This document shows, piece by piece, positions 1-64,000 of a DNA stretch of 64,000 bases. The stretch is taken from assembly GCF_030409835.1 (NCBI RefSeq), contig NZ_JAUFQO010000012.1:62001-126000 (forward strand), read 5' to 3'. The first letter of the stretch is position 1. Every line of letters starts with the position of its first letter. The stretch comes from Lutimonas halocynthiae (GTDB lineage: Bacteria; Bacteroidota; Bacteroidia; Flavobacteriales; Flavobacteriaceae). The position numbers were made by a program, and so were the translations under genes. Below the pieces are notes generated by a model, which was not told where the DNA came from, did not search any database, and saw nothing but the letters and a program-made list of their open reading frames with translations.

Positions 1-1
1 T

Positions 2-547
2 GAACCGATAATTACACCTTCTACGAAAGCTGATGATGGGCTTCATGATGAAGATATTTCAAGGGAAGATATTATTGCCCAGCAAATTGTATCTGAAGCA
101 GATTATTTAGTTTTGGAAGATTACACTAGAAAATTATTCCAGAGAGGAACTGAATTAGCAGCCCAAAGGGATTTGATTTTGGTGGATACAAAATATGAAT
201 TCGGTAAAAGTAATTCTGGCGAAATAATTTTGATAGATGAGATCCATACGCCGGATTCTTCAAGGTATTTTTACGCTGAAGGATACCAGGAAAGACAAGA
301 TAATGGCGAGATGCAGAAACAACTTTCAAAGGAATTTGTGCGACAATGGCTTATCAGCAATGGCTTTCAAGGACTTGAAGGGCAGCAAATTCCAGAGATG
401 TCAGATGAAAAAATTCTTGAAATATCTGATCGATATATAGAATTATTCGAAAACATAACGGGTCGTTCCTTTGAAAAAGGAGATACCAGTAATCTTCTGG
501 AGAGAATAGGAAAAAATGTAAATTCCTATTTGACTAAACTCGCTTGA
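2..547 (+). CDS. purC: SAICAR synthase (PurC), 3' part; 5' end outside window
   Basis: Phosphoribosylaminoimidazole-succinocarboxamide synthase, which joins aspartate to CAIR using ATP in cytosolic purine synthesis. The frame is already open at base 2, so the N-terminal part lies upstream of the window; 181 residues are visible. They begin with [11 protein letters not shown], continue with FQRGTELA and [11 protein letters not shown], and then [12 protein letters not shown], all typical of the SAICAR synthetase fold and its active site. The TTG at 113 is an internal codon, not a start. The gene converges on the methionine gamma-lyase-like gene, 37 bases away, with no strong terminator between them. 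Confidence 0.95.
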
Positions 548-584
548 TAAATTATAATATTATACTATAGTTTTTTTATATGGC

Positions 585-1799
585 TCATACGTTTGTATGG
601 GCCATAATTTTCAAACTCTCTAAGCAAAATTTCATATCCTCATAAGTTCGTTCAATGTGATTGTCGAGACCTATAGAGAATCTGATAAGGCCACTAGTCA
701 AGCCCATTTCTTCTTGTTCCTCTATTGGGATTTCAGAGGAAGTCGCAGTTCCGGGGGCGTTGAATAATGTTTTGTAGAAGCCAAGACTAACAGCTAAATA
801 ACCAAGATTTCTTTCTTGCATTAATTCCATTAATTCATCAGCTTTCTCCAATGAACCAGCATCAAGAGTAAGCATTCCTCCATAACCATATTCTTCATTA
901 TAAAGCGATTGATATAATTCATGCTGTGGATGACTTGGAAGCCCTGGATATATTATTTTGTAGCCATCTTTTTCAAATTGCTGGGCTAAATACATAGCGT
1001 TTTCACTATGTTTTTTCATTCTTATATGTAGTGTTCTTAAGTTTTTCAGTACGCTTGCTGCGCGCAAACTGTCCATTACCGGACCAAGCAACATACTGGC
1101 CCCATCATTCACATTTTTTAAATCTTCGATGAATTGATTTGAGCCGCAGATTACACCACCTACGGTATCACTTGTGCCATTAATGAATTTGGTAAGGCTA
1201 TGGATAACAACATCAGCTCCCAGAATGACTGGAGATATTTGCAAAGGAGAAAAGGTATTGTCAACTATTAATTTGAGATTATTCTCCTTAGCTATTTTAG
1301 AAAGCGCTCGAATGTCGGCAACTTCCAATAGAGGGTTACTGATACTTTCTATATATAGAATTTTTGTATTTTTTTGGATAGCAGCTGCTACTTTATCCAG
1401 ATCTGTGATGTCTACAAACGAAGTGTCAATCCCAAATTTTGGTGTAAAATTTTTAAGAAAGGCATAGGTTCCTCCATATATGGTTCTAGATGAAACAATG
1501 TGGTCACCTTGAGAACAGATTTGCAATAAGACAGAAGAGATGGAACCCATTCCCGAGGAAGAGACATTTGCGGCTTCAGTTCCTTCCATGGCTGCTAAGG
1601 CTTCACCCAAATATAAGTTAGACGGGCTACTGTGCCTTGAATATAAATAACACCCCTCCAAATTACCTTCAAAGGTATCAATCATCGATTTAGCCGCTAA
1701 AAAAGTGTAGGTTGAAGAATCAGAAATTGACGGGTTTACCCCTCCAAATTCACCAAAATATTGAAGATCTTGAATATTATCTGCTGGATTGAAACTCAT
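585..1799 (-). CDS. Cys/Met-metabolism PLP enzyme, methionine gamma-lyase-like
   Basis: A PLP-dependent enzyme of the trans-sulfuration family (404 residues, full length), probably splitting methionine or a related sulfur amino acid in the cytosol. Family landmarks are the YSR phosphate-binding motif at residues 53-55, the SSGMGSISS cofactor loop near 81-89, Asp180 in VDNTF, and the PLP lysine Lys204 in HSLTKF. The divergent Lrp/AsnC gene supports amino-acid-responsive control. Family members with lyase, cystathionine synthase or sulfhydrylase activity cannot be separated safely by eye, so methionine gamma-lyase is the most likely of several choices. Confidence 0.85.
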   Translation of the reverse strand: MSFNPADNIQDLQYFGEFGGVNPSISDSSTYTFLAAKSMIDTFEGNLEGCYLYSRHSSPSNLYLGEALAAMEGTEAANVSSSGMGSISSVLLQICSQGDHIVSSRTIYGGTYAFLKNFTPKFGIDTSFVDITDLDKVAAAIQKNTKILYIESISNPLLEVADIRALSKIAKENNLKLIVDNTFSPLQISPVILGADVVIHSLTKFINGTSDTVGGVICGSNQFIEDLKNVNDGASMLLGPVMDSLRAASVLKNLRTLHIRMKKHSENAMYLAQQFEKDGYKIIYPGLPSHPQHELYQSLYNEEYGYGGMLTLDAGSLEKADELMELMQERNLGYLAVSLGFYKTLFNAPGTATSSEIPIEEQEEMGLTSGLIRFSIGLDNHIERTYEDMKFCLESLKIMAHTNV

Positions 1800-1829
1800 A
1801 ACGATTGATTTTAATGTTCCTTATAAGTG

Positions 1830-1860
1830 TAAAATTACGAATCACTAGTGAAAAAATCAA
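1830..1860 (-). promoter_or_regulatory. Putative promoter of the methionine gamma-lyase-like gene
   Basis: Read on the minus strand, a TTG (1858-1860) is followed after 20 bases by TAATTTTA (1830-1837), one mismatch from the Bacteroidota -7 box TAnnTTTG. It lies about 30 bases upstream of the start codon. Confidence 0.4.
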
Positions 1861-1917
1861 TAGTTATATTTTAATATAGATAATAAATCTATTTTTTAAC
1901 TAAATATTAGTTATATT
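1861..1917. promoter_or_regulatory. Candidate Lrp/AsnC operator: direct repeats around an inverted repeat
   Basis: In the divergent intergenic region, the ten bases TAGTTATATT occur exactly at 1861-1870 and 1908-1917. Between them is the inverted repeat ATAGAT-N5-ATCTAT (1876-1892). The position between a PLP enzyme gene and an Lrp/AsnC gene fits an autoregulated operator. The region is very AT-rich, so chance similarity is possible. Confidence 0.4.
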
Positions 1918-1965
1918 CGAAGTTTGACTAAAGAAAATATTCGTTAACTAGATAATATATCATTT

Positions 1966-2424
1966 ATGTTAGATACCATTGATAATAGGATTTTGACCTT
2001 TTTGCAAAAAGACAGCAAGATTACAACCAAGGAACTTTCGGTACATTTAAACCTCTCAAGCACTGCTATTTATGAACGGGTAAGAAAGCTGGAAAGAAAG
2101 GGGATTATTGAAGCCTATTCCATTCGAGTTAATAAAGAACTGGTGGATTTGGGCTTTGTTGTATTTTGTCAAATTAAATTAAAGGAACACAGGAATGAGT
2201 ATTTGGTAAAGTTTGAAAAGGAAGTAATTAGGTTTGCGGAGGTCCTGGAATGCTATAATGTTAGTGGTGATTATGACTATCTCTTAAAAATTACTGTAAA
2301 GGATATGAAGCATTATCATCAATTTTTAAATGATAAGTTAACTTACCTTGACCATATAGGCAGTGCTCACAGCACCTTTATTATAAACGAAGTTAAAAAC
2401 ACCCACGCAATTGATTTTCAATAA
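1966..2424 (+). CDS. Lrp/AsnC family transcriptional regulator
   Basis: A 152-residue feast/famine regulator. An N-terminal AsnC-type helix-turn-helix (about residues 3-60, with SKITTKELSVHLNLS and AIYERVRKLERKGII) is followed by an effector-binding RAM domain (about 65-145, with VSGDYDYLLKI). Such proteins form dimers and octamers and respond to amino acids. It is divergent from the methionine gamma-lyase-like gene and probably controls that gene and itself. The length is normal. The ATG at 1966 sits directly before the first helix, so this start is well placed. Confidence 0.92.
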   Translation: MLDTIDNRILTFLQKDSKITTKELSVHLNLSSTAIYERVRKLERKGIIEAYSIRVNKELVDLGFVVFCQIKLKEHRNEYLVKFEKEVIRFAEVLECYNVSGDYDYLLKITVKDMKHYHQFLNDKLTYLDHIGSAHSTFIINEVKNTHAIDFQ

Positions 2425-2425
2425 A

Positions 2426-2448
2426 AAAAGGCCCTAAAAGGGCCTTTT
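2426..2448 (+). terminator. Intrinsic terminator after the Lrp/AsnC gene
   Basis: A perfect 9-bp stem (AAAAGGCCC at 2426-2434 with GGGCCTTTT at 2440-2448) and a 5-base loop begin 2 bases after the stop codon. The A run on one side and T run on the other could let it serve both strands, ending the YceI operon as well. Confidence 0.85.
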
Positions 2449-2468
2449 ATTATTGTGTTTGAACAGAA

Positions 2469-3062
2469 CTACTGCTTAGCAGTCACTTCAAAAGACAATT
2501 CAATATCGTCATAGATAAACTTGTCTCCAAGATCAGCAAAGAACGATTTTGATTGGTATTTTACATCCCACTTTGATCTGTCAATTTTAAAAGTTTCGCT
2601 TTTTACATGAAGATTTTCACCTTCGTTTTTGACAGACGCGAGAAAAGAAATAGAATGTGATTTCCCTTTGATGCTCAAATCTCCAGTGATTAGAGTTTTA
2701 TCTCCTTTTATTTCTGTTTTGCTAATTTTAAAAGAAGCTACAGGATATTTTTCAACTGAAAAGAAATCCTCGCTTTTTAAATGATTGACAAGTTTCGCAT
2801 TATACTCGCTATCAGCATCCATGTCAAGATCAACAATAGAGGTCATGTCAATTTCAAATTCACCACTCACTACCTGTTTATCCTTAACTGTGAAAAAACC
2901 ATTTTTCACTTTTACCGTACCATAATGATCACCAGTTGGTTTGAAACCTTTCCAATTTAATACTGAAGTCTCGGTATCAGCATTGAATTGAACCTGTGCC
3001 ACGGTCAAAAACGAGCTAAATAAAAATAGGGCAATTACTGTTCTTTCTAAGATTGTTTTCAT
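2469..3062 (-). CDS. YceI family periplasmic lipid-binding-like protein
   Basis: A 197-residue secreted protein of the YceI family, whose members form a lipocalin-like barrel that binds isoprenoid-type lipids. Residues 1-23 are a signal peptide ending in VAQ. The mature part shows the family pattern: VLNWKGFKPTGDHYGTVKV near the start, a GEFEIDMTSI strand, HLKSEDFFSVEKYP in the middle and LSIKGKSHSISF further on. It starts 11 bases after the M1 peptidase stop codon and so probably closes that operon. The bound ligand is unknown. Confidence 0.88.
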   Translation of the reverse strand: MKTILERTVIALFLFSSFLTVAQVQFNADTETSVLNWKGFKPTGDHYGTVKVKNGFFTVKDKQVVSGEFEIDMTSIVDLDMDADSEYNAKLVNHLKSEDFFSVEKYPVASFKISKTEIKGDKTLITGDLSIKGKSHSISFLASVKNEGENLHVKSETFKIDRSKWDVKYQSKSFFADLGDKFIYDDIELSFEVTAKQ

Positions 3063-3073
3063 GTTTTTTTAAT

Positions 3074-5335
3074 TTAATCAGTTATGTTTTCCTTTTTGAA
3101 AGCATCAAACTTTGATTCGCTTTCTTTTCTCGGCCAACTGTTATTTTCAAGATTCACATCAGATGTAAGTTGGTTAGGATCTATTTTGATTCCCGTAATT
3201 TCTTTTTCAGTTCCGATGATCTTTTTTATTTCTTTATCGTTGAACCTCCAAATCTCAGCCGGATAATATTTGTTTTCTTTACTACCATCGGCATACGTGA
3301 TCTCCGCCAAAATAGGCATGACCAAACCTCCTGGTTTCTCAAAAATAATTTCATAGAAATATTTAGTGTCTCTTAAAGCAGCTCTCTCTTCTTTTGAAAA
3401 ATTATCTGATAGATATTCATTCAAAGCAGGGATATCTTGTAATGAAGAGGTATCTTCAGTAGTAGCTGTCATATCCATTTCAACCAAATACAGGTTATTT
3501 CCAAATTGGTCTATGGTCATTCCATAACGCTTAGCTATCTTTTTTGCTTTTTCAGTTGGCTCTTCAGTCACCTTATACTTTTTGATGTCTTTAACGCCTA
3601 TATCATTATAGTCAGTAGTGTAAAACCACCCTCTCCAAAACCAGTCCAGGTCAGTTCCTGAAGCATCTTCCATAGTTCTAAAGAAATCAGCGGGAGTTGG
3701 ATGCTTAAATCTCCATCTTTCTGCATACGTTTTGAACGCTTTATCAAAAAGATCATGCCCTAAAACAACTTCTCTTAAAATATAAAGCCCGGCTGCAGGT
3801 TTTGAATAAGCATTCGGCCCGCTTTGAAACACATTGTCATGTTGCGTCATAATAGGAGCAATTCTTGCTTGGTCTCCATCCATATAATCCACTACATTTT
3901 TAGGATAGCCTCTCGAAGGAAAACCAGGTTCAAAATCTTGTTCAGCCAAGAGTTGAGCGAAGGTGTTTAAACCTTCATCCATCCATCCCCATTGGCGTTC
4001 ATCCGAATTAATAATCATAGGAAACCAGTTGTGACCCACTTCATGAATAATCACACCGATCATTCCATTTCTAGTTCTTTCTGAATAGGATCCGTCAGGT
4101 TTTGGCCTTCCAAAATTAAAACAGATCATAGGATATTCCATTCCTTGACGCTTTGCATGAACAGAAATCGCCTTGTGATAAGGATAGTCAAACATTTGAG
4201 CTGAATATGATTTAACTGTGCTTGCAACAACTCTCGTTGAGTATTCACCCCAAAGAGGATTACCTTCTTTAGAATATAAAGATATGGCCATTACAGTTCG
4301 GTCACCAACCTTGACTGCCTGCCCGTCTAAAATGTATTTTCTTGAAGATGCGAAAGCAAAGTCACGTACATTTTCTGCTTTCAGGTTCCAGGTTTTGGTC
4401 TTCTTTGAAACTTCTTTTTCATTTTCCTCAGCTTCTTCCTGTGTAACGATAACGACTGGTTCATCATATGATTTCAAAGCTTTTTCGTATCGTTTCCATT
4501 GCTTAGAACTAAGCATGTCTTTACGGTTTGTAATCACACCTGTTCCATCTAGTATGTGGTCTTCAGGTGTTGTAATATTTACTTCATAATCCCCAAAAAC
4601 AAGTGCAAACTCACCCCTTCCTAAAAATTGTAAATTTTGCCATCCTTCAACGTCATTATATACTGCCATTCTTGGGAAGAACTGCGCAATAACATAACTA
4701 TTGTTGCCCCCTTCAAAATGCTCAAAACCAGACCTACCACCGTCAATAACATGGTTTGGGATATTATACCACCACTTTATTTTGAAGCTAACCTTGTCAC
4801 CGGATTTCATCATTTCTGGCAGATCAATTCGCATCATAGTACCGTTGACCGTATAATCCATTTCAGCATCATCAATATTTCTAACGTAGTCTATATTGAA
4901 GCCACCTTGAAATGGTTGACCTAAAAATTCTTCTGTAAATTTCTTAGGGTTATAATAACTTGCCGGACCACCTGCTTTTACATCGCTGGTTTTTGCATCC
5001 GGAGCTCTAATATTCTGATCAAGTTGCACCCATAGGTATTCCAATTCATCAGGTGAATTGTTAAAATATGTGATTACTTCTTCACCATAAATCCTTTGGT
5101 TCTCATCATCAAGAATGATATCCATTTTATAATCCGCTTTTTGCTGGTAATACTCATGACCAGGGGCACCTGATGCGGTACGGTAAGTATTTGGAGTTGG
5201 CAGTTCTTGTTTTAGTTGTCTAAATTTGCTAATGTTAAGATGTCCTGGGGCTTTCTCTTCCTTCACTTCAGTTTCCTGACCAAAAGAATTGAATCCCGTC
5301 AATAGGATAACAATTAATAAGGTAATTTTTTTCAT
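3074..5335 (-). CDS. M1 family zinc metallopeptidase, secreted
   Basis: A secreted aminopeptidase-like zinc protease (753 residues). A signal peptide (about 1-19, ending SFG-Q) precedes an N-terminal beta domain and the catalytic domain. The zinc site is complete: HEVGH at residues 431-435 and the third ligand Glu454 in WMDEGLN, the HExxH-x18-E spacing of M1 (gluzincin) enzymes. It lies between DUF6702 and YceI genes on the same strand with short gaps. A box TACTTTCG (5369-5376, minus strand), near the TAnnTTTG consensus, sits just upstream. Exported peptide scavenging is the likely role; substrates are unknown. Confidence 0.93.
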   Translation of the reverse strand: MKKITLLIVILLTGFNSFGQETEVKEEKAPGHLNISKFRQLKQELPTPNTYRTASGAPGHEYYQQKADYKMDIILDDENQRIYGEEVITYFNNSPDELEYLWVQLDQNIRAPDAKTSDVKAGGPASYYNPKKFTEEFLGQPFQGGFNIDYVRNIDDAEMDYTVNGTMMRIDLPEMMKSGDKVSFKIKWWYNIPNHVIDGGRSGFEHFEGGNNSYVIAQFFPRMAVYNDVEGWQNLQFLGRGEFALVFGDYEVNITTPEDHILDGTGVITNRKDMLSSKQWKRYEKALKSYDEPVVIVTQEEAEENEKEVSKKTKTWNLKAENVRDFAFASSRKYILDGQAVKVGDRTVMAISLYSKEGNPLWGEYSTRVVASTVKSYSAQMFDYPYHKAISVHAKRQGMEYPMICFNFGRPKPDGSYSERTRNGMIGVIIHEVGHNWFPMIINSDERQWGWMDEGLNTFAQLLAEQDFEPGFPSRGYPKNVVDYMDGDQARIAPIMTQHDNVFQSGPNAYSKPAAGLYILREVVLGHDLFDKAFKTYAERWRFKHPTPADFFRTMEDASGTDLDWFWRGWFYTTDYNDIGVKDIKKYKVTEEPTEKAKKIAKRYGMTIDQFGNNLYLVEMDMTATTEDTSSLQDIPALNEYLSDNFSKEERAALRDTKYFYEIIFEKPGGLVMPILAEITYADGSKENKYYPAEIWRFNDKEIKKIIGTEKEITGIKIDPNQLTSDVNLENNSWPRKESESKFDAFKKENITD

Positions 5336-5404
5336 ATGGATTTATTGCTTTTTTTTGATACGATGCGCCGAAAGTAGGGATTTTATATGTAACAGAAAAG
5401 AGCC

Positions 5405-5905
5405 CTATAATTTTAATTTATCTTTATTGTTTGCTTTTAAAAGTATAAATGTTTTCTGAACATTTTCTATGTTCAGTTTGATATAATTTTGTTGTTCCTC
5501 AAATTCTTCAAATAACATTGAATTTTGAATTTCGATGGTTTTTATATCCGATATTTTTTCTATTTCTAAATAGAAAAAGACCTCATTATTTTCATATTCC
5601 TTACCGAGATAAGCATAAGCCTTTTCCTCCTCATTAACCCAAACCTTAAATTTTTGCCGGATATAACCTTCCAAAAATTTGTCAGCCATTTTGTTTTCGT
5701 CTTTGGTGGTTAACTCCATGGCTTGCCCATGTTTGTTTTCAAGCGCTAATTCGATGTCATCGATAAAGAATTTCATCGTAACCTGAATAACTTTCTTCTC
5801 TTTGATAAAGTCTACTTTAGTCAGACTTATATAATGTTTATGAACGCCTAATGCCAGGATGGGAATCACTAATAGTAAGCATAAAAAATAAAGGTTGCGT
5901 CTCAT
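5405..5905 (-). CDS. DUF6702 family protein
   Basis: A 166-residue protein of unknown function matching the DUF6702 pattern common in Flavobacteriia. It has a hydrophobic N-terminus (about 4-20, signal peptide or anchor), then HKHYISLTKVDF and a mixed alpha/beta body with KFFIDDIELAL. It is the first gene of a probable operon with the M1 peptidase and YceI genes. TACATTTG (minus strand, 5934-5941) is a good -7 box close upstream of the start. The context suggests an envelope role beside the peptidase. Confidence 0.75.
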   Translation of the reverse strand: MRRNLYFLCLLLVIPILALGVHKHYISLTKVDFIKEKKVIQVTMKFFIDDIELALENKHGQAMELTTKDENKMADKFLEGYIRQKFKVWVNEEEKAYAYLGKEYENNEVFFYLEIEKISDIKTIEIQNSMLFEEFEEQQNYIKLNIENVQKTFILLKANNKDKLKL

Positions 5906-5980
5906 TAGAATTAAAGTGTTAATTTTAGTGGTGCAAATGTACTCAGACTGATTAAATAATATTTTAAAAAAAAGTTAAAC

Positions 5981-6589
5981 TTGAGCTCACATAAGAATAT
6001 TTTACTTCATCTTAAAAAAGATAAAATACTTTTTAAGGCAATTACAAGCCTTGAGACTGAAATTCGTCCTGAATTAGATATCGATATTTATCATTCACTT
6101 CTTTCTTCAATCGTATCGCAACAGCTTTCAGTTAAGGTTGTTAAGATTATTTGGAATAGGTTTACCGATTTGTTTGTAGATGGTTATCCGGATGCGGAAA
6201 GTCTTTTGTCAAAAGAACATAATTTACTTCGTGAAATTGGCCTGTCAAATAATAAGGCAAATTATGTTAAAAATGTGGCAGAATTTTATTTGGAGAATGA
6301 TATGAGTTTTGACTATTTGCAAACAATGTCAGACGATCAGATAATTGATTACCTAACCCAAATAAAAGGGGTAGGGAAGTGGACTGTTCAGATGATTTTG
6401 ATGTTTCCTATGGATAGACCTAATGTTTTTCCTGTTGATGATTTAGGGATTCAGAATTCCATGAAAAAACTTTATACAATTGATCTGGAGAAAAAAGAAC
6501 TCAAAATACGTATGAATGAAATTTCACTTAATTGGCACCCCTATAAGACTTTGGCCTCAAAATATTTATGGAAAATAATGGAGGCTTAG
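5981..6589 (+). CDS. DNA-3-methyladenine glycosylase II (AlkA-like, HhH-GPD)
   Basis: A base-excision repair glycosylase that removes alkylated purines. The 202 residues hold one HhH-GPD domain: the SSIVSQQLS segment (42-50), the helix-hairpin-helix LTQIKGVGKWTVQM (125-138) and the catalytic aspartate in FPVDDLG (Asp153/154). There is no N-terminal AlkA extension, as in the short bacterial forms. Translation appears to start at TTG 5981, because no ATG lies before the conserved region. The gene converges on a CarboxypepD_reg-like gene only 8 bases away. Confidence 0.88.
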   Translation: MSSHKNILLHLKKDKILFKAITSLETEIRPELDIDIYHSLLSSIVSQQLSVKVVKIIWNRFTDLFVDGYPDAESLLSKEHNLLREIGLSNNKANYVKNVAEFYLENDMSFDYLQTMSDDQIIDYLTQIKGVGKWTVQMILMFPMDRPNVFPVDDLGIQNSMKKLYTIDLEKKELKIRMNEISLNWHPYKTLASKYLWKIMEA

Positions 6590-6597
6590 ATTGGTCT

Positions 6598-7377
6598 TTA
6601 TTCATCTACAGTTTCCAAAGACTGAAAATATTGCTCCTTAGATTTCAGGAGTACGTCAATAACTTCTATTAATCTTCCCTTGTCATACAGATTTCCAATG
6701 TCTTGTGCCAAACAGTAATAAATATAAGTGTCTATATATTCCTCCTCAATTTTAACGGAGTTGATAAAGAATTCATCTTGAAAGTGAGCTCGAATAGTTT
6801 TGACGTATTCCATTTTTGAGACATTAAGTTCATCCTCCTGTATCAATTGTTTCAATTTACGGTCTCTCTTGCGGTTTCCTGAAACAATATTATAGATGTC
6901 ATCAATTCCTCCTTGTTTAAAAAGTAAAGCCTCAAGGATTACAACGGGTGTGCTTTTCTGACTGTAATGATTAAGATTTCTATCGAGCTTGTTAAGGGGT
7001 TCTTTACCTGCATTGGGCAATCCGAGTTCTTCAGACATATCATCAAATTGTTGCACAATTACCTCATCCAGTTCATTCGTTAATTCAAGTAAGTTAATTT
7101 CAATAAATTTAGTGAGTAAATGATCTTGATTAATAATGATGATTTTATTCTGAAATTGAATGTCTGAGATCATAAGGGTGTCCTTATCTGTCACCGATAT
7201 TTTGAACTGACCTATCCTGTTGGTGATGGTTCCTTTTTGAGCACTTTTATTAATGATATGAACATTTTGAATCGGAACAGAATCATTTTTTATCTCGCCC
7301 GATATCAATACCCTGTTTTCCTGACTTTGCATAAGTAAGATGTTAAAAAGAAAAAAGAACAGGTAAAGTTGTTTCAT
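6598..7377 (-). CDS. Secreted protein with carboxypeptidase-regulatory-like domain
   Basis: A 259-residue exported protein. Residues 1-19 are a signal peptide. About residues 25-95 form a carboxypeptidase D regulatory-like (beta-sandwich) domain, with VLISGEIKNDSVPIQNVHI, a motif also found at the N-terminus of SusC-type receptors. The rest is charged and helical with no recognised domain. There is no beta-barrel. Small proteins of this type are frequent in Bacteroidota and their role is not established. It stands alone between the convergent glycosylase gene and the divergent peptidase E gene. Confidence 0.7.
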   Translation of the reverse strand: MKQLYLFFFLFNILLMQSQENRVLISGEIKNDSVPIQNVHIINKSAQKGTITNRIGQFKISVTDKDTLMISDIQFQNKIIIINQDHLLTKFIEINLLELTNELDEVIVQQFDDMSEELGLPNAGKEPLNKLDRNLNHYSQKSTPVVILEALLFKQGGIDDIYNIVSGNRKRDRKLKQLIQEDELNVSKMEYVKTIRAHFQDEFFINSVKIEEEYIDTYIYYCLAQDIGNLYDKGRLIEVIDVLLKSKEQYFQSLETVDE

Positions 7378-7448
7378 TATTCAAAGAAACGATTATGACG
7401 ATAAAAATAAAATTATTAGACTTATAATCTTTTGTTAAAGCGTTTATT

Positions 7449-7456
7449 TAATTTTG
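7449..7456 (+). promoter_or_regulatory. Promoter -7 box of peptidase E gene
   Basis: TAATTTTG fits TAnnTTTG exactly. It ends 12 bases before the ATG at 7469 and contains the upstream in-frame TTG (7454), which argues that the TTG is not the start. No TTG at the ideal -33 spacing was found. Confidence 0.5.
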
Positions 7457-7468
7457 AACAAAAACACA

Positions 7469-8176
7469 ATGAGAAAACTGATCGTTGCAAGCACTTCTAC
7501 AATACATGGAAGTAGGTTTTTAGAATACTTACTACCTCATTTGGAGAAGCATTTTAAATCTGTTACAAATTTATTATTTATTCCTTATGCAAGGCCGGGT
7601 GGCATTAGTCATAGCACCTATACAGGTATTGTGAGCGATGCGCTTTCTAGTTTGCCTTTTACCGTGCAAGGTATTCATGAATTTGATGATCCAATTAAAG
7701 CCATTAAAGATGCAGAGGCGATATATGTTGGAGGAGGTAATACTTTTGTATTAATGGATCAATTAATAAGCAGTGGCTTGATTGAAGTACTCAAGAATAA
7801 AGTAAAAGCCGGAACCCCTTACCTGGGTACAAGTGCTGGAAGCAATATTGTAGGGCCTAATGTCAAGACAACGAATGATATGCCAATAGTTCACCCGGAA
7901 ACTTTAGATGCCCTTGATTTAGTTCCGTTTAATATCAACCCTCATTATCTTGATCCAGATCCAGATTCCAAACATAAAGGAGAGACTCGGGAAACCAGAA
8001 TTAAGGAATTTCATGCCTATAATGATATTAATGTGATTGGCTTAAGAGAGGGAAGCTGGATAGAAGTAAACGGAAGTGCCTACGTTCTAAAAGGACCTAT
8101 GACAGCCAGGATTTTTAAAAAGAATACAGATCCTTTTGAAATTTCACCAGAAACAGATTTGAATGAAATTTTATAA
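7469..8176 (+). CDS. pepE: Dipeptidase E (alpha-aspartyl dipeptidase)
   Basis: A cytosolic S51-family serine peptidase that hydrolyses Asp-Xaa dipeptides. With the ATG at 7469 the protein has 235 residues, close to the 229 of the Salmonella enzyme. The catalytic triad is visible at equivalent positions: Ser122 in GTSAGSN, Asp137 in TTNDMPI and His159 in INPHY. A TTG 15 bases upstream is in frame but is part of the promoter box, so the ATG is preferred. The gene stands alone and converges on the DUF5362 gene with a 3-base gap. Confidence 0.93.
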   Translation: MRKLIVASTSTIHGSRFLEYLLPHLEKHFKSVTNLLFIPYARPGGISHSTYTGIVSDALSSLPFTVQGIHEFDDPIKAIKDAEAIYVGGGNTFVLMDQLISSGLIEVLKNKVKAGTPYLGTSAGSNIVGPNVKTTNDMPIVHPETLDALDLVPFNINPHYLDPDPDSKHKGETRETRIKEFHAYNDINVIGLREGSWIEVNGSAYVLKGPMTARIFKKNTDPFEISPETDLNEIL

Positions 8177-8179
8177 TGT

Positions 8180-8590
8180 TTAACCCATGGCAAGTGCGCC
8201 AAAAGCACCGAAAATGATCAGAAGCAAGTAGAGTGAAATAAAAATGATGAACAAAATACCAACAAATTTATAGTGAGATCGTAATTTCTTTAGACCAAAG
8301 GTGAGTAGGTTGTGATCGTCGTCCAATAAAGCTTGTTTTGTTTTTTGTCCAAATTGAAACAAAAAGAAGACAGGAATAAAGTAGATGCCTGCTGCAATAA
8401 GATAAAAGAACGAAAAGAATTTTGGTGATAAACCACCAAGGGAACCTTCAGGCATATTTGCCATTATACTTCCAATAGAAAAAGACATAATGATAAGTAA
8501 ACCTATCGCTATGAATCCAAAAATAGCAATGAAGTTAGCCCATTTAGCGGCTTCTAATAAATATTTTTTGGCTTGATCAGTGAGTTGCAT
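8180..8590 (-). CDS. DUF5362-type membrane protein
   Basis: A 136-residue inner-membrane protein of unknown function with about three hydrophobic segments (roughly 18-40, 56-80 and 108-132) and a charged stretch KKLRSHYKF before the last. Composition and layout fit DUF5362. A TACTTTCG box (minus strand, 8611-8618), one base off TAnnTTTG, lies about 20 bases upstream. It is single, with no obvious functional partner. Confidence 0.65.
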   Translation of the reverse strand: MQLTDQAKKYLLEAAKWANFIAIFGFIAIGLLIIMSFSIGSIMANMPEGSLGGLSPKFFSFFYLIAAGIYFIPVFFLFQFGQKTKQALLDDDHNLLTFGLKKLRSHYKFVGILFIIFISLYLLLIIFGAFGALAMG

Positions 8591-8666
8591 AACTTGGATT
8601 TAAATTTCGCCGAAAGTAAGAATTTTAATTTTTCCCGAAGCTTTTTGCTATGATAAATTTGGAATT

Positions 8667-9728
8667 TTAATATTGATAAACAACAGCATTGATATTCATA
8701 CCTGCACCTACAGATGCAAGAATGATTGCGTCACCTTCAACTATTTGGTGATCATCAAGTTTATGATGCAATATTAAATCTAGAAGTGTAGGAACTGTTG
8801 CTACGGAACTATTTCCTAATTTGTTAATGCTCATCGGCATTATGTCAGAAGGAATGTTGGTTTTGAATAATCGATAAAACCTTTTGATAATGGCTTCATC
8901 CATTTTTTCATTTGCCTGATGTATCAATATTTTTTTAACATTATCAATGCCAAGACCTGATGAGTCTAAGGCTTTTTTCATTGCTAAAGGCACTTTGTTT
9001 AAAGCAAATTCATATATTTTCCTTCCATGCATTTTAAGATAACGGGTATTATCTTCATCTTCTGCTTTATTGGATTCTCCGAAAAAAATATAATTGGACT
9101 CCTCAAACGTAAATGTCTGACTGGCATAACTCAGAATTCCTTTTTTCTCATCCGTTCCTTTTTCTAATATGCAGGCTCCGGCACCATCTGAATAGATCAT
9201 TGAATCTCTGTCGTGCGGATCTATAACCCTTGACAACGTCTCAGAACCAATTACCAAACACCTTTTTGACATGCCAGATTGAATAAACTGATCGGCTTGA
9301 ATCATACCCTGAACCCATCCAGGACAGCCAAACACGATATCATAAGCAACACAATCAGGATTTTTAATGCGAAGAATGTTTTTTACTTTAGATGCAAGGC
9401 TGGGTAACATGTCAGATTGTTTATTCGAATCATCCATATCACCAAAGTTATGCGCAAAAATAATCTGATCTATACTTTCAGGGTCAATTCCTGCATTTGC
9501 TATGGCTTGATGTGATGCGATAGCGGCAATTTCACTATTTAATAAACTACTCTCTAAATACCTTCTTTCTTCAATTCCGGTAATACTTTGAAATTTCTCA
9601 ATGATACTTGTGTTAGGATCTGTGAGTCGGTCTTTTTTTTCACTGTAGAATTTATTTTCCATGAAGTCCTCATTCTTTTTGACTATTTCAGGGATATAAC
9701 TACCAGTTCCTGTAATTATTGAGTTCAT
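8667..9728 (-). CDS. 3-oxoacyl-ACP synthase III-like (KAS III) enzyme
   Basis: A thiolase-fold condensing enzyme of the FabH type (353 residues). The catalytic triad is present: Cys135 in VFGCPGW, His270 in the HQAN motif and Asn306 in LGNSSVA. DGAGACILE and the C-terminal ILASVGAGMNINA are also typical. FabH itself condenses acetyl-CoA with malonyl-ACP to start fatty acids. The insertions around residues 200-235 and the setting away from fab genes suggest a specialised KAS III, for example in branched or secondary lipid synthesis. The haemoglobin gene lies 96 bases upstream on the same strand. Confidence 0.85.
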   Translation of the reverse strand: MNSIITGTGSYIPEIVKKNEDFMENKFYSEKKDRLTDPNTSIIEKFQSITGIEERRYLESSLLNSEIAAIASHQAIANAGIDPESIDQIIFAHNFGDMDDSNKQSDMLPSLASKVKNILRIKNPDCVAYDIVFGCPGWVQGMIQADQFIQSGMSKRCLVIGSETLSRVIDPHDRDSMIYSDGAGACILEKGTDEKKGILSYASQTFTFEESNYIFFGESNKAEDEDNTRYLKMHGRKIYEFALNKVPLAMKKALDSSGLGIDNVKKILIHQANEKMDEAIIKRFYRLFKTNIPSDIMPMSINKLGNSSVATVPTLLDLILHHKLDDHQIVEGDAIILASVGAGMNINAVVYQY

Positions 9729-9824
9729 AGAATATGAAATTTAGATGTGCTTTACAGGGCTCTAAGGTATGACTAATTGATAAGTTTAGAAAATTTAGCA
9801 AGTAAAAATAGGGGAAAAGGTAAC

Positions 9825-10202
9825 TTAGATAACCTTAAGTTTTAGCTTCATCACTGTTGCAATTGAAAGAGCCCTACTTTTTATAGTATCTGCATTTTGA
9901 CCTTTGAAATTGCTATCAACCGCCTTTTTAAAAAGGGAAAGCCACTCATCAAAGTGAAAGCTACTGATACCCTTTTCTGCATGAATGTCAATATGAGGTT
10001 TTATGGCATTTTTTTTATAAGTACCTGAATAGAAGAGTGTATTATCCCAGAAATCAACTAGCGTCTCAAGATGGTGTTTTAAAACAATTTCATCCTTAAA
10101 AGAAACAAAAAAATGGGAAAGCTCTTTACTGCCTAATAAGTCAATATAAAAATCGCTTACAATTACAAAAAGGTCTTCTCTTGACTGTATGTCTGGTCTC
10201 AT
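9825..10202 (-). CDS. Group III truncated haemoglobin
   Basis: A small haem protein of 125 residues, the normal size for truncated globins. The pattern (FYIDLLGSKELSHFF, then HHLETLVDFWDNTLF, then PHIDIH and FHFDEWLSLF) is that of group III truncated haemoglobins, and the proximal haem histidine should lie in the PHIDIH-FHFDEW region. Roles in oxygen, nitric oxide or sulfide handling are proposed for the family. Its ATG overlaps the cytidine deaminase stop by 4 bases, so the two are translationally coupled. Confidence 0.82.
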   Translation of the reverse strand: MRPDIQSREDLFVIVSDFYIDLLGSKELSHFFVSFKDEIVLKHHLETLVDFWDNTLFYSGTYKKNAIKPHIDIHAEKGISSFHFDEWLSLFKKAVDSNFKGQNADTIKSRALSIATVMKLKLKVI

Positions 10203-10684
10203 GACAGCATAGAATTATCAAACATCCATGGAAGAAGGTCCTTTATTGAATAGGCTTTTACAATCTTTCCGGTTTCACCCGCAAAGAATATTTCTATATT
10301 TTCTTTCTGTCGTGTTTCATATTCTGCTATGGCTTGTCTGCAGGCACCACAAGGTGCTACAGGCCTGTTGACTTTTGTTTTTTCAGAACGAGCTGAGATG
10401 AAAATTTGTTTTATTTTACCATGTGGTATAGCTGACATGGCGCTCCATATGGCTACTCTTTCTGCACAAATCCCTGAGGGATAGGCTGCATTTTCTTGAT
10501 TATTGCCAAGAAAAACCTGGTCGTTATCAAGTATCACAGCGGCCCCAACATTGAATGAAGAGTAGGGGGCATAGGCACTGTCTCTGGCTTGAATGGCCTT
10601 ATTTAGTAGTTCATTTTCAATAGAAGACAACTCACTTTGATTATCAAAAACTGTAAATTTTGTTGAAATATGATGATCATTCAT
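10199..10684 (-). CDS. cdd: Cytidine deaminase
   Basis: Deaminates cytidine and deoxycytidine to uridine forms in pyrimidine salvage. The 161-residue protein carries the full zinc site of homotetrameric cytidine deaminases: Cys73 and catalytic Glu75 in GICAERVA, then Cys112 and Cys115 in PCGACRQ. FNVGAAVI is the substrate-binding strand. Cdd beside porV/porU is a familiar flavobacterial order. It is followed, with a 4-base overlap, by the truncated haemoglobin gene. Confidence 0.95.
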   Translation of the reverse strand: MNDHHISTKFTVFDNQSELSSIENELLNKAIQARDSAYAPYSSFNVGAAVILDNDQVFLGNNQENAAYPSGICAERVAIWSAMSAIPHGKIKQIFISARSEKTKVNRPVAPCGACRQAIAEYETRQKENIEIFFAGETGKIVKAYSIKDLLPWMFDNSMLS

Positions 10685-10805
10685 AAGCTACCGAATATGT
10701 TTTTATAAAATTTAAATATAGGTTTTTAAGCCCAACATTCAAAAAGGAACATTTTGCCATTGATATTAAAACCGTTAATCTATAATGGAATTTATTAATT
10801 ACATT

Positions 10806-11948
10806 TTAGAAATAGGCATATGAATCACCAAGATTAATGGTTAAGGAGAATCTAAGTGTGCTCTCCAAAGGGTTGTTTACGTCAGAAGTATTTATAAGGT
10901 AAGACACGTCTAAGGTTGTACTTCTAAATTTGAATCCAGTACCTACTGTGAAAAACTGTCTGTTACCCTTATTGGCTGACTCATGAAAATATCCTGCTCT
11001 TACAGAAAAAACATCATTGTAAAGGTATTCAGCACTTACCTGCCATATAAATTCTTCCATTTCCTCTTCAAATCCTCTTGGAGCATCATACCATGATTGT
11101 ACCATCCCAGTAAGGAAATTTACATTATCGTCTTTCCCAGCAATAACTTCACCAGAGCTGTCTCTGATTGGAGGCGTAGGAACTAATAATTTATTTAGTT
11201 CAAGATTAGCTGTGATCGTATTGGCATTGTCTAGTATAAAATCAAATCCACCACCCATTTTTAAATTTGTAGGGATAAAAGATTCATCACCACCCAGCAC
11301 GAGTTCAACTTTAGGTCCGATATTTGAAATGTTGACTCCTGCTCTCCAACGACCGTTAAAGTCACCGAAGTTTTTTTCTTCACTTTGATAGAACATTGAA
11401 ACGTCAACAGCAAACGTGTTTACGGTTTGTATTTCTGAATTATCTACTCTAACAGCTAAATCAGAATGAATAAACCTCAATCCAACTGCCATTGAAATCA
11501 CTTCACTAAGTTTTAATGAATAAGCACCATCAATTGCAAATTCATTTGGATTTTCTGAACCGAGACTAATACCTGAACCATCTGTCAATTCAATTGATCC
11601 AAGCGAAAAATAAGTCAGACTGGTTGCCCAGGCACTTCTTTCATTGATTTTATTAGAAACAAACAAACTTGTAAGACTTACGTCATTCGTTAAATTTCGC
11701 AGCCATGGCGTATAATTCAAGCCAATTTGCCACTCAGATTCTGAAAAGGCATATTTTGCAGCATTATAGTGTAATGAACTTACATCAGATGAGGTTGCCC
11801 CACCCATATCGGCAAGACCACCAGCTCTCGCATCAGGTGCTATAAGTAAAAAAGGTGCTGCTGTTGTAATAGGATTTACTTCATCTTGAGCATAGGAGCT
11901 AAAAATTCCAAGTAATGTAGCGATTGCAATTAGACTTATTTTTTTCAT
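10806..11948 (-). CDS. porV: Type IX secretion outer-membrane protein PorV (LptO)
   Basis: A 380-residue outer-membrane beta-barrel of the FadL-like PorV family. In the type IX secretion system it shuttles cargo from the SprA translocon to the PorU sortase. A signal peptide (1-20, ending SYA-Q) is followed by the conserved start ITTAAPFLLIAPDARAGG and many alternating beta strands. The C-terminus ends in aromatic residues, as outer-membrane barrels do. It follows porU on the same strand with a 37-base gap, the standard pairing for these two proteins. Confidence 0.93.
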   Translation of the reverse strand: MKKISLIAIATLLGIFSSYAQDEVNPITTAAPFLLIAPDARAGGLADMGGATSSDVSSLHYNAAKYAFSESEWQIGLNYTPWLRNLTNDVSLTSLFVSNKINERSAWATSLTYFSLGSIELTDGSGISLGSENPNEFAIDGAYSLKLSEVISMAVGLRFIHSDLAVRVDNSEIQTVNTFAVDVSMFYQSEEKNFGDFNGRWRAGVNISNIGPKVELVLGGDESFIPTNLKMGGGFDFILDNANTITANLELNKLLVPTPPIRDSSGEVIAGKDDNVNFLTGMVQSWYDAPRGFEEEMEEFIWQVSAEYLYNDVFSVRAGYFHESANKGNRQFFTVGTGFKFRSTTLDVSYLINTSDVNNPLESTLRFSLTINLGDSYAYF

Positions 11949-11985
11949 CTAATGAATAGGATTTTAGGGATTTAGATCTAAATTG

Positions 11986-14900
11986 TTATTGTAATATGAC
12001 AAGTTTTTCAAATTTTTCCGCCTTCGCATTTGTAATTTGAGATCTAACATGAAGCTTGTATACATAAACACCCTTACCAATTTTGTTACCAAAATCATCA
12101 AGACCATTCCAAGAGATATCTCTGGATAATAGCCCGTCTGATTGTACAGAACGGTTAAGGGTTTTTATTAGTTTACCTGAAACTGTAAAAATTTGTACCT
12201 GAACATCTAGTGTCTCATTTGGTTTGTTGTGATTAAACCAAAATTCAGTATAATTTATAAACGGATTCGGGTAATTCAATACATTACTTAATATTAAGTC
12301 GTTATCATTGACTACAATAAAACTTAACGTTGATTCTGATGGATTATTGTATGTATCCCAACATTTAAATTTAATCGTGTGTAAACCCGCTTCCAGATTG
12401 CGAAACGGGAACTTTACTTTTCCTTTTTGGAAGTCATTTAGCTCTGTTTCATAGTAATCATTTAGTACATAAGGGTTGTTATTGTTGTCATCCAATATGG
12501 CTATAATATCATGATCAACCGCAGTAATTGATGTGTTAATTCCTGAAAGATCCTCAAGAACAGCATATAGTACTGGTGATGAATTTGTGTTTCCTCCATC
12601 TACAAAAGATTCATCGTTCATAAACAAACGGATTTCCGGACCTTCTGAATCTAAAGGAGCATTAGGGTCGATTCCTCCTATAACAATACTCAAGTCAGCT
12701 CCGGTTCTGTCAGTAATTTGATTTTCCGCATACATGCTAATTTTAGAATTTCCATAAGCGATACGAATATCTTTAGGAACTATAAACTCAAATGAGAATT
12801 TACCAGCATTAACACTCGCTCTCCCTCTAAAGATCTTACTTTCTATTGCCGTGAACTCCATCTTTTTACCGAGGTTATCATTGTCAAGTGTGATTTTGTC
12901 TAATGGTTTATCATAAATAGTGGCACTTAAGGTACCCGTAAAATTCGTTAATACCTGATCATTTTCATCTGTTATGAGGCCTTCAAGCTTAATCTTGGAT
13001 AAGGCTTTTAAAGTATCTTTACTTTGATTGATTTCCACATCATTCATTTTGGTGATACGAATCCTGGGTTTGGCCTGGGCCATTTTCATTGCTGGGTCTC
13101 CAAAGCTATAAACGAAGAATCGCTGTGAAGTAAAAGATTGATGTTTGGTATACATCAAAGCTTCAGAAATACTGTAATCCTGCCCGTCGTAACCCAGCAA
13201 ATTCCCGATAAGATTTCTATTAAATACTTCACCAACACTGATGAATATTTCACGTGTGGTTGAAATTAAATGAGACGTTCCACCTTGAGAATTCCATAAG
13301 GTATATTCACCTGCTGTTGGACGAATTGGATTATCAAATCTTGCAAATTCACAAGTAACGGTAATTAATAATGGCAGCGTATTGAAATTGTTCCAATCTT
13401 GAATCTGGGGGATTTCTAGTATTCGTTCCTCAGCCCATCCATTAACCCCTCCATGGCCAAAATAATCTAAAAATAAGGTACCGGTTTCAACAGCATTATT
13501 GATGGCTTCATTAACCGTAGGATAGAGTTCACCTCCAGCTGAACTTTCTTGTTGATGGGCATCAGCATAAATTTTCTTAATGTTAAAAGCAGGTTTTTTT
13601 AATTCGATCTCCTGCGTAATGCGATCCAAAGCCTGTTGCAGAATAAATTCGCCGGAATTATCCGGATCATCGGCTACAAAGCTGATGGTATTTCTCCAAT
13701 CACCCAGCGAAGATGTGGCATAGTAGTTCAAGGTTTTATCAATAAGATCCCTAGCCTCCTTTAAAGATGTTACCGGATATCTTCCCATGGCTACGTCTTG
13801 CATATCGCCACTGCCCAGTAAACCTTCACTGTCATCCATCAGGCCATAGTAGTCGTCAGTAACATAAGCTGTGGCCAAATTAAAACTCTCATAAGATTGA
13901 AAGGCTGGAATAACATTGTTGTTGTCTCCAATTCTATCTTTGAAATCAAATGAAGCATCACCAAAAAGACAAACATATTTGATTCTATTTTGATCAGCGG
14001 ATGCATTTTGATACAAGAACCTTACAAAATCTCTTATCGCTGTGAGGTCTGGAGAACCTGAACTAAACTCATTATATATTTCATTCAGATCAACAAGTGC
14101 TACATTATAACCTGAAACTTCCCTATGATAAGTAGCCAAACGTTCAGCTTCAGACATTAAATAGGACGGGCTGATTATCGCATAGTCGATATCCTTTAAG
14201 CTGTGAATATTCTGGTTGGCAACGTCATTGTCTTCAACAGGTTCAGGGCTTAAAAAATCATCGGTACCGAGAATAATAAATTCATGTTCGCCTCCAATTT
14301 TTTTAAAAACATAGTCATTTCCATCACTTTCGTTCGAAATTCGTCTCGAATTTAAAGGGTCTGAAACGTCCCATAACTGACTAACGTTAGCCGCATTTTG
14401 AATATTGTATTCATATAAAACAGAAGGGTTGTTTGCGTTTGTATTTCGAAAAGAAAACTGTTTCCCGTTGGCTATAAGATTTTTGCTTCCTATAATTTCG
14501 ATATAGTCTAAATAGGCTCTTGAAGACGGATTGCCATTGTTATTGTAGACGATCTCAATATCAATCTTGTCACTTGTTAGAGAAATGCGCTCTTCATTTT
14601 CATCTGATGATGCTTTCGTCAGTGAATTGTTAGGAATGAGGGAGAAGTTGAGGTTCATAAGTTCTTGCCCATTTACCCTGAGGTTCATCTGGGTGTTACT
14701 GCTGGAAACAGCTACGGCACGGGCTCTTATATTGACTGGTTCATCCATATTCAAGTCGGTAAAATCAAAACTAAAAATTTGACTTTCTTCAAAACTAAAA
14801 TCTTCTCCAAGCCATTGTTGACCATTGGCAAACAAATTCACTGATTCCAGCTCATGGAACATAAATTCATGAAAAGTGTTTATTTTGATATCAGCCGGTT

Positions 14901-15813
14901 CAACTATAGAATTGACTGTTGTGATTCTTTTACCAATACCTTGATCAGTCGTGAGAAAATAATAGGCGTAATCACTGTATATATTTTTGTTATGCCGGGA
15001 TAATTCGTAATCAGTCCTGTTGATTTCCCAATGGTCCGGTCCTTGTCCATAAAAAAGAATATAGTCTTCATCATCAAAAGAGCCATCCATTTCTCCTTCA
15101 ACATGAATTGCGTTTTCCTGAAGATCATCATAGCGAAAATCACTATTTAATTGCGGCAGCATTTTTCCACCATTTCCAAAAATTCTCAAAGACCTTGGAT
15201 CCAGGTTAGCAGTGCTGATGCCGATGCGTTGTAAAAGTTCCTTATCAATTTTGAATACGCCAGTTGTGTCTATTTTAAATTTGAACCAAGTTCCTTTTGC
15301 TAAAACTGATTGGTCTGTGACCAAAGCAGTACTATTTTTATTTAATCCTGCTTGCTGGCTATTAGTGTTAAGGGTGTATTCTATAGTAAAAGAGTTAATT
15401 TTTTGAATTCTGCCATTATTATTGACAAGTGGGGTTAACTTCAGAACTGCTAAAGATTTATTCTTTACTTTTGTCAAATGAAATTCACTCTTTATTTCAT
15501 TGGGAATATCTGAAGATTGAATGTTTTTTACGCCTGCCCCGGTAAGGGGTGAAAATTTAACATTTATTATTTGGTATTCCTGTACTATTGCGTTGTTTTG
15601 CACGTTAAATACATGAGTGGAACTCGGAATGTTATTTTCATCGAAGAAATTGCCTTCAACCAAGGGTAGAACAATAAATTCTTCCTGTGAAATTTGAATA
15701 CGGCTTTCATCATTCCATGACAGTGTAAATGTCTTGGATTCAGAAATTTGAGCATATCCGATTAAGCATATGTTAAAGGCGATTAGAAAAAGAAAATACT
15801 TTTTTAAGTACAT
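11986..15813 (-). CDS. porU: Type IX secretion sortase PorU (C25 family)
   Basis: The cell-surface sortase that removes the C-terminal signal of type IX cargo and attaches it to the surface. From the ATG at 15813 it has 1275 residues: signal peptide (about 1-22), a long beta-rich N-terminal part, a gingipain-like C25 domain (about 540-910) with catalytic His787 in DYFGHGG and Cys821 in TVTCEFARF, immunoglobulin-like domains, and a C-terminal sorting-type domain with NYPNPF. An in-frame ATG at 15843 exists, but the promoter-like TAATTTTG lies between the two, so 15813 is preferred. Confidence 0.93.
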   Translation of the reverse strand: MYLKKYFLFLIAFNICLIGYAQISESKTFTLSWNDESRIQISQEEFIVLPLVEGNFFDENNIPSSTHVFNVQNNAIVQEYQIINVKFSPLTGAGVKNIQSSDIPNEIKSEFHLTKVKNKSLAVLKLTPLVNNNGRIQKINSFTIEYTLNTNSQQAGLNKNSTALVTDQSVLAKGTWFKFKIDTTGVFKIDKELLQRIGISTANLDPRSLRIFGNGGKMLPQLNSDFRYDDLQENAIHVEGEMDGSFDDEDYILFYGQGPDHWEINRTDYELSRHNKNIYSDYAYYFLTTDQGIGKRITTVNSIVEPADIKINTFHEFMFHELESVNLFANGQQWLGEDFSFEESQIFSFDFTDLNMDEPVNIRARAVAVSSSNTQMNLRVNGQELMNLNFSLIPNNSLTKASSDENEERISLTSDKIDIEIVYNNNGNPSSRAYLDYIEIIGSKNLIANGKQFSFRNTNANNPSVLYEYNIQNAANVSQLWDVSDPLNSRRISNESDGNDYVFKKIGGEHEFIILGTDDFLSPEPVEDNDVANQNIHSLKDIDYAIISPSYLMSEAERLATYHREVSGYNVALVDLNEIYNEFSSGSPDLTAIRDFVRFLYQNASADQNRIKYVCLFGDASFDFKDRIGDNNNVIPAFQSYESFNLATAYVTDDYYGLMDDSEGLLGSGDMQDVAMGRYPVTSLKEARDLIDKTLNYYATSSLGDWRNTISFVADDPDNSGEFILQQALDRITQEIELKKPAFNIKKIYADAHQQESSAGGELYPTVNEAINNAVETGTLFLDYFGHGGVNGWAEERILEIPQIQDWNNFNTLPLLITVTCEFARFDNPIRPTAGEYTLWNSQGGTSHLISTTREIFISVGEVFNRNLIGNLLGYDGQDYSISEALMYTKHQSFTSQRFFVYSFGDPAMKMAQAKPRIRITKMNDVEINQSKDTLKALSKIKLEGLITDENDQVLTNFTGTLSATIYDKPLDKITLDNDNLGKKMEFTAIESKIFRGRASVNAGKFSFEFIVPKDIRIAYGNSKISMYAENQITDRTGADLSIVIGGIDPNAPLDSEGPEIRLFMNDESFVDGGNTNSSPVLYAVLEDLSGINTSITAVDHDIIAILDDNNNNPYVLNDYYETELNDFQKGKVKFPFRNLEAGLHTIKFKCWDTYNNPSESTLSFIVVNDNDLILSNVLNYPNPFINYTEFWFNHNKPNETLDVQVQIFTVSGKLIKTLNRSVQSDGLLSRDISWNGLDDFGNKIGKGVYVYKLHVRSQITNAKAEKFEKLVILQ

Positions 15814-15830
15814 ATGGGTCTGAAAACGTT

Positions 15831-15838
15831 CAAAATTA
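15831..15838 (-). promoter_or_regulatory. Promoter -7 box of porU-porV
   Basis: TAATTTTG on the minus strand fits TAnnTTTG. It ends 17 bases before the ATG at 15813 and lies inside the longer open frame, which supports the shorter start. No well-spaced TTG was found. Confidence 0.45.
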
Positions 15839-15979
15839 AACATTTTACAACATTACACATAATAAAGAAATAAAAGAATCGTTATACAAGCATTGAAACC
15901 GGAATTATTTAAGGTTAAAGCCTTTTACACCGGTGTCAATAGTTTTTGTATTTATCTAAAAAATAGTCAATCAATAATT

Positions 15980-17650
15980 ATGAAAAAGTTTAGCAGTAAC
16001 AAATTACTACTCATATTATTAGCATCTGTTCTTCTGGCAAGTTGCTCTAAAAGTAATAAGAGTGTTTCCACTTTAACAGGATGGGAATATAACAATCCCA
16101 AGTACGGAGGGTTTCAGGCAAATGCCAATTACAAAGAGCTTGGGCCACCTCCTGGAATGGTTTTAATCGAAGGTGGAACGTTTACGATGGGTAGTGTTCA
16201 GGATGACGTTATGTTTGATTGGAATACAACTCCTCAGAAACAACAAGTGCGTTCATTCTATATGGATGAGGCTGAGGTAACCAATATTGAATATTTGCTT
16301 TATCTGCAATATTTAGAAAAGGTTTTCCCGCCATCTGATGATACGTACAGAAAAATTTACCAGGCAGCATTACCTGATACTTTGGTGTGGAGAAACACTT
16401 TAGGTTTCAATGAATTGTTAACTGAGAATTATTTAAGACATCCGGCTTATGCTGAATATCCTGTAGTGGGAGTATCTTGGAGACAAGCTGCTGAGTTCTG
16501 TAAGTGGAGAACTGACCGTGTAAACGAAAAGATTTTAATTGATAAAGGTGTATTACATACTTTATTTGATATGGATTCATTAGAAGTTGAAGGTGCAAAT
16601 AGATTCGATACAGAAACCTATTTGAGTAATCCGAATTTATTATTTGATGGTGATTCGACTATTTATTATAAAGGAATTAAAGATTTTTCTGAAAAAGATA
16701 AGAAATCAGAAGGTTCATTTACTGGACGTCATGTAAAAACTTCAGATGGTATTCTTGCGCAACGTTTTAGATTGCCAACAGAGGCAGAGTGGGAATATGC
16801 AGCAAAAGCTGAAATTGAAAACAGAGAGTATAACTCGCTTCGTGGAAGAAAGAAATACTCTTGGAATGGTACTTCCACTCGTGAGGAATCAAGAAGATAT
16901 AAAGGTGACCAGATGGCCAACTTTAAACAAGGAAAAGGTGATTATAGTGGTTTAGCCGGATGGAGTAATGATGGTGCTGATATTACAATGAGAATCAAGT
17001 CATATAAGCCTAATGCTTTTGGACTTTATGATATGAGTGGTAACGTGGCCGAATGGGTTGCCGATGTATACCGTCCTATCATTGATAATGATGCCAATGA
17101 TTTCAGTTACTTTAGAGGAAATGTTTTCAATAAGAAACAAATAGATAAAGAAGGGAATGTTGTAATAGTAGACTATAACAATGTAGAATTCGATACGCTA
17201 GATAATGGAAAAATCGTACCAAGAGATTTACCGGGTAGTGTAAAATACATTCCAGTTACAAAGAGAGATGCCTTTATGAGAAACAATTATGAAAAGGCTT
17301 ATAATATTGATAATGGTGATGGAGATCTTGCCTCTACGAAACAATATTTCAGAGATGAAGATGAATCAGAAGAGAAACCAAGAATGTACAATTCTCCTGA
17401 AATTCCTAGACAAATTGGTGAAAGTGGTCTGATCATACAACAGTATGATACAAAAACCAGAAATACTTTGATCAGTGATCAAACAAGGGTATTCAAAGGT
17501 GGATCATGGAAAGACAGAGCTTTCTGGTTAGATCCTGCACAAAGAAGATACTTGCCAGAATATATGGCAACTAACTTTATAGGATTTAGATGTGCAACTG
17601 ACAAACTTGGTCAAATGTCATATTCAAGAAGAAGAAAAGAATCAAAATAA
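15980..17650 (+). CDS. gldJ: Gliding-motility lipoprotein GldJ
   Basis: A lipoprotein needed for gliding and type IX secretion in Flavobacteriia. From the ATG at 15980 it has 556 residues (about 560 in F. johnsoniae). The signal ends in lipobox LLASC (Cys22). The body is a formylglycine-generating-enzyme/sulfatase-modifying-like fold, with PPGMVLIEGGTFTMGS, FRLPTEAEWEYAA, FGLYDMSGNVAEWVADVY and FKGGSWKDRAFW. An in-frame TTG at 15893 would put a non-signal extension before the lipoprotein signal and is rejected. It is divergent from porU and precedes murF, a conserved order. Confidence 0.95.
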   Translation: MKKFSSNKLLLILLASVLLASCSKSNKSVSTLTGWEYNNPKYGGFQANANYKELGPPPGMVLIEGGTFTMGSVQDDVMFDWNTTPQKQQVRSFYMDEAEVTNIEYLLYLQYLEKVFPPSDDTYRKIYQAALPDTLVWRNTLGFNELLTENYLRHPAYAEYPVVGVSWRQAAEFCKWRTDRVNEKILIDKGVLHTLFDMDSLEVEGANRFDTETYLSNPNLLFDGDSTIYYKGIKDFSEKDKKSEGSFTGRHVKTSDGILAQRFRLPTEAEWEYAAKAEIENREYNSLRGRKKYSWNGTSTREESRRYKGDQMANFKQGKGDYSGLAGWSNDGADITMRIKSYKPNAFGLYDMSGNVAEWVADVYRPIIDNDANDFSYFRGNVFNKKQIDKEGNVVIVDYNNVEFDTLDNGKIVPRDLPGSVKYIPVTKRDAFMRNNYEKAYNIDNGDGDLASTKQYFRDEDESEEKPRMYNSPEIPRQIGESGLIIQQYDTKTRNTLISDQTRVFKGGSWKDRAFWLDPAQRRYLPEYMATNFIGFRCATDKLGQMSYSRRRKESK

Positions 17651-17676
17651 GGTTCTAAAACTATAAGATTTAAAAG

Positions 17677-17710
17677 CTCAATATCCATTTAGGATATTGA
17701 GTTTTTTTTT
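17677..17710 (+). terminator. Intrinsic terminator between gldJ and murF
   Basis: A perfect 10-bp stem (CTCAATATCC at 17677-17686, GGATATTGAG at 17692-17701) with a 5-base loop and nine T residues. It ends 11 bases before the murF ATG, so murF must depend on read-through or on a promoter within or after the hairpin. Confidence 0.88.
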
Positions 17711-17721
17711 ACATTTACTTT

Positions 17722-18999
17722 ATGAGAATAGAAGATATATACGGGCTCTATAAATTAAGTTATAAGGTAGTAAAAGATACCAGGGAAGATGTGAAGAACG
17801 CCCTTTATTTCTCCTTAAAAGGAGAAAGTTTTAATGGGAATAAATATGCGCTGGAGGCGGTGAAAAATGGTGCTAATTATGCCATTATCGATGAGGCACA
17901 ATACAAAGTAGATGATCGCTTGATCTTGGTTGATGATGCATTATTATGTCTTCAGCAATTGGCCAGATATCATAGAGCACAATTAAATATTCCTATTCTT
18001 GCCTTAACAGGAAGTAATGGAAAGACCACTACAAAAGAATTGATCAATGTAGTTTTAAACAAAAAATTCAAATGTCTTTCAACCAAGGGGAATTTGAACA
18101 ATCATATTGGCGTGCCACTCACCTTGTTGTCAATGACTCCTGAATATAATTTTGGTGTTGTTGAAATGGGGGCCAATCATCAGCTTGAAATAGAAGCTTT
18201 ATGTGAGATTGCCCAACCTGACTTTGGTTATATCACTAATTTCGGTAGGGTTCATTTAGAGGGTTTTGGAAGTTTTGAAGGTGTAATTAAAGGTAAAACA
18301 GAGATGTACAAGCATCTGAAAGATGCTGATAAAATCGTCTTTGTCAATCAAGAAGATCCTATACAAATGGAAAAATCTTCTGGGATTAATCGAACGGTTT
18401 TTGGCGGGGAAGGAGCTGATTGCAATGTGGCTTTTACGGATGCCGATCCGTTTGTGAGTATATCTTTCGAAGGAATTGAAATAAACAGCAAACTCATAGG
18501 AGCATATAATTTTGCTAATATTGCTGCAGCTGTTTGTATTGGGAACTATTTTGGAATACCTGCACCTGAGATTAAAGATGCGATAGAAGGATTCACGCCT
18601 AATAACAATAGGTCACAGATTATTCAACGTGCATCCAATAAGGTTATTATGGATGCTTATAATGCCAATCCGAACAGTATGGATGCCGCTATATCAAATC
18701 TTGCAAGCCTGTCCGATCATAAAAAAGTGGCCATATTGGGTGACATGTTCGAACTAGGCGATGATGCTATATTAGAGCATCAAAAGATAGTTGACCAATT
18801 AAGTGCTATTGATTTGGTAGCCGTATATCTTGTTGGGGAAACATTTTATAAAACAAACAGACTGAATAGCAACATGCATAAATTCAGATCATTTGAAGAA
18901 TTTGTAAAATTGTTTGAAGGCAATTCTTACACGGATACAACATTTTTAATCAAAGCTTCAAGAGGAATGGCCCTAGAAAGGACTTTAGACTATATCTAA
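17722..18999 (+). CDS. murF: UDP-MurNAc-tripeptide--D-Ala-D-Ala ligase (MurF)
   Basis: The cytosolic Mur ligase that adds D-Ala-D-Ala to the UDP-MurNAc tripeptide, completing the peptidoglycan stem peptide. The 425 residues show the Mur order: N-terminal substrate domain (DVKNALYFSLKGESFNGN), ATP-binding domain with P-loop LTGSNGKTTT (95-104) and EMGANH, and a C-terminal domain with MDAYNANPNSMDAAI and ILGDMFELG. The start is the first ATG after the gldJ terminator. It converges on a small secreted-protein gene 3 bases away. Confidence 0.95.
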   Translation: MRIEDIYGLYKLSYKVVKDTREDVKNALYFSLKGESFNGNKYALEAVKNGANYAIIDEAQYKVDDRLILVDDALLCLQQLARYHRAQLNIPILALTGSNGKTTTKELINVVLNKKFKCLSTKGNLNNHIGVPLTLLSMTPEYNFGVVEMGANHQLEIEALCEIAQPDFGYITNFGRVHLEGFGSFEGVIKGKTEMYKHLKDADKIVFVNQEDPIQMEKSSGINRTVFGGEGADCNVAFTDADPFVSISFEGIEINSKLIGAYNFANIAAAVCIGNYFGIPAPEIKDAIEGFTPNNNRSQIIQRASNKVIMDAYNANPNSMDAAISNLASLSDHKKVAILGDMFELGDDAILEHQKIVDQLSAIDLVAVYLVGETFYKTNRLNSNMHKFRSFEEFVKLFEGNSYTDTTFLIKASRGMALERTLDYI

Positions 19000-19002
19000 A
19001 CC

Positions 19003-19533
19003 CTACCAGTCATCTTCATACGTTTCCATCTTATTATTGGAAATGTAATAATTCAAACTTGTAATGGCTTTCATCATTTCAGTATCTATAGGTTCCTCTA
19101 TTAGAATCTGATAGTCTGTTGGGAACCTTTCAATATAAGTCTTAAGACTCATAGACTGTAAATCACCTTTAGAGATCTTTCCTACTCTGAAATTACTAAA
19201 ATCGTATTTATACCTGTTGTCTTTAGCTTTAATGGAAACATCAAAGAATAATTCCACATCAATAGCTTTTCTGATAAGTGTCCATCTAAAACGAAAAGTG
19301 TTGAGTTGTTTGACACTAGACGAGTCAGTTTTCATTGAATCAATTTGAGTGTAGTAATTACTCAACCATGATTTTGCTCTTGATTGAATCTCTGAACTAC
19401 TAACTCCTTCTGCCCGCGCAACTTCTTCGTATCTGTATTCGCCAGTTTCACTATCAATCATGATTAATTGAGCCTGACCAAAATAAAAAGATAAAAATAA
19501 AATGAGGGGTACAATTATTTTTCTTTTTTTCAT
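19003..19533 (-). CDS. Secreted DUF4468-like protein
   Basis: A 176-residue exported protein of unknown function. Residues 1-21 are a signal peptide. The remainder (AKSWLSNYYTQIDSM, an RFRWTLIRKAI strand, then LFFDVSIKAKDNRYKYDFSNF) resembles the DUF4468 (TBP-like fold) pattern seen in many Bacteroidota secreted proteins. The match is by overall shape, not by a diagnostic motif. It lies downstream of argS's 3' end on the opposite side of murF and has no clear partner. Confidence 0.55.
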   Translation of the reverse strand: MKKRKIIVPLILFLSFYFGQAQLIMIDSETGEYRYEEVARAEGVSSSEIQSRAKSWLSNYYTQIDSMKTDSSSVKQLNTFRFRWTLIRKAIDVELFFDVSIKAKDNRYKYDFSNFRVGKISKGDLQSMSLKTYIERFPTDYQILIEEPIDTEMMKAITSLNYYISNNKMETYEDDW

Positions 19534-19656
19534 AATAATTTAAATCAAAAAAATACACTAAAAAATAGTGTATTTTCACATATAATTAGCTGACGAAGTT
19601 ACCAATTTAATTTAATTAATCAAAAAAGACTGGTGTTTTTCGTTTTTTAAATCTAC

Positions 19657-21414
19657 TTACATTCTTCCGGGTACTTCGATACCTAACAATTTGAAAGAAG
19701 ATTTTATAACACTAGATACACCATAAGATAATTGAATCCTCAATATTTTCTCGTTGTTATTATCTGCTCCAAAGATTGGAACGCTTTGGTAAAAAGAATT
19801 ATAACTTTTCACCAATTCATAAGTGTAATTAGCAATAAGTGCCGGGCTTAAGTTTTCAGCAGCATTTTGAATAATATCCGGAAAAGTCTGAATTAGTTTA
19901 ATCAATTCTTTTTCTTTTGGATGAAGACTTTCGATACTGATATTTTCTTTAGTATTGAAGTCTGCTTTTCTCAGAATTGATTGTATTCTGGCATATGTAT
20001 ATTGTATAAAAGGTCCTGTGTTTCCGTTGAAATCAATGGACTCCTTAGGATCGAAAAGTATGCGCTTTTTAGGGTCTACTTTTAAAATATAGTATTTTAA
20101 AGCTCCCAGACCTATTATGTTATAAAGGCCTTGTTTTTCTTCTTCGCTGTATCCTTCTAATTTGCCTAGTTCTTGAGAGATTTCACCTGCTGTTTTTGTC
20201 ATTTCGAACATGAGCTCATCAGCATCCACAACAGTTCCTTCGCGAGACTTCATTTTACCTTCTGGCAAGTCAACCATTCCATATGAAAGGTGATGCAGGT
20301 TTTGAGCCCAATCAAAGCCCATTTTTTTAAGGATTAAGAACAATACTTTAAAGTGATAGTCTTGCTCATTTCCTACTGTATAGACCAAACCGTCAATGTC
20401 AGGGAAATCTTTGATTCTCTGAATAGCGGTTCCTATGTCTTGTGTCATATATACCGCGGTACCGTCTGCTCTTAAGACAATTTTCTCATCTAAACCTTCT
20501 TCCGTTAGGTCAATCCATACCGAGCCATCTTCTTTTCTGTAAAAGATATTTTTATCTAAACCTTCAGCAACAAATTCTTTTCCCAGTAAGTAAGTTTTAC
20601 TTTCGTAATAATTTGTATCAAAATCTACACCAAGGGCCTTATAACTTTCGTCAAATCCTTTGTAAACCCATTCATTCATTTTTTTCCAAAGCGCAACAGT
20701 TTCTTTATCACCGGCTTCCCAGTTACGCAGCATTTCTTGTGCCTCCAAAAGGATTGGGGCTTGCTTTTTAGCTTCCTCTTCTGTTTTCCCTTTCTCGATC
20801 AGTGCTTCGATTTCCTTCTTGTATTCCTTGTCAAATTTCACATAGTAGTTCCCAACGAGTTTATCACCTTTTAAGCCTGTGCTTTCAGGCGTCTCGTTTT
20901 GACCGAATTTCGACCAGGCAACCATACTTTTGCAAATGTGAATACCCCTGTCGTTTATGATTTGTGTCTTGTAGACCTTTTTGCCCGAAGCAGCAAGAAT
21001 CTCAGCTACAGAATAACCTAATAAGTTGTTTCTGACATGGCCTAAGTGAAGCGGCTTATTCGTATTAGGTGAAGAATACTCCACCATAATAGCGCCGTTT
21101 TTTTCCTGAACTGAGCCATAAGAATTGAAATCAGAAATAGCATTGAAATAGGAGATGTAGTGGGCATCACTTATGACAAGGTTTAAAAAACCTTTTACCA
21201 CATTAAAACCTGTCACAATTTTTGAATGCTCCTTCAAGTAATTGCCAATATTTTCGGCAATTTGAACAGGGTTTCCTTTGATGAATTTAAGAAGTGGAAA
21301 GACAACAATTGTAATGTCTCCTTCGAAGTCTTTTCTTGTTTCTTGAAATTCGATCTTTTCAATTTCAAGATCATAAATTGATTTTATTCCTTCTTTAGCG
21401 ATAGAATCGAGCAT
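19657..21414 (-). CDS. argS: Arginyl-tRNA synthetase
   Basis: A class I aminoacyl-tRNA synthetase that charges tRNA-Arg. From the ATG at 21414 it has 585 residues: the N-terminal Arg-S domain (about 1-80), the catalytic core with SSPNTNKPLHLGHVRNN (the HIGH motif as HLGH), KMKSREGTVV as the KMSKS-equivalent loop, and the C-terminal DALR anticodon-binding helices (about 460-585). An in-frame TTG at 21450 is part of the box TATTTTTG (minus strand, 21448-21455), so the ATG is chosen. It is divergent from the Cys-cluster gene. Confidence 0.95.
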   Translation of the reverse strand: MLDSIAKEGIKSIYDLEIEKIEFQETRKDFEGDITIVVFPLLKFIKGNPVQIAENIGNYLKEHSKIVTGFNVVKGFLNLVISDAHYISYFNAISDFNSYGSVQEKNGAIMVEYSSPNTNKPLHLGHVRNNLLGYSVAEILAASGKKVYKTQIINDRGIHICKSMVAWSKFGQNETPESTGLKGDKLVGNYYVKFDKEYKKEIEALIEKGKTEEEAKKQAPILLEAQEMLRNWEAGDKETVALWKKMNEWVYKGFDESYKALGVDFDTNYYESKTYLLGKEFVAEGLDKNIFYRKEDGSVWIDLTEEGLDEKIVLRADGTAVYMTQDIGTAIQRIKDFPDIDGLVYTVGNEQDYHFKVLFLILKKMGFDWAQNLHHLSYGMVDLPEGKMKSREGTVVDADELMFEMTKTAGEISQELGKLEGYSEEEKQGLYNIIGLGALKYYILKVDPKKRILFDPKESIDFNGNTGPFIQYTYARIQSILRKADFNTKENISIESLHPKEKELIKLIQTFPDIIQNAAENLSPALIANYTYELVKSYNSFYQSVPIFGADNNNEKILRIQLSYGVSSVIKSSFKLLGIEVPGRM

Positions 21415-21447
21415 ATTTTGAACCACAGTGTACTTTGTTTTGAGCCG

Positions 21448-21455
21448 CAAAAATA
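21448..21455 (-). promoter_or_regulatory. Promoter -7 box of argS
   Basis: TATTTTTG on the minus strand fits TAnnTTTG. It lies 33 bases upstream of the argS ATG, in the short divergent region shared with the Cys-cluster gene. Confidence 0.45.
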
Positions 21456-21466
21456 ATTATTTTCAG

Positions 21467-21495
21467 TTGATAATGGATAAGATATAGTACTTTTG
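21467..21495 (+). promoter_or_regulatory. Promoter of the YkgJ-type gene
   Basis: TTG (21467-21469), 18 bases, TACTTTTG (21488-21495). This is a full match to the Bacteroidota TTG-N17-23-TAnnTTTG pattern and ends 18 bases before the chosen ATG. Confidence 0.65.
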
Positions 21496-21513
21496 ATTCA
21501 AGGACGATTTGAT

Positions 21514-22008
21514 ATGGAGAAAATAATTCAAGAATTACCTGAAAAGGCGAAAGAAAAATGGTTGGAGAATAAGAAGTATTTCGCCAAACTTAAAAAAAAG
21601 CAGCGTAAAAGATTAGATGTCATGATGAATGAGATCCATGACGAAGAATTTGAGAGAACTGATTGTTTGACATGCGCTAATTGCTGTAAAACAACTAGCC
21701 CCATTTTTACCGAAAAGGATATTAGCAGGATTTCAAAATACCTTAAAATGAAGGATGAAAAATTCATTAGCCAATATTTACAGCGTGATACGGATGATTT
21801 TCTGGTTTTAAAAACGGCTCCTTGTACTTTCTTAGATCAGGATAACAGTTGTTTTATTTATGATGTGCGACCTAAGGCCTGCAGTGAATATCCTCACACC
21901 AATCGCAAAAAGTTTATTCAAATTACTGATCTCACGCTAAAAAATACTGAAATTTGCCCTGCGGTTTTTAATATTGTCGAGACGTTGAAATCAAAATTAC
22001 CCCTCTAA
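21514..22008 (+). CDS. YkgJ family cysteine-cluster protein
   Basis: A 164-residue cytosolic protein with the zinc/iron-chelating cysteine cluster of the YkgJ (CxxCxxCC) family. The cysteines are Cys51, 54, 57 and 58 in CLTCANCCKT, with further cysteines in APCTFLDQDNSCF and RPKACSEYPH. The first 45 residues are lysine-rich helix. The family's reaction is not well defined; metal-cluster-dependent modification is inferred. The in-frame TTG at 21493 is the end of the promoter box, so the ATG at 21514 is used. Confidence 0.85.
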   Translation: MEKIIQELPEKAKEKWLENKKYFAKLKKKQRKRLDVMMNEIHDEEFERTDCLTCANCCKTTSPIFTEKDISRISKYLKMKDEKFISQYLQRDTDDFLVLKTAPCTFLDQDNSCFIYDVRPKACSEYPHTNRKKFIQITDLTLKNTEICPAVFNIVETLKSKLPL

Positions 22009-22043
22009 ATCAAGCTACTTGACACTGGATAGAACAAAAAAAC

Positions 22044-23315
22044 TTATTCAGGATATAAAAGATATTTTTCCCTGATCAATTTGAATTTTTCTAATTCAGG
22101 TTTCCAGGTTTTACTGATTTCTTGCGCACTCATTCCTGATTCAATTTGTTTTCTGAGATCTTCATTACCGGCATGAATCGTAAATGTTTTGCCGAAAAAC
22201 TCCTTTTCTTTAGGCGTTTTTTGATAAGCATCAATCAACCATTCCAGATTGACCTTGTTCATCCAGGCTTCATTACTTAAATTATTTCCATGACATACTT
22301 CTCCCTTAAATTTAGGATTTTTAGAACCAAAATTTGATTCAGGAATATAAACCAGGTCGGATGAAGGAAAAAAGGGTGCTCCATAACGCTGAAATTGAAA
22401 TTCAGTTCCCCTTCCTGCATTAATAATGGTTCCTTCGAAAAAACCAAGACTAGGATATAAATTTATAGCATGGTCATTTGGCAGGTTAGGTGAGGGTCTT
22501 ACAGGCAAACTATATGTACTTCTGTGCTTGTAATTCAAACTCCGAATTACATGTAAATCACATTGAATACTATCTTTTAACCAACCTTCGCCATTTACCA
22601 TCTGGGCATATTCTCCAATGGTCATACCATAAACCAGTGGTACTTCATGCATACCAACAAACGAACTGTGCTTAGATTCAAGCACTGGACCATCTACATA
22701 ATGACCATTTGGATTTGGTCTGTCCAGAACAATTAAGGTAATTTCTTGTTCCGCACAGGCTTCCATAACAAGACTCAAGGTTGATATATAGGTGTAAAAC
22801 CTGACACCAACATCTTGAATGTCAAATAGCACAACATCTATACCAGTCAATTGATCTTTACTGGGTTTTTTGTTTGCTCCATAAAGCGATATAATAGAAA
22901 GGCCGGTTTTGATGTCCTTATCATTGGCCACTACTTCTCCTGCATCAACTTTTCCTCTAAATCCATGTTCAGGTGCAAAGACTTTTTCGATATGGATATT
23001 ATGACTTAACAAGGTGTCAATCAAATGCGAATAATTCTGATTCTCAGTTAAAGACCCCCGACTAACCACGCTTGTCTGATTCGCAACGACTGCAATTTTT
23101 TTGTCAATCAGAAAAGGAAGGTAACTATTCATCAGATCGGCAGCTGGGACAATTTTCAATTTGGTTGAATCAGCGGCGGTATAGGCATAAAGGAAATTAT
23201 CCTTATTCATATTATGTGAGCTTCGAACATTAAAGGAACCTATAACAAAAAGGAAAACGATTAATTCAGTTACTAAAATTAAATATGTATTTTTGGACCG
23301 AATTAATCTTTTCAT
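22044..23315 (-). CDS. Exo-beta-N-acetylmuramidase NamZ-like (DUF1343)
   Basis: A 423-residue enzyme of the DUF1343/NamZ family, which removes MurNAc from the non-reducing ends of peptidoglycan fragments. A hydrophobic segment at about 11-28 serves as signal or membrane anchor. Family motifs include FAPEHGFRGKVDAGE, LFDIQDVGVRFYTY, LDRPNPNGHYVDGP and SPNLPNDHAINLYPS. It probably works in cell-wall recycling outside the inner membrane. The FtsX-type permease gene is divergent, with its TTG start only 5 bases away. Confidence 0.88.
   Translation of the reverse strand: MKRLIRSKNTYLILVTELIVFLFVIGSFNVRSSHNMNKDNFLYAYTAADSTKLKIVPAADLMNSYLPFLIDKKIAVVANQTSVVSRGSLTENQNYSHLIDTLLSHNIHIEKVFAPEHGFRGKVDAGEVVANDKDIKTGLSIISLYGANKKPSKDQLTGIDVVLFDIQDVGVRFYTYISTLSLVMEACAEQEITLIVLDRPNPNGHYVDGPVLESKHSSFVGMHEVPLVYGMTIGEYAQMVNGEGWLKDSIQCDLHVIRSLNYKHRSTYSLPVRPSPNLPNDHAINLYPSLGFFEGTIINAGRGTEFQFQRYGAPFFPSSDLVYIPESNFGSKNPKFKGEVCHGNNLSNEAWMNKVNLEWLIDAYQKTPKEKEFFGKTFTIHAGNEDLRKQIESGMSAQEISKTWKPELEKFKLIREKYLLYPE
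23288..23295 (+). promoter_or_regulatory. Promoter -7 box of the FtsX-type permease gene
   Basis: TATTTTTG fits TAnnTTTG. It lies inside the first codons of the namZ-like gene on the other strand and 25 bases before the TTG start of the permease, so the ATG at 23285 cannot be the start of this transcript. Confidence 0.45.
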
Positions 23316-23320
23316 TTCAA

Positions 23321-24556
23321 TTGAATTACGAGTTATTTATAGCCAAGCGAATCATTGCTTCTAAGGAACACAAAAATAGTGTTTCGTCACCTATAATAAA
23401 AATTTCTATCCTCGCTATTGCCATAGGAATTATTGTCATGCTTTTTTCGGTAGCTACAGGTGTTGGTTTGCAGAAAAAGATCAAAGAAAAAATCTCTGGA
23501 TTTAATGGAGATATTCAGATCAGTAATTATGATTCTAATAATTCCAGGGTAACGGTAAGTCCAATTCTAAAGGATCAGGATTTTTATCCTGAATTTACCA
23601 CTGTTCCTAATGTTAAGAAAGTACAAGCTTATGCCACCAAAGCAGGTATTATCAGAACACCGAATGAATTTGAGGGTATTATTTTAAAAGGAGTGGATAA
23701 AGATTATGATTGGTCTTTTTTTGCTGAATATATAAAATCTGGTCAGCCGCCAATATTAACCGGAAAGGTTTCCAATGAAGTACTGATATCGGCAAAAACT
23801 GCGGGGAGATTGAGCCTTAAAAAAGGTGATGAGTTCCATATGTTTTTCGTTAAGGATGACCCAAATAAGGCACCAAATTCAAGAAAATTTACAGTTAGCG
23901 GTGTTTTTGATTCAGGATTTGAAGAATTCGATGAGGCTTTTATCATTGGCGATATAAGACATATTCAACGCATCAATAAATGGAAGGATAATGAAGTTGG
24001 TGGATTTGAATTGTTTGTATATGATTTTGATCAACTCAGAGAAACAGGATTTGAAGTATATGAGCAAATAGATGCCTCTTTAAACGCATATACTATACAG
24101 GAGAAATTTCCAGCCATTTTTGAATGGCTAAGCCTTTTTGATACAAATATCATCGTGATTATTGGTATAATGATACTGATAGCGGGAATCAATATGATTA
24201 CAGCTCTTTTAGTGCTTATACTTGAAAGAACGCAGATGATCGGTATTTTAAAAGCATTGGGGAATAACAATTGGAGTATACGTAAGATCTTTTTGTATAA
24301 TGCGGCTTTTCTTATTGGTAAAGGCTTGTTTTGGGGTAATCTGATAGGGATTGGACTTTTGCTTATTCAAAAATATACTGGCATTATAACGCTTGATCCG
24401 GAAACTTATTACGTGAATCAGGCACCTGTCTATATTAGTATTCCGGCACTGATATGGATTAATTTAGGGACATTAAGTCTTTGTGTACTGATGCTAATTG
24501 TGCCTTCGTATATTGTTAGTAAAATTAGTCCTGTAAAAGCCATAAAATTTGATTAA
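23321..24556 (+). CDS. ABC transporter permease, FtsX/LolC-like
   Basis: An inner-membrane permease (411 residues from TTG 23321) with four membrane segments: one near the N-terminus (about 24-46) and three in the C-terminal FtsX domain (about 265-410). A large periplasmic MacB-like domain lies between. TTG is preferred because the protein then begins MNYELFIAKRII, the usual start of this Bacteroidota family; the longer ATG (23285) overlaps the namZ-like gene and precedes the promoter box. LolCDE-type lipoprotein release is the likely process. No ATPase gene is adjacent. Confidence 0.82.
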   Translation: MNYELFIAKRIIASKEHKNSVSSPIIKISILAIAIGIIVMLFSVATGVGLQKKIKEKISGFNGDIQISNYDSNNSRVTVSPILKDQDFYPEFTTVPNVKKVQAYATKAGIIRTPNEFEGIILKGVDKDYDWSFFAEYIKSGQPPILTGKVSNEVLISAKTAGRLSLKKGDEFHMFFVKDDPNKAPNSRKFTVSGVFDSGFEEFDEAFIIGDIRHIQRINKWKDNEVGGFELFVYDFDQLRETGFEVYEQIDASLNAYTIQEKFPAIFEWLSLFDTNIIVIIGIMILIAGINMITALLVLILERTQMIGILKALGNNNWSIRKIFLYNAAFLIGKGLFWGNLIGIGLLLIQKYTGIITLDPETYYVNQAPVYISIPALIWINLGTLSLCVLMLIVPSYIVSKISPVKAIKFD

Positions 24557-24561
24557 ATTTG
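24554..24561 (+). promoter_or_regulatory. Promoter -7 box of lpd
   Basis: TAAATTTG fits TAnnTTTG and overlaps the stop codon of the permease gene. It would give a leader of about 60 bases before the lpd ATG at 24629. No TTG is correctly spaced. Confidence 0.4.
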
Positions 24562-24628
24562 CATTCCGAAAATCGATTTGATCATAGATCAGTGCGATTT
24601 GCTAATAAAAATAAAATATTTTGAACAT

Positions 24629-26017
24629 ATGAAATACGATATTATTGTCATTGGAAGCGGACCAGGCGGATATGTGACCGCTATTAGAGCTTCTCAATTA
24701 GGATTTAAAGTTGCAGTTGTAGAAAAGGCTGAATTAGGTGGCGTATGCCTTAATTGGGGTTGTATTCCTACTAAAGCTCTTTTAAAGAGCGCTCAGGTCT
24801 ATGAGTATCTAAAACATGTTGACAGTTATGGATTAAAAGCCAAAGAAATCGATAAGGATTTTTCGGCTGTAGTCAAAAGAAGTCGTGGTGTGGCTGAAGG
24901 TATGAGTAAGGGCGTTCAGTTCTTAATGAAAAAGAATAAGATTGACATCATCGAAGGATTTGGTAAGATTAAAACTGGTAAAAAAGTTGATGTTACTGAT
25001 GATAAAGGCGGTGTTACTGAATATAGTGCAGATCATTTGGTTATTGCTACAGGAGCAAGATCGAGAGAATTGCCATTTTTGCCAATGGATGGTAAAAAAG
25101 TTATTGGCTACAGACAAGCCATGGTGTTGCCTAAGCAGCCTAAGAAAATGATTATCGTTGGATCAGGAGCTATTGGTGTTGAGTTTGCTTATTTTTATAA
25201 TGCAATGGGTACTGAAGTAACTATTGTTGAATTCCTTCCTAATATTGTTCCTCTTGAGGATGAAGAAATTTCAAAACAATTTGAAAGATCTTTGAAGAAA
25301 TCAGGAATTAAAGTTATGACTAACTCTAGTGTGACGAAAGTTGATACTTCTGGAGCAGGAGTTGTTGCAAGCGTTTCAACTAAAAAAGGAGATATTACGC
25401 TAGAGGCTGATATTGTTCTTTCTGCTGTTGGTATCAAATCTAATATAGAGAACCTAGGTTTGGAAGAAGTTGGTATTGTTACAGATAAAGACAAGATTTT
25501 AGTAAATGATTTTTACCAGACAAACCTTCCAGGTTATTATGCCATAGGAGATGTTGTACCGGGTCCTGCTTTGGCGCATGTTGCTTCTGCGGAAGGGATA
25601 ACTTGTGTTGAAAAAATTGCTGGACTAAATCCAGAACCTATTGATTATGGTAATATACCTGGCTGTACCTATGCTAGCCCTGAAATTGCTAGTGTTGGAA
25701 TGACTGAAAAACAAGCGAAGGAGAAAGGTTTTGACATTAAAGTTGGTAAATTTCCGTTTTCAGCTTCAGGAAAAGCTTCTGCAGCCGGTAACAAAGAAGG
25801 CTTTGTTAAAGTGATCTTTGATGCTAAGTATGGAGAATGGCTTGGTTGTCATATGATTGGAGCAGGCGTTACCGATATGATCGCTGAGGCAGTTTTAGGT
25901 AGAAAACTTGAAACAACCGGACATGAAGTTTTGAAGACGATACATCCTCATCCAACCATGAGCGAGGCGGTAATGGAAGCCGTCGCAGATGCATACGATG
26001 AAGTAATTCATTTATAA
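24629..26017 (+). CDS. lpdA: Dihydrolipoyl dehydrogenase (E3)
   Basis: FAD flavoenzyme that reoxidises dihydrolipoamide in 2-oxoacid dehydrogenase and glycine-cleavage complexes. From the ATG at 24629 it has 462 residues: FAD motif IGSGPGGYVTA, redox cysteines Cys40 and Cys45 in CLNWGCIPT, NAD motif VGSGAIGVEFA, YAIGDV, and the catalytic His-Glu in HPHPTMSE. An in-frame TTG at 24578 adds an unrelated extension. No E1 or E2 genes are nearby, so it probably serves several complexes. A strong terminator follows. Confidence 0.95.
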   Translation: MKYDIIVIGSGPGGYVTAIRASQLGFKVAVVEKAELGGVCLNWGCIPTKALLKSAQVYEYLKHVDSYGLKAKEIDKDFSAVVKRSRGVAEGMSKGVQFLMKKNKIDIIEGFGKIKTGKKVDVTDDKGGVTEYSADHLVIATGARSRELPFLPMDGKKVIGYRQAMVLPKQPKKMIIVGSGAIGVEFAYFYNAMGTEVTIVEFLPNIVPLEDEEISKQFERSLKKSGIKVMTNSSVTKVDTSGAGVVASVSTKKGDITLEADIVLSAVGIKSNIENLGLEEVGIVTDKDKILVNDFYQTNLPGYYAIGDVVPGPALAHVASAEGITCVEKIAGLNPEPIDYGNIPGCTYASPEIASVGMTEKQAKEKGFDIKVGKFPFSASGKASAAGNKEGFVKVIFDAKYGEWLGCHMIGAGVTDMIAEAVLGRKLETTGHEVLKTIHPHPTMSEAVMEAVADAYDEVIHL

Positions 26018-26020
26018 AAA

Positions 26021-26050
26021 AAAAGAGGCTTTTAAAGCCTCTTTTTTTTT
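26021..26050 (+). terminator. Intrinsic terminator after lpd
   Basis: Stem GAGGCTT (26025-26031) with AAGCCTC (26035-26041), flanked by an A run before and nine T residues after. It begins a few bases after the lpd stop. Confidence 0.88.
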
Positions 26051-26095
26051 GCCTTTTTCTCAAGTATATATTAAGAATAATTCACCCTATTGTTT

Positions 26096-26103
26096 TATCT
26101 TTG
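26096..26103 (+). promoter_or_regulatory. Promoter -7 box upstream of the peroxiredoxin gene
   Basis: TATCTTTG fits TAnnTTTG. It would give a leader of roughly 165 bases before the peroxiredoxin ATG. The leader holds no gene and no obvious strong hairpin. Confidence 0.4.
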
Positions 26104-26276
26104 CAAGGGTAATTTATCCCTGTTTTTGAGCCCCAAATAAAATGATTTAGGATTATAAAGAAAATCTATTTCAGTATAAAATTTTGAGATGATACTCAGA
26201 GTTTCTAAGCTGCTTTATGGCTTAATTTCGCAATCAGATAAAACAATAAAATAATAATCAATAAAAACAATAAATT

Positions 26277-26915
26277 ATGGCTTTAGTAGGAAAAAAATTT
26301 CCAGATTTTGATGTAGATGCAATGAACGAAATGGGAGACACATTTAAGATCAATGTATATGACGAAGCAGTAAAAAACGGTAAAAAAGTTCTTCTTTTTT
26401 GGTACCCAAAAGATTTCACTTTTGTATGTCCAACTGAAATCAGAGCTTTTCAGGATGCACTTGGAGAATTTGAAGAAAGAAACACAGTTGTTATTGGAGC
26501 TTCAGTTGATACAGCAGAGGTTCATTTTGCATGGTTGAATACTTCAAAGGATAACGGTGGCATTGAAGGTGTGACTTTTCCTTTATTAGCGGATACCAAT
26601 CGCAACTTGTCATCTCAATTAGGAATTTTAGACATCGTATCAGAATCTTATGATGAGGCAACTGGGAATGTAATGATAGATGGTTCTTATGTAACATATA
26701 GAGCAACCTATTTAATTGATGAAGAAGGGAAAATATTTCATGAAAGTGTAAATGATATGCCATTAGGTAGAAACGTAGCAGAGTATTTAAGATTGATTGA
26801 CGCTTATACACATGTTCAGGAGAAAGGTGAAGTTTGTCCGGCTAACTGGGAAGAAGGTAAAGATGCCATGGTTGCTGATAGAGATGGTGTTGCTTCATAT
26901 TTGAGCACTCACTAA
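26277..26915 (+). CDS. 2-Cys peroxiredoxin (AhpC/Prx1 type)
   Basis: A thiol peroxidase that reduces hydrogen peroxide and organic peroxides, 212 residues. The peroxidatic cysteine is Cys51 in FTFVCPTE and the resolving cysteine is Cys187 in GEVCPANW near the C-terminus, the typical 2-Cys arrangement. It heads a probable operon with a thioredoxin and DUF6952 gene, so the thioredoxin is a likely reductant. It is separated from lpd by a strong terminator. Oxidative-stress control is plausible but no operator was recognised. Confidence 0.93.
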   Translation: MALVGKKFPDFDVDAMNEMGDTFKINVYDEAVKNGKKVLLFWYPKDFTFVCPTEIRAFQDALGEFEERNTVVIGASVDTAEVHFAWLNTSKDNGGIEGVTFPLLADTNRNLSSQLGILDIVSESYDEATGNVMIDGSYVTYRATYLIDEEGKIFHESVNDMPLGRNVAEYLRLIDAYTHVQEKGEVCPANWEEGKDAMVADRDGVASYLSTH

Positions 26916-26952
26916 TTATTAAGATATTCGTAAGTCAAAAAAAAATCAGATT

Positions 26953-27261
26953 ATGTTGACAGAATTAAAGAGCGATAGTTTGGCTCAAGTTATAAGTGAC
27001 AAACCAAAAGTAGTGGTTCAGTATATGGCTACCTGGTGTGGGAACTGTAGAATTATGAAGCCAAAATTTAAGAAATTAGCTGCTGAAAATGAAAACATGG
27101 AATTTGTTTTAATCGATGCTGAAAAGTTTCCTAAATCAAGACAACTTGCTCAAGTTGATAATTTACCAACTTTTGCAACATTTGTAGATGGAGTCAAAGT
27201 GAATCAAACACAGACAAATAAGTTCGAAGTTTTAAAGGACCTTGTTAACGAAATCGTATAA
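26953..27261 (+). CDS. Thioredoxin-family protein
   Basis: A small cytosolic thioredoxin fold protein (102 residues) with the active site WCGNC (Trp28, Cys29, Cys32) instead of the classical WCGPC; the cis-proline is in NLPTFATF. The proline-to-asparagine change would be expected to alter redox potential. It lies 37 bases after the 2-Cys peroxiredoxin gene and is probably its electron donor. The length is normal for the family. Confidence 0.88.
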   Translation: MLTELKSDSLAQVISDKPKVVVQYMATWCGNCRIMKPKFKKLAAENENMEFVLIDAEKFPKSRQLAQVDNLPTFATFVDGVKVNQTQTNKFEVLKDLVNEIV

Positions 27262-27285
27262 TGTATTAACCCTAAATAAACGATT

Positions 27286-27543
27286 ATGAAATTACCGGTA
27301 ATTAAACATTTGAATACTTTTATTGAAAATAATGATGAAGATTATCTGGTTGAGACTATCGAAGTCTTAGAAGATTTGACAGAGGTCAGTTCATTAAAAG
27401 ATGAAGAATTGGATGTGATTGGGGAATTGATTTCTAATATGTACGGGGCACTTGAAGTTCATGCCGAGGTTAAAAAAGGTGTGGCTAAAAAAGAGGCACT
27501 CAATGGGTTTATGAAACGAGTTTTGGGTTCAATTGATCAATGA
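27286..27543 (+). CDS. DUF6952 family small acidic protein
   Basis: An 85-residue acidic, helical protein with no signal peptide or cysteine. The start MKLPVIKHL and the overall layout match DUF6952, a family found beside peroxiredoxin and thioredoxin genes in Flavobacteriia. It follows the thioredoxin gene by 24 bases and is closed off by a strong terminator, so it belongs to the same transcript. The function is unknown; a role with the peroxidase system is inferred from position only. Confidence 0.72.
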   Translation: MKLPVIKHLNTFIENNDEDYLVETIEVLEDLTEVSSLKDEELDVIGELISNMYGALEVHAEVKKGVAKKEALNGFMKRVLGSIDQ

Positions 27544-27569
27544 TTGGTTTTGCCTAATTTTATTTTACA

Positions 27570-27602
27570 AAAACTCCCTAATTGTTTAGGGAGTTTTTTA
27601 TT
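27570..27602 (+). terminator. Intrinsic terminator of the peroxiredoxin operon
   Basis: A perfect 10-bp stem (AACTCCCTAA at 27572-27581, TTAGGGAGTT at 27586-27595), a 4-base loop and a T tract. Confidence 0.9.
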
Positions 27603-27639
27603 TTATGTAACTTAGTATAGAATTTTAACACTAAATATA

Positions 27640-28140
27640 ATGACTAAAATAACACTTCAAGGAAATCAGATTAAAACGATAGGAAAGTTGCCAAAAATTG
27701 GTAAAAAAGCTCCTAAATTTAAACTTGTAAAAACAGATCTTTCAAAAGCAGGATTAAAAGACTTTAAAGGGAAAAAAGTATTGATTAATATATTTCCAAG
27801 TATTGATACCGGAATTTGCGCAGCCTCTTTAAGGAAGTTCAATGAGACCGCAGCAGGATTAGAGAATACTGTAGTTTTGAATGTTTCTAAAGATTTACCT
27901 TTTGCGCATTCAAGATTTTGTGCAGCGGAAGGGATTGAAAATGCCTTGACACTTTCAGATTTTGCAAAAGGTAAATTTGGCCGTAAATATGGCGTTACGA
28001 TCAAGACTGGACCTATGAAAGGTTTGTTGTCAAGAGCAGTAGTCGTTGTAAATGAAGAAGGATTGGTTTCATATACTGAACAAGTACCTGAAATAGCTCA
28101 AGAACCTAATTATGACGCTGCACTTGAGGCATTGAAGTAG
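27640..28140 (+). CDS. tpx: Thiol peroxidase (Tpx)
   Basis: An atypical 2-Cys peroxiredoxin of 166 residues. The peroxidatic Cys60 in SIDTGICAASLRKFN and resolving Cys94 in SRFCAAEG match the positions of the E. coli enzyme (61 and 95). It reduces lipid and alkyl peroxides using thioredoxin. It is downstream of the other peroxiredoxin operon but behind its terminator, so it is transcribed separately, possibly with the kinase gene dgkA that follows after 34 bases. Confidence 0.95.
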   Translation: MTKITLQGNQIKTIGKLPKIGKKAPKFKLVKTDLSKAGLKDFKGKKVLINIFPSIDTGICAASLRKFNETAAGLENTVVLNVSKDLPFAHSRFCAAEGIENALTLSDFAKGKFGRKYGVTIKTGPMKGLLSRAVVVVNEEGLVSYTEQVPEIAQEPNYDAALEALK

Positions 28141-28174
28141 GTTTTTTAAAGATAAGCTCTGTTGAAAATCACTC

Positions 28175-28546
28175 ATGAATAATCAAGAAAATGGCTTTGT
28201 CAAAGGAAGGGTAAAGAGTTTAAAATATGCCTTTAAAGGGCTTTGGCTTTTAATTAGTACTGAGCATAGTATTATGGTACAGACTGCTATCGCTATATTT
28301 ATGGCGATTTTTGGTTGGTGGCTTGATATTTCAGCAACAGAATGGATTTTACAGATTCTCGCTATCGGATTGGTTCTGGTAGCGGAATCTTTGAATACAG
28401 CGATAGAGAAAATCTGTGATTTTATCCATCCAGATTATAATGAAAGAATCGGTTTTATAAAGGATATATCGGCTGGGGCTGTTACCTTTGCAGCTATTAC
28501 AGCAATAATCATAGGATTGATAATATACTTACCTAAATTTCTGTAG
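28175..28546 (+). CDS. Diacylglycerol/undecaprenol kinase family protein
   Basis: A small integral-membrane lipid kinase of 123 residues. Three membrane segments (about 32-50, 56-74 and 97-120) and the family motif AESLNTAIEKICDF (68-81) identify the DgkA/UndK family. In this phylum it may phosphorylate undecaprenol or diacylglycerol for lipid-carrier recycling. It lies between tpx and ftsK, the latter having its own promoter. Confidence 0.9.
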   Translation: MNNQENGFVKGRVKSLKYAFKGLWLLISTEHSIMVQTAIAIFMAIFGWWLDISATEWILQILAIGLVLVAESLNTAIEKICDFIHPDYNERIGFIKDISAGAVTFAAITAIIIGLIIYLPKFL

Positions 28547-28578
28547 ATTTCGTTTATTTTAGATTTGAATACGTAGGT

Positions 28579-28607
28579 TTGTAACCTAAATTATTTATGT
28601 ATTTTTG
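28579..28607 (+). promoter_or_regulatory. Promoter of ftsK and the envelope gene run
   Basis: TTG (28579-28581), 18 bases, TATTTTTG (28600-28607), a full match to the Bacteroidota consensus. The ftsK ATG is only 6 bases after the -7 box, implying a very short or absent 5' leader. Confidence 0.65.
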
Positions 28608-28613
28608 TGACCT

Positions 28614-31040
28614 ATGGCTAAAGGGAAAAAAAGAACCTCCAGACCCAAGAAAATAATAAAAAAACCGAATAGTATTGTTAGCTTTTTTAAAAGTCAGCAA
28701 ACCCATTTGGTTTTTGGCGTTTTGGTATTCTCCTCTGCTATTTTTCTTTTGATTTCATTCTATTCATTTTTGCAACATTGGAAAGAGGATCAAAGTATAT
28801 TGGCTAATTTTTCTGACAAGACTTATAGTGCCAATAATCTATTGGGAAAATTGGGCGCTAATTTGAGCGATTTCTTTGTTTATGATGGATTTGGTGTCGC
28901 TACATTTATTATTCCCATACTATTGTTTTTCACAGGTTTATATATCATTCTGCATATCCCGGTAAAACAACTTTCTAAATCCTGGGTGAATGGATTGATA
29001 ACGATGATATGGATATCATTAGGGCTTGCTTATTTGAAACCTGAATTGCCTTTGCTCGGTGGAAAAGTTGGTTTTGAAATGAATGAATTTCTTCAGATTT
29101 ATATTGGAGGAATTGGCGTTTTATTACTTTTATTAATTTCATTTTTTGTTTTCATCATAGCATCTTTTAAGATCACTCCTGCCAAAATAAAGGCATGGAT
29201 GCCTAAACCAAAACCTAAATTAAAGAAAGATCCCTCTTTGGTAGATGATGTTATTGAAGAAGGCTTTATTACTGAAACTATTGATGATGGCCCGGATGAA
29301 GAAATTGAATTGGAATTGGATTCTTTTGAAACATTAGTTCCAGAAAAGGAATTAGAAGAGGCAGTAATTCTTGAACCTGAAATTACATTAACTGCAAAAG
29401 AGCCAAAAAATGAAAAAGTCGAAGACATCATAAAAGAGGAAGATGTAGAAAAAATTGAGATAGAAGTAGAAGGACCTGTGCAGGAAGAACATATTGGGAA
29501 GAACCTATCAAATACGGCATTAAAAGACTTTGGTGAGTTTGACCCAAGACTTGAATTGTCAAAATTTAGATTTCCGGAGCTAAACCTACTCAAAGATTAT
29601 TCTAATGAAAACATTCATATTAACAAGCAAGAATTAGAAAATAATAAGAACAAGATTGTAGAGACCCTGAATAATTATAAGATCGGTATTGCTAGTATTA
29701 AAGCAACTATTGGGCCTACAGTCACACTATATGAGATAGTTCCAGAGGCTGGAGTGAGGATTTCAAAAATAAAAAACCTTGAAGATGATATTGCCTTATC
29801 ACTTTCGGCTTTAGGAATAAGAATTATTGCACCTATACCTGGCAGGGGTACGATTGGTATTGAGGTTCCAAATAAGAATCCATCAATTGTTTCGATGAAG
29901 TCAGTTCTGTCTTCCCAAAAGTTTCAGAATACTAAAATGGAACTCCCGATTGCTTTAGGGAAGACTATTTCTAATGAAACCTTTGTTATAGACCTTGCTA
30001 AGATGCCCCATTTATTAATGGCCGGTGCAACGGGTCAGGGAAAATCTGTTGGTCTTAATGCGGTATTGGCCTCTTTGCTTTATAAAAAACACCCGGCAGA
30101 GGTGAAGTTCGTATTAGTAGATCCTAAAAAAGTAGAGCTTACGCTGTTTAATAAAATTGAACGCCATTACCTGGCTAAATTACCGGATACGGAAGAAGCA
30201 ATTATTACTGACACTACTATGGTAATCAATACACTGAATTCTTTGTGTATTGAAATGGATAATCGATACGATTTACTTAAAAACGCTTATGTGCGGAATA
30301 TCAAAGAGTATAATACGAAATTCATAGCCAGGAAACTGAATCCAGAGAATGGTCATAAATTTTTACCTTATATTGTTCTAGTGATAGATGAATTTGCTGA
30401 TCTGATCATGACTGCAGGAAAAGAGATAGAAGTGCCTATCGCCAGACTTGCGCAGCTTGCAAGAGCGATTGGGATTCATTTGATTGTTGCAACCCAGCGT
30501 CCTTCTGTAAATGTTATTACTGGAATTATTAAAGCTAACTTCCCAGCAAGGGTTGCTTTCAGGGTAACTTCAAAAATTGATTCAAGAACTATTCTTGATT
30601 CTCAGGGAGCTGACCAGCTCATTGGAAAAGGAGATATGTTAATTTCAACAGGAAATGATCTGACACGATTACAATGTGCTTTTATCGATACGCCGGAAGT
30701 TGAAAATTTGACTGACTTTATTGGGTCACAAAGGGCTTATCCTGCTGCCTATAACCTGCCAGAATACGTAGGTGAGGAAAATGGCACGAGTCTTGACATA
30801 GATATCGAGAGTAGGGATAAATTATTTGGTGAAGCAGCTAAATTAGTAGTTATCGCCCAGCAAGGATCAGCATCGTTACTTCAGAGAAAATTAAAATTAG
30901 GATATAACAGAGCGGGAAGAATCATAGATCAATTAGAGGCAGCCAATATCGTTGGGCCTTTTGAGGGAAGTAAAGCAAGGCAAGTTCTTGTTACAGATAT
31001 GGTAGCGCTACAACAATTATTAGATAATGAACAATTATAA
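28614..31040 (+). CDS. ftsK: DNA translocase FtsK
   Basis: The septal DNA pump that clears and resolves chromosome ends at division. Its 808 residues show four N-terminal membrane segments (about 31-53, 91-113, 126-148 and 163-185), an acidic linker (about 210-300), the alpha and motor domains with Walker A GATGQGKS (471-478) and Walker B VLVIDEFADLIM, and a C-terminal gamma winged helix (about 750-808, LLQRKLKLGYNRAGRIID) that reads polarity sequences. It starts an apparent operon with lolA, lptF/G and ribB; lolA overlaps its end by 14 bases. Confidence 0.95.
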   Translation: MAKGKKRTSRPKKIIKKPNSIVSFFKSQQTHLVFGVLVFSSAIFLLISFYSFLQHWKEDQSILANFSDKTYSANNLLGKLGANLSDFFVYDGFGVATFIIPILLFFTGLYIILHIPVKQLSKSWVNGLITMIWISLGLAYLKPELPLLGGKVGFEMNEFLQIYIGGIGVLLLLLISFFVFIIASFKITPAKIKAWMPKPKPKLKKDPSLVDDVIEEGFITETIDDGPDEEIELELDSFETLVPEKELEEAVILEPEITLTAKEPKNEKVEDIIKEEDVEKIEIEVEGPVQEEHIGKNLSNTALKDFGEFDPRLELSKFRFPELNLLKDYSNENIHINKQELENNKNKIVETLNNYKIGIASIKATIGPTVTLYEIVPEAGVRISKIKNLEDDIALSLSALGIRIIAPIPGRGTIGIEVPNKNPSIVSMKSVLSSQKFQNTKMELPIALGKTISNETFVIDLAKMPHLLMAGATGQGKSVGLNAVLASLLYKKHPAEVKFVLVDPKKVELTLFNKIERHYLAKLPDTEEAIITDTTMVINTLNSLCIEMDNRYDLLKNAYVRNIKEYNTKFIARKLNPENGHKFLPYIVLVIDEFADLIMTAGKEIEVPIARLAQLARAIGIHLIVATQRPSVNVITGIIKANFPARVAFRVTSKIDSRTILDSQGADQLIGKGDMLISTGNDLTRLQCAFIDTPEVENLTDFIGSQRAYPAAYNLPEYVGEENGTSLDIDIESRDKLFGEAAKLVVIAQQGSASLLQRKLKLGYNRAGRIIDQLEAANIVGPFEGSKARQVLVTDMVALQQLLDNEQL

Positions 31041-31686
31041 ATTAAAGATTGGGCTTAGCTTCATAATGGCTATATTTTTTATTAATGTGGCGATTGCTCA
31101 AAATGACGAAGCAGCTAAATCTACTTTAGATGAGGCCTCTGCTACGATGAGTGGCTATAAGAATATATCAATGGACTTTGACTATGTGCTTGATAATAAA
31201 GCTGAAGATGTAAAACAGGAAATGTCTGGAGACCTTCTTTTAGAAGGGGAGAAGTATTTAGTGAACCTATTTGGTTCAACACAGATATTTGATGGTTCGA
31301 AAACGTATACGATCATACCTGAGAATGAGGAGGTGAATGTTAATGATGCTGATATTGATGAAGAAAACACATTTACTCCTTCAAAATTTTACACATTTTA
31401 CCAATCTGGGTATACATATAATATGTCTGAACTTAAGCAGGTCAACGGAAAAAAAGTTCAATTTGTAAAGTTAACTCCTATTGATACTAATTCAGAGATT
31501 AGTAATATTATGGTTGGCATAGATACAAAAACCAATCACATTTATCAGATAATAGAAATTGGAACGAACCAAACAAGGACTATTTTAACTGCGAAAAACA
31601 TCAAAACCAACCAACAGATCGACGCATCTGTTTTTGCCTTTGATGAAAAAAAATATGAAGATTTGAATTATATGATCAACAAATAA
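31027..31686 (+). CDS. LolA-like outer-membrane lipoprotein carrier
   Basis: A 219-residue periplasmic protein of the LolA/LolB fold. The signal peptide (1-25, ending AIA-Q) is followed by a helix and antiparallel strands (MDFDYVLDNK, GDLLLEGEKYLVNLFG, VQFVKLTPID), the pattern of LolA in Bacteroidota. LolA carries lipoproteins from the LolCDE complex to the outer membrane. Its ATG lies within the end of ftsK (14-base overlap), so the two are co-transcribed. The next gene, lptF/G, acts in the same outer-membrane assembly field. Confidence 0.85.
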   Translation: MNNYKLKIGLSFIMAIFFINVAIAQNDEAAKSTLDEASATMSGYKNISMDFDYVLDNKAEDVKQEMSGDLLLEGEKYLVNLFGSTQIFDGSKTYTIIPENEEVNVNDADIDEENTFTPSKFYTFYQSGYTYNMSELKQVNGKKVQFVKLTPIDTNSEISNIMVGIDTKTNHIYQIIEIGTNQTRTILTAKNIKTNQQIDASVFAFDEKKYEDLNYMINK

Positions 31687-31714
31687 GTTGGTCTACTGAG
31701 ATGAACTGTGCTAA

Positions 31715-33151
31715 ATGAAGATCTTAAATAGATATATTCTTAAGAGTTTTCTGTCGCCTTTTTTAGCTACTTTTTTTATCATATTGTTTGTGTTGATTAT
31801 GCAGGCTTTATGGTTACAATTTGATAAAATAGCCGGAAAAGGAATCAGTCTGCTTATCATTCTTAAGTTCCTGGCCTATATGGCGCTTATGATGGTGCCT
31901 ACTGCACTGCCTATTGCGATACTTTTGTCTGCGATTATGGCATTAGGTAATATGGCTGAGAATTATGAGTTTGCCGCAGTTAAATCGGCGGGGATATCCC
32001 TTCAAAGATTTATTAGACCTCTGGTTGTCTTGATGATCGTACTGAGTTTTGCAAATTTTCTGTTTTTAAATTATGTATTTCCTTATGCATCCTTAAGATC
32101 CAAGAACCTCATATATAATATGAAAATGAAGGAGCCGGGATTGGCTTTAGTTGCTGGGACCTTTAATAGAGAGATTCCTAATTACAGTATAAAATTTGAA
32201 GAAAAATACGGTGAAAATGAGAACTTTTTAAAGAATGTTCTAATTTATGATTTACGTTCCAATACGGTAAATAACAAGGTTATAACGGCAAAAAGAGGAG
32301 AAATTGTATCCGAAGAGGGGAGTCGTTATTTGACACTTATTTTGGAGGATGGTTATTATGCAGAAGACATGATCGGCAAAAAGAATACGACTGAGACAAG
32401 AAAAAGGGCTCCTTTTACGAAGGCTCATTTTGATCATTATGAAGTAAATATTGACGTCTCAAGCATTGGTGATTTTGACCCTGATGATGTAAAGTATAAA
32501 ACAGGGAAGGAAATGTTAAGTCTTAAGCAGCTTGATTTTTTCATTGACTCCTTGCAGGCTCCGTACCATGACTTTGTCATAAACAGGTCAGGAAGAGTAT
32601 ATAAGACATTGAAAGCTAACAGGTTAATGGTAGACACGTTAGGCGGAGAGCCGTTACAGCCTGAAATTTTGGATAACTTCACAGATAAAAATAAGCAATT
32701 GGTCAGTGAAAATGCATTTATTGCTATTAATGGAAACCTTGAGAACCTAAGAAGCTTTAAAGAAACTTTAAAAGATAAACGAAAGATCCTTAACGGTTAT
32801 AATGTTGAATTTCATAAGAGAATTGCCTTTTCTTTAGCTTGTTTGGTATTGTTCTTTGTTGGGACTCCTTTAGGTTCAATTATAAGAAAGGGTGGTTTTG
32901 GTTTACCCATGATTATCGCTATTACGATTTTCGTGATTTATTTCTTTCTTTCGATATTTGGGAAGAATATGGCAGAGTCAAATAAAGTTTCACCTTTTAT
33001 TGGAGGTTGGTTAGCCACTTTTGTGCTGCTTCCGTTTGGGGTACTCTTGATGATAAGAGCAACTAACGATAAGGGAATTTTTAACTTTGATGCATTTATG
33101 CAGCCATTTTATAATTTTTTCAACAAAGTATTTAAAATAAACAAAAATTAA
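31715..33151 (+). CDS. LptF/LptG family LPS export permease
   Basis: An inner-membrane component of the Lpt bridge that extracts lipopolysaccharide (478 residues). Three N-terminal membrane segments (about 12-35, 48-75 and 100-122), a large periplasmic beta-jellyroll domain, and three C-terminal membrane segments (about 366-390, 397-415 and 424-447) fit the YjgP/YjgQ family. The N-terminus MKILNRYILKSFLSPF is typical. LptF and LptG cannot be told apart here, and only one copy is in the window. It sits 28 bases after lolA and 10 before ribB. Confidence 0.9.
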   Translation: MKILNRYILKSFLSPFLATFFIILFVLIMQALWLQFDKIAGKGISLLIILKFLAYMALMMVPTALPIAILLSAIMALGNMAENYEFAAVKSAGISLQRFIRPLVVLMIVLSFANFLFLNYVFPYASLRSKNLIYNMKMKEPGLALVAGTFNREIPNYSIKFEEKYGENENFLKNVLIYDLRSNTVNNKVITAKRGEIVSEEGSRYLTLILEDGYYAEDMIGKKNTTETRKRAPFTKAHFDHYEVNIDVSSIGDFDPDDVKYKTGKEMLSLKQLDFFIDSLQAPYHDFVINRSGRVYKTLKANRLMVDTLGGEPLQPEILDNFTDKNKQLVSENAFIAINGNLENLRSFKETLKDKRKILNGYNVEFHKRIAFSLACLVLFFVGTPLGSIIRKGGFGLPMIIAITIFVIYFFLSIFGKNMAESNKVSPFIGGWLATFVLLPFGVLLMIRATNDKGIFNFDAFMQPFYNFFNKVFKINKN

Positions 33152-33161
33152 TTCGGTATAC

Positions 33162-34307
33162 ATGGAGAATAAAACGAAATCTACTATTGTGCTTAATTCT
33201 ATAGAAGAAGCTATTGAGGATATTAAGAATGGTAAAATGGTCATTGTTGTTGATGATGAAAGCAGAGAAAATGAGGGTGATTTTGTTGCTGCTGCTGAAA
33301 TGGTTACTCCTGAGATGATTAATTTTATGGCAACCAATGGTAGAGGTCTGATTTGTGCGCCACTAACAGAGACAAGATGTGAAGAATTGGATCTTGATCT
33401 CATGGTGGGGAAGAATACAGTTTTACATAATACACAATTTACGGTTTCTGTTGACTTGATTGGTCATGGCTGTACCACTGGGATTTCAACTCACGACAGG
33501 GCAAAAACGGTAAAAGCATTGACCATGGATGAAACCAGCCCTGAAGATTTAGGAAGGCCTGGGCATATTTTTCCTCTAAGGGCAAAAGACGGAGGAGTTT
33601 TGAGAAGAACCGGGCATACAGAAGCAGCAATCGATCTTGCGAGACTTGCCGGCTTAAAACCTGCCGGATTATTGGTTGAGATATTGAATGAAGATGGAAC
33701 CATGGCGCGTTTACCTCAACTGATGAAGGTCGCAACTAAATATGATTTAAAAATAATATCTATAGAAGATTTAGTGGCTTATCGAATGAGTCACGATTCT
33801 TTGATTGATAAAATAGAAGATTTTAGCCTGGAGACCAGATTTGGAAAATATTGTTTGAGAGCTTACAAGCAAACAACAAATGGTCAGGTGCATATCGCCT
33901 TGACAAAAGGAGAATGGGAAATGGGTGAAGAAGTACTTGTTAGGGTGAACTCGACTTTGATCAATAATGATATAGTAGGTACACTTACCAATAATCCCGA
34001 TGATAAGTTGGCTAAAATGTTTAATATCATAAATGAAGAAGGGAAAGGTGCAGTTGTATTTATAAATCAAGAATACCAGTCTTATGATCTGTTAAACAGA
34101 TTGAAATTTTTAAAGAATTCGCAGCAAGGTAAGGAGTTGTCAGAACCATTATTGCGGATGGATGAAAAGGATTTTGGAATAGGAGCACAGATTCTTCACG
34201 ATCTTAAGATCAACAAAATTAAACTCATTACGAACAGTAAATATTCAGGAAAACGAGTTGGAATGATAGGTTATGGTTTGGAAGTGGTAGATAATATTTC
34301 ATTTTAG
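33162..34307 (+). CDS. ribB: DHBP synthase RibB with degenerate RibA-like C-terminal domain
   Basis: Makes 3,4-dihydroxy-2-butanone 4-phosphate for riboflavin. Residues 1-205 are a complete RibB domain: the acidic loop DDESRENEGD (31-40), HDRAKTV, GRPGHIFPLR (121-130) and GHTEA. Residues 206-381 have the GTP cyclohydrolase II fold, with FGIGAQILHDL and a C-terminal GYGLEVV, but the three zinc cysteines and the QEGRG motif are missing (RVNSTLINNDIVG and INQEYQSYDL instead). The C-terminal domain is therefore very probably inactive and a separate RibA is needed. Confidence 0.93.
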   Translation: MENKTKSTIVLNSIEEAIEDIKNGKMVIVVDDESRENEGDFVAAAEMVTPEMINFMATNGRGLICAPLTETRCEELDLDLMVGKNTVLHNTQFTVSVDLIGHGCTTGISTHDRAKTVKALTMDETSPEDLGRPGHIFPLRAKDGGVLRRTGHTEAAIDLARLAGLKPAGLLVEILNEDGTMARLPQLMKVATKYDLKIISIEDLVAYRMSHDSLIDKIEDFSLETRFGKYCLRAYKQTTNGQVHIALTKGEWEMGEEVLVRVNSTLINNDIVGTLTNNPDDKLAKMFNIINEEGKGAVVFINQEYQSYDLLNRLKFLKNSQQGKELSEPLLRMDEKDFGIGAQILHDLKINKIKLITNSKYSGKRVGMIGYGLEVVDNISF

Positions 34308-34340
34308 ATTTTCCGTTTGGATTTTTGTATTTTCGTCTAA

Positions 34341-35363
34341 GTGAATTCACTTCGTAAAATATTATTTCCTTTTGCACTTATTTATGGACTTATTACCAGT
34401 ATCAGGAATCTGGCTTTTGATATAGGGTTTTTAAGATCTAGGACCTTTGACGTTCCTACTATTGTAGTAGGAAATTTAAGTGTTGGAGGTACAGGGAAAT
34501 CTCCGATGATAGAGTATTTGGTGGGGCTGTTTCAAGAGAAATATAAAATGGCTGTCTTAAGCCGTGGCTATGGTAGAAAAACCAAAGGCTTCCTGCTTGC
34601 TAATCAAACTAGTACTGCTAAGGATGTCGGAGATGAACCATATCAATTTCACAGAAAATTTCAAGACCTCGAAATTGCTGTTGATGAAAAACGCGTCAGG
34701 GGAATGGAAAAGCTCCTAAACGCAAAACCCGAGTTAGATCTTGTTTTATTAGATGACGCTTATCAACACCGCTATGTAAAAGCGGGTTGCTATATATTAC
34801 TGACTTCTTTTGATAAGTTGTACATAAATGATTTCATGTTGCCAGCTGGTAATCTGAGGGAGCCACGTAGCGGTTCTAAAAGGGCTCAAATCATTATTGT
34901 CAGTAAATGTCCTGATCATCTTAATGCTGCCATGCGCGACGAGATAGAGAAGAAAATAAATCCTAATTCAAATCAAAAACTGTTCTTTAGCAGGATTGCA
35001 TATGATGCGGCTATTATCAATAATAAAGGAAGGAAATCTTTAGAGGAATTAAAGAATAGAAAAGTATTATTGATTACAGGTATTGCTGATCCGAGTCCAA
35101 TGGAGGATTTTTTGAAAAGGAAACTCATAAGCTTTGAGCATTTAAAATATGGCGACCATCAATTTATCGGGGAAGCCGAATTACTGGATATTAGAAGAAA
35201 ATTGAGTGGTTTAACTGAAGAAGAGAAAATAATAATAACGACTGAAAAGGACTATGTCAGAAATTTTATCGACATAGAACTTCCCGTCTTTTATTTACCC
35301 ATTAAAACGGAAATAATAGAAGACAGTAAAATATTTAATGATTTAATTCAAAATTATGTATGA
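34341..35363 (+). CDS. lpxK: Tetraacyldisaccharide 4'-kinase (LpxK)
   Basis: The inner-membrane kinase that adds the 4'-phosphate to the lipid A precursor. It has 340 residues with an N-terminal membrane-associated helix (LFPFALIYGLITSIRN), the P-loop VGGTGKSP (48-55), the VLSRGYGRKTKGF motif and the DDAYQHRYV Walker-B-like site. The start is GTG 34341, where typical LpxK sequence begins. It lies 33 bases after ribB and overlaps punA by 8 bases. Confidence 0.94.
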   Translation: MNSLRKILFPFALIYGLITSIRNLAFDIGFLRSRTFDVPTIVVGNLSVGGTGKSPMIEYLVGLFQEKYKMAVLSRGYGRKTKGFLLANQTSTAKDVGDEPYQFHRKFQDLEIAVDEKRVRGMEKLLNAKPELDLVLLDDAYQHRYVKAGCYILLTSFDKLYINDFMLPAGNLREPRSGSKRAQIIIVSKCPDHLNAAMRDEIEKKINPNSNQKLFFSRIAYDAAIINNKGRKSLEELKNRKVLLITGIADPSPMEDFLKRKLISFEHLKYGDHQFIGEAELLDIRRKLSGLTEEEKIIITTEKDYVRNFIDIELPVFYLPIKTEIIEDSKIFNDLIQNYV

Positions 35364-36168
35364 AAAAATTAAAGAAACAGCAAGGTTTCTTAAAGACATA
35401 GGTATAGATAAGCCGGAATTTGGAATTGTTCTTGGCACAGGGCTCGGAGGCATTGTAAAAATGATTGAAATTGAAAAAAGTATTCCATATCATGATATTC
35501 CTAACTTTCCGGTGAGCACAGTAACAGGACATTCAGGAACTTTGATCTATGGTGAGCTATCAGGAAAGAAAGTAGTCGCCATGCAAGGAAGATTCCATTA
35601 CTATGAAGGCTGGGAAATGTCAGAGGTGACTTTTCCAATTCGGGTTATGCATATGTTGGGAATTACAAAACTGATGGTGTCTAATGCTTGTGGAGGAGTT
35701 AATCCAGATTTTAAAGTTGGAGACATTATGATTATAAATGATCATATTAATATGATGCCTGAACATCCATTAAGAGGAGAAAATGATGAAAGATTTGGTC
35801 CGCGATTTGTCGATATGCACGAACCTTATAATCGAAAGATGATAAGCTTAATGAAAGCGACTGCCTTTGATCTTAAAATAGAGGTTAAAGAAGGAATATA
35901 TCTTGCTTTACAAGGACCCACCTTTGAGACACCTGCAGAATATCGAATGGTAAAATTAATGGGTGCAGACGCAGTAGGTATGAGTACAGTACCAGAAGTT
36001 ATTGTTGCCAAACACATGGGAATGGACTGTTTTGGATTATCAGTGATTACAGATCTCGGAATTGAAGGAAAAATAGAAGAAGTTTCTCATGAAGCAGTAC
36101 AGGTTGCTGCTAAATCTTCAGAAATGACGATCAGCAGACTAGTCGAAGCTTTTATTGCCAAGCTATAG
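35356..36168 (+). CDS. punA: Purine-nucleoside phosphorylase (class II, PNP)
   Basis: Splits inosine and guanosine with phosphate in purine salvage. The 270-residue trimeric-type PNP has the phosphate loop LGTGLGG, HSGTLIYGELSGKKV, the QGRFHYYEGW segment, the base-site LQGPTFETPAEYRM and GMSTVPEVIVAKHMG. Its ATG overlaps the end of lpxK by 8 bases, so it closes that operon. The first copy of the tandem hairpin unit begins immediately after its stop codon and may act as its terminator. Confidence 0.95.
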   Translation: MYEKIKETARFLKDIGIDKPEFGIVLGTGLGGIVKMIEIEKSIPYHDIPNFPVSTVTGHSGTLIYGELSGKKVVAMQGRFHYYEGWEMSEVTFPIRVMHMLGITKLMVSNACGGVNPDFKVGDIMIINDHINMMPEHPLRGENDERFGPRFVDMHEPYNRKMISLMKATAFDLKIEVKEGIYLALQGPTFETPAEYRMVKLMGADAVGMSTVPEVIVAKHMGMDCFGLSVITDLGIEGKIEEVSHEAVQVAAKSSEMTISRLVEAFIAKL

Positions 36169-36176
36169 GTCAAAAA

Positions 36177-36347
36177 AAAGCACTTCTGGATGATGAAGTG
36201 CTTTAGCTTACTAACTCAAAATTAATTTTTAATGAAGTACAAAATTTTTGTGAGGAATTTTGTACGATACGAAAATAAGAAATATTTAAGGTATTCACAA
36301 GTAGATTTCTAATTTATTTGATAATTCAGTTAAATAATTAGTTTTTT
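36177..36347 (+). ncRNA. Tandem hairpin-leader unit, copy 1
   Basis: Stem AAAGCACTTC (36177-36186) pairs with GAAGTGCTTT (36195-36204) across an 8-base loop. The box follows at 36205-36226. An ATG at 36232 opens a 26-codon frame (to 36312, starting MKYKIFVRNF). A weak AT stem (36322-36326 with 36336-36340) precedes six T residues (36342-36347). The hairpin lies 8 bases after the punA stop and may also end that transcript. Whether it is a free RNA, a terminator plus leader, or a decayed gene start is not decided by the sequence. Confidence 0.5.
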
Positions 36348-36427
36348 ATTGTGAATTATGGTGGTTTTGAGTGATAAAGCTGATGATGATACAATTTTTC
36401 GAATAAATTAATAATTCCTAAAACCTA

Positions 36428-36587
36428 AAAAGCACCTCTAAGAAGAGGTGCTTTTAGCTTACTAACTCAAAATTAATCATAATGAAAACAAAATTAGTGG
36501 GGAATTTTGCTTTGTCTTATTAATTGCAAATCCTATGCCAAAATCAGTTATTAATGTTAATATTTTATTAATAAGTGGTTTTTTTTT
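36428..36587 (+). ncRNA. Tandem hairpin-leader unit, copy 2
   Basis: A perfect 12-bp stem (AAAAGCACCTCT at 36428-36439 with its complement at 36444-36455) has an AAGA loop. The box is at 36456-36477. An ATG at 36482 opens a 13-codon frame (to 36523, MKTKLVGNFALSY). The tail ends in nine T residues (36579-36587). A TTG (36367-36369) and the partial -7 box TACAATTTTTCG (from 36390) lie upstream with suitable spacing but imperfect sequence. Confidence 0.5.
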
Positions 36588-36672
36588 GATTATTTGTGTT
36601 GAAGCGGCATTTTTTTATGGTGTATTCTCAAATTTTACTCATTTTAAGGTCAACCGTAATTTTTATAAACAT

Positions 36673-36831
36673 AAAAGCACCTCTGTGAAGAGGTGCTTTT
36701 AACTTACTAACTCAAAATTAATCATATGAAGTCAAAATTAATGGGGAATTCTGCTTCGATAAATTAACATCAAAATCTATACCAAAAAACTCCTATTGTT
36801 GTTAATCATATGTTAATTTGAATAATTTTTT
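36673..36831 (+). ncRNA. Tandem hairpin-leader unit, copy 3
   Basis: A perfect 12-bp stem (36673-36684 with 36689-36700) is capped by GTGA, a GNRA-type tetraloop. The box is at 36701-36722. An ATG at 36726 opens a 13-codon frame (to 36767, MKSKLMGNSASIN). The tail reaches a T tract (36826-36831) at the end of lipA on the other strand. TAATTTTT (36657-36664), near the -7 consensus, would start transcription at the hairpin base. Confidence 0.5.
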
Positions 36832-37699
36832 AAATTAAATGTTTTTCAGCCCTATAAGATGATCGAACTAGCGCACCACTTTCTACATATTTAAATCCTA
36901 GTTCAAGACCTATTTCTTTGTATTTGTCAAACTGGGCTGGAGTCACAAATTCATGCACTGGTAAATGTTGTTTGCTAGGCTGAAGGTATTGACCTATTGT
37001 AACGATATCAACCTTTGCCTTATGCAAATCATGAAGTGTTTCGATAACTTCATCTTCTTTTTCACCCAGACCTAACATAATACCAGATTTGGTTCTCTGT
37101 TGCCCGGAATCCTTTAGGTAAGCCAATACCTCAAGACTACGATCATATTGCGCCTGAATTCTAACTTCTCGTGTTAAACGCCTTACCGTTTCCAGGTTAT
37201 GAGAAATTACTTCAGGAGCTACTTCTATGATGCGGTCAATATTTGTTTTATCTCCTCGAAAGTCGGGTATTAAGGTTTCTAAAGTAGTATTAGGATTTGT
37301 TCTTCTGATGGCTTCTACGGTTTCTGCCCAAATTATAGAACCACCGTCTTTCAAATCATCTCTGTCAACAGAAGTTATTACAGCATGCTTGATTTTCATT
37401 AAGTAAATAGAACGAGCTACTTTTTCGGGCTCATCCCATTCAACCGTTTCAGGTTTCCCTGTTTTAACCCCACAGAATCCACAGGAACGCGTACAAATGT
37501 TGCCAAGTATCATGAAGGTTGCTGTTCCTTCTCCCCAGCACTCACCCATATTCGGGCAACTACCGCTTGTACAGATAGTGTTTAATTTATATTTATCAAC
37601 TAAACCGCGAAGGTCAGTATATTTTTTACCAACAGGAAGCTTAACCCTTAGCCAATCTGGTTTCTTTATTCTTGGAGTGATAACCGAATTATCCGACAT
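36830..37699 (-). CDS. lipA: Lipoyl synthase (LipA)
   Basis: A radical-SAM enzyme that inserts two sulfurs into protein-bound octanoyl groups to make the lipoyl cofactor. The 289 residues carry the auxiliary cluster cysteines Cys43, 48 and 54 ([12 protein letters not shown]), the radical-SAM CxxxCxxC at Cys69, 73 and 76 (CTRSCGFC), and the C-terminal RSSY serine ligand motif. It supports the same lipoyl enzymes as the lpd gene in this window. A full TTG/TAAATTTG promoter lies upstream. It stands alone and converges on the tandem units. Confidence 0.96.
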
Positions 37700-37719
37700 T
37701 TTTTATCGCTTTAAGTTTG

Positions 37720-37747
37720 CAAATTTACGAAGAATAATCTTAAGCAA
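37720..37747 (-). promoter_or_regulatory. Promoter of lipA
   Basis: On the minus strand TTG (37745-37747), 17 bases, TAAATTTG (37720-37727). It lies 20 bases before the lipA start. Confidence 0.6.
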
Positions 37748-37784
37748 AGAAGTCGATTTGTAAGGATAATAATGATCTTAGATT

Positions 37785-38285
37785 CTAAGGTTGATAATCG
37801 TTATTCATATTCATTAGTTTTATAATGAGCCCTATTTGCCCGAGGTGATACAAATCATGATGAATCATGCCCTTCATCACAAATGAATAGGAATAGTAAC
37901 CTTTAAAATCTGTATCAAAATAGGTTTCATCTAGAAATGAATCGTTCTTACTTTTGAGCAGCGCAACAAGTTCGGTTAAACTTGCTTCATAATTTCTAAG
38001 CAATTGATATTTCCCAATTGATTTTAGTGCTTCATTAGATTGCCAGTTTGAAGGGTGATCATCTGTGATGCTTCCTTTCCCGGTTTTTATTTTTATGATG
38101 GTTTCTTTTCTCCATGTAATGAGATGTGAAATGATTTCGGCAATGCTATGCATACTATTTTCCTGATGATAAAACGCTTTCTCAGTAAGTGATTTTAATT
38201 GTTGCTGAAAGTTAACACCTATCCAGTTTTTTCCTCTTTGGATTTGTATAAGTTGAATTATAAGGTCATCAATAAGTATTCTCAT
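37785..38285 (-). CDS. DinB-like four-helix protein
   Basis: A 166-residue protein of the DinB/YfiT-like four-helix bundle superfamily. A metal site of three histidines is suggested by ISHLITWRKETI in the second helix and by the C-terminal HDLYHLGQIGLI pair. Family members include thiol-dependent transferases, but the substrate here is unknown. It has no signal peptide and lies alone between lipA and hutI. A second, distant DinB-like gene lies at 43.7 kb. Confidence 0.8.
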   Translation of the reverse strand: MRILIDDLIIQLIQIQRGKNWIGVNFQQQLKSLTEKAFYHQENSMHSIAEIISHLITWRKETIIKIKTGKGSITDDHPSNWQSNEALKSIGKYQLLRNYEASLTELVALLKSKNDSFLDETYFDTDFKGYYSYSFVMKGMIHHDLYHLGQIGLIIKLMNMNNDYQP

Positions 38286-38385
38286 GTTTACATGGCTTTA
38301 AATGTAATTCAATCGGTAGCTTCAGCTTTTCTAAAGATCTTCTCTAAGCCAGGATTAACAAAAAACGATCAAAGAAGCAGTTGTA

Positions 38386-39621
38386 CTAAATAAAGGCTCC
38401 TTTGATCATGACCTTGTCTATCAGGTTGCTACCAAAAGCATAAGGTATAAAATGATAAGAAGGAATATCTTTTGTTATGATAAGGTTCGCAAATTTTCCT
38501 CGCGTGATACTTCCGTGAGTTTCACTAATTCCCATGGCATAGGCGCCATTAATCGTAGCAGCGTTTATGGCTTCTTCAGGGGTCATTTTCATTTTAATAC
38601 AGGCTGTGGCTACTACAAAATTCATATTTCCACTTGGTGTTGATCCCGGGTTAAAATCAGTTGCCAATGCCAAAGGCAGTCCTTGGTCAATCATTGATCT
38701 GGCAGGTGTATAAGGGATACTCAAAAAATAAGAGCAAGAAGGCAAAGCAACCGGCATCACATCGGTTCCCTTTAAACTGTCTATGTCTTTCTGCTGCATA
38801 ACCTCTAAATGATCCACGCTAAGTGCTTTATATTTTACACCGCTTTGTACACCTCCAATGCTATTAAATTGATTGACATGGATCTTTGGCTTTAAACCAT
38901 GCTTTGCCCCGGCTTTTAAAATTCTTTCAGTTTGTTCGACGTTAAAATAACCAAGTTCGCAAAAAACGTCTATAAAATCTGCTAGTTTATCGGCTGTAAC
39001 CATAGGTATCATGGTCTCACAAATCAGGTTGATATAAGCATCAGGATTATCTTTAAAAACTGAAGGGAAGGCATGTGCTCCTAAAAACGTTGCCTTAATC
39101 GAAACAGGGAATGAACCAGCCAGTGTTTTGATCACTTGTAACATTTTAAGCTCTGCTTCTGGTGTTAAACCATAACCTGATTTGATTTCAATAGCTCCGG
39201 TTCCTAATTTCATAACCTCCATAAGTCGTTGAGAAGATTGCTCAAACAGTTCTTGTTCAGAGCTATCTTGTAATTTTTTTGCTGAATTGAGTATGCCGCC
39301 ACCTCTTTTAGCTATCTCCTCATAGCTCAGTCCATTTATTCTGTCAACAAATTCTCCTTCGCGATGACCGGCAAAAACAATGTGTGTATGTGAATCGCAC
39401 CAGGCAGGCAGAATGATCTGTCCTCTGGCATCTATGACCTGGTCTGCATTGAAGTCTTCAAGGTCATCCATCAATCCGAAATCTTCTATTTTTTCGCCAT
39501 CAACTCTCAAATAAGCATTTTTAATTGATGGCAGCTCTTTCATTTCAATTCCTGATACTTTCTTGATACTTTCATCCCTTATTTGTATAAGTTCTTTGAT
39601 GTTGAAGATTAAAGTTTTCAT
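38386..39621 (-). CDS. hutI: Imidazolonepropionase (HutI)
   Basis: Hydrolyses 4-imidazolone-5-propanoate to N-formimino-glutamate in histidine breakdown. The 411-residue amidohydrolase-fold protein has the metal motif SHTHIVFAGHREGEF, EIKSGYGLTPE, KIHVNQFNSIGG and the metal aspartate in ALATDFNPGS. No other hut gene lies in the window, so the pathway genes are split in this genome or elsewhere. It is single and divergent from pta. Confidence 0.95.
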   Translation of the reverse strand: MKTLIFNIKELIQIRDESIKKVSGIEMKELPSIKNAYLRVDGEKIEDFGLMDDLEDFNADQVIDARGQIILPAWCDSHTHIVFAGHREGEFVDRINGLSYEEIAKRGGGILNSAKKLQDSSEQELFEQSSQRLMEVMKLGTGAIEIKSGYGLTPEAELKMLQVIKTLAGSFPVSIKATFLGAHAFPSVFKDNPDAYINLICETMIPMVTADKLADFIDVFCELGYFNVEQTERILKAGAKHGLKPKIHVNQFNSIGGVQSGVKYKALSVDHLEVMQQKDIDSLKGTDVMPVALPSCSYFLSIPYTPARSMIDQGLPLALATDFNPGSTPSGNMNFVVATACIKMKMTPEEAINAATINGAYAMGISETHGSITRGKFANLIITKDIPSYHFIPYAFGSNLIDKVMIKGAFI

Positions 39622-39734
39622 GAATGTGATTCGAAGATTTTAGTTAAGGCTAATTTAGTCAATAAATGTTGTGAATGAAACGAATAAAGTTATAATTGTT
39701 TTGCATAAAAGCAGGATAAAATTATCCATATAAG

Positions 39735-39742
39735 TATCTTTG
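39735..39742 (+). promoter_or_regulatory. Promoter -7 box of the pta operon
   Basis: TATCTTTG fits TAnnTTTG, 15 bases before the pta ATG. No TTG with correct spacing was seen. Confidence 0.45.
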
Positions 39743-39757
39743 TGAAAATTTTTAAAA

Positions 39758-41845
39758 ATGAGTAGAGCCATTTATATCGCTACTGGTGAGGCAGAAAGTG
39801 GAAAATCAATCCTGACACTTGGAATGATGCGTATCCTATTAGGAAGAACTAGGAAAGTAGGGTATTTCAGACCCATTATTGAAGTGCCGGATCCATCAAA
39901 AAAAGACAATCATATTGAAACCATATTATCCCATTTCAATCTTGAAATGGAATATGAAGAATGTTATGCGCTGACGGGAGCAGAAGTGATTCAAAAGAAG
40001 ACTGCTGATGAAGACGGAGAAATATTAGATGCCATCATAAAAAAGTATAAAGCCTTAGAAGATAGATTTGACTTTATTCTGGTTGAGGGAACTGATTTTT
40101 CTGGCGAAGCAGTTTTTGTAGAATTGGATGTCAATGCAGTCATTGCCAAAAACCTTGGTATTCCTGTTATTCTGGTTGGCACCGGAAAGGACAAAACAAC
40201 AGATGAATTAGTCACTAACCTGCATCTGGCCTATGACTCTTTTATGGATAAGGAAGTAAAAGTATTGGGTATTGTGGCGAATAAAGTTGATGAAAACCAA
40301 GTAGACAACATTGCTCAAATAATTAAGGATACTGTTAAAGAAGAGATTTTTATTGCAGTGATTCCAATGATCAGGAGCTTGAATAATCCAACCATTAAGG
40401 AAATTGTTGATGAATTAAAAGCAACTATTTTGATTGGAGAGGACCAGCTTGATAATCAGGTTGAGAATTCTGCGGTAGGGGCAATGCAATTGCGAAACTT
40501 TCTGCAACATTTGAAAGCGAATTGCCTCGTGATTACACCTGGTGATAGAGCTGATGTCATATTAAGTTCCTTGCAAGCCAGTATATCTGATAATTATCCT
40601 AAGATTTCCGGAATATTACTTACCGGAGGATTATTGCCTGAAGAACCTATCATGCAGTTGATCAAGGGCTTGAGAGAAATAGTGCCTATTCTGGCCATCG
40701 AGAAAGGAACTTTTGAAGTGGCAAACAAAATTGGTGCTATCCGGTCACATATTTATCCAACCAATGACCAAAGGATATATACTTCATTAAACACTTTTGA
40801 TAAGTACGTCAATATAAGTGATTTAACTAGAAAATATTTAACTTTTAAACCTAAGGGATTAACGCCTCGGATGTTCCAGTATGATCTTTTGAAAAAGGCA
40901 CAAAAAGTTAAAAAACACATTGTGCTTCCAGAAGGAACGGATGAAAGAATTTTATTGGCAGCTGCGCGACTGACTGTTCTGGATATTGTAGAAGTTACAC
41001 TTCTTGGAGACAAAAACAGCATTGAAGAGAAAATAAAGGAGCTAGGGATTAGTATGAATTTTGATCGTGTAAAAATTATAGACCCTGTTTCTTCACCTCA
41101 ATTTGATGACTATGTAAAAACATTTTATGAATTGAGAAAGCACAAGAACATAAACATGAGCATGGCACAGGATCTTATGCAAGATGTATCTTTTTTTGGC
41201 ACCATGATGGTATATAAAGGAGATGCAGATGGGATGGTTTCGGGAGCTGTTAATACAACGCAACATACAATCAGGCCTGCGCTTCAGTTTATCAAGACCA
41301 AACCCAATGTTTCAGTAGTTTCATCCATCTTCTTTATGTGTCTAGAAGACAGGGTATCTGTGTTTGGTGATTGCGCGATAAATCCAAATCCAACAGCAGA
41401 ACAATTGGCTGAAATAGCAATTTCTTCAGCCGATTCAAGTGCTGCATTTGGTATTGAGCCTAAAGTAGCGATGCTTTCGTATTCTTCCGGATCATCTGGT
41501 CAGGGAGCTGATGTTGATAAAGTTCGAAAGGCAACTGAGATTGTGAAGGAGTTGAGGCCAGATATAAAAATTGAAGGGCCCATTCAATATGATGCAGCGG
41601 TTGATATTAATATTGGAAAGAAAAAATTACCGGATTCAAAAGTGGCAGGCGAAGCAAGTGTTTTGATTTTCCCGGATTTGAATACAGGAAACAATACTTA
41701 TAAGGCGGTTCAAAGAGAAACTGGAGCGATTGCCATAGGGCCGATGCTTCAAGGATTAAACAAACCTGTAAATGATTTAAGTCGCGGCTGTACTGTAGAC
41801 GATATTTTTAATACGGTTATTATTACTGCGATACAAGCACAGTAG
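39758..41845 (+). CDS. pta: Phosphate acetyltransferase (Pta, long form)
   Basis: Interconverts acetyl-CoA and acetyl phosphate. At 695 residues it is the long, three-part form: an N-terminal P-loop-like domain (IYIATGEAESGKSILTLGM, about 1-210), a DRTGG domain (about 215-330) and the catalytic PTA domain (about 370-690) with LPEGTDERILLAA, DGMVSGAVNTTQHTIRPAL and SYSSGSSGQG. It forms one transcript with a GNAT gene (1-base gap) and ackA, giving ATP and acetate from acetyl-CoA or the reverse. Confidence 0.96.
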   Translation: MSRAIYIATGEAESGKSILTLGMMRILLGRTRKVGYFRPIIEVPDPSKKDNHIETILSHFNLEMEYEECYALTGAEVIQKKTADEDGEILDAIIKKYKALEDRFDFILVEGTDFSGEAVFVELDVNAVIAKNLGIPVILVGTGKDKTTDELVTNLHLAYDSFMDKEVKVLGIVANKVDENQVDNIAQIIKDTVKEEIFIAVIPMIRSLNNPTIKEIVDELKATILIGEDQLDNQVENSAVGAMQLRNFLQHLKANCLVITPGDRADVILSSLQASISDNYPKISGILLTGGLLPEEPIMQLIKGLREIVPILAIEKGTFEVANKIGAIRSHIYPTNDQRIYTSLNTFDKYVNISDLTRKYLTFKPKGLTPRMFQYDLLKKAQKVKKHIVLPEGTDERILLAAARLTVLDIVEVTLLGDKNSIEEKIKELGISMNFDRVKIIDPVSSPQFDDYVKTFYELRKHKNINMSMAQDLMQDVSFFGTMMVYKGDADGMVSGAVNTTQHTIRPALQFIKTKPNVSVVSSIFFMCLEDRVSVFGDCAINPNPTAEQLAEIAISSADSSAAFGIEPKVAMLSYSSGSSGQGADVDKVRKATEIVKELRPDIKIEGPIQYDAAVDINIGKKKLPDSKVAGEASVLIFPDLNTGNNTYKAVQRETGAIAIGPMLQGLNKPVNDLSRGCTVDDIFNTVIITAIQAQ

Positions 41846-41846
41846 T

Positions 41847-42398
41847 ATGCGTGAAATGATAGACGGGAGTATCGTTATTAGAGAGGAGGTTCAGGAGGAT
41901 CAGGCGAGGGTATTTCAACTTGTCAAAGAGGCTTTTATTGATGAAGAGTATAGCGATCATAAAGAACAATATTTGGTCGAGAGATTGAGAAAATCAGATG
42001 GCTTTATACCAGAACTTTCTTTAGTTGCTATATTTAACTCTAAGATTGTAGGTTTTGTTTTATTGACAAAAGCAGCAATAAAAAATGAAAAGAGACTACA
42101 TACAACACTTGTCTTAGCTCCTGTTGCTGTTGATAAGGCTTTTCAAAATAGAGGTGTGGGAGCAGCATTAATCAGTTTTGCACATAAAAAAGCTTCATTA
42201 ATGGGATATGGATCTATCGTCATTATTGGACACAAACATTATTACCCTAAATTTGGATATCAAAAGGCGTCAAAATTTGGGATCCATTTTCCGTTTGAAG
42301 TACCGGATGAAAATGGATTTGTCATAGAGCTTAAAAAAGATGAATTATTAGGGATAGAAGGAGAACTTGTGTATCCTAAAGAGTTTTTTGAAGCATAA
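41847..42398 (+). CDS. GNAT N-acetyltransferase (YhbS-like) inside pta-ackA
   Basis: A 183-residue GNAT-fold acetyltransferase. The fold markers are IREEVQEDQARVFQLVKEAF at the start, VLAPVAVDKAFQNRGVGAALI with the acetyl-CoA loop QNRGVG (about 101-106), and HKHYYPKFGYQKA near the end, a YhbS-type segment. The substrate is unknown. It begins 1 base after the pta stop and is followed 24 bases later by ackA, so its product is made together with the acetyl-phosphate enzymes. Confidence 0.85.
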   Translation: MREMIDGSIVIREEVQEDQARVFQLVKEAFIDEEYSDHKEQYLVERLRKSDGFIPELSLVAIFNSKIVGFVLLTKAAIKNEKRLHTTLVLAPVAVDKAFQNRGVGAALISFAHKKASLMGYGSIVIIGHKHYYPKFGYQKASKFGIHFPFEVPDENGFVIELKKDELLGIEGELVYPKEFFEA

Positions 42399-42422
42399 TT
42401 TATAAAAAGAAAAACGTAATAC

Positions 42423-43613
42423 ATGAAAATATTAGTAATCAATTCAGGAAGTTCATCGATCAAATTTCAGTTGATTGAGATGCCGGAAAAAAGCGTTTTA
42501 GCAAATGGAATGGTCGAAAGAATTGGATTGGATGGATCTAAAATTCAATTAAAAGTAAATGATGAGGAGTTTGAAGAGCTGCGTTCTATAAAGAATCACG
42601 AGCAAGGTCTTGAAATGATTGCTGGAATTTTGCTTGAACCATCAGTTGGTTTGCTCAAAGATGCTGATGAAATTGATGCAGTAGGACATAGAGTAGTTCA
42701 TGGAGGAAGTTCTTTTTCAAAAACTGTTTTGATTGACGAAGATGTTAAGGAGAAAATTAAGGAATTATTCAGTTTAGCACCTTTGCATAATCCACATAAT
42801 TTTAAGGGTATCGAAGTTTCGGAAAAAATCTTTAAACGCGCTGCACAAATTGCAGTCTTTGATACAGCATTTCATCAAAGTATGCCTGAAGAGGCCTTTA
42901 GATACGCCATTCCAGAAACGCTCTATTCAGATCATCAAATTAGAGCTTATGGTTTTCATGGTACAAGTCATCGTTATGTTTCGAAGGAAGCTATTGATTA
43001 TTTGAAGAAGAATGATTCAAAAATTATTACAGTTCATTTAGGGAATGGCTGTAGCATAACAGCAATAAAAAATGGGAAAAGCATTGAGCATTCTTTGGGC
43101 TTTGGCCCAATGAATGGTTTGGTAATGGGTACAAGAAGTGGCGATATTGATCAATCCGTTATTTTTTATATGATGGATGAATTAGGATATAGTTCAAATG
43201 AGGTTAAAAAAATCCTTCAGGAAGAGAGTGGGATGGTCGGTCTTACTGGTTACAGTGATCTTCGCGAGATAGAAACCAATGCCGAACAAGGTGATGCGGT
43301 ATGTAATCTGGCCTTAAAAATGAATGCCCATCGAGTAAAAAAATACATAGGCGCTTATGCTGCTGTTTTGAATGGTATTGATGCCATTGTATTTACTGCT
43401 GGAATAGGAGAGAATTCAAACATGATGAGAGAATTGATTTGTACTGACCTTGAATTCTTAGGAATTGAATTGGATCATGAGAAGAATGATGTTCGCGCTA
43501 AGGAGCTTAGGGAAATTCAAAAAGCTACCGCCTCTGTAAAGATTTTAGTGATTCCTACTAATGAGGAAATTGAAATTGCCAAACAATCGTATCAGTTGGT
43601 AAAGAATTTGTGA
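42423..43613 (+). CDS. ackA: Acetate kinase (AckA)
   Basis: Transfers phosphate between acetyl phosphate and ADP. The 396-residue protein has the family start ILVINSGSSSIKFQL, GHRVVHGG, DTAFHQSMPE (the catalytic aspartate region), YGFHGTSHRYV, HLGNGCSITA and FTAGIGENS. The length is normal and the pocket motifs are complete. It is the last gene of the pta-GNAT-ackA transcript. A hairpin lacking a T tract follows at 43630. Confidence 0.96.
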   Translation: MKILVINSGSSSIKFQLIEMPEKSVLANGMVERIGLDGSKIQLKVNDEEFEELRSIKNHEQGLEMIAGILLEPSVGLLKDADEIDAVGHRVVHGGSSFSKTVLIDEDVKEKIKELFSLAPLHNPHNFKGIEVSEKIFKRAAQIAVFDTAFHQSMPEEAFRYAIPETLYSDHQIRAYGFHGTSHRYVSKEAIDYLKKNDSKIITVHLGNGCSITAIKNGKSIEHSLGFGPMNGLVMGTRSGDIDQSVIFYMMDELGYSSNEVKKILQEESGMVGLTGYSDLREIETNAEQGDAVCNLALKMNAHRVKKYIGAYAAVLNGIDAIVFTAGIGENSNMMRELICTDLEFLGIELDHEKNDVRAKELREIQKATASVKILVIPTNEEIEIAKQSYQLVKNL

Positions 43614-43629
43614 ATTTGAAAGTTAATAC

Positions 43630-43649
43630 CGACCAATTTTATTTGGTCG
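43630..43649 (+). terminator. Hairpin after ackA, weak terminator candidate
   Basis: A 7-bp stem CGACCAA (43630-43636) with TTGGTCG (43643-43649) and a 6-base loop, 17 bases after the ackA stop. No T tract follows, so termination is uncertain. Confidence 0.35.
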
Positions 43650-43707
43650 ATTACATAGATTGGTAAGAATTAATTAAATTAGGCGTTTGAATTTTTAATT
43701 TCTGAAA

Positions 43708-44220
43708 ATGTCTATACCTCAAAAACAAGAATATCCTCCTTTTTACCAACCTTATATTGATGTTCTAGAGGGTGAACCCAATTTGATGGATTCGCTTGAA
43801 ATGTCGCTTGAGCTTTTTGAGCAAGTATTATATGACATTGAAGATTCCAAACAGACATATCGATATGCTGATGGTAAATGGACAATAAAGGAGTTAGTTC
43901 AGCATATGATTGATGCTGAACGTGTATTTGTTTATAGGGCATTGAGGTTTTCAAGACAAGATGAAAAACCATTGTCAGGATTTGATGAAAATTCATATGT
44001 TACAAACTACGACAGTAATAATCGTGAATTTACAACCCTACTTGACGAATTTTGTTTGCTACGGAGATCTAATATTTTAATGTTTAAAGATTTTAGCGTT
44101 AAGGAGCTAAGTTGCGCAGGAACTGTAGAAGGACTATCGATTTCTGTGAGGGCTATTGCATTTATTTGCTCAGGCCATGTATTGCATCATTTAAAAATAA
44201 TTCAAGAAAGGTATCTTTAG
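43708..44220 (+). CDS. DinB-like protein
   Basis: A 170-residue DinB/DUF664-like four-helix protein. Conserved parts are YRYADGKWTIKELVQHMIDAERVFVYRALRF (split across two helices) and the C-terminal FICSGHVLHHLKIIQERYL, which supply three potential metal-binding histidines. It is only loosely similar to the DinB protein at 37.8 kb. The function is unknown; thiol-linked detoxification is possible for the family. It is monocistronic, with a 178-base non-coding gap to the next gene. Confidence 0.85.
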   Translation: MSIPQKQEYPPFYQPYIDVLEGEPNLMDSLEMSLELFEQVLYDIEDSKQTYRYADGKWTIKELVQHMIDAERVFVYRALRFSRQDEKPLSGFDENSYVTNYDSNNREFTTLLDEFCLLRRSNILMFKDFSVKELSCAGTVEGLSISVRAIAFICSGHVLHHLKIIQERYL

Positions 44221-44398
44221 GTTTTATACTATTATTTTGGCAATTTCATAATGAAAACTAGATTCTATAAATTTTCATTGAAGAATTCTGAACATTTGTC
44301 AAGGTTAATCGCAGTATTTTGCACTAACATGTAATGCCCGAAAATAGATTTTAAATCAGAATTAAGTAGAGTTAATAAACAAACAAGAGTTGAATAAA

Positions 44399-46102
44399 AT
44401 GGAGAATAACTTTGACGCGATTGTTATAGGTACTGGGATATCAGGAGGATGGGCAGCTAAGGAACTTTGCGAGAACGGATTAAAAACCCTTGTTCTTGAA
44501 AGGGGCAGGATGGTAAAACATGTGTTAGATTACCCTACAATGCATGATGAAAACTGGGATTTTAAACACAGAAACAGAATAACACCAGAGGAGAAATCAA
44601 GACAAGAGAAGCAATCAAGAACAGGATATACTACCGCTGAGGCTAGTAAACATTGGTTTGTGGATGATATTGAACATCCCTATTCAGAAACCAAAAGGTT
44701 TGACTGGATGAGAGGCTATCATGTTGGAGGAAGATCGATTACATGGGGAAGGCATTCTTATCGCTTAAGCGAAATGGATTTTGAAGCAAATAAAAAAGAT
44801 GGGAATGGTATTGACTGGCCCATCCGATATAAAGATATTGCGCCTTGGTATGACAAAGTGGAGGAATATATTGGTGTCTGCGGTACTAATTTGGGATTAC
44901 AGCAACTTCCTGATGGGAAGCTCACCGAAGCAATGCCCTATAATTGTGTTGAAGCAGATTTTGCCGAAAGAGTTGCCGATAAAATGGATGGCAGGGTGGT
45001 GACCCAGGCAAGAGTAGCTCATATTACCGGAGACAAAGCACATGAAGGGAGAAGTAAATGTCAATTTCGAAACAGGTGTATAAGAGGTTGTCCTTTTGGG
45101 GGATATTTTAGCAGTAATGCTTCAACTTTGCCCGCAGCCGAAAGAACAGGTAACATGACCCTCCGGCCCAATTCTATAGCCTATGAAATTGTCTATGAGG
45201 AAAAAACTAAAAAAGCATCAGGGGTAAGGGTAATCGATACAGAAACAAAAGAAAAATTATTTTTTGAAGCTGAAGTTGTTTTTTGTTGCGCATCTGCGAT
45301 CGCTTCAACGGCTATTTTGATGCAATCTAAATCAGAAAGATTTCCAAACGGACTGGGTAATGATCATGATGAATTAGGACGTAATATAATGGACCATCAG
45401 TTGGGAGTAGGCGCCTATGCTGAGGTAAATGAGCATGAGGATAAATACTATAAAGGGAGAAAACCAGGGGGCTTTTATATTCCTAGGTTTATAAATTTAG
45501 ATAAAGATACGGAGCATCCAAGCTTTAAAAGAGGATATGGTTATCAAGGCTCAGCCAGTAGACAGAATTGGAGAAGGGCCGTGGCAGAACTTAGTTATGG
45601 GAAAGATTTAAAAGATGAACTTGTAAAACCTGGGCCATGGGTAATAGGCATGGGTGGCTTTGGGGAATGTCTTCCATATCATGATAATAAAATAGTATTA
45701 AACTACGAGAAAGTTGATAAATGGGGGCTCCCCACAGTTGTTTTTGATGTTGAGTTTAAAGAAAATGAAAGGCTCATGCGAAAAGATATTCAAGAACAGG
45801 CTATTGCAATGCTTGAAGCCGCTGGGTATGAAAATGTAAAAGGTTTTGATGATCCTAATCAATTTGCACCCGGATTGGCCATTCATGAAATGGGGGGAGC
45901 TAGAATGGGGAGAGATCCCAAAACGTCAATTCTGAACAAATACAATCAAGTGCATAGTGTTCAAAATGTATATGTAACTGATGGTGCCTGTATGACATCT
46001 GCCGGATGTCAGAATCCGTCACTTACTTATATGGCAATTACCGCGAGAGCTGCTGATCATGCTATAAAGGAATTTAAGAAAAATGCTAAAAATAGATCAT
46101 GA
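44399..46102 (+). CDS. GMC-family sugar oxidoreductase (large FAD subunit)
   Basis: A flavoprotein dehydrogenase of the glucose-methanol-choline family (567 residues from the ATG at 44399), resembling the large subunit of gluconate, fructose or glucose 3-dehydrogenases. It has the FAD motif VIGTGISGGWAAKEL, the GRSITWGRHSYRLS segment, the cysteine-rich CQFRNRCIRGCPFGGYF and the C-terminal GMC motif HEMGGARMG and CQNPSLTYMAITARAA. It lacks its own signal peptide and probably travels with the Tat-type subunit encoded next (4-base overlap). It heads the sugar-oxidation operon. Confidence 0.9.
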   Translation: MENNFDAIVIGTGISGGWAAKELCENGLKTLVLERGRMVKHVLDYPTMHDENWDFKHRNRITPEEKSRQEKQSRTGYTTAEASKHWFVDDIEHPYSETKRFDWMRGYHVGGRSITWGRHSYRLSEMDFEANKKDGNGIDWPIRYKDIAPWYDKVEEYIGVCGTNLGLQQLPDGKLTEAMPYNCVEADFAERVADKMDGRVVTQARVAHITGDKAHEGRSKCQFRNRCIRGCPFGGYFSSNASTLPAAERTGNMTLRPNSIAYEIVYEEKTKKASGVRVIDTETKEKLFFEAEVVFCCASAIASTAILMQSKSERFPNGLGNDHDELGRNIMDHQLGVGAYAEVNEHEDKYYKGRKPGGFYIPRFINLDKDTEHPSFKRGYGYQGSASRQNWRRAVAELSYGKDLKDELVKPGPWVIGMGGFGECLPYHDNKIVLNYEKVDKWGLPTVVFDVEFKENERLMRKDIQEQAIAMLEAAGYENVKGFDDPNQFAPGLAIHEMGGARMGRDPKTSILNKYNQVHSVQNVYVTDGACMTSAGCQNPSLTYMAITARAADHAIKEFKKNAKNRS

Positions 46103-46725
46103 ACAGAAGAGATATAATTAAAGGATTAGGACTGACCTTTGGCTATGCTGTTGCGGCTCCGTCTGTGCTAAGCATTTTGGAATCATGCAGCACAAAGAAA
46201 GAAGATTTATGGGAAGCTGTTTTTTTAAATGGCAACGAGAAACATTATATAAGTCATTTGGTAGATATTATCCTGCCTGCCACGGATACGCCTGGAGGAC
46301 TAGACGTAAATTTACCTCAATTTATAGATATGATGTCTCATGATATGTTGAGGTCTGAAGAACAAGTGATTTTTAAAGATGGGAGTCTTGTTTTTGCCCA
46401 ACGGTTTAAAGATAAATTCAATAAGGATATAGGTGAGTCCAACAGAGATGAATTGGCTGAGCTGTTTGCAAATTATTTTGATTTAGAACCTGATGTTCAA
46501 TCAAAAGTGCTGACAAGACAGCGTAAAGAGCTTGATAAAATAGAGCTGTCCGAAATGGACGATTATAAGATGTATTCTTGTTTGATACAGATTAGAAAGC
46601 TTTCATTGTTTGGATATTTTACCTCTGAAAAAATTGGCAGAGAAGTCCTTAATTTTGATCCAATTCCAGGGAGCTACGATCCTTGTATTCCAGTAGCTGA
46701 TATAGGCAATGCTTGGACCATATAA
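46099..46725 (+). CDS. Gluconate 2-dehydrogenase subunit 3 family protein
   Basis: The small subunit of the membrane-associated GMC dehydrogenase (208 residues). The N-terminus MNRRDIIKGLGLTF has a twin-arginine motif and is followed by a hydrophobic stretch ending near LESCS, so it is a Tat signal, possibly with a lipoprotein-type cysteine. The rest (HLVDIILPATDTPGG, VNLPQFIDMM) matches the subunit 3 family. It overlaps the large-subunit gene by 4 bases. No cytochrome c subunit gene follows, so the electron acceptor is unknown. Confidence 0.88.
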   Translation: MNRRDIIKGLGLTFGYAVAAPSVLSILESCSTKKEDLWEAVFLNGNEKHYISHLVDIILPATDTPGGLDVNLPQFIDMMSHDMLRSEEQVIFKDGSLVFAQRFKDKFNKDIGESNRDELAELFANYFDLEPDVQSKVLTRQRKELDKIELSEMDDYKMYSCLIQIRKLSLFGYFTSEKIGREVLNFDPIPGSYDPCIPVADIGNAWTI

Positions 46726-46748
46726 TGATGTTTGAAAAATAAGATTCA

Positions 46749-47711
46749 ATGAAAAGAAAATCAATCCCTGCTTTAGCTGCTATGCTGCTGTTGCTGAACT
46801 TTGTGACTTACGGTCAAAATAATGAGAAAATGAAATCTAAAAAAGCCGAATTATGTTATGAAATAGAATCCAAATTGGGTGAGGGAGCATTTTGGGACCA
46901 TAAAGAACAAAGATTGTATTGGGTTGATATTGAAGGTAAAAAAGTCCATTTATTTGATCCCTCTAAAAAAACAAACACAACTTTTGATACCCCTTCAAGG
47001 ATTGGCACGATTGTTCCAAAAAATAAAGAAGAAGCGGTCATCGCATTAGAAGATGGAATTTATATCATCAACACATCAAATGGTGAGATTAAATTGTTAT
47101 CAGATGTTGAAGCGAAAATGACCTATAACAGGTTTAATGATGGGAAATGTGATCCGAATGGAAATTTATGGATTGGATCGATGCATTTAGATCAGTCTGA
47201 ACCCAAAGCTAATTTATATAAGGTCAACCAAAAAGGGGATGCGAAGAAAATGTTGGATAGTGTAACCATTTCAAATGGTATTGTCTGGACAAAAGATAAA
47301 AGCATCATGTATTATATCGATACGCCAACAGGTCATATTAGAGCATTTGATTTTGATGCTGAGAACAGTACGATTTCGAATGAACGTATAGCAGTTATCA
47401 TCCCTGAATCATTAGGTTTTGGTGACGGAATGACTATAGATACAGAAGATAAATTGTGGGTTGGTTTATGGAATGGCGATGCGGTAGCCCGTTTTGATCC
47501 CTTATCAGGGAAATTGATAGAGAAAATTGAAGTACCTGCTCATAATGTAACCTCCTGCTCATTTGGAGGAAAGAATTTTGATACTTTGTACATCACAACT
47601 TCAAGTCTAGATATGACAGAGGAGGAAAAGATAAAGTACCCTTATGCAGGTTCATTATTCACTGTGAAACCTGGTATTGTTGGGGTGGCAGGTAATTTTT
47701 TTGGTAAATAA
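46749..47711 (+). CDS. SMP-30/gluconolactonase family protein, exported
   Basis: A six-bladed beta-propeller sugar lactonase (320 residues) with a signal peptide (1-22, ending TYG-Q). The metal ligands of the SMP-30 family are visible: the glutamate in LGEGAFWD, the asparagine in YNRFNDGKCD, the asparagine in SNGIVW and the aspartate in GFGDGMTID. It would open the lactone released by the GMC dehydrogenase. It is followed 1 base later by gluconokinase. The precise sugar is inferred from the neighbours. Confidence 0.92.
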   Translation: MKRKSIPALAAMLLLLNFVTYGQNNEKMKSKKAELCYEIESKLGEGAFWDHKEQRLYWVDIEGKKVHLFDPSKKTNTTFDTPSRIGTIVPKNKEEAVIALEDGIYIINTSNGEIKLLSDVEAKMTYNRFNDGKCDPNGNLWIGSMHLDQSEPKANLYKVNQKGDAKKMLDSVTISNGIVWTKDKSIMYYIDTPTGHIRAFDFDAENSTISNERIAVIIPESLGFGDGMTIDTEDKLWVGLWNGDAVARFDPLSGKLIEKIEVPAHNVTSCSFGGKNFDTLYITTSSLDMTEEEKIKYPYAGSLFTVKPGIVGVAGNFFGK

Positions 47712-47712
47712 T

Positions 47713-48189
47713 ATGATAGTTCAGGTTATAGGTGTTAGCGGCTGTGGTAAAACAACCATAGCGAGAAATCTTTCTAAGGAAATGGGAATTCCTTATTATG
47801 ATGCGGATGATTTTCATCCTAAAGAGAATGTTGAAAAAATGAAGAATGGTCAGGCACTTGATGATTCAGATCGTGCTTCTTGGCTGAGTTCTTTATCAGG
47901 GCATCTGCAAAAATGGGAAAAGGAGGGAGGAGCCATATTGGCTTGTTCAGCCCTAAAGGAGAAATATAGAGCTGTTTTATCACAGGGTTTAGAAGATTGC
48001 CGTTGGGTTTTTCTTGCAGGAGATTATGACCTGATCTATAATAGAATGAGCAGCAGGAAAGGGCATTATATGAGTGAACATATGTTGAAATCTCAATTTG
48101 ATGCGCTAGAAGTTCCATCTTATGGAATACATATTGATATAAATAAATCTCCTGAGGAGATTATAAATATTATTAAATCGAGTCTATGA
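47713..48189 (+). CDS. gntK: Gluconokinase
   Basis: Phosphorylates gluconate to 6-phosphogluconate. From the ATG at 47713 it is 158 residues, the usual size of thermoresistant-type gluconokinases: P-loop GVSGCGKTT (about 7-15), the YYDADDFHPKENVEKM substrate segment and ILACSALKEKYRAVL. An earlier in-frame ATG (47677) would overlap the lactonase gene and is rejected. It overlaps gnd by 4 bases, so the two are translationally coupled. Confidence 0.93.
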   Translation: MIVQVIGVSGCGKTTIARNLSKEMGIPYYDADDFHPKENVEKMKNGQALDDSDRASWLSSLSGHLQKWEKEGGAILACSALKEKYRAVLSQGLEDCRWVFLAGDYDLIYNRMSSRKGHYMSEHMLKSQFDALEVPSYGIHIDINKSPEEIINIIKSSL

Positions 48190-49586
48190 GTGACATAAAG
48201 AGTGAATTTGGGGTGTTTGGCCTCGGTGTAATGGGCAGTAGTATTAGTTTGAATATCGCAGACAAAGGCTATGAGTTATCTGTATTTAATAGAGCTGAAG
48301 GAGGAGAAGAAGCAGTGGTTGATGATTTTATGAAAGCGAACTCTCATTTGAAAAACCTTCATGGATTCACTGATCTTGATGCTTTTATTGAATCTATGGC
48401 TAGGCCAAGAAAGATTCTGATAATGATCAAAGCAGGACCAACTGTAGATCTGGTATTGAATAATTTGATTCCAAAACTTTCTAAGGGAGATGTTATTATC
48501 GATGGTGGAAATTCTCATTATATCAATACAAAGAGGAGGTTCGAACTATGTCAGGAACAAGGTGTCGAATTTATCGGAGCTGGAATTTCAGGAGGTGAAG
48601 AAGGTGCCAGAAAAGGTCCTTCAATAATGCCAGGAGGCAAAAAGGAGAGCTATGAGGTTGTTTCAAATGTATTGGAATCGATTGCTGCAAAGGACGACTT
48701 TGGGAAAACGTGTTGTGCATATATAGGACCTGAAGGCTCCGGACATTTTATAAAAATGGTTCATAATGGGGTTGAGTATGTTGAAATGCAGTTGTTAGCT
48801 GAAATCTACGCCATGTTATCTGTTCATAATTCGAACGAAGCTATTGCTAAAGTCTTTGAATCCTGGAGTCAGGGAGAATTATCTAGTTATTTACTTGATA
48901 TTACCATTCAGATTCTTCGTAAAAAAGAAGGAGATGACTATTTATTAGATAAGATTTTAGATAAAGCTGGTAACAAAGGTACAGGTTCATGGTCTAGTAA
49001 GGCAGCATTTGACCTGGGTATACCCAACACAATGATGTCATCTGCGGTTTTTGCAAGATATATTTCGTCGTTTAAAGAAAGTAGGGTGGCGATGTCACAG
49101 AAAGTTAAAACGAATACAAATGACTTTAATCTACCTCAAACAGATGTGATCAAAGAAGCCTATAAGATGGCGCGCTTGATTAATCATCAGCAAGGATTTA
49201 AGCTCATGGAACTGGCTTCAGAAAGTTATAGCTGGAAACTTAATTTTTCTGATATTGCTAGAATATGGTCTAATGGCTGTATCATAAAATCTCATTTGAT
49301 GAACTCACTGCATGAAGGGTTTAAAACACAAAGAGATTTGTTTCAAATGGATATGGTTTTTACAGATTTATTGGATCATGAGAAAGACTTAAGAGCGGTT
49401 TTGCAAGCTGGCTTAAATTCAAGGAGTTCTTTGCATTGTTTCACAGCAGCTTATTATTATTGGATAGACATGACAAGTGAGCGGCTACCTGCTAATCTCA
49501 TTCAGGCTCAGAGAGATTTTTTTGGAGCACATACGTACCAGCGTACCGATGATCAAAGCGGTGATTATTTCCATACAAAATGGTGA
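48186..49586 (+). CDS. gnd: 6-phosphogluconate dehydrogenase, decarboxylating
   Basis: Converts 6-phosphogluconate to ribulose 5-phosphate with release of CO2 and reduction of NAD(P)+. The 466 residues have the nucleotide motif GLGVMGSSISLNIADKG, IIDGGNSHY, the substrate site GISGGEEGARKGPSIMPGG and the catalytic HFIKMVHNGVEY. It is the last gene of the operon and provides the exit into the pentose-phosphate pathway. The ATG overlaps the gntK stop by 4 bases. Confidence 0.96.
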   Translation: MSDIKSEFGVFGLGVMGSSISLNIADKGYELSVFNRAEGGEEAVVDDFMKANSHLKNLHGFTDLDAFIESMARPRKILIMIKAGPTVDLVLNNLIPKLSKGDVIIDGGNSHYINTKRRFELCQEQGVEFIGAGISGGEEGARKGPSIMPGGKKESYEVVSNVLESIAAKDDFGKTCCAYIGPEGSGHFIKMVHNGVEYVEMQLLAEIYAMLSVHNSNEAIAKVFESWSQGELSSYLLDITIQILRKKEGDDYLLDKILDKAGNKGTGSWSSKAAFDLGIPNTMMSSAVFARYISSFKESRVAMSQKVKTNTNDFNLPQTDVIKEAYKMARLINHQQGFKLMELASESYSWKLNFSDIARIWSNGCIIKSHLMNSLHEGFKTQRDLFQMDMVFTDLLDHEKDLRAVLQAGLNSRSSLHCFTAAYYYWIDMTSERLPANLIQAQRDFFGAHTYQRTDDQSGDYFHTKW

Positions 49587-49719
49587 TGAAGCGCCAATTC
49601 TAATAAGATCATAATCATTTAGAATTCAGGGGGCTGAGCTCTTAATAAAACAATTGATTCGAATGCAATTATAATAAAAGGTCTGTTTTTTACGTTCTTA
49701 AATAAAAAATTGCGTAAAA

Positions 49720-49869
49720 ATGAAAAATGACAGAATTGGAATCTCTAAAGGTTCTGATAAAAAACAGCGCAGTCAAAAGGAAATCTTTAACAGTAAGGCG
49801 CAGCGACTAGCAGAAAAGGAATACGAGGAATACTACAACAGGATTAGGCAGCTTAGCCGCGGTTTATAA
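49720..49869 (+). CDS. Small highly charged protein, unknown
   Basis: A 49-residue reading frame starting with ATG 49720 after an AT-rich stretch. It is rich in Lys, Arg, Glu and Gln, with only one Phe and three Tyr (AEKEYEEYYNRIRQLSRGL at its end), and should be a soluble helix. It has no cysteine or signal. It ends directly against the 3' end of the eRF1-like gene on the other strand. The codon pattern and charge clustering look coding, but no family was recognised. Confidence 0.45.
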   Translation: MKNDRIGISKGSDKKQRSQKEIFNSKAQRLAEKEYEEYYNRIRQLSRGL

Positions 49870-50277
49870 TCACCGATTTTTATAGTAATCTCTCACATAG
49901 GCCGATTTTTGGTTATGTGTCATATTTTCAGAGGTTTTAATATCTTTTAATTTAATAGCCATTTGGGGTATTTCGGAAATAAGTTTTTCAAGTCGGAACT
50001 TAGTTTGAGCTGGTCCGAAAAGTAATATTTCACCAGCCTTATCTAATTCTTTTAAAACCCGATGTAAGTATTTTTGGGTATACTCTTTAACCCGATTTTC
50101 TTTTCCCTTTTCATCTACCATATATTGATCACCAAATCTTCCGAATTGTTTTTTTTCTCCTTCAATTCGAATTCTAGTTTCAACATCAGAATAAATTGTT
50201 TTTGAGTAAGTAGTATCTCTACTTAAAGTGATAATATTTGCTTCTTTTTGATCGATCCAAACTCCTACCTTACGCAT
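49870..50277 (-). CDS. Putative eRF1-domain-like small protein
   Basis: A 135-residue soluble protein starting RKVGVWIDQKEANIITL. Its middle EILLFGPAQTKFRLEKLI and end resemble a family of bacterial proteins with an eRF1 domain-3-like fold (annotated as translational-machinery or host-attachment-like), where a short acidic or basic strand pattern and an ILxxGPxxxK motif recur. This is a shape-based match, not proof. The role in cells is unknown. It lies after the deaminase gene on the same strand, 15 bases downstream, so the two may share a transcript. Confidence 0.5.
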   Translation of the reverse strand: MRKVGVWIDQKEANIITLSRDTTYSKTIYSDVETRIRIEGEKKQFGRFGDQYMVDEKGKENRVKEYTQKYLHRVLKELDKAGEILLFGPAQTKFRLEKLISEIPQMAIKLKDIKTSENMTHNQKSAYVRDYYKNR

Positions 50278-50292
50278 AATAGAAAAATTAAG

Positions 50293-50838
50293 TTAATACT
50301 CTATTTTATCGTCTTTTTCTTTCCAAGCTTTAAATGCCTTCACGGCGTTTTCTCTGTTGATCTGTTCGAAGGGAATGCTTCTTTTAGAGAGCTCAAGATC
50401 TAACTCTTTATATATAAATTCATCGTCAAAACCAATTTCCGCAGCATCGGTTTTGTTGCAAGCATAAAACACTTTTTTAGGTCTGGCCCAATAAATGGCT
50501 CCAAAGCACATAGGGCATGGTTCGCAACTTGTGTACAAAATGCAGTCGTCTAATTGAAAGGAATTTAGGTTTTTGCAAGCCTGCCTAATGGCCATAATTT
50601 CAGCATGAGCCGTTGGGTCATTATTCGATGTAACCTTATTGTTGCCGGTCCCAATGATTTCTCCGTCTTTGATTATAACACAACCAAACGGACCTCCATC
50701 GTTGGCAAGAACTCCTTTTATAGCAGCTTCAATTGCCAGATTCATAAAATTTTCGTCGCTATGAAAAGGTTCATCACCACTTTCATTTAGCGCTTTCGCT
50801 GCTTCATCCAAAAACTTTTTATTGAAACTGTTACACAT
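50293..50838 (-). CDS. Nucleoside deaminase, guanine deaminase-like
   Basis: A zinc-dependent deaminase of the TadA/GuaD superfamily (181 residues). Zinc site: His78 and catalytic Glu80 in PTAHAEIMAIRQ, then Cys105 and Cys108 in TSCEPCPMC. The FGAIYWARPKKVFYAC segment and the C-terminal tail favour a guanine-deaminase-type (GuaD) enzyme over tRNA adenosine deaminase, but substrate assignment is an inference. It is followed by the eRF1-like gene and preceded by a long hairpin after fumC. Confidence 0.82.
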   Translation of the reverse strand: MCNSFNKKFLDEAAKALNESGDEPFHSDENFMNLAIEAAIKGVLANDGGPFGCVIIKDGEIIGTGNNKVTSNNDPTAHAEIMAIRQACKNLNSFQLDDCILYTSCEPCPMCFGAIYWARPKKVFYACNKTDAAEIGFDDEFIYKELDLELSKRSIPFEQINRENAVKAFKAWKEKDDKIEY

Positions 50839-50861
50839 GAATATTCACTGTATTTATGTTA

Positions 50862-50902
50862 GAAATAGAAGTATAGGTTTATCAATCCTATACTTCTATT
50901 TC
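50862..50902. other. Perfect 16-bp inverted repeat between fumC and the deaminase gene
   Basis: GAAATAGAAGTATAGG (50862-50877) pairs exactly with 50887-50902 across a 9-base loop. It lies 11 bases beyond the fumC stop and about 23 bases before the deaminase start. It lacks a T tract on the fumC reading strand, so it may stabilise or divide a transcript and may not terminate it. Confidence 0.8.
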
Positions 50903-50913
50903 AATAATTTACC

Positions 50914-52314
50914 TTATACTTTTAGGCTACCAACCATGTCTTCAGGTCTTACCCATTCGTCAAATTCTTCACCAGTTAAAAAGCCAAGATTGATAGCTTC
51001 TTCTCTTAATGTAGTGCCATTTTTATGCGCTGTTTTAGCAATTTTAGCCGAATTTTCGTAACCAATTTTAGTGTTCAAAGCGGTAACTAACATCAAAGAA
51101 TTATTCAATAATTGTTTGATTTGTGGATAATTAGGCTCAATACCAATGGCGCAGTTTTCTTCAAAAGATGCACAGGCATCCCCAATCAATTGAGCTGATT
51201 GAAGTGCGTTTGCAGCCATTACCGGTTTAAATACATTTAGCTCATAATGACCTGTCATGCCACCAACAGTTATGGCTACGTCATTACCAATCACCTGTGC
51301 ACAAACCATAGTTAAGGCTTCTGCTTGGGTTGGATTTACTTTACCTGGCATAATAGATGAACCCGGCTCGTTAGCAGGAATAATTAGTTCTCCAATACCA
51401 CTTCTCGGTCCTGATGCCAGCATTCTGATGTCATTGGCTATTTTCATCAACGAAACAGCTAATTGTTTTAAAGCTCCATGTGTCTCAACAACAGCATCAT
51501 GAGCGGCAAGTGCCTCAAATTTATTCTCAGCTGTTATAAATGGTAAGTCAGTAAAATCTGCGATATATTTCGCTACGAGTTCCGAATAACCTTCAGGAGT
51601 GTTAATTCCAGTTCCTACGGCAGTTCCTCCTAAAGCAAGTTCCGCTAAGTGATCTAAGGTATTATTTAATGCTTTTAACCCATGGTCAAGTTGAGAAACA
51701 TAACCAGAAAACTCTTGACCTAAAGTCAATGGAGTCGCATCCATTAAATGGGTTCTACCTATTTTTACAACATTCGCAAATTCAATTGATTTTTGCTGTA
51801 AAGTATTTCTTAATTGCTCAACACCCGGAATGGTTGTTTCTACAATTTTTTTATAAATAGCAATATGCATTCCTGTTGGGAATGTGTCATTAGAAGATTG
51901 AGATTTATTAACATCATCGTTAGGATGAATAAATCGATCGTCGCCAGTAAGATCACCGCCATTATTTATATGGGCCTTATTTGCAATAACCTCATTACAA
52001 TTCATATTGCTTTGAGTTCCTGATCCTGTTTGCCATATCACTAAAGGAAATTGATCAAAAAGTTCTCCTGCCAGAATTTCATCACAAACAGCCGCAATTG
52101 CGTCTCTTTTTTCTATTGGAAGCACTCCAAGATCGTGATTTGTATAGGCAGCTGCCTTTTTTAAATAAGCAAATCCTTCAATGATTTCCTTTGGCATGGA
52201 AGCTTCTTCGCCAATTTTAAAATTATTTCTTGACCTTTCGGTTTGAGCTCCCCAATATTTTTCTGCGGGTACTTGGACTTCGCCAATAGTATCGTGCTCT
52301 ATTCTGTATTTCAT
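50914..52314 (-). CDS. fumC: Class II fumarate hydratase (FumC)
   Basis: Oxygen-stable fumarase of the citric acid cycle (466 residues). It has the family patterns [42 protein letters not shown], the catalytic loop [13 protein letters not shown], and a C-terminal helical domain. The length is standard. It lies upstream of the deaminase gene on the same strand, with a long hairpin between. The start at 52314 is followed directly by the conserved [15 protein letters not shown]. Confidence 0.96.
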
Positions 52315-52441
52315 AAGTAAAAATTTTGTCCTTCTATTAAGGTATAAAGATACAAAATAGCTAGTAAAATCGATTTGAAATAGGCTTGTATTTTAGCTTT
52401 TGAAAGGATTAAATAGGGGCAGTAGAATACTGGGTTTCCTA

Positions 52442-54916
52442 TTATGAACCAAACTGTTCACCATCACCACCACCTGATCCATTGCGTTGGCGTTCACGTT
52501 GTTTTTTCTGATTGAGTCGATACGTAAAGGAAAGTCTAAACTGTCTTTCTCTCCATTGGAATGCACTATTTTGAATAAAGGAATCCGTAGTCGTTTCCGA
52601 AACTCTCTTCCTGGAGTTGAACACATCATCCACATTAAAAACGAGGGTTCCATTTCCTTTTAAAATATCTTTACTAAATGCTAAATTCATTGAAAATATT
52701 CCCTCACTTTTAGTCTGAGAATTTTGCCTTGGGCCTCTAAACATCATGGTAGTTTGCCAATCTATATCGGCAGGTAAGGTAAGTTTTGAGCTTAATCTTG
52801 CAAACCAGCTGTTAAAACTAGATCCGTAATCGATTCCTTCATATTCTCCGTCTATTGTCGAGTTATAGAAATTAAAACTTCCATTAAATCGCCAATTTTT
52901 TTTAGGGGTATAGCTGGCTGAAAACTCCGTACCATATCTATCGTCAGTACTCAGGTTAATCGGTGTCAAACGAATGATTGGGATGCCATCTTCTGTAGTC
53001 TCGCCTGTGTCTGTTCGAATAAACTGGAATACATCTGTTGCATGACTATAGTAAACAGATGTGTTAAAGGTTACTTTTTGCCACCTTTTATAATAACCAA
53101 GATCAACGCCATGAGATATTGAAGGATCTAAATCAGGATTCCCCTGGAATATTGTCGTTCGACTTGATTGAGAAGGAAAAGGGTTGATAAATCTTGATCT
53201 CGGCCTTCTGATTCTGCTGTTATAACCTAATGTCAGGTTTTCACTTTCAGTGAATTCATAAACCAGGTTTGCGGTGGGGAAGGCGTTGACATAATTCTTT
53301 TGATTTAATGAATCGATATCTTTCCCTGTTGAACGTATGTCAATATCTGTACCTTCAATCCTCAGGCCGAGAAGCGCAGAGAATTTACCAAACTTATTCC
53401 CATATTGACCATATACTGCAGTTATCATTTCGTCATATTCAAAAAAGTTGGTGAGGCTATCATTAATAATAAAATCGCCATCATCATTTTCATCATAAAA
53501 CTTATAATCATTTTGTCGATCATCACTGTTAATTCTAAACCCCAACTCAACTTGCTGTTTTTCACCAATTGGCAAAACATAATCACTCTGAATCAGAAAA
53601 CGCTTTTGTACCTCGTCTGAATCAATTATTTGCGAGGGTTGTTCATTCATATCCGGAAAAGTTTCGGCATTGGTGATAAGACTGTTTTCAACATCGCTGT
53701 TATCTTGGTATTGCAGGTCTAGATCTATTTGATGTCCTTCTTTTTTGAATTTATGTAAGAAGTTGAGGTCATATTGATATACTTTGTCTTTAGATACTTC
53801 GTTTTCAATTCTAAGGGTCGAACTCGCCAGATCATCAAATTCGTCAAAAGCATCGAGCATATTTTCGGATACGCGGTCTCTATCTGAATTTCTGTATAAA
53901 AAACTTGCTGTAATAGAGGTTTCTTTCGCTATATAATACTCTATACCGAAATTGAGGTTTAAATTATCTCCACTCCTGAGATATTTAGTCTGTTCATTGG
54001 TTGATGCAAAACTGGCATCTGGCGAAAAGTAAGTTGTTTCAGCACTTGAATTACCCGGAGATTCACGATCAGAATAACCAATATTAGTGAAAAAATTCAC
54101 ATCCTTAAGTCTGTAATTAAGACTTGTTGAAAACCCATAGTAATCAGGAGACCCAAGGTTGATGGTTCCAACACCATTAAAACCGGTTATTTTATCCCTC
54201 CTTAAGATGATATTTAATATGCCTGCAGTTCCTTCAGCGTCATAACGAGCAGAAGGGCTTGTAATGACTTCCACTTTGGCAATGGCGTCGGCTGGAAATT
54301 GTCTTAGCGCCTCTGTATCATTAAGTCCAACCAATCCGCTTGGTTTCCCATTTATGAGAATTCTGACATTTTCATTACCTCTTAAGCTTACAACACCTTC
54401 TGCATCTACTGTTACAGAAGGAACATTATCGAGCACATCACTGGCAGTTCCTCCCTTTACGGTCATGTCTTTTCCTACATTGTAAATTTTCTTATCTAGT
54501 TTTACCTCTAAAGTGCTTTTTTCAGCTATTATTTCTACTTCATCCAATGATTCCGAGTCTTCTTCCATAAAGATTTCACCCAAATTCATATTTGCGTCGA
54601 TGGCAACATCCTCAATATTGACTGTTTTAAATGATAGAAATTCGAAGCTAATATTATATCGACCTTTGGGAACTTCAACTAAAAACTTCCCTTTTCCATC
54701 ACTCATTCCTCCAAAAACCTTATCACCTCTTAAAGGTCTTAAAATGACGGTAGCAAATTCAAGCGGGATTTTACCATTTTTTTCAAGTATTGTCCCTTTT
54801 ATTTCTATCACTTCTCTTTTTCGTTCTGTGCCGCTGTTGGGTCTTTTGCCTTGTTGAGCCAATCCGATTAAGGGCAAAAAAAAGCATAATAAGAGGGCTA
54901 TGATAATTATTCTCAT
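52442..54916 (-). CDS. TonB-dependent receptor, outer-membrane beta-barrel family (first)
   Basis: An 824-residue outer-membrane receptor. Signal peptide (about 1-20), CarboxypepD_reg-like domain (about 36-125, EIKGTILEKNGKIPLEFATVIL), a TonB plug (about 150-245, VLDNVPSVTVDAEGVVSLRG and ILINGKPSG) and an OMP_b-brl beta-barrel to near the end. It finishes with a glycine-rich tail (NGSGGGDGEQFGS), so the barrel does not end the protein. It is not a SusC type and no SusD gene lies nearby. The ligand is unknown. Confidence 0.9.
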   Translation of the reverse strand: MRIIIIALLLCFFLPLIGLAQQGKRPNSGTERKREVIEIKGTILEKNGKIPLEFATVILRPLRGDKVFGGMSDGKGKFLVEVPKGRYNISFEFLSFKTVNIEDVAIDANMNLGEIFMEEDSESLDEVEIIAEKSTLEVKLDKKIYNVGKDMTVKGGTASDVLDNVPSVTVDAEGVVSLRGNENVRILINGKPSGLVGLNDTEALRQFPADAIAKVEVITSPSARYDAEGTAGILNIILRRDKITGFNGVGTINLGSPDYYGFSTSLNYRLKDVNFFTNIGYSDRESPGNSSAETTYFSPDASFASTNEQTKYLRSGDNLNLNFGIEYYIAKETSITASFLYRNSDRDRVSENMLDAFDEFDDLASSTLRIENEVSKDKVYQYDLNFLHKFKKEGHQIDLDLQYQDNSDVENSLITNAETFPDMNEQPSQIIDSDEVQKRFLIQSDYVLPIGEKQQVELGFRINSDDRQNDYKFYDENDDGDFIINDSLTNFFEYDEMITAVYGQYGNKFGKFSALLGLRIEGTDIDIRSTGKDIDSLNQKNYVNAFPTANLVYEFTESENLTLGYNSRIRRPRSRFINPFPSQSSRTTIFQGNPDLDPSISHGVDLGYYKRWQKVTFNTSVYYSHATDVFQFIRTDTGETTEDGIPIIRLTPINLSTDDRYGTEFSASYTPKKNWRFNGSFNFYNSTIDGEYEGIDYGSSFNSWFARLSSKLTLPADIDWQTTMMFRGPRQNSQTKSEGIFSMNLAFSKDILKGNGTLVFNVDDVFNSRKRVSETTTDSFIQNSAFQWRERQFRLSFTYRLNQKKQRERQRNGSGGGDGEQFGS

Positions 54917-55016
54917 GAGAAAGTTTAGCTGTAAGATTTTAAGACTTGAAATATAGACCTTAGTTTAATCTTGTTTTAGTTAAATATTTGTTAATATAAA
55001 ATACTTTAGGAATTAA

Positions 55017-55046
55017 TTGTAAAATGAAAAATATGTACTATTTTTG
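55017..55046 (+). promoter_or_regulatory. Promoter of the 55-residue membrane peptide gene
   Basis: TTG (55017-55019), 19 bases, TATTTTTG (55039-55046). It is one of the best promoter matches in the window. The peptide ATG at 55072 lies 26 bases further. Confidence 0.65.
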
Positions 55047-55071
55047 TGGCTTATTTATAACAAACGTCATT

Positions 55072-55239
55072 ATGGAAATTGGTCAATTTTTAGGTTTTTT
55101 AGTATTCTTAACTGTATTTACAATGGGTTTTTGGATGTTGATCTTTCTTTTGACAACTGTAGTTCCTTATTGGTTGTTTGGTAACCTTATGGAAAGTTGG
55201 AAACTGAAGAAAGAAGCTAAAAAAGCAAAATCTAAATAA
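55072..55239 (+). CDS. Small membrane protein, unknown (55 residues)
   Basis: A small protein with a strongly hydrophobic segment (about residues 7-37: GFLVFLTVF, then WMLIFLLTTVVPYWLFG) and a positively charged C-terminus (KLKKEAKKAKSK), giving a predicted inner-membrane peptide with a cytosolic basic tail. A longer frame from ATG 55024 contains the promoter box and is rejected. It has its own strong promoter and terminator and stands between two TonB-dependent receptor genes. No family was recognised. Confidence 0.7.
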   Translation: MEIGQFLGFLVFLTVFTMGFWMLIFLLTTVVPYWLFGNLMESWKLKKEAKKAKSK

Positions 55240-55247
55240 TATAAAAA

Positions 55248-55274
55248 TAAAAGCCTGTGAAAACAGGCTTTTTT
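55248..55274. terminator. Bidirectional terminator
   Basis: Stem AAGCCTGT (55251-55258) with ACAGGCTT (55263-55270), 4-base loop, A run on one side and T run on the other. It serves the membrane peptide gene on + and the second receptor gene on -, whose stop is at 55273. Confidence 0.85.
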
Positions 55275-57705
55275 ATTTTACCTGATCTTCTACTTCAAAA
55301 ATATTCTTTTCTGTCTCCTTAGCTCTATTGTGTGAATTTCGTCTGCTACTTTTATTAAAGCGATAAGAGAAGGAAAGCAGGTATTGGGTATCAAAAATAA
55401 AACTTCTATGGGTTATGGTATTGGCTTCCAGTGAAGTGAAATCTGCCTTACGCGTATGAAATACGTCGTTTATTTTAAAACTTAATGTTGATTTACCTTC
55501 CCAAAAATCTTTAGAAATATTGAAATTCACATATTGAAAGGCTTTTAATTTGGTTAAGGCTGTCTTTTGAGTAGATTGATATAGATAATCAATATTCGCC
55601 CTCAAAGTATTAGAAATACGGTATAAAAATCTGAAGTTACCATATAAGACCCAATTTTCATAGTCGTAAGCATTATCAATTGTTTCAGATAAAACTGAAA
55701 AATAGGGACTAATCAATCCATATAAGCGAATTTTATTATTTGGATTATAGGTGGCTTCTATTTCCAGGCCTGTATAATTTAATGTTCCGTTATTTTTAGG
55801 TATGCGCCTGAAAATATCAAACCCATCACTGGTTTGATTACCAGTTTTTTCGAGAACATTCAGAATTCGATCAGTTGAATTGGAATAGAAAATAGCTGTA
55901 TTTAAAGATATTTTTTCGAATTCATTATAATACTCTAGATAAAAATAATTCGTGTAATAAGGTTGTAGATACGGATTACCTACTAGGATAAATCGTTCAT
56001 CTGTAAATGAGTTGAAAGGATTTAGTTCTGATATAGTTGGCCTGTCTATATATTTTGTATAACCTAGTGAAATGACATTTTGTTCATTAAAATTATAGGT
56101 TAGCAGTGCATTGGGGAATAAATCAGTATAATTATTCTCGAACTCCTCATCGATTGTTTTTTCAGTGATCGTAGTTTCAGTAACTTCTGTTCTCAGGCCA
56201 AGACTGAAACTGAAACGGTCGTATTGTCTGCTATAGTTGGCATAAAAAGCATAAATATTTTCTTTGTAATCGATCTTACTCGTAAAGTCAGCAATTGATT
56301 CAAATTTTGCTAGTGACGTATTAAAATTACTCGCAGCAAAATCATTACTATAATTACGAAAATTACCTTTAAAACCTGCTTCAAATTTCGCATTATCACT
56401 AATAGGTAAGGCATAGTCTATCTTGGTATAGAAATTGTCTACACTCTCATCCTTGACATATTTTTGTTCTGTTAAATCATCCCCGGGAAAGGTTTCAGTA
56501 TTTAAGATATCAGTGTCATTATCGGCAAGACTGTTATCATATTTTAAGTCAGCAGACAACTGGTGCCCTTTATCATTAAATTTAGTTGCATATTGCACAT
56601 AGGCTTCCAGAAATCCTTCATCCGAATTGTCATCAACTTCCCTGAAGGAAGATTTGATCAACTCGTCTATTGGCTGGTAATCATTGAGAAACAACTCAGA
56701 ATCATAGTTTTTATTGGACTTCGTATAAAGTATCGATGTTGTTAATGTATTTTTTGTATCCAGGTAGAAATCACTGCCAATATTAAACAGAAAGCTATTC
56801 CTTTGACGATAATCAGTGCGTGTCTGATCAAAATTTCCGGTAGGGTTTTGCGTGTCATCAAGAAAGATCTGCTGGATCTCAGTATCTTTATTTTTGACTA
56901 CATGATTGAAGCTTAAGGTAGAGTACATATTCACCTTGTCTGTTTTGTAGTTGACAAAGGTTGAAACTCCATCATTATCGGGGATTCCGAGGTGGGCTTC
57001 CACTGTTCCGTTATAGCCTTCAATTGACCTCTTTTTTAGAATAATGTTTAAAATACCACCGCCACCTTCGGCATCATATTTAGCAGATTGGGATATGATC
57101 TCAACTTTATTAATTGTATTTGCAGGGATAAGACTTAAAACATCAGCACTACTTCTTTGCCCGCCATAAGGCTTTCCGTCAACAAGAACTAAGGCGTTAT
57201 TACCTCTGATCGTAATATTACCCTGAATATCAATTTGAACTGATGGTGTGTTTTCCAATACCGTTACAGCATTCCCCCCGATATTCGCAATATCTTTTGA
57301 GGCGTTGTATATTTTCTTTGTGAGTTCATGATCAACAAGGTTACTTGTTGCGATCAATTCTACTTCTTCTAAATTCTCAGTACTTTGACGCAATTCAATG
57401 AGGCCCATTTCCATGTCTTGATTTATGGAAAGAACATTAATTATAAAAGGTTGAAATGATAGTGATTCAACAATACAATAGTACTTGCCGTTCAGCACAT
57501 TCAATTCAAAATAACCATCTTTATCTGTTACATCTCCTATCAACTCTTGTGTATCCATATTCTGGAATGTCACCGTTACAAACTGCAATGGCAAGTGCGT
57601 GTCGGCGTCTTTGACGCGACCGTTAATATGATTTATTTGCATGCTAACCTGACCTGATAAACTGAAGGAGAGGAGAAACATGATCAGGATACTTATTAAT
57701 TTCAT
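55273..57705 (-). CDS. TonB-dependent receptor, outer-membrane beta-barrel family (second)
   Basis: An 810-residue receptor with the same plan as the one at 52.4 kb: signal peptide (about 1-19), CarboxypepD_reg-like domain (about 25-110), TonB plug (about 130-235, VLENTPSVQIDIQGNITIRG and ALVLVDGKPYGG) and an OMP_b-brl barrel (about 390-790). The plugs are clearly related, the barrels less so, consistent with old paralogues. The barrel is followed by a short charged tail. The ligand is unknown. Confidence 0.9.
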   Translation of the reverse strand: MKLISILIMFLLSFSLSGQVSMQINHINGRVKDADTHLPLQFVTVTFQNMDTQELIGDVTDKDGYFELNVLNGKYYCIVESLSFQPFIINVLSINQDMEMGLIELRQSTENLEEVELIATSNLVDHELTKKIYNASKDIANIGGNAVTVLENTPSVQIDIQGNITIRGNNALVLVDGKPYGGQRSSADVLSLIPANTINKVEIISQSAKYDAEGGGGILNIILKKRSIEGYNGTVEAHLGIPDNDGVSTFVNYKTDKVNMYSTLSFNHVVKNKDTEIQQIFLDDTQNPTGNFDQTRTDYRQRNSFLFNIGSDFYLDTKNTLTTSILYTKSNKNYDSELFLNDYQPIDELIKSSFREVDDNSDEGFLEAYVQYATKFNDKGHQLSADLKYDNSLADNDTDILNTETFPGDDLTEQKYVKDESVDNFYTKIDYALPISDNAKFEAGFKGNFRNYSNDFAASNFNTSLAKFESIADFTSKIDYKENIYAFYANYSRQYDRFSFSLGLRTEVTETTITEKTIDEEFENNYTDLFPNALLTYNFNEQNVISLGYTKYIDRPTISELNPFNSFTDERFILVGNPYLQPYYTNYFYLEYYNEFEKISLNTAIFYSNSTDRILNVLEKTGNQTSDGFDIFRRIPKNNGTLNYTGLEIEATYNPNNKIRLYGLISPYFSVLSETIDNAYDYENWVLYGNFRFLYRISNTLRANIDYLYQSTQKTALTKLKAFQYVNFNISKDFWEGKSTLSFKINDVFHTRKADFTSLEANTITHRSFIFDTQYLLSFSYRFNKSSRRNSHNRAKETEKNIFEVEDQVK

Positions 57706-57804
57706 TACAAAATGGTGTAATCCGATAAATATAGATTATTCAGTATTATAAAAAAATAGTGGTTTAGGGGTATTTTTGGTCATTAACATTATGATTGTTA
57801 ATGA

Positions 57805-58143
57805 TCAGATAATAGTACTTATTTTTTCAATTGGTCTGCCTATCACAGCAGCATCACCATTTACAATAATTGGCCTTTCTATGAGCTTAGGGTTAGCCAC
57901 CATGGCTTCAATTAACTCATTTTCAGAAAGGTTCTTGTTTTTATATTGCTCCTTCCAGACAGCCTCATTTTTCCTTACAAGCTCTATGGCAGGAATATGT
58001 AGCTTTTTTAAAAGATCTTTTAATTCACTTTCGGTCAAAGGATTCTTTAAGTATTCGATAATTTCCAGATCAACATTGGCCTCCCGTAACATAGCTAGAC
58101 CTTGTCTGCTTTTGCTACATCTCGGATTGTGATAGATTTTCAT
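57805..58143 (-). CDS. ArsC-family arsenate reductase (thioredoxin fold)
   Basis: A 112-residue thioredoxin-fold protein of the ArsC/Spx family. It has the single nucleophile Cys9 in HNPRCSKSRQ, the EYLKNPLTE segment and the RPIIVNGDAAVIGRP motif, where the arsenate-binding arginine lies. Arsenate reduction with glutathione-type donors is the family function, but many such proteins have other roles. It is single, with a TATTTTTG box (58169-58176, minus strand) 25 bases upstream. No other ars gene is nearby. Confidence 0.85.
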   Translation of the reverse strand: MKIYHNPRCSKSRQGLAMLREANVDLEIIEYLKNPLTESELKDLLKKLHIPAIELVRKNEAVWKEQYKNKNLSENELIEAMVANPKLIERPIIVNGDAAVIGRPIEKISTII

Positions 58144-58269
58144 TTTGGTTAGTTTGTTTGTTGGCTAGCAAAAATAATTCATTTTTTGATCATGATAAAA
58201 TGAGGAAGGTTTAATTTATATTATAATGAAAAAAAAAAAGACCGCTGGTGAATATTTATTGGGTTCAAC

Positions 58270-58277
58270 TATATTTG
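58270..58277 (+). promoter_or_regulatory. Promoter -7 box of tatD-ogt
   Basis: TATATTTG fits TAnnTTTG and ends 4 bases before the tatD ATG. Confidence 0.45.
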
Positions 58278-58281
58278 TTCC

Positions 58282-59049
58282 ATGATTTTAACTGATACGC
58301 ATACGCATCTTTACGCTGAACAATTTGATGAAGATCGTGAAGAAGTAATTCTAAAAGCCCTAGAATTGGGCATTAAAAGGTTCTTTATTCCAGCCATCGA
58401 TTCGAGTTATTACGACAGGATGTTTGCACTAGAAAAGGCATTTCCAGAAAATGTGTTTCTCATGGCGGGTTTGCACCCAACTCATGTGAAGGCTGATTTT
58501 AAAGAAGAGTTAGCAATCGTTAAAAAACAGTTAGAAACAAAACAGTTTTATGCGATAGGTGAAATTGGTATGGACCTTTATTGGGATAAATCTTTTATCA
58601 AAGAACAGCAAGAAGCTTTTCGCATGCAGATATTATGGGCCAAGGAAAGAAAATTACCCATTGTAATTCATTGTCGTGATGCTTTTGATGAAATCTTTGA
58701 AATTATGGATGCGGTTTGCGATGATGATTTGAACGGAATTTTTCATTGTTTTACGGGCAATAAAGAACAGGCTGAAAAAATTATTTCATATGGTTTTAAG
58801 CTGGGTATAGGCGGTGTCATAACTTTTAAGAATGGAGGGCTGGATAAATTTATGTCAGCTATTCCTTTGGAACACATTGTACTAGAGACAGATTCACCTT
58901 ATCTTGCTCCAGCTCCGTATAGAGGCAAGCGGAACGAAAGCAGTTATTTAATAAATGTTCTGGGTAAACTTGTTGATATTTATGGCATAGATCCCGAGGA
59001 AATTGCAAAAATAACGACTTCTAATTCTAAGCAAGTATTCGGTATATAA
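58282..59049 (+). CDS. TatD family metal-dependent hydrolase
   Basis: A 255-residue TatD-type TIM-barrel deoxyribonuclease. The metal ligands are the histidines in TDTHTHLY, Glu in IGEIGMDLYW, His in VIHCRDAF, His in GIFHCF and Asp in LETDSPYLAP. TatD enzymes are 3'-5' DNases in DNA repair and degradation. The -7 box TATATTTG (58270-58277) ends only 4 bases before the ATG, implying a nearly leaderless message. The ogt gene follows after 9 bases, so the two form a DNA-repair operon. Confidence 0.92.
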   Translation: MILTDTHTHLYAEQFDEDREEVILKALELGIKRFFIPAIDSSYYDRMFALEKAFPENVFLMAGLHPTHVKADFKEELAIVKKQLETKQFYAIGEIGMDLYWDKSFIKEQQEAFRMQILWAKERKLPIVIHCRDAFDEIFEIMDAVCDDDLNGIFHCFTGNKEQAEKIISYGFKLGIGGVITFKNGGLDKFMSAIPLEHIVLETDSPYLAPAPYRGKRNESSYLINVLGKLVDIYGIDPEEIAKITTSNSKQVFGI

Positions 59050-59058
59050 AAGTAGGCT

Positions 59059-59541
59059 ATGAGCGATAATGAACAATGTTTCTTCAAAACTCCCATCGGT
59101 ACGGCAAGAATTGTAGGAAATCAAGAAGGAATCTCTGAAATATCGGTTTTGAATGAGGAGTTAGACAGTACACAACTTGTTCCGGAAGTTTTACTTGAAT
59201 GTGTGAAACAGTTAACTGAATATTTTGAAGGAGAAAGAAAGGATTTTTCTATAAAAATAAACCCTAAAGGCACAGATTTTCAAAAAACGGTATGGGATGA
59301 ATTGTTGAATATTCCATTTGGAAAGAGAACAACCTATATGAAGCAGACTTTGAAATTAGGTAATGAAAAAGCTATTCGAGCAGTGGCAAGTGCCAATGGT
59401 AAAAACCCAATCTGGATCGTAATACCATGTCATAGGGTAGTAGGATCAGATGGGTCGCTTACAGGATATGCAGGTGGCTTATGGAGAAAGAATTGGCTAC
59501 TGGAACATGAAAGCCCTTCTGGCCAGACGAGTTTATTTTAG
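59059..59541 (+). CDS. O6-methylguanine-DNA methyltransferase (Ogt type)
   Basis: A suicide repair protein that moves methyl groups from O6-methylguanine to its own cysteine. The 160 residues have the catalytic Cys124 in VIPCHRVVG, the DNA-binding helix LGNEKAIRAVASANGKNP and the C-terminal GSLTGYAGGLWRKNWLLEHE. The N-terminal domain is short. It lies 9 bases after tatD and shares its transcript. Confidence 0.95.
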   Translation: MSDNEQCFFKTPIGTARIVGNQEGISEISVLNEELDSTQLVPEVLLECVKQLTEYFEGERKDFSIKINPKGTDFQKTVWDELLNIPFGKRTTYMKQTLKLGNEKAIRAVASANGKNPIWIVIPCHRVVGSDGSLTGYAGGLWRKNWLLEHESPSGQTSLF

Positions 59542-59573
59542 CTCTTAGACCAAAAGAATCCACAGGTATTGTT

Positions 59574-59581
59574 TAAGTTTG
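59574..59581 (+). promoter_or_regulatory. Promoter -7 box of the 1138-residue protein gene
   Basis: TAAGTTTG fits TAnnTTTG and contains the upstream in-frame TTG (59579). This favours the ATG at 59591 as the start. Confidence 0.45.
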
Positions 59582-59590
59582 TTTTACTTC

Positions 59591-62500
59591 ATGAAAAGAA
59601 TCTTAGTCTTACTAATACTACTATCCAGCGGCATCGTTAGTGGACAGGCCTTACCTGAAGGAGTACTTATAAAAACGTATCTGGTTCAAAGTGATAGTAT
59701 TCAAATTGACAGTTTGAGCATTAATCCGGGTTATTTCAAATTGTATGAAGACCAAACGAATTTGGTTGACGAGGACTTATTTGAAGTGGATTATGCAAAA
59801 GCCATACTACATTTTAAAAACCCTATGTATTGGAAAGGTAAAAAAGTTAGGATAGCCTATTTACCTTACCCTGATTTTATGACTCGTAGTTATGCAGCTT
59901 TTGATAGATCGCTAATTGTTGCTCAAGCTACAGATGAATCGCAATTATATAGTTCGCAAGCCAATTCAAGATTAAATAAAAACAAACCTTTTGATGGTCT
60001 TTACACAAGTGGTAGTTTATCCAGGGGTGTTACAATTGGGAATAATCAGGATGCCGTAGTTAATTCTAATTTTAACCTGCAGATTGAAGGGCAGTTGTCC
60101 GAAAAAGTAGGGATCAGAGCTTCAATTACAGATAATGAAATACCCTTACAATCAGGAGGTTTTACCCAACGTCTTGACGAATTTGATCGTGTTTTTATTG
60201 AATTATATGCTGACAATTGGTCGCTTACCGCTGGAGACATTGATTTGAGCAATACTGAAAGTTATCTGATGAGATTTCAAAAAAAGATATCAGGTGTTTT
60301 GGTCAAAGGAAATGTGAATAAGCCAGCTGGAAAAACTGACTTTTTTGCCTCAGGAGCATTGGTTAGAGGAAAATTTCAAAGCTATAAGTTTAATGGATTA
60401 GATGGCAATCAGGGGCCTTATAAAATACTGGGATCAGATAACCAGCAATTCATAATCATGATTTCAGGTAGTGAAAGAGTTTATGCCAATGGCGTTTTGC
60501 TTAGGCGAGGGGAAAATTTTGACTATACTATAGATTATAATACAGGAGAAATCACATTTACAACATTGTATACAGTTAGTTCTAATCTCAGGTTTACAAT
60601 AGAATACCAACTTTCTGAGCGGAATTACACCAGATTTCTCACCTATGATGGGGTGAAATTTCAATCAGATAAGTTGAAAATTGGTGTTCAATACTATAAT
60701 GAAACTGATGCCAAAAATAGCCCCATAGACCAAAACTTATCAGATGATCAAAAACAGATATTAGCTGATGCAGGGAATGACAAATCTAAAATGATCGCGC
60801 CTTCAGCTGTCGAATCTGAGTACAGTGAGAATCGGGTTTTATATAGAAAAATTGAAGTTGACGGAATTGAAGCGTATGAGTATTCAAATGATCCAGACGA
60901 AACACTATATCAGGTTGATTTTTCTTATGTAGGTGAGAATAATGGTGATTATATCTTAGAGACGACATTGGCGTCTGGCAGGGTATATCAATTTACATCA
61001 GAAGTTAATAACCAAAAGCAGGGTGCTTTTCTTCCTGTAATTCAACTAGTTGCCCCCGAAAAGTTACAGATGTTAAATATAGAAGCTGATTATGTATTGG
61101 GTGAAAAAACCTTAATCGAAACCGAGTTGGCTTTGAGTGATAAAGATCAGAATCTATATTCTAGCATAGACAATGAAATGAATAAAGGTGTAGCTACTAA
61201 ACTTTCATGGAAACAAAAGATATTAGATAAAAAGTGGAAGTTGAACAGTGATATTGATTATGAATATTTTAGTGAAAATTTTAGATCAGTCGAAAGAATT
61301 AGAAATGTTGAATTTTCAAGAGATTGGAATATTATTTCAACAGGATTAAACACGAGTCAAAAGCAGCAATATATCCAAGGGGGCTTGAATTTTCGAAATG
61401 ATAGTTTAGGGCTTATTCGATATAATTATGAAAACTTGAGTCTGGGTGATAATTACACAGGAGACAGACATAGTTTATTGGCTGATTTTCACCTAAATAA
61501 TACTGATTTCCATGTTGATGGGAGTATGTTGAAGAATGAGAATGGTCTTGAGGATAACACTTTTGAAAGGTTATACACTGGTGTAACACAACAGATTTCA
61601 AAGTTTTGGGTAGGAGGGAAGTTTAATTATGAAAAGAATTTAAGACGGCGTTCAGACAATAATGAATTAGATATTCTATCACATCGATTTGCCGAAATTG
61701 AAGGTTATGCCGGTGTAGGAGATTCAACTAAGGTATTTACTGAAATAGGTTATAATTACAGAGAAACCGACAGTGTTCAAGGCGGGGCTTTAGGCCTTGT
61801 AAGCAAGGCACATACTTATTTTTTGAAGTCTAGGTTGATTCAAAATATCAATACAGATTTGGCCTTTTTTGTCAATTATCGCGAAGTCAAAAATGTCAAT
61901 GCACCAGATGACAGTTCTTTGAATGCTCGGGTGAGCTATAGGCAAAGAATTGTAGGAGATTTTATTGGGCTTCAAACTTTGATAGAAACCAGATCAGGAA
62001 CACTTCCGCAACAAGCTTTTAGCTATGTAGAAGTTGAACCTGGTAAAGGCTTCTATGAATGGATAGATTTTAATGAGAATGGCATTCAGGAATTAGATGA
62101 ATTTGTAATTGCTAAGTTTCAGGATCAGGCGATTTATGTACGGGTATTATTACCTACCATTTCATTTATAAGAACCAATCAAAATAAATGGAGTCAATCC
62201 CTGAATATAAATGCTTCTTCATGGAGAAATAAACAAGGCTTTAAAAAGGTGGCTTCTCATTTTGCAAACCAAACCTATTTTTTAATTGATGCTAAAACGA
62301 AACGTGATAAGGATGAATTCAGCATTAATCCATTTGCTTCAGACGATGAAGACCTTTTAGGCTTAGATCAGAATTTTAAGAACAGTTTTTTTTTCAATAG
62401 GGGTCTGCAAAAGTTCAGCTTTGTTTATTCTTATTTAAATTTCAGAAAGAAAACCATTTATTCATTCGGAGATCAGGATGTAACGCTGAGAACACATCAA

Positions 62501-63007
62501 TTTCAGTTTATTCATAAGTTGGGTAGTTTCTGGCTGATGGATCTGGGGGCAGGGTTTAATGATAATATAAGTGAGTCAAATAGTTATGCCAATAGAAACT
62601 ATAACCTGGAAGTCATACAGATAAATCCTAAAATATCTTATTTGTACAATCAAAATACACGATTGGATTTATATTATACTTACAAAGACAAGCAGAATAC
62701 AATACTCGAAATGGAAACTTTGAATATGCATGTTTTGGGAGCTAATTTTAAATTTGCCAGTAAACAGAGTTTTTCAGTTAATGCCAATGCCAATTTATAT
62801 TTCAATGAATTTGAAGGAAATACGAATTCGCCTGTTGCCTATCAGATGTTGGAAGGACTGCAACCTGGAACTAACTTAACCTGGTTGTTGGGATTGCAAA
62901 AAAGATTGACCTCTTTTCTAGATCTGAATCTGAATTATCTGGGTAGAAAATCAGAAGATTCAAAAACAATTCATACCGGTAATCTGCAGTTGAGAGCTAC
63001 ATTTTAA
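59591..63007 (+). CDS. Large putative outer-membrane beta protein, unknown
   Basis: A 1138-residue exported protein with signal peptide (1-19, ending VSG-Q). The sequence is dominated by alternating hydrophobic/polar strands and aromatic residues to the last residue (LQLRATF), the signature of an outer-membrane beta-barrel. The N-terminal region (SLSRGVTIGNNQDAVVNSN, TAGDIDLSNTESYLMRF, GENFDYTIDYNTGEITFT) recalls segments of large Bacteroidota surface proteins such as SprA, but no diagnostic domain was recognised and no sorting-type C-terminal domain is seen. It is monocistronic and bounded by a strong terminator. Confidence 0.72.
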   Translation: MKRILVLLILLSSGIVSGQALPEGVLIKTYLVQSDSIQIDSLSINPGYFKLYEDQTNLVDEDLFEVDYAKAILHFKNPMYWKGKKVRIAYLPYPDFMTRSYAAFDRSLIVAQATDESQLYSSQANSRLNKNKPFDGLYTSGSLSRGVTIGNNQDAVVNSNFNLQIEGQLSEKVGIRASITDNEIPLQSGGFTQRLDEFDRVFIELYADNWSLTAGDIDLSNTESYLMRFQKKISGVLVKGNVNKPAGKTDFFASGALVRGKFQSYKFNGLDGNQGPYKILGSDNQQFIIMISGSERVYANGVLLRRGENFDYTIDYNTGEITFTTLYTVSSNLRFTIEYQLSERNYTRFLTYDGVKFQSDKLKIGVQYYNETDAKNSPIDQNLSDDQKQILADAGNDKSKMIAPSAVESEYSENRVLYRKIEVDGIEAYEYSNDPDETLYQVDFSYVGENNGDYILETTLASGRVYQFTSEVNNQKQGAFLPVIQLVAPEKLQMLNIEADYVLGEKTLIETELALSDKDQNLYSSIDNEMNKGVATKLSWKQKILDKKWKLNSDIDYEYFSENFRSVERIRNVEFSRDWNIISTGLNTSQKQQYIQGGLNFRNDSLGLIRYNYENLSLGDNYTGDRHSLLADFHLNNTDFHVDGSMLKNENGLEDNTFERLYTGVTQQISKFWVGGKFNYEKNLRRRSDNNELDILSHRFAEIEGYAGVGDSTKVFTEIGYNYRETDSVQGGALGLVSKAHTYFLKSRLIQNINTDLAFFVNYREVKNVNAPDDSSLNARVSYRQRIVGDFIGLQTLIETRSGTLPQQAFSYVEVEPGKGFYEWIDFNENGIQELDEFVIAKFQDQAIYVRVLLPTISFIRTNQNKWSQSLNINASSWRNKQGFKKVASHFANQTYFLIDAKTKRDKDEFSINPFASDDEDLLGLDQNFKNSFFFNRGLQKFSFVYSYLNFRKKTIYSFGDQDVTLRTHQFQFIHKLGSFWLMDLGAGFNDNISESNSYANRNYNLEVIQINPKISYLYNQNTRLDLYYTYKDKQNTILEMETLNMHVLGANFKFASKQSFSVNANANLYFNEFEGNTNSPVAYQMLEGLQPGTNLTWLLGLQKRLTSFLDLNLNYLGRKSEDSKTIHTGNLQLRATF

Positions 63008-63054
63008 TCCAGTAGCTTATTATTAAGATTCTTTGTTTGCATTAAATCGCAAAA

Positions 63055-63089
63055 AAAAAGAGTTATTGCAAACGCAATAACTCTTTTTT
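63055..63089. terminator. Bidirectional terminator between the 1138-residue gene and glyS
   Basis: A perfect 10-bp stem (GAGTTATTGC at 63060-63069, GCAATAACTC at 63074-63083), loop AAAC, with A and T runs on either side. It serves both convergent genes. Confidence 0.9.
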
Positions 63090-63111
63090 ATGAATATGTT
63101 TTGAGCAATGT

Positions 63112-64000
63112 CTATTGGTTTTTTCTCAACCAATTTGCCATAGAAACTTCAGATGTAATAATGCTACTAAGCGCATCTATTTTAACTCTTTTTTGTTCCA
63201 TAGAATCACGATGTCTGATCGTTACTGTTTGGTCATTCTTTGTTTCGTGGTCAACGGTAATACAAAATGGAGTTCCTAATGCATCCTGACGTCTATATCG
63301 TCTTCCAATAGCGTCCTTTTCGTCATAAGTAACACTAAAGTCAAATTTTAATTGGTCAATGATTTCTCTTGCTATTTCAGGTAATCCATCTTTTTTGACT
63401 AAAGGCAGAATAGCAGCTTTAGTAGGTGCAAGCACCGATGGTAACTTTAAGACAATTCTTTCCGACCCATCTTCAAGTACTTCATTTTGTAGGGCTGTTG
63501 AAAATACAGCAAGGAACATTCTATCAAGGCCAATTGAAGTCTCAACAACATAAGGAACGTAATTCTTGTTCATTTCATGGTCAAAGAACTGTAATTTCTT
63601 TCCTGAATGTTCTTCATGCGCCTTAAGATCAAAATCAGTTCTTGAATGTATTCCTTCCAGCTCTTTAAACCCAAAAGGAAAATTAAATTCAATGTCTGCA
63701 GCGGCATTGGCATAGTGGGCTAATTTTTCATGATCGTGAAATCTGTAATTTTCTTCCCCTAAGCCCAAAGATAAATGCCATTTTAACCTGGTCTCTTTCC
63801 AACTTTCATACCATTTCAATTCTTCTCCCGGTCTTACAAAAAATTGCATTTCCATTTGTTCAAACTCTCTCATTCTAAATATGAATTGTCTTGCGACAAT
63901 TTCATTTCTAAAAGCTTTTCCGGTCTGCGCAATTCCAAAAGGTATTTTCATTCTTCCCGTTTTTTGCACATTTGCAAAATTCACAAAGATTCCTTGTGCA
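63112..64000 (-). CDS. glyS: Glycyl-tRNA synthetase, 3' part; 5' end outside window
   Basis: Class II homodimeric glycine-tRNA ligase, eukaryote-like type. The frame continues off the right edge of the window: upstream of the apparent start at 63984 it reads AQGIFVNFANVQKTGRM, the motif 1-2 region, so that GTG is internal. Visible parts include RNEIVARQFIFRMREFEQME, the VVETSIGLDRMFLAV motif 3 segment and a C-terminal anticodon domain (VLAPTKAAILPL to the end). The full protein would be about 510 residues, judged from the family. Confidence 0.96.
   Translation of the reverse strand, partial: AQGIFVNFANVQKTGRMKIPFGIAQTGKAFRNEIVARQFIFRMREFEQMEMQFFVRPGEELKWYESWKETRLKWHLSLGLGEENYRFHDHEKLAHYANAAADIEFNFPFGFKELEGIHSRTDFDLKAHEEHSGKKLQFFDHEMNKNYVPYVVETSIGLDRMFLAVFSTALQNEVLEDGSERIVLKLPSVLAPTKAAILPLVKKDGLPEIAREIIDQLKFDFSVTYDEKDAIGRRYRRQDALGTPFCITVDHETKNDQTVTIRHRDSMEQKRVKIDALSSIITSEVSMANWLRKNQ

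Follow-up and report, generated by a model that had tools for sequence, protein, structure and literature searches.

Three tandem repeats lie between the punA and lipA genes of Lutimonas halocynthiae, and the question is what they encode and on which strand. The window is the whole stretch of DNA that was analysed, 64,000 nt of a single contig. One flank of the gap is a PNP_UDP_1 phosphorylase, in keeping with a purine nucleoside phosphorylase (punA), and the other is a radical-SAM protein that matches LIAS_N weakly, in keeping with a lipoyl synthase (lipA). The first-pass annotation described three copies of one unit with box spacings of 251 and 245 bases, each with a hairpin, a short ORF and a T tract. 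It proposed a new small-RNA or orphan-leader family on the plus strand. The copies are there as described. The boxes of the three units (u1, u2 and u3) are spaced 251 and 245 from start to start, the repeat family (D1) starts at 36202, 36453 and 36698, and the third copy is 96% identical to the first. On the plus strand a perfect hairpin comes before each box and a short frame with an ATG start comes after it, and the T run is present as well, aligned among the copies.

The box is 20 nt long and reads ATTAATTTTGAGTTAGTAAG on the minus strand. Repeat search places it at 36207..36226 in u1, 36458..36477 in u2 and 36703..36722 in u3, and no other part of the units varies so little. The claim that it is absent elsewhere in the window holds for the whole genome (3.99 Mb), where the exact 16-nt core is found at only these 3 places. 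Allowing a single mismatch adds one further place, the start of a skp/ompH-type gene. The comparison with Rfam that the annotation had recommended gives no match in the window at the curated gathering thresholds. The lowest E value of the sub-threshold list (0.0039) belongs to BTnc231 at 26 bits against a cut-off of 80, and we take these matches as noise. On 14 related loci Rfam matched nothing except tRNAs. What stands of the original proposal is a tandem small-RNA family without an Rfam match; the orphan leader is not supported.

Strand and distribution of the repeats

The repeats are real, but they read as minus-strand genes and not as plus-strand units. A terminator scan calls three hairpins as intrinsic terminators, at 36172..36204 (u1), 36426..36456 (u2) and 36672..36701 (u3), on the minus strand only. 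The u1 terminator comes directly after the stop of punA, which is on the other strand, and is possibly shared with it. For wider counts we used 61 units that were retrieved either with the exact box or through their similarity to u2; because they are related to each other, they do not give independent counts. They remain from 73 box sites after exclusion of a skp start (L002), the start of another gene in another genus (L013), offset repeats of counted units (L008 1280 and L042 1282), five box-only RNAs (L055, L056, L103, L104, L105), L139, and two sites too close to a contig end (L047 85 and L123 108). A terminator stem of at least 8 is present in 60 of the 61 non-redundant units with enough flank. 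The G+C core is followed on the minus side by a mean of 7.65 T in 10 (at least 7 T in 54/60 units) and on the plus side by a mean of 5.95 T in 10 (at least 7 T in 19/60 units). There are 40 sequence versions of the terminator 5' arm among the units, which means that the hairpin persists although its sequence varies.

The plus-strand features can be read in another way. The ATG of the supposed short ORF is lost in some copies (L053, L054), so this is not a conserved gene; what looked like an ORF is a start codon seen in antisense. The T tract of the plus strand, which had been taken for the 3' end of an RNA, lies upstream of the minus-strand promoter. A scan for sigma70-type promoters is at chance level, with 10 found and 10.1 expected. 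The leader or ORF reading of the plus strand was rejected because the terminators are on the minus strand only and the ATG is not conserved. An RNA of 160 bases starting at 36428 and 36673 is not supported; on the minus strand, the RNAs are predicted to begin near 36514 (u2) and 36758 (u3).

The exact 20-nt box was searched for in 84,980 species genomes and found in 33 stretches, from assemblies of Flavobacteriaceae, Flavobacteriia, Flavobacteriales and Bacteroidia and from Lutimonas saemankumensis, whose locus (L140) likewise holds three units. A search of the genus gives some match in 22/22 genomes and a body-plus-box unit in 20/22. The other two, G158 and G160 (70% and 74% complete), have just a shorter RNA that carries this box; in G160 a susC start is seen as well. 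Both flanks are seen in 21 locus records, which are 13 distinct loci; all of them are between punA and lipA with the units on the lipA strand. The number of units there is 1 (G162, G146), 2 (G164, G165, G166, G167, L141) or 3 (G025, G149, G155, G156, G159, G168). Units are also found elsewhere, between other protein genes (L118, L120, L121, L122). G146, which belongs to another genus, has 2 units, one adjoining lipA and one elsewhere. The five box-only RNAs occur in G158, G160, G162 and G164. They have TAnnTTTG (a near form in L056 and L105) just before the box, and different terminator letters. Their 5' end would be the box itself, a plan closer to that of FopS, a small RNA of Bacteroides. 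An exact box without the rest of the unit is seen at L139:6262. Hairpins of a similar kind are found beside different genes in other genera (e.g. L011, L023).

Promoters and anatomy of the predicted RNAs

Each unit is probably a small-RNA gene of compact build, about 90 nt long, with a promoter, a 5' hairpin, the box and an intrinsic terminator. u2 and u3 have sigma54-type -24/-12 elements on the minus strand, TTTGGCATAGGATTTGCA at 36525..36542 and TGGTATAGATTTTGAT at 36769..36788, the latter imperfect at -12. We assume that transcription starts 12 nt after the -12 position (C). From promoter and terminator, the u2 RNA is then predicted to run from about 36514 to 36426 on the minus strand, about 90 nt, and the u3 RNA from about 36758 to 36672, ending in the T-rich stretch that follows 36672. 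u1 is without a sigma54 element. By sequence reading it has only a weak sigmaA-like -7 element, TATTTTCG at 36270..36277, with a TTG 20 nt upstream (36298-36300), and its RNA of about 90 nt would occupy 36172..36265. A sigmaA-type promoter is likely for u1 but not firm. A -24/-12 element at the right distance together with an rpoN gene, the mark of a sigma54-dependent sRNA, is found for u2 and u3 and not for u1.

The pattern TGG[CTA]A[CT]N5TTG, which is the sigma54 -24/-12 form, occurs on the minus strand 60-66 nt before the box in 47/61 units from Lutimonas and near relatives. Its background is 36 per 800,000 strand positions in a 400-kb sample of our own genome. A strict pattern, TTTGGCAYN5TTGCW, matches exactly at 2 places in the genome of 3.99 Mb; one is u2 and the other precedes another ORF. 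That other site (L305:1501) is about 50 bases before an ORF starting MKVTKINLHEYLKKYFGFSKFKGLQ. There is no recognised chaperone gene among the matches of the strict pattern over this genome. rpoN (TIGR02395) scores above cut-off in 21/22 Lutimonas genomes, the exception being a 70%-complete assembly. A typical -24/-12 motif, SM4, is reported for F. psychrophilum in PMC9723704.

The 47 sigma54 units, when aligned, share a TTAAC-type direct repeat, spaced about 11 bp, at a near-fixed distance upstream of -24. It is TTAATAAAATATTAACA in u2 (36555..36571) and TTAACATATGATTAACA in u3 (36800..36816), both on the minus strand, and is a candidate activator site. A sigma54 promoter needs an activator, so these RNAs should be made upon a signal. 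The 14/61 units without a sigma54 element include u1 and, judged by place, its punA-side counterparts in several relatives. Two of the 14 have TAnnTTTG, the Bacteroidetes form of the sigmaA -7 element, 48-49 nt before the box, and the remaining ones have weaker sites or none.

The 5' hairpin of u2 (36485..36513) is AAAGCAAAATT, loop CCCCACT, AATTTTGTTTT. That of u3 (36728..36757) has a C-rich loop, and in u1 (36237..36265) the arms are GTACAAAATT/AATTTTGTAC. A stem of at least 7 is present in 57/61 units versus 0.239 of shuffled controls, and one of at least 8 in 48/61 versus 0.091. Stems altered on both sides that still pair weigh more than this count; examples are CAAAGTT/AACTTTG (L052), AACAATATT/AATATTGTT (L057) and the arms of u1. 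RNAalifold on a MAFFT alignment of the 61 units recovers no more than one short stem that hardly varies (-0.6), since the loops are of unequal length among units, and the stems were counted unit by unit after that.

susC start codons as predicted targets

The RNA body is complementary to susC translation starts in computed duplexes. In our own genome 406 genes were scored, 27 TonB-type genes and 379 control genes from the window and 20 stretches of 20 kb. The energies ignore accessibility. The best partner of u2 is the start of a susC gene (L069, MKTKLSGI) at -39.2, and the best control is at -31.7. The best partner of u3 is another susC start (L064, MKSKIIFF) at -34.9, with the best control at -32.7. 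For u1 an internal Met of L089, a TonB-type gene, comes first of the 406, and L069 is fourth. L069 and L064 both encode TonB-plug proteins and have SusD-family genes directly downstream. The u2 duplex spans -29 to +34 around the AUG of L069, with the 5' hairpin of u2 pairing to the susC start ATGAAAACAAAGTTAAGTGG. The u3 duplex on L064 spans -18 to +29, and the u3 hairpin with the next bases is antisense to ATGAAGTCAAAA. None of 1000 shuffled RNAs equals the u2 duplex, and likewise none of 1000 for u3. When the sense strand of each locus is scanned the best site is at the start codon, at -38.8 versus -26.8 elsewhere for u2 and -37.1 versus -31.4 elsewhere for u3. By eye, the MKTK-type susC start (L093-L101; ACAAAGTTAAGTGGAATTTTG) can form a hairpin that mirrors the 5' hairpin of the RNA. 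Pairing may begin loop to loop.

A BLAST search leads mainly to susC starts as well. Across the 22 Lutimonas genomes u2 has 18 matches outside units, with two weak unit-like matches (G161:C331, G150:C309) left out of the sorting. Five are the box-only RNAs, 2 are reversed hairpins inside units, and 11 are in protein-gene places. All 11 are at a start codon, 10 of them of susC-like genes of the MKTK type and 1 of skp/ompH. TIGR04056 genes coincide with 8/10 of the susC-like matches, and the susC assignment of L098 and L100 is by N-terminus alone. The first-pass annotation had guessed that real leaders carry related sequence, and they do, mainly at susC starts. Its orphan-leader and decoy roles are not supported, and the predicted RNA is antisense to the mRNA starts it was thought to copy.

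The duplex test covered 13/22 genomes of the genus, with the own-genome TonB-type genes and 59 susC starts from relatives (60 loci were retrieved, and L266 is without a usable start). G150 was left out (18 susC matches, 9% contamination). Each control gene and each own TonB-type gene was tried with three start codons and each susC gene of the relatives with up to four, which gives the latter a slight advantage, and all 379 controls come from our own genome. A unit and a retrieved MKTK-type susC are both available in 10 genomes (G000, G025, G149, G152, G154, G155, G156, G157, G162, G168). In 10/10 of these at least one unit ranks it first against the 379 controls, with one of the first ranks tied with a second susC. 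Some units rank it lower: 11 and 5 for units 0 and 2 of G155, 3 for unit 0 of G168, 6 and 3 for u3 and u1 of G000, and 2 for both L124 and L050. G151, G159 and G166 (72-84% complete) are without an MKTK-type susC in the set, and their best susC ranks are 8, 45 and 131. The match of u3 to the MKSK-type susC is seen in our own genome only; it ranks 71 in G025 and 23 in G149, where the MKTK-type susC ranks 1.

A second and wider RNA family is found with the L019 query. Its body is conserved and distinct (AAGTTTATTGAGTGGTTACTTTAAACTT followed by GTAATTCATATTTTTGGTTGGTTAGTTAGT), and its intrinsic terminator is similar. Some match is present in 203/397 Flavobacteriaceae genomes, many via the terminator alone, and at E < 1e-15 there are 55 genomes from 38 genera among the matches listed. 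A sigma54-type element is present in 29/30 loci of this RNA (L160-L189, near position 1500 of the locus). Rfam gives no match on ten L019-type loci. This RNA also looked like a susC antisense at first. That idea is not supported, as its best susC ranks, with ten susC loci per genome, are 8 (G070), 32 (G195) and 9 (G061).

Competing readings and known systems

We argue that the units probably encode trans-acting sRNAs of about 90 nt on the minus strand that are controlled by sigma54 and repress SusC translation. u2 and u3 would start from the sigma54-type promoters with their conserved upstream direct repeat, and u1 probably from its weak sigmaA-like promoter. The 5' part and the middle of each RNA would pair across the start codon of susC-family mRNAs, chiefly those of the MKTK(L/F)SG type. 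This would block ribosome loading, which is what PMC11697453 reports for FopS on a susC mRNA of Bacteroides, and less outer-membrane SusC transporter would be made when the sigma54 signal is on. Computation supports the strand, promoter motif, structure, conservation, synteny and susC-start complementarity above controls.

It is worth considering a different set of partners. The RNAs could be minus-strand sRNAs that reach their main partners through the invariant box, these being non-susC envelope genes or an RNA-binding protein, with the susC match secondary. The box is the part that varies least and it stands alone in the five shorter RNAs. When the box alone is scored against 407 genes susC ranks 36 and 63, so susC does not explain why the box is invariant. 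Its best partner of the 407 is L236:2929, the start of a small protein whose glycine-zipper match is weak and below cut-off, and that start is also the second-best partner with each of u1, u2 and u3. The skp/ompH start is third of the 407, having been included because BLAST had found it. The box may serve other envelope mRNAs or a protein. Even so, the matches of the box alone are short, and the body outside it is conserved too and in 10 genomes pairs with susC starts far better than with controls. We judge this reading unlikely, though it is the most serious of the alternatives. At L106 (G000:C1), the start of an OmpH-family gene in our own genome only, 15/16 bases of the box complement are seen, and this skp/ompH start is a possible further target.

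Both remaining alternatives do without a trans-acting RNA from the minus strand. Plus-strand decoys, leaders or short ORFs could copy the susC start and titrate a regulator, and the plus-strand sequence does resemble susC leaders and starts. However, terminator-like sites are confined to the minus strand, the sigma70-type scan is at the expected number, the sigma54 elements are on the minus strand at a fixed distance, and the ATG is lost in some copies, which makes such decoys very improbable. The repeats could also be plain terminators, or an inert repeat between convergent genes, without a separate RNA. The first hairpin is directly after the punA stop and similar hairpins are found elsewhere (L011, L023). 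This does not account for a promoter element, 5' hairpin, body and box that are kept together with the hairpin, nor for units at other loci, and we give it hardly any credence.

The sRNA reading with susC as the main target can be tentatively placed in a larger circuit. In F. psychrophilum, promoters with the sigma54 motif precede GroESL, DnaK, DnaJ, HtpG, ClpB, Lon, Skp and one sRNA (Rfp36), a set that its authors connect with protein quality control and envelope stress (PMC9723704). By analogy, sigma54 promoters at chaperones and Skp suggest a circuit like that of sigmaE with RybB and MicA. Sigma54 of the Flavobacteriaceae might then be an outer-membrane stress sigma factor, with the tandem sRNAs as its repressor arm, shutting off SusC translation once envelope chaperones are induced, and the L019-type RNA as another branch. 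We offer this as a speculation that is somewhat more doubtful than not. Transcription, repression and the link to envelope stress are what we infer here.

The closest known system is in Bacteroides thetaiotaomicron, where FopS binds near the susC mRNA start codon and represses translation, as PMC11697453 describes. The units resemble FopS and GibS (PMC11697453, PMC7366714) in being small and paralogous with an intrinsic terminator. Like FopS they pair around the susC start codon, in computed duplexes that are the best among controls. FopS, in the same sources, is about 65-70 nt with a single-stranded 5' seed, whereas the units are predicted at about 90 nt with a 5' hairpin (stem of at least 7 in 57/61). 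It has sigmaABfr promoters, whereas the units have sigma54-type elements in 47/61 and a tandem punA-lipA locus. Its described partner is RbpB (RRM-1), and our own genome (99.9% complete) gives no match to PF00076 (RRM_1) at E 0.001. FopS is said to be deposited in Rfam, and there is no Rfam gathering match in the window, although the Rfam copy used may not include FopS. The five box-only RNAs resemble the plan described for FopS, a single-stranded 5' seed and then a terminator. That the units are FopS itself is not shown; the predicted target site is as in FopS.

Other comparisons concern the sigma factor. Rfp36 of F. psychrophilum, a species of the same bacterial family, is a putative regulatory RNA whose start has been mapped and which has a sigma54 motif (PMC9723704). 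In Salmonella and E. coli the sigmaE-dependent RybB and MicA (PMC1804206) are alike in that mRNAs of outer-membrane proteins are lowered by sRNAs under the control of an alternative sigma factor. They differ in the sigma factor and in the targets, and stress induction is an analogy in our case. RybB and MicA are Hfq-dependent. The Qrr sRNAs of Vibrio are likewise several similar copies under sigma54 control, but they differ by their quorum-sensing targets and by Hfq. Among the papers listed for sigma54 and sRNAs in flavobacteria or Bacteroidota, subscription papers and preprints aside, there is no report of such a susC-directed RNA. SusC/SusD pairs are main nutrient gates of the Bacteroidota. 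Our reading is directly testable since it names its targets, predicts where the RNAs start and offers a candidate activator site. SusC-silencing sRNAs have already been shown in Bacteroides, and the units, if the reading is true, would be a sigma54-controlled version in marine flavobacteria.
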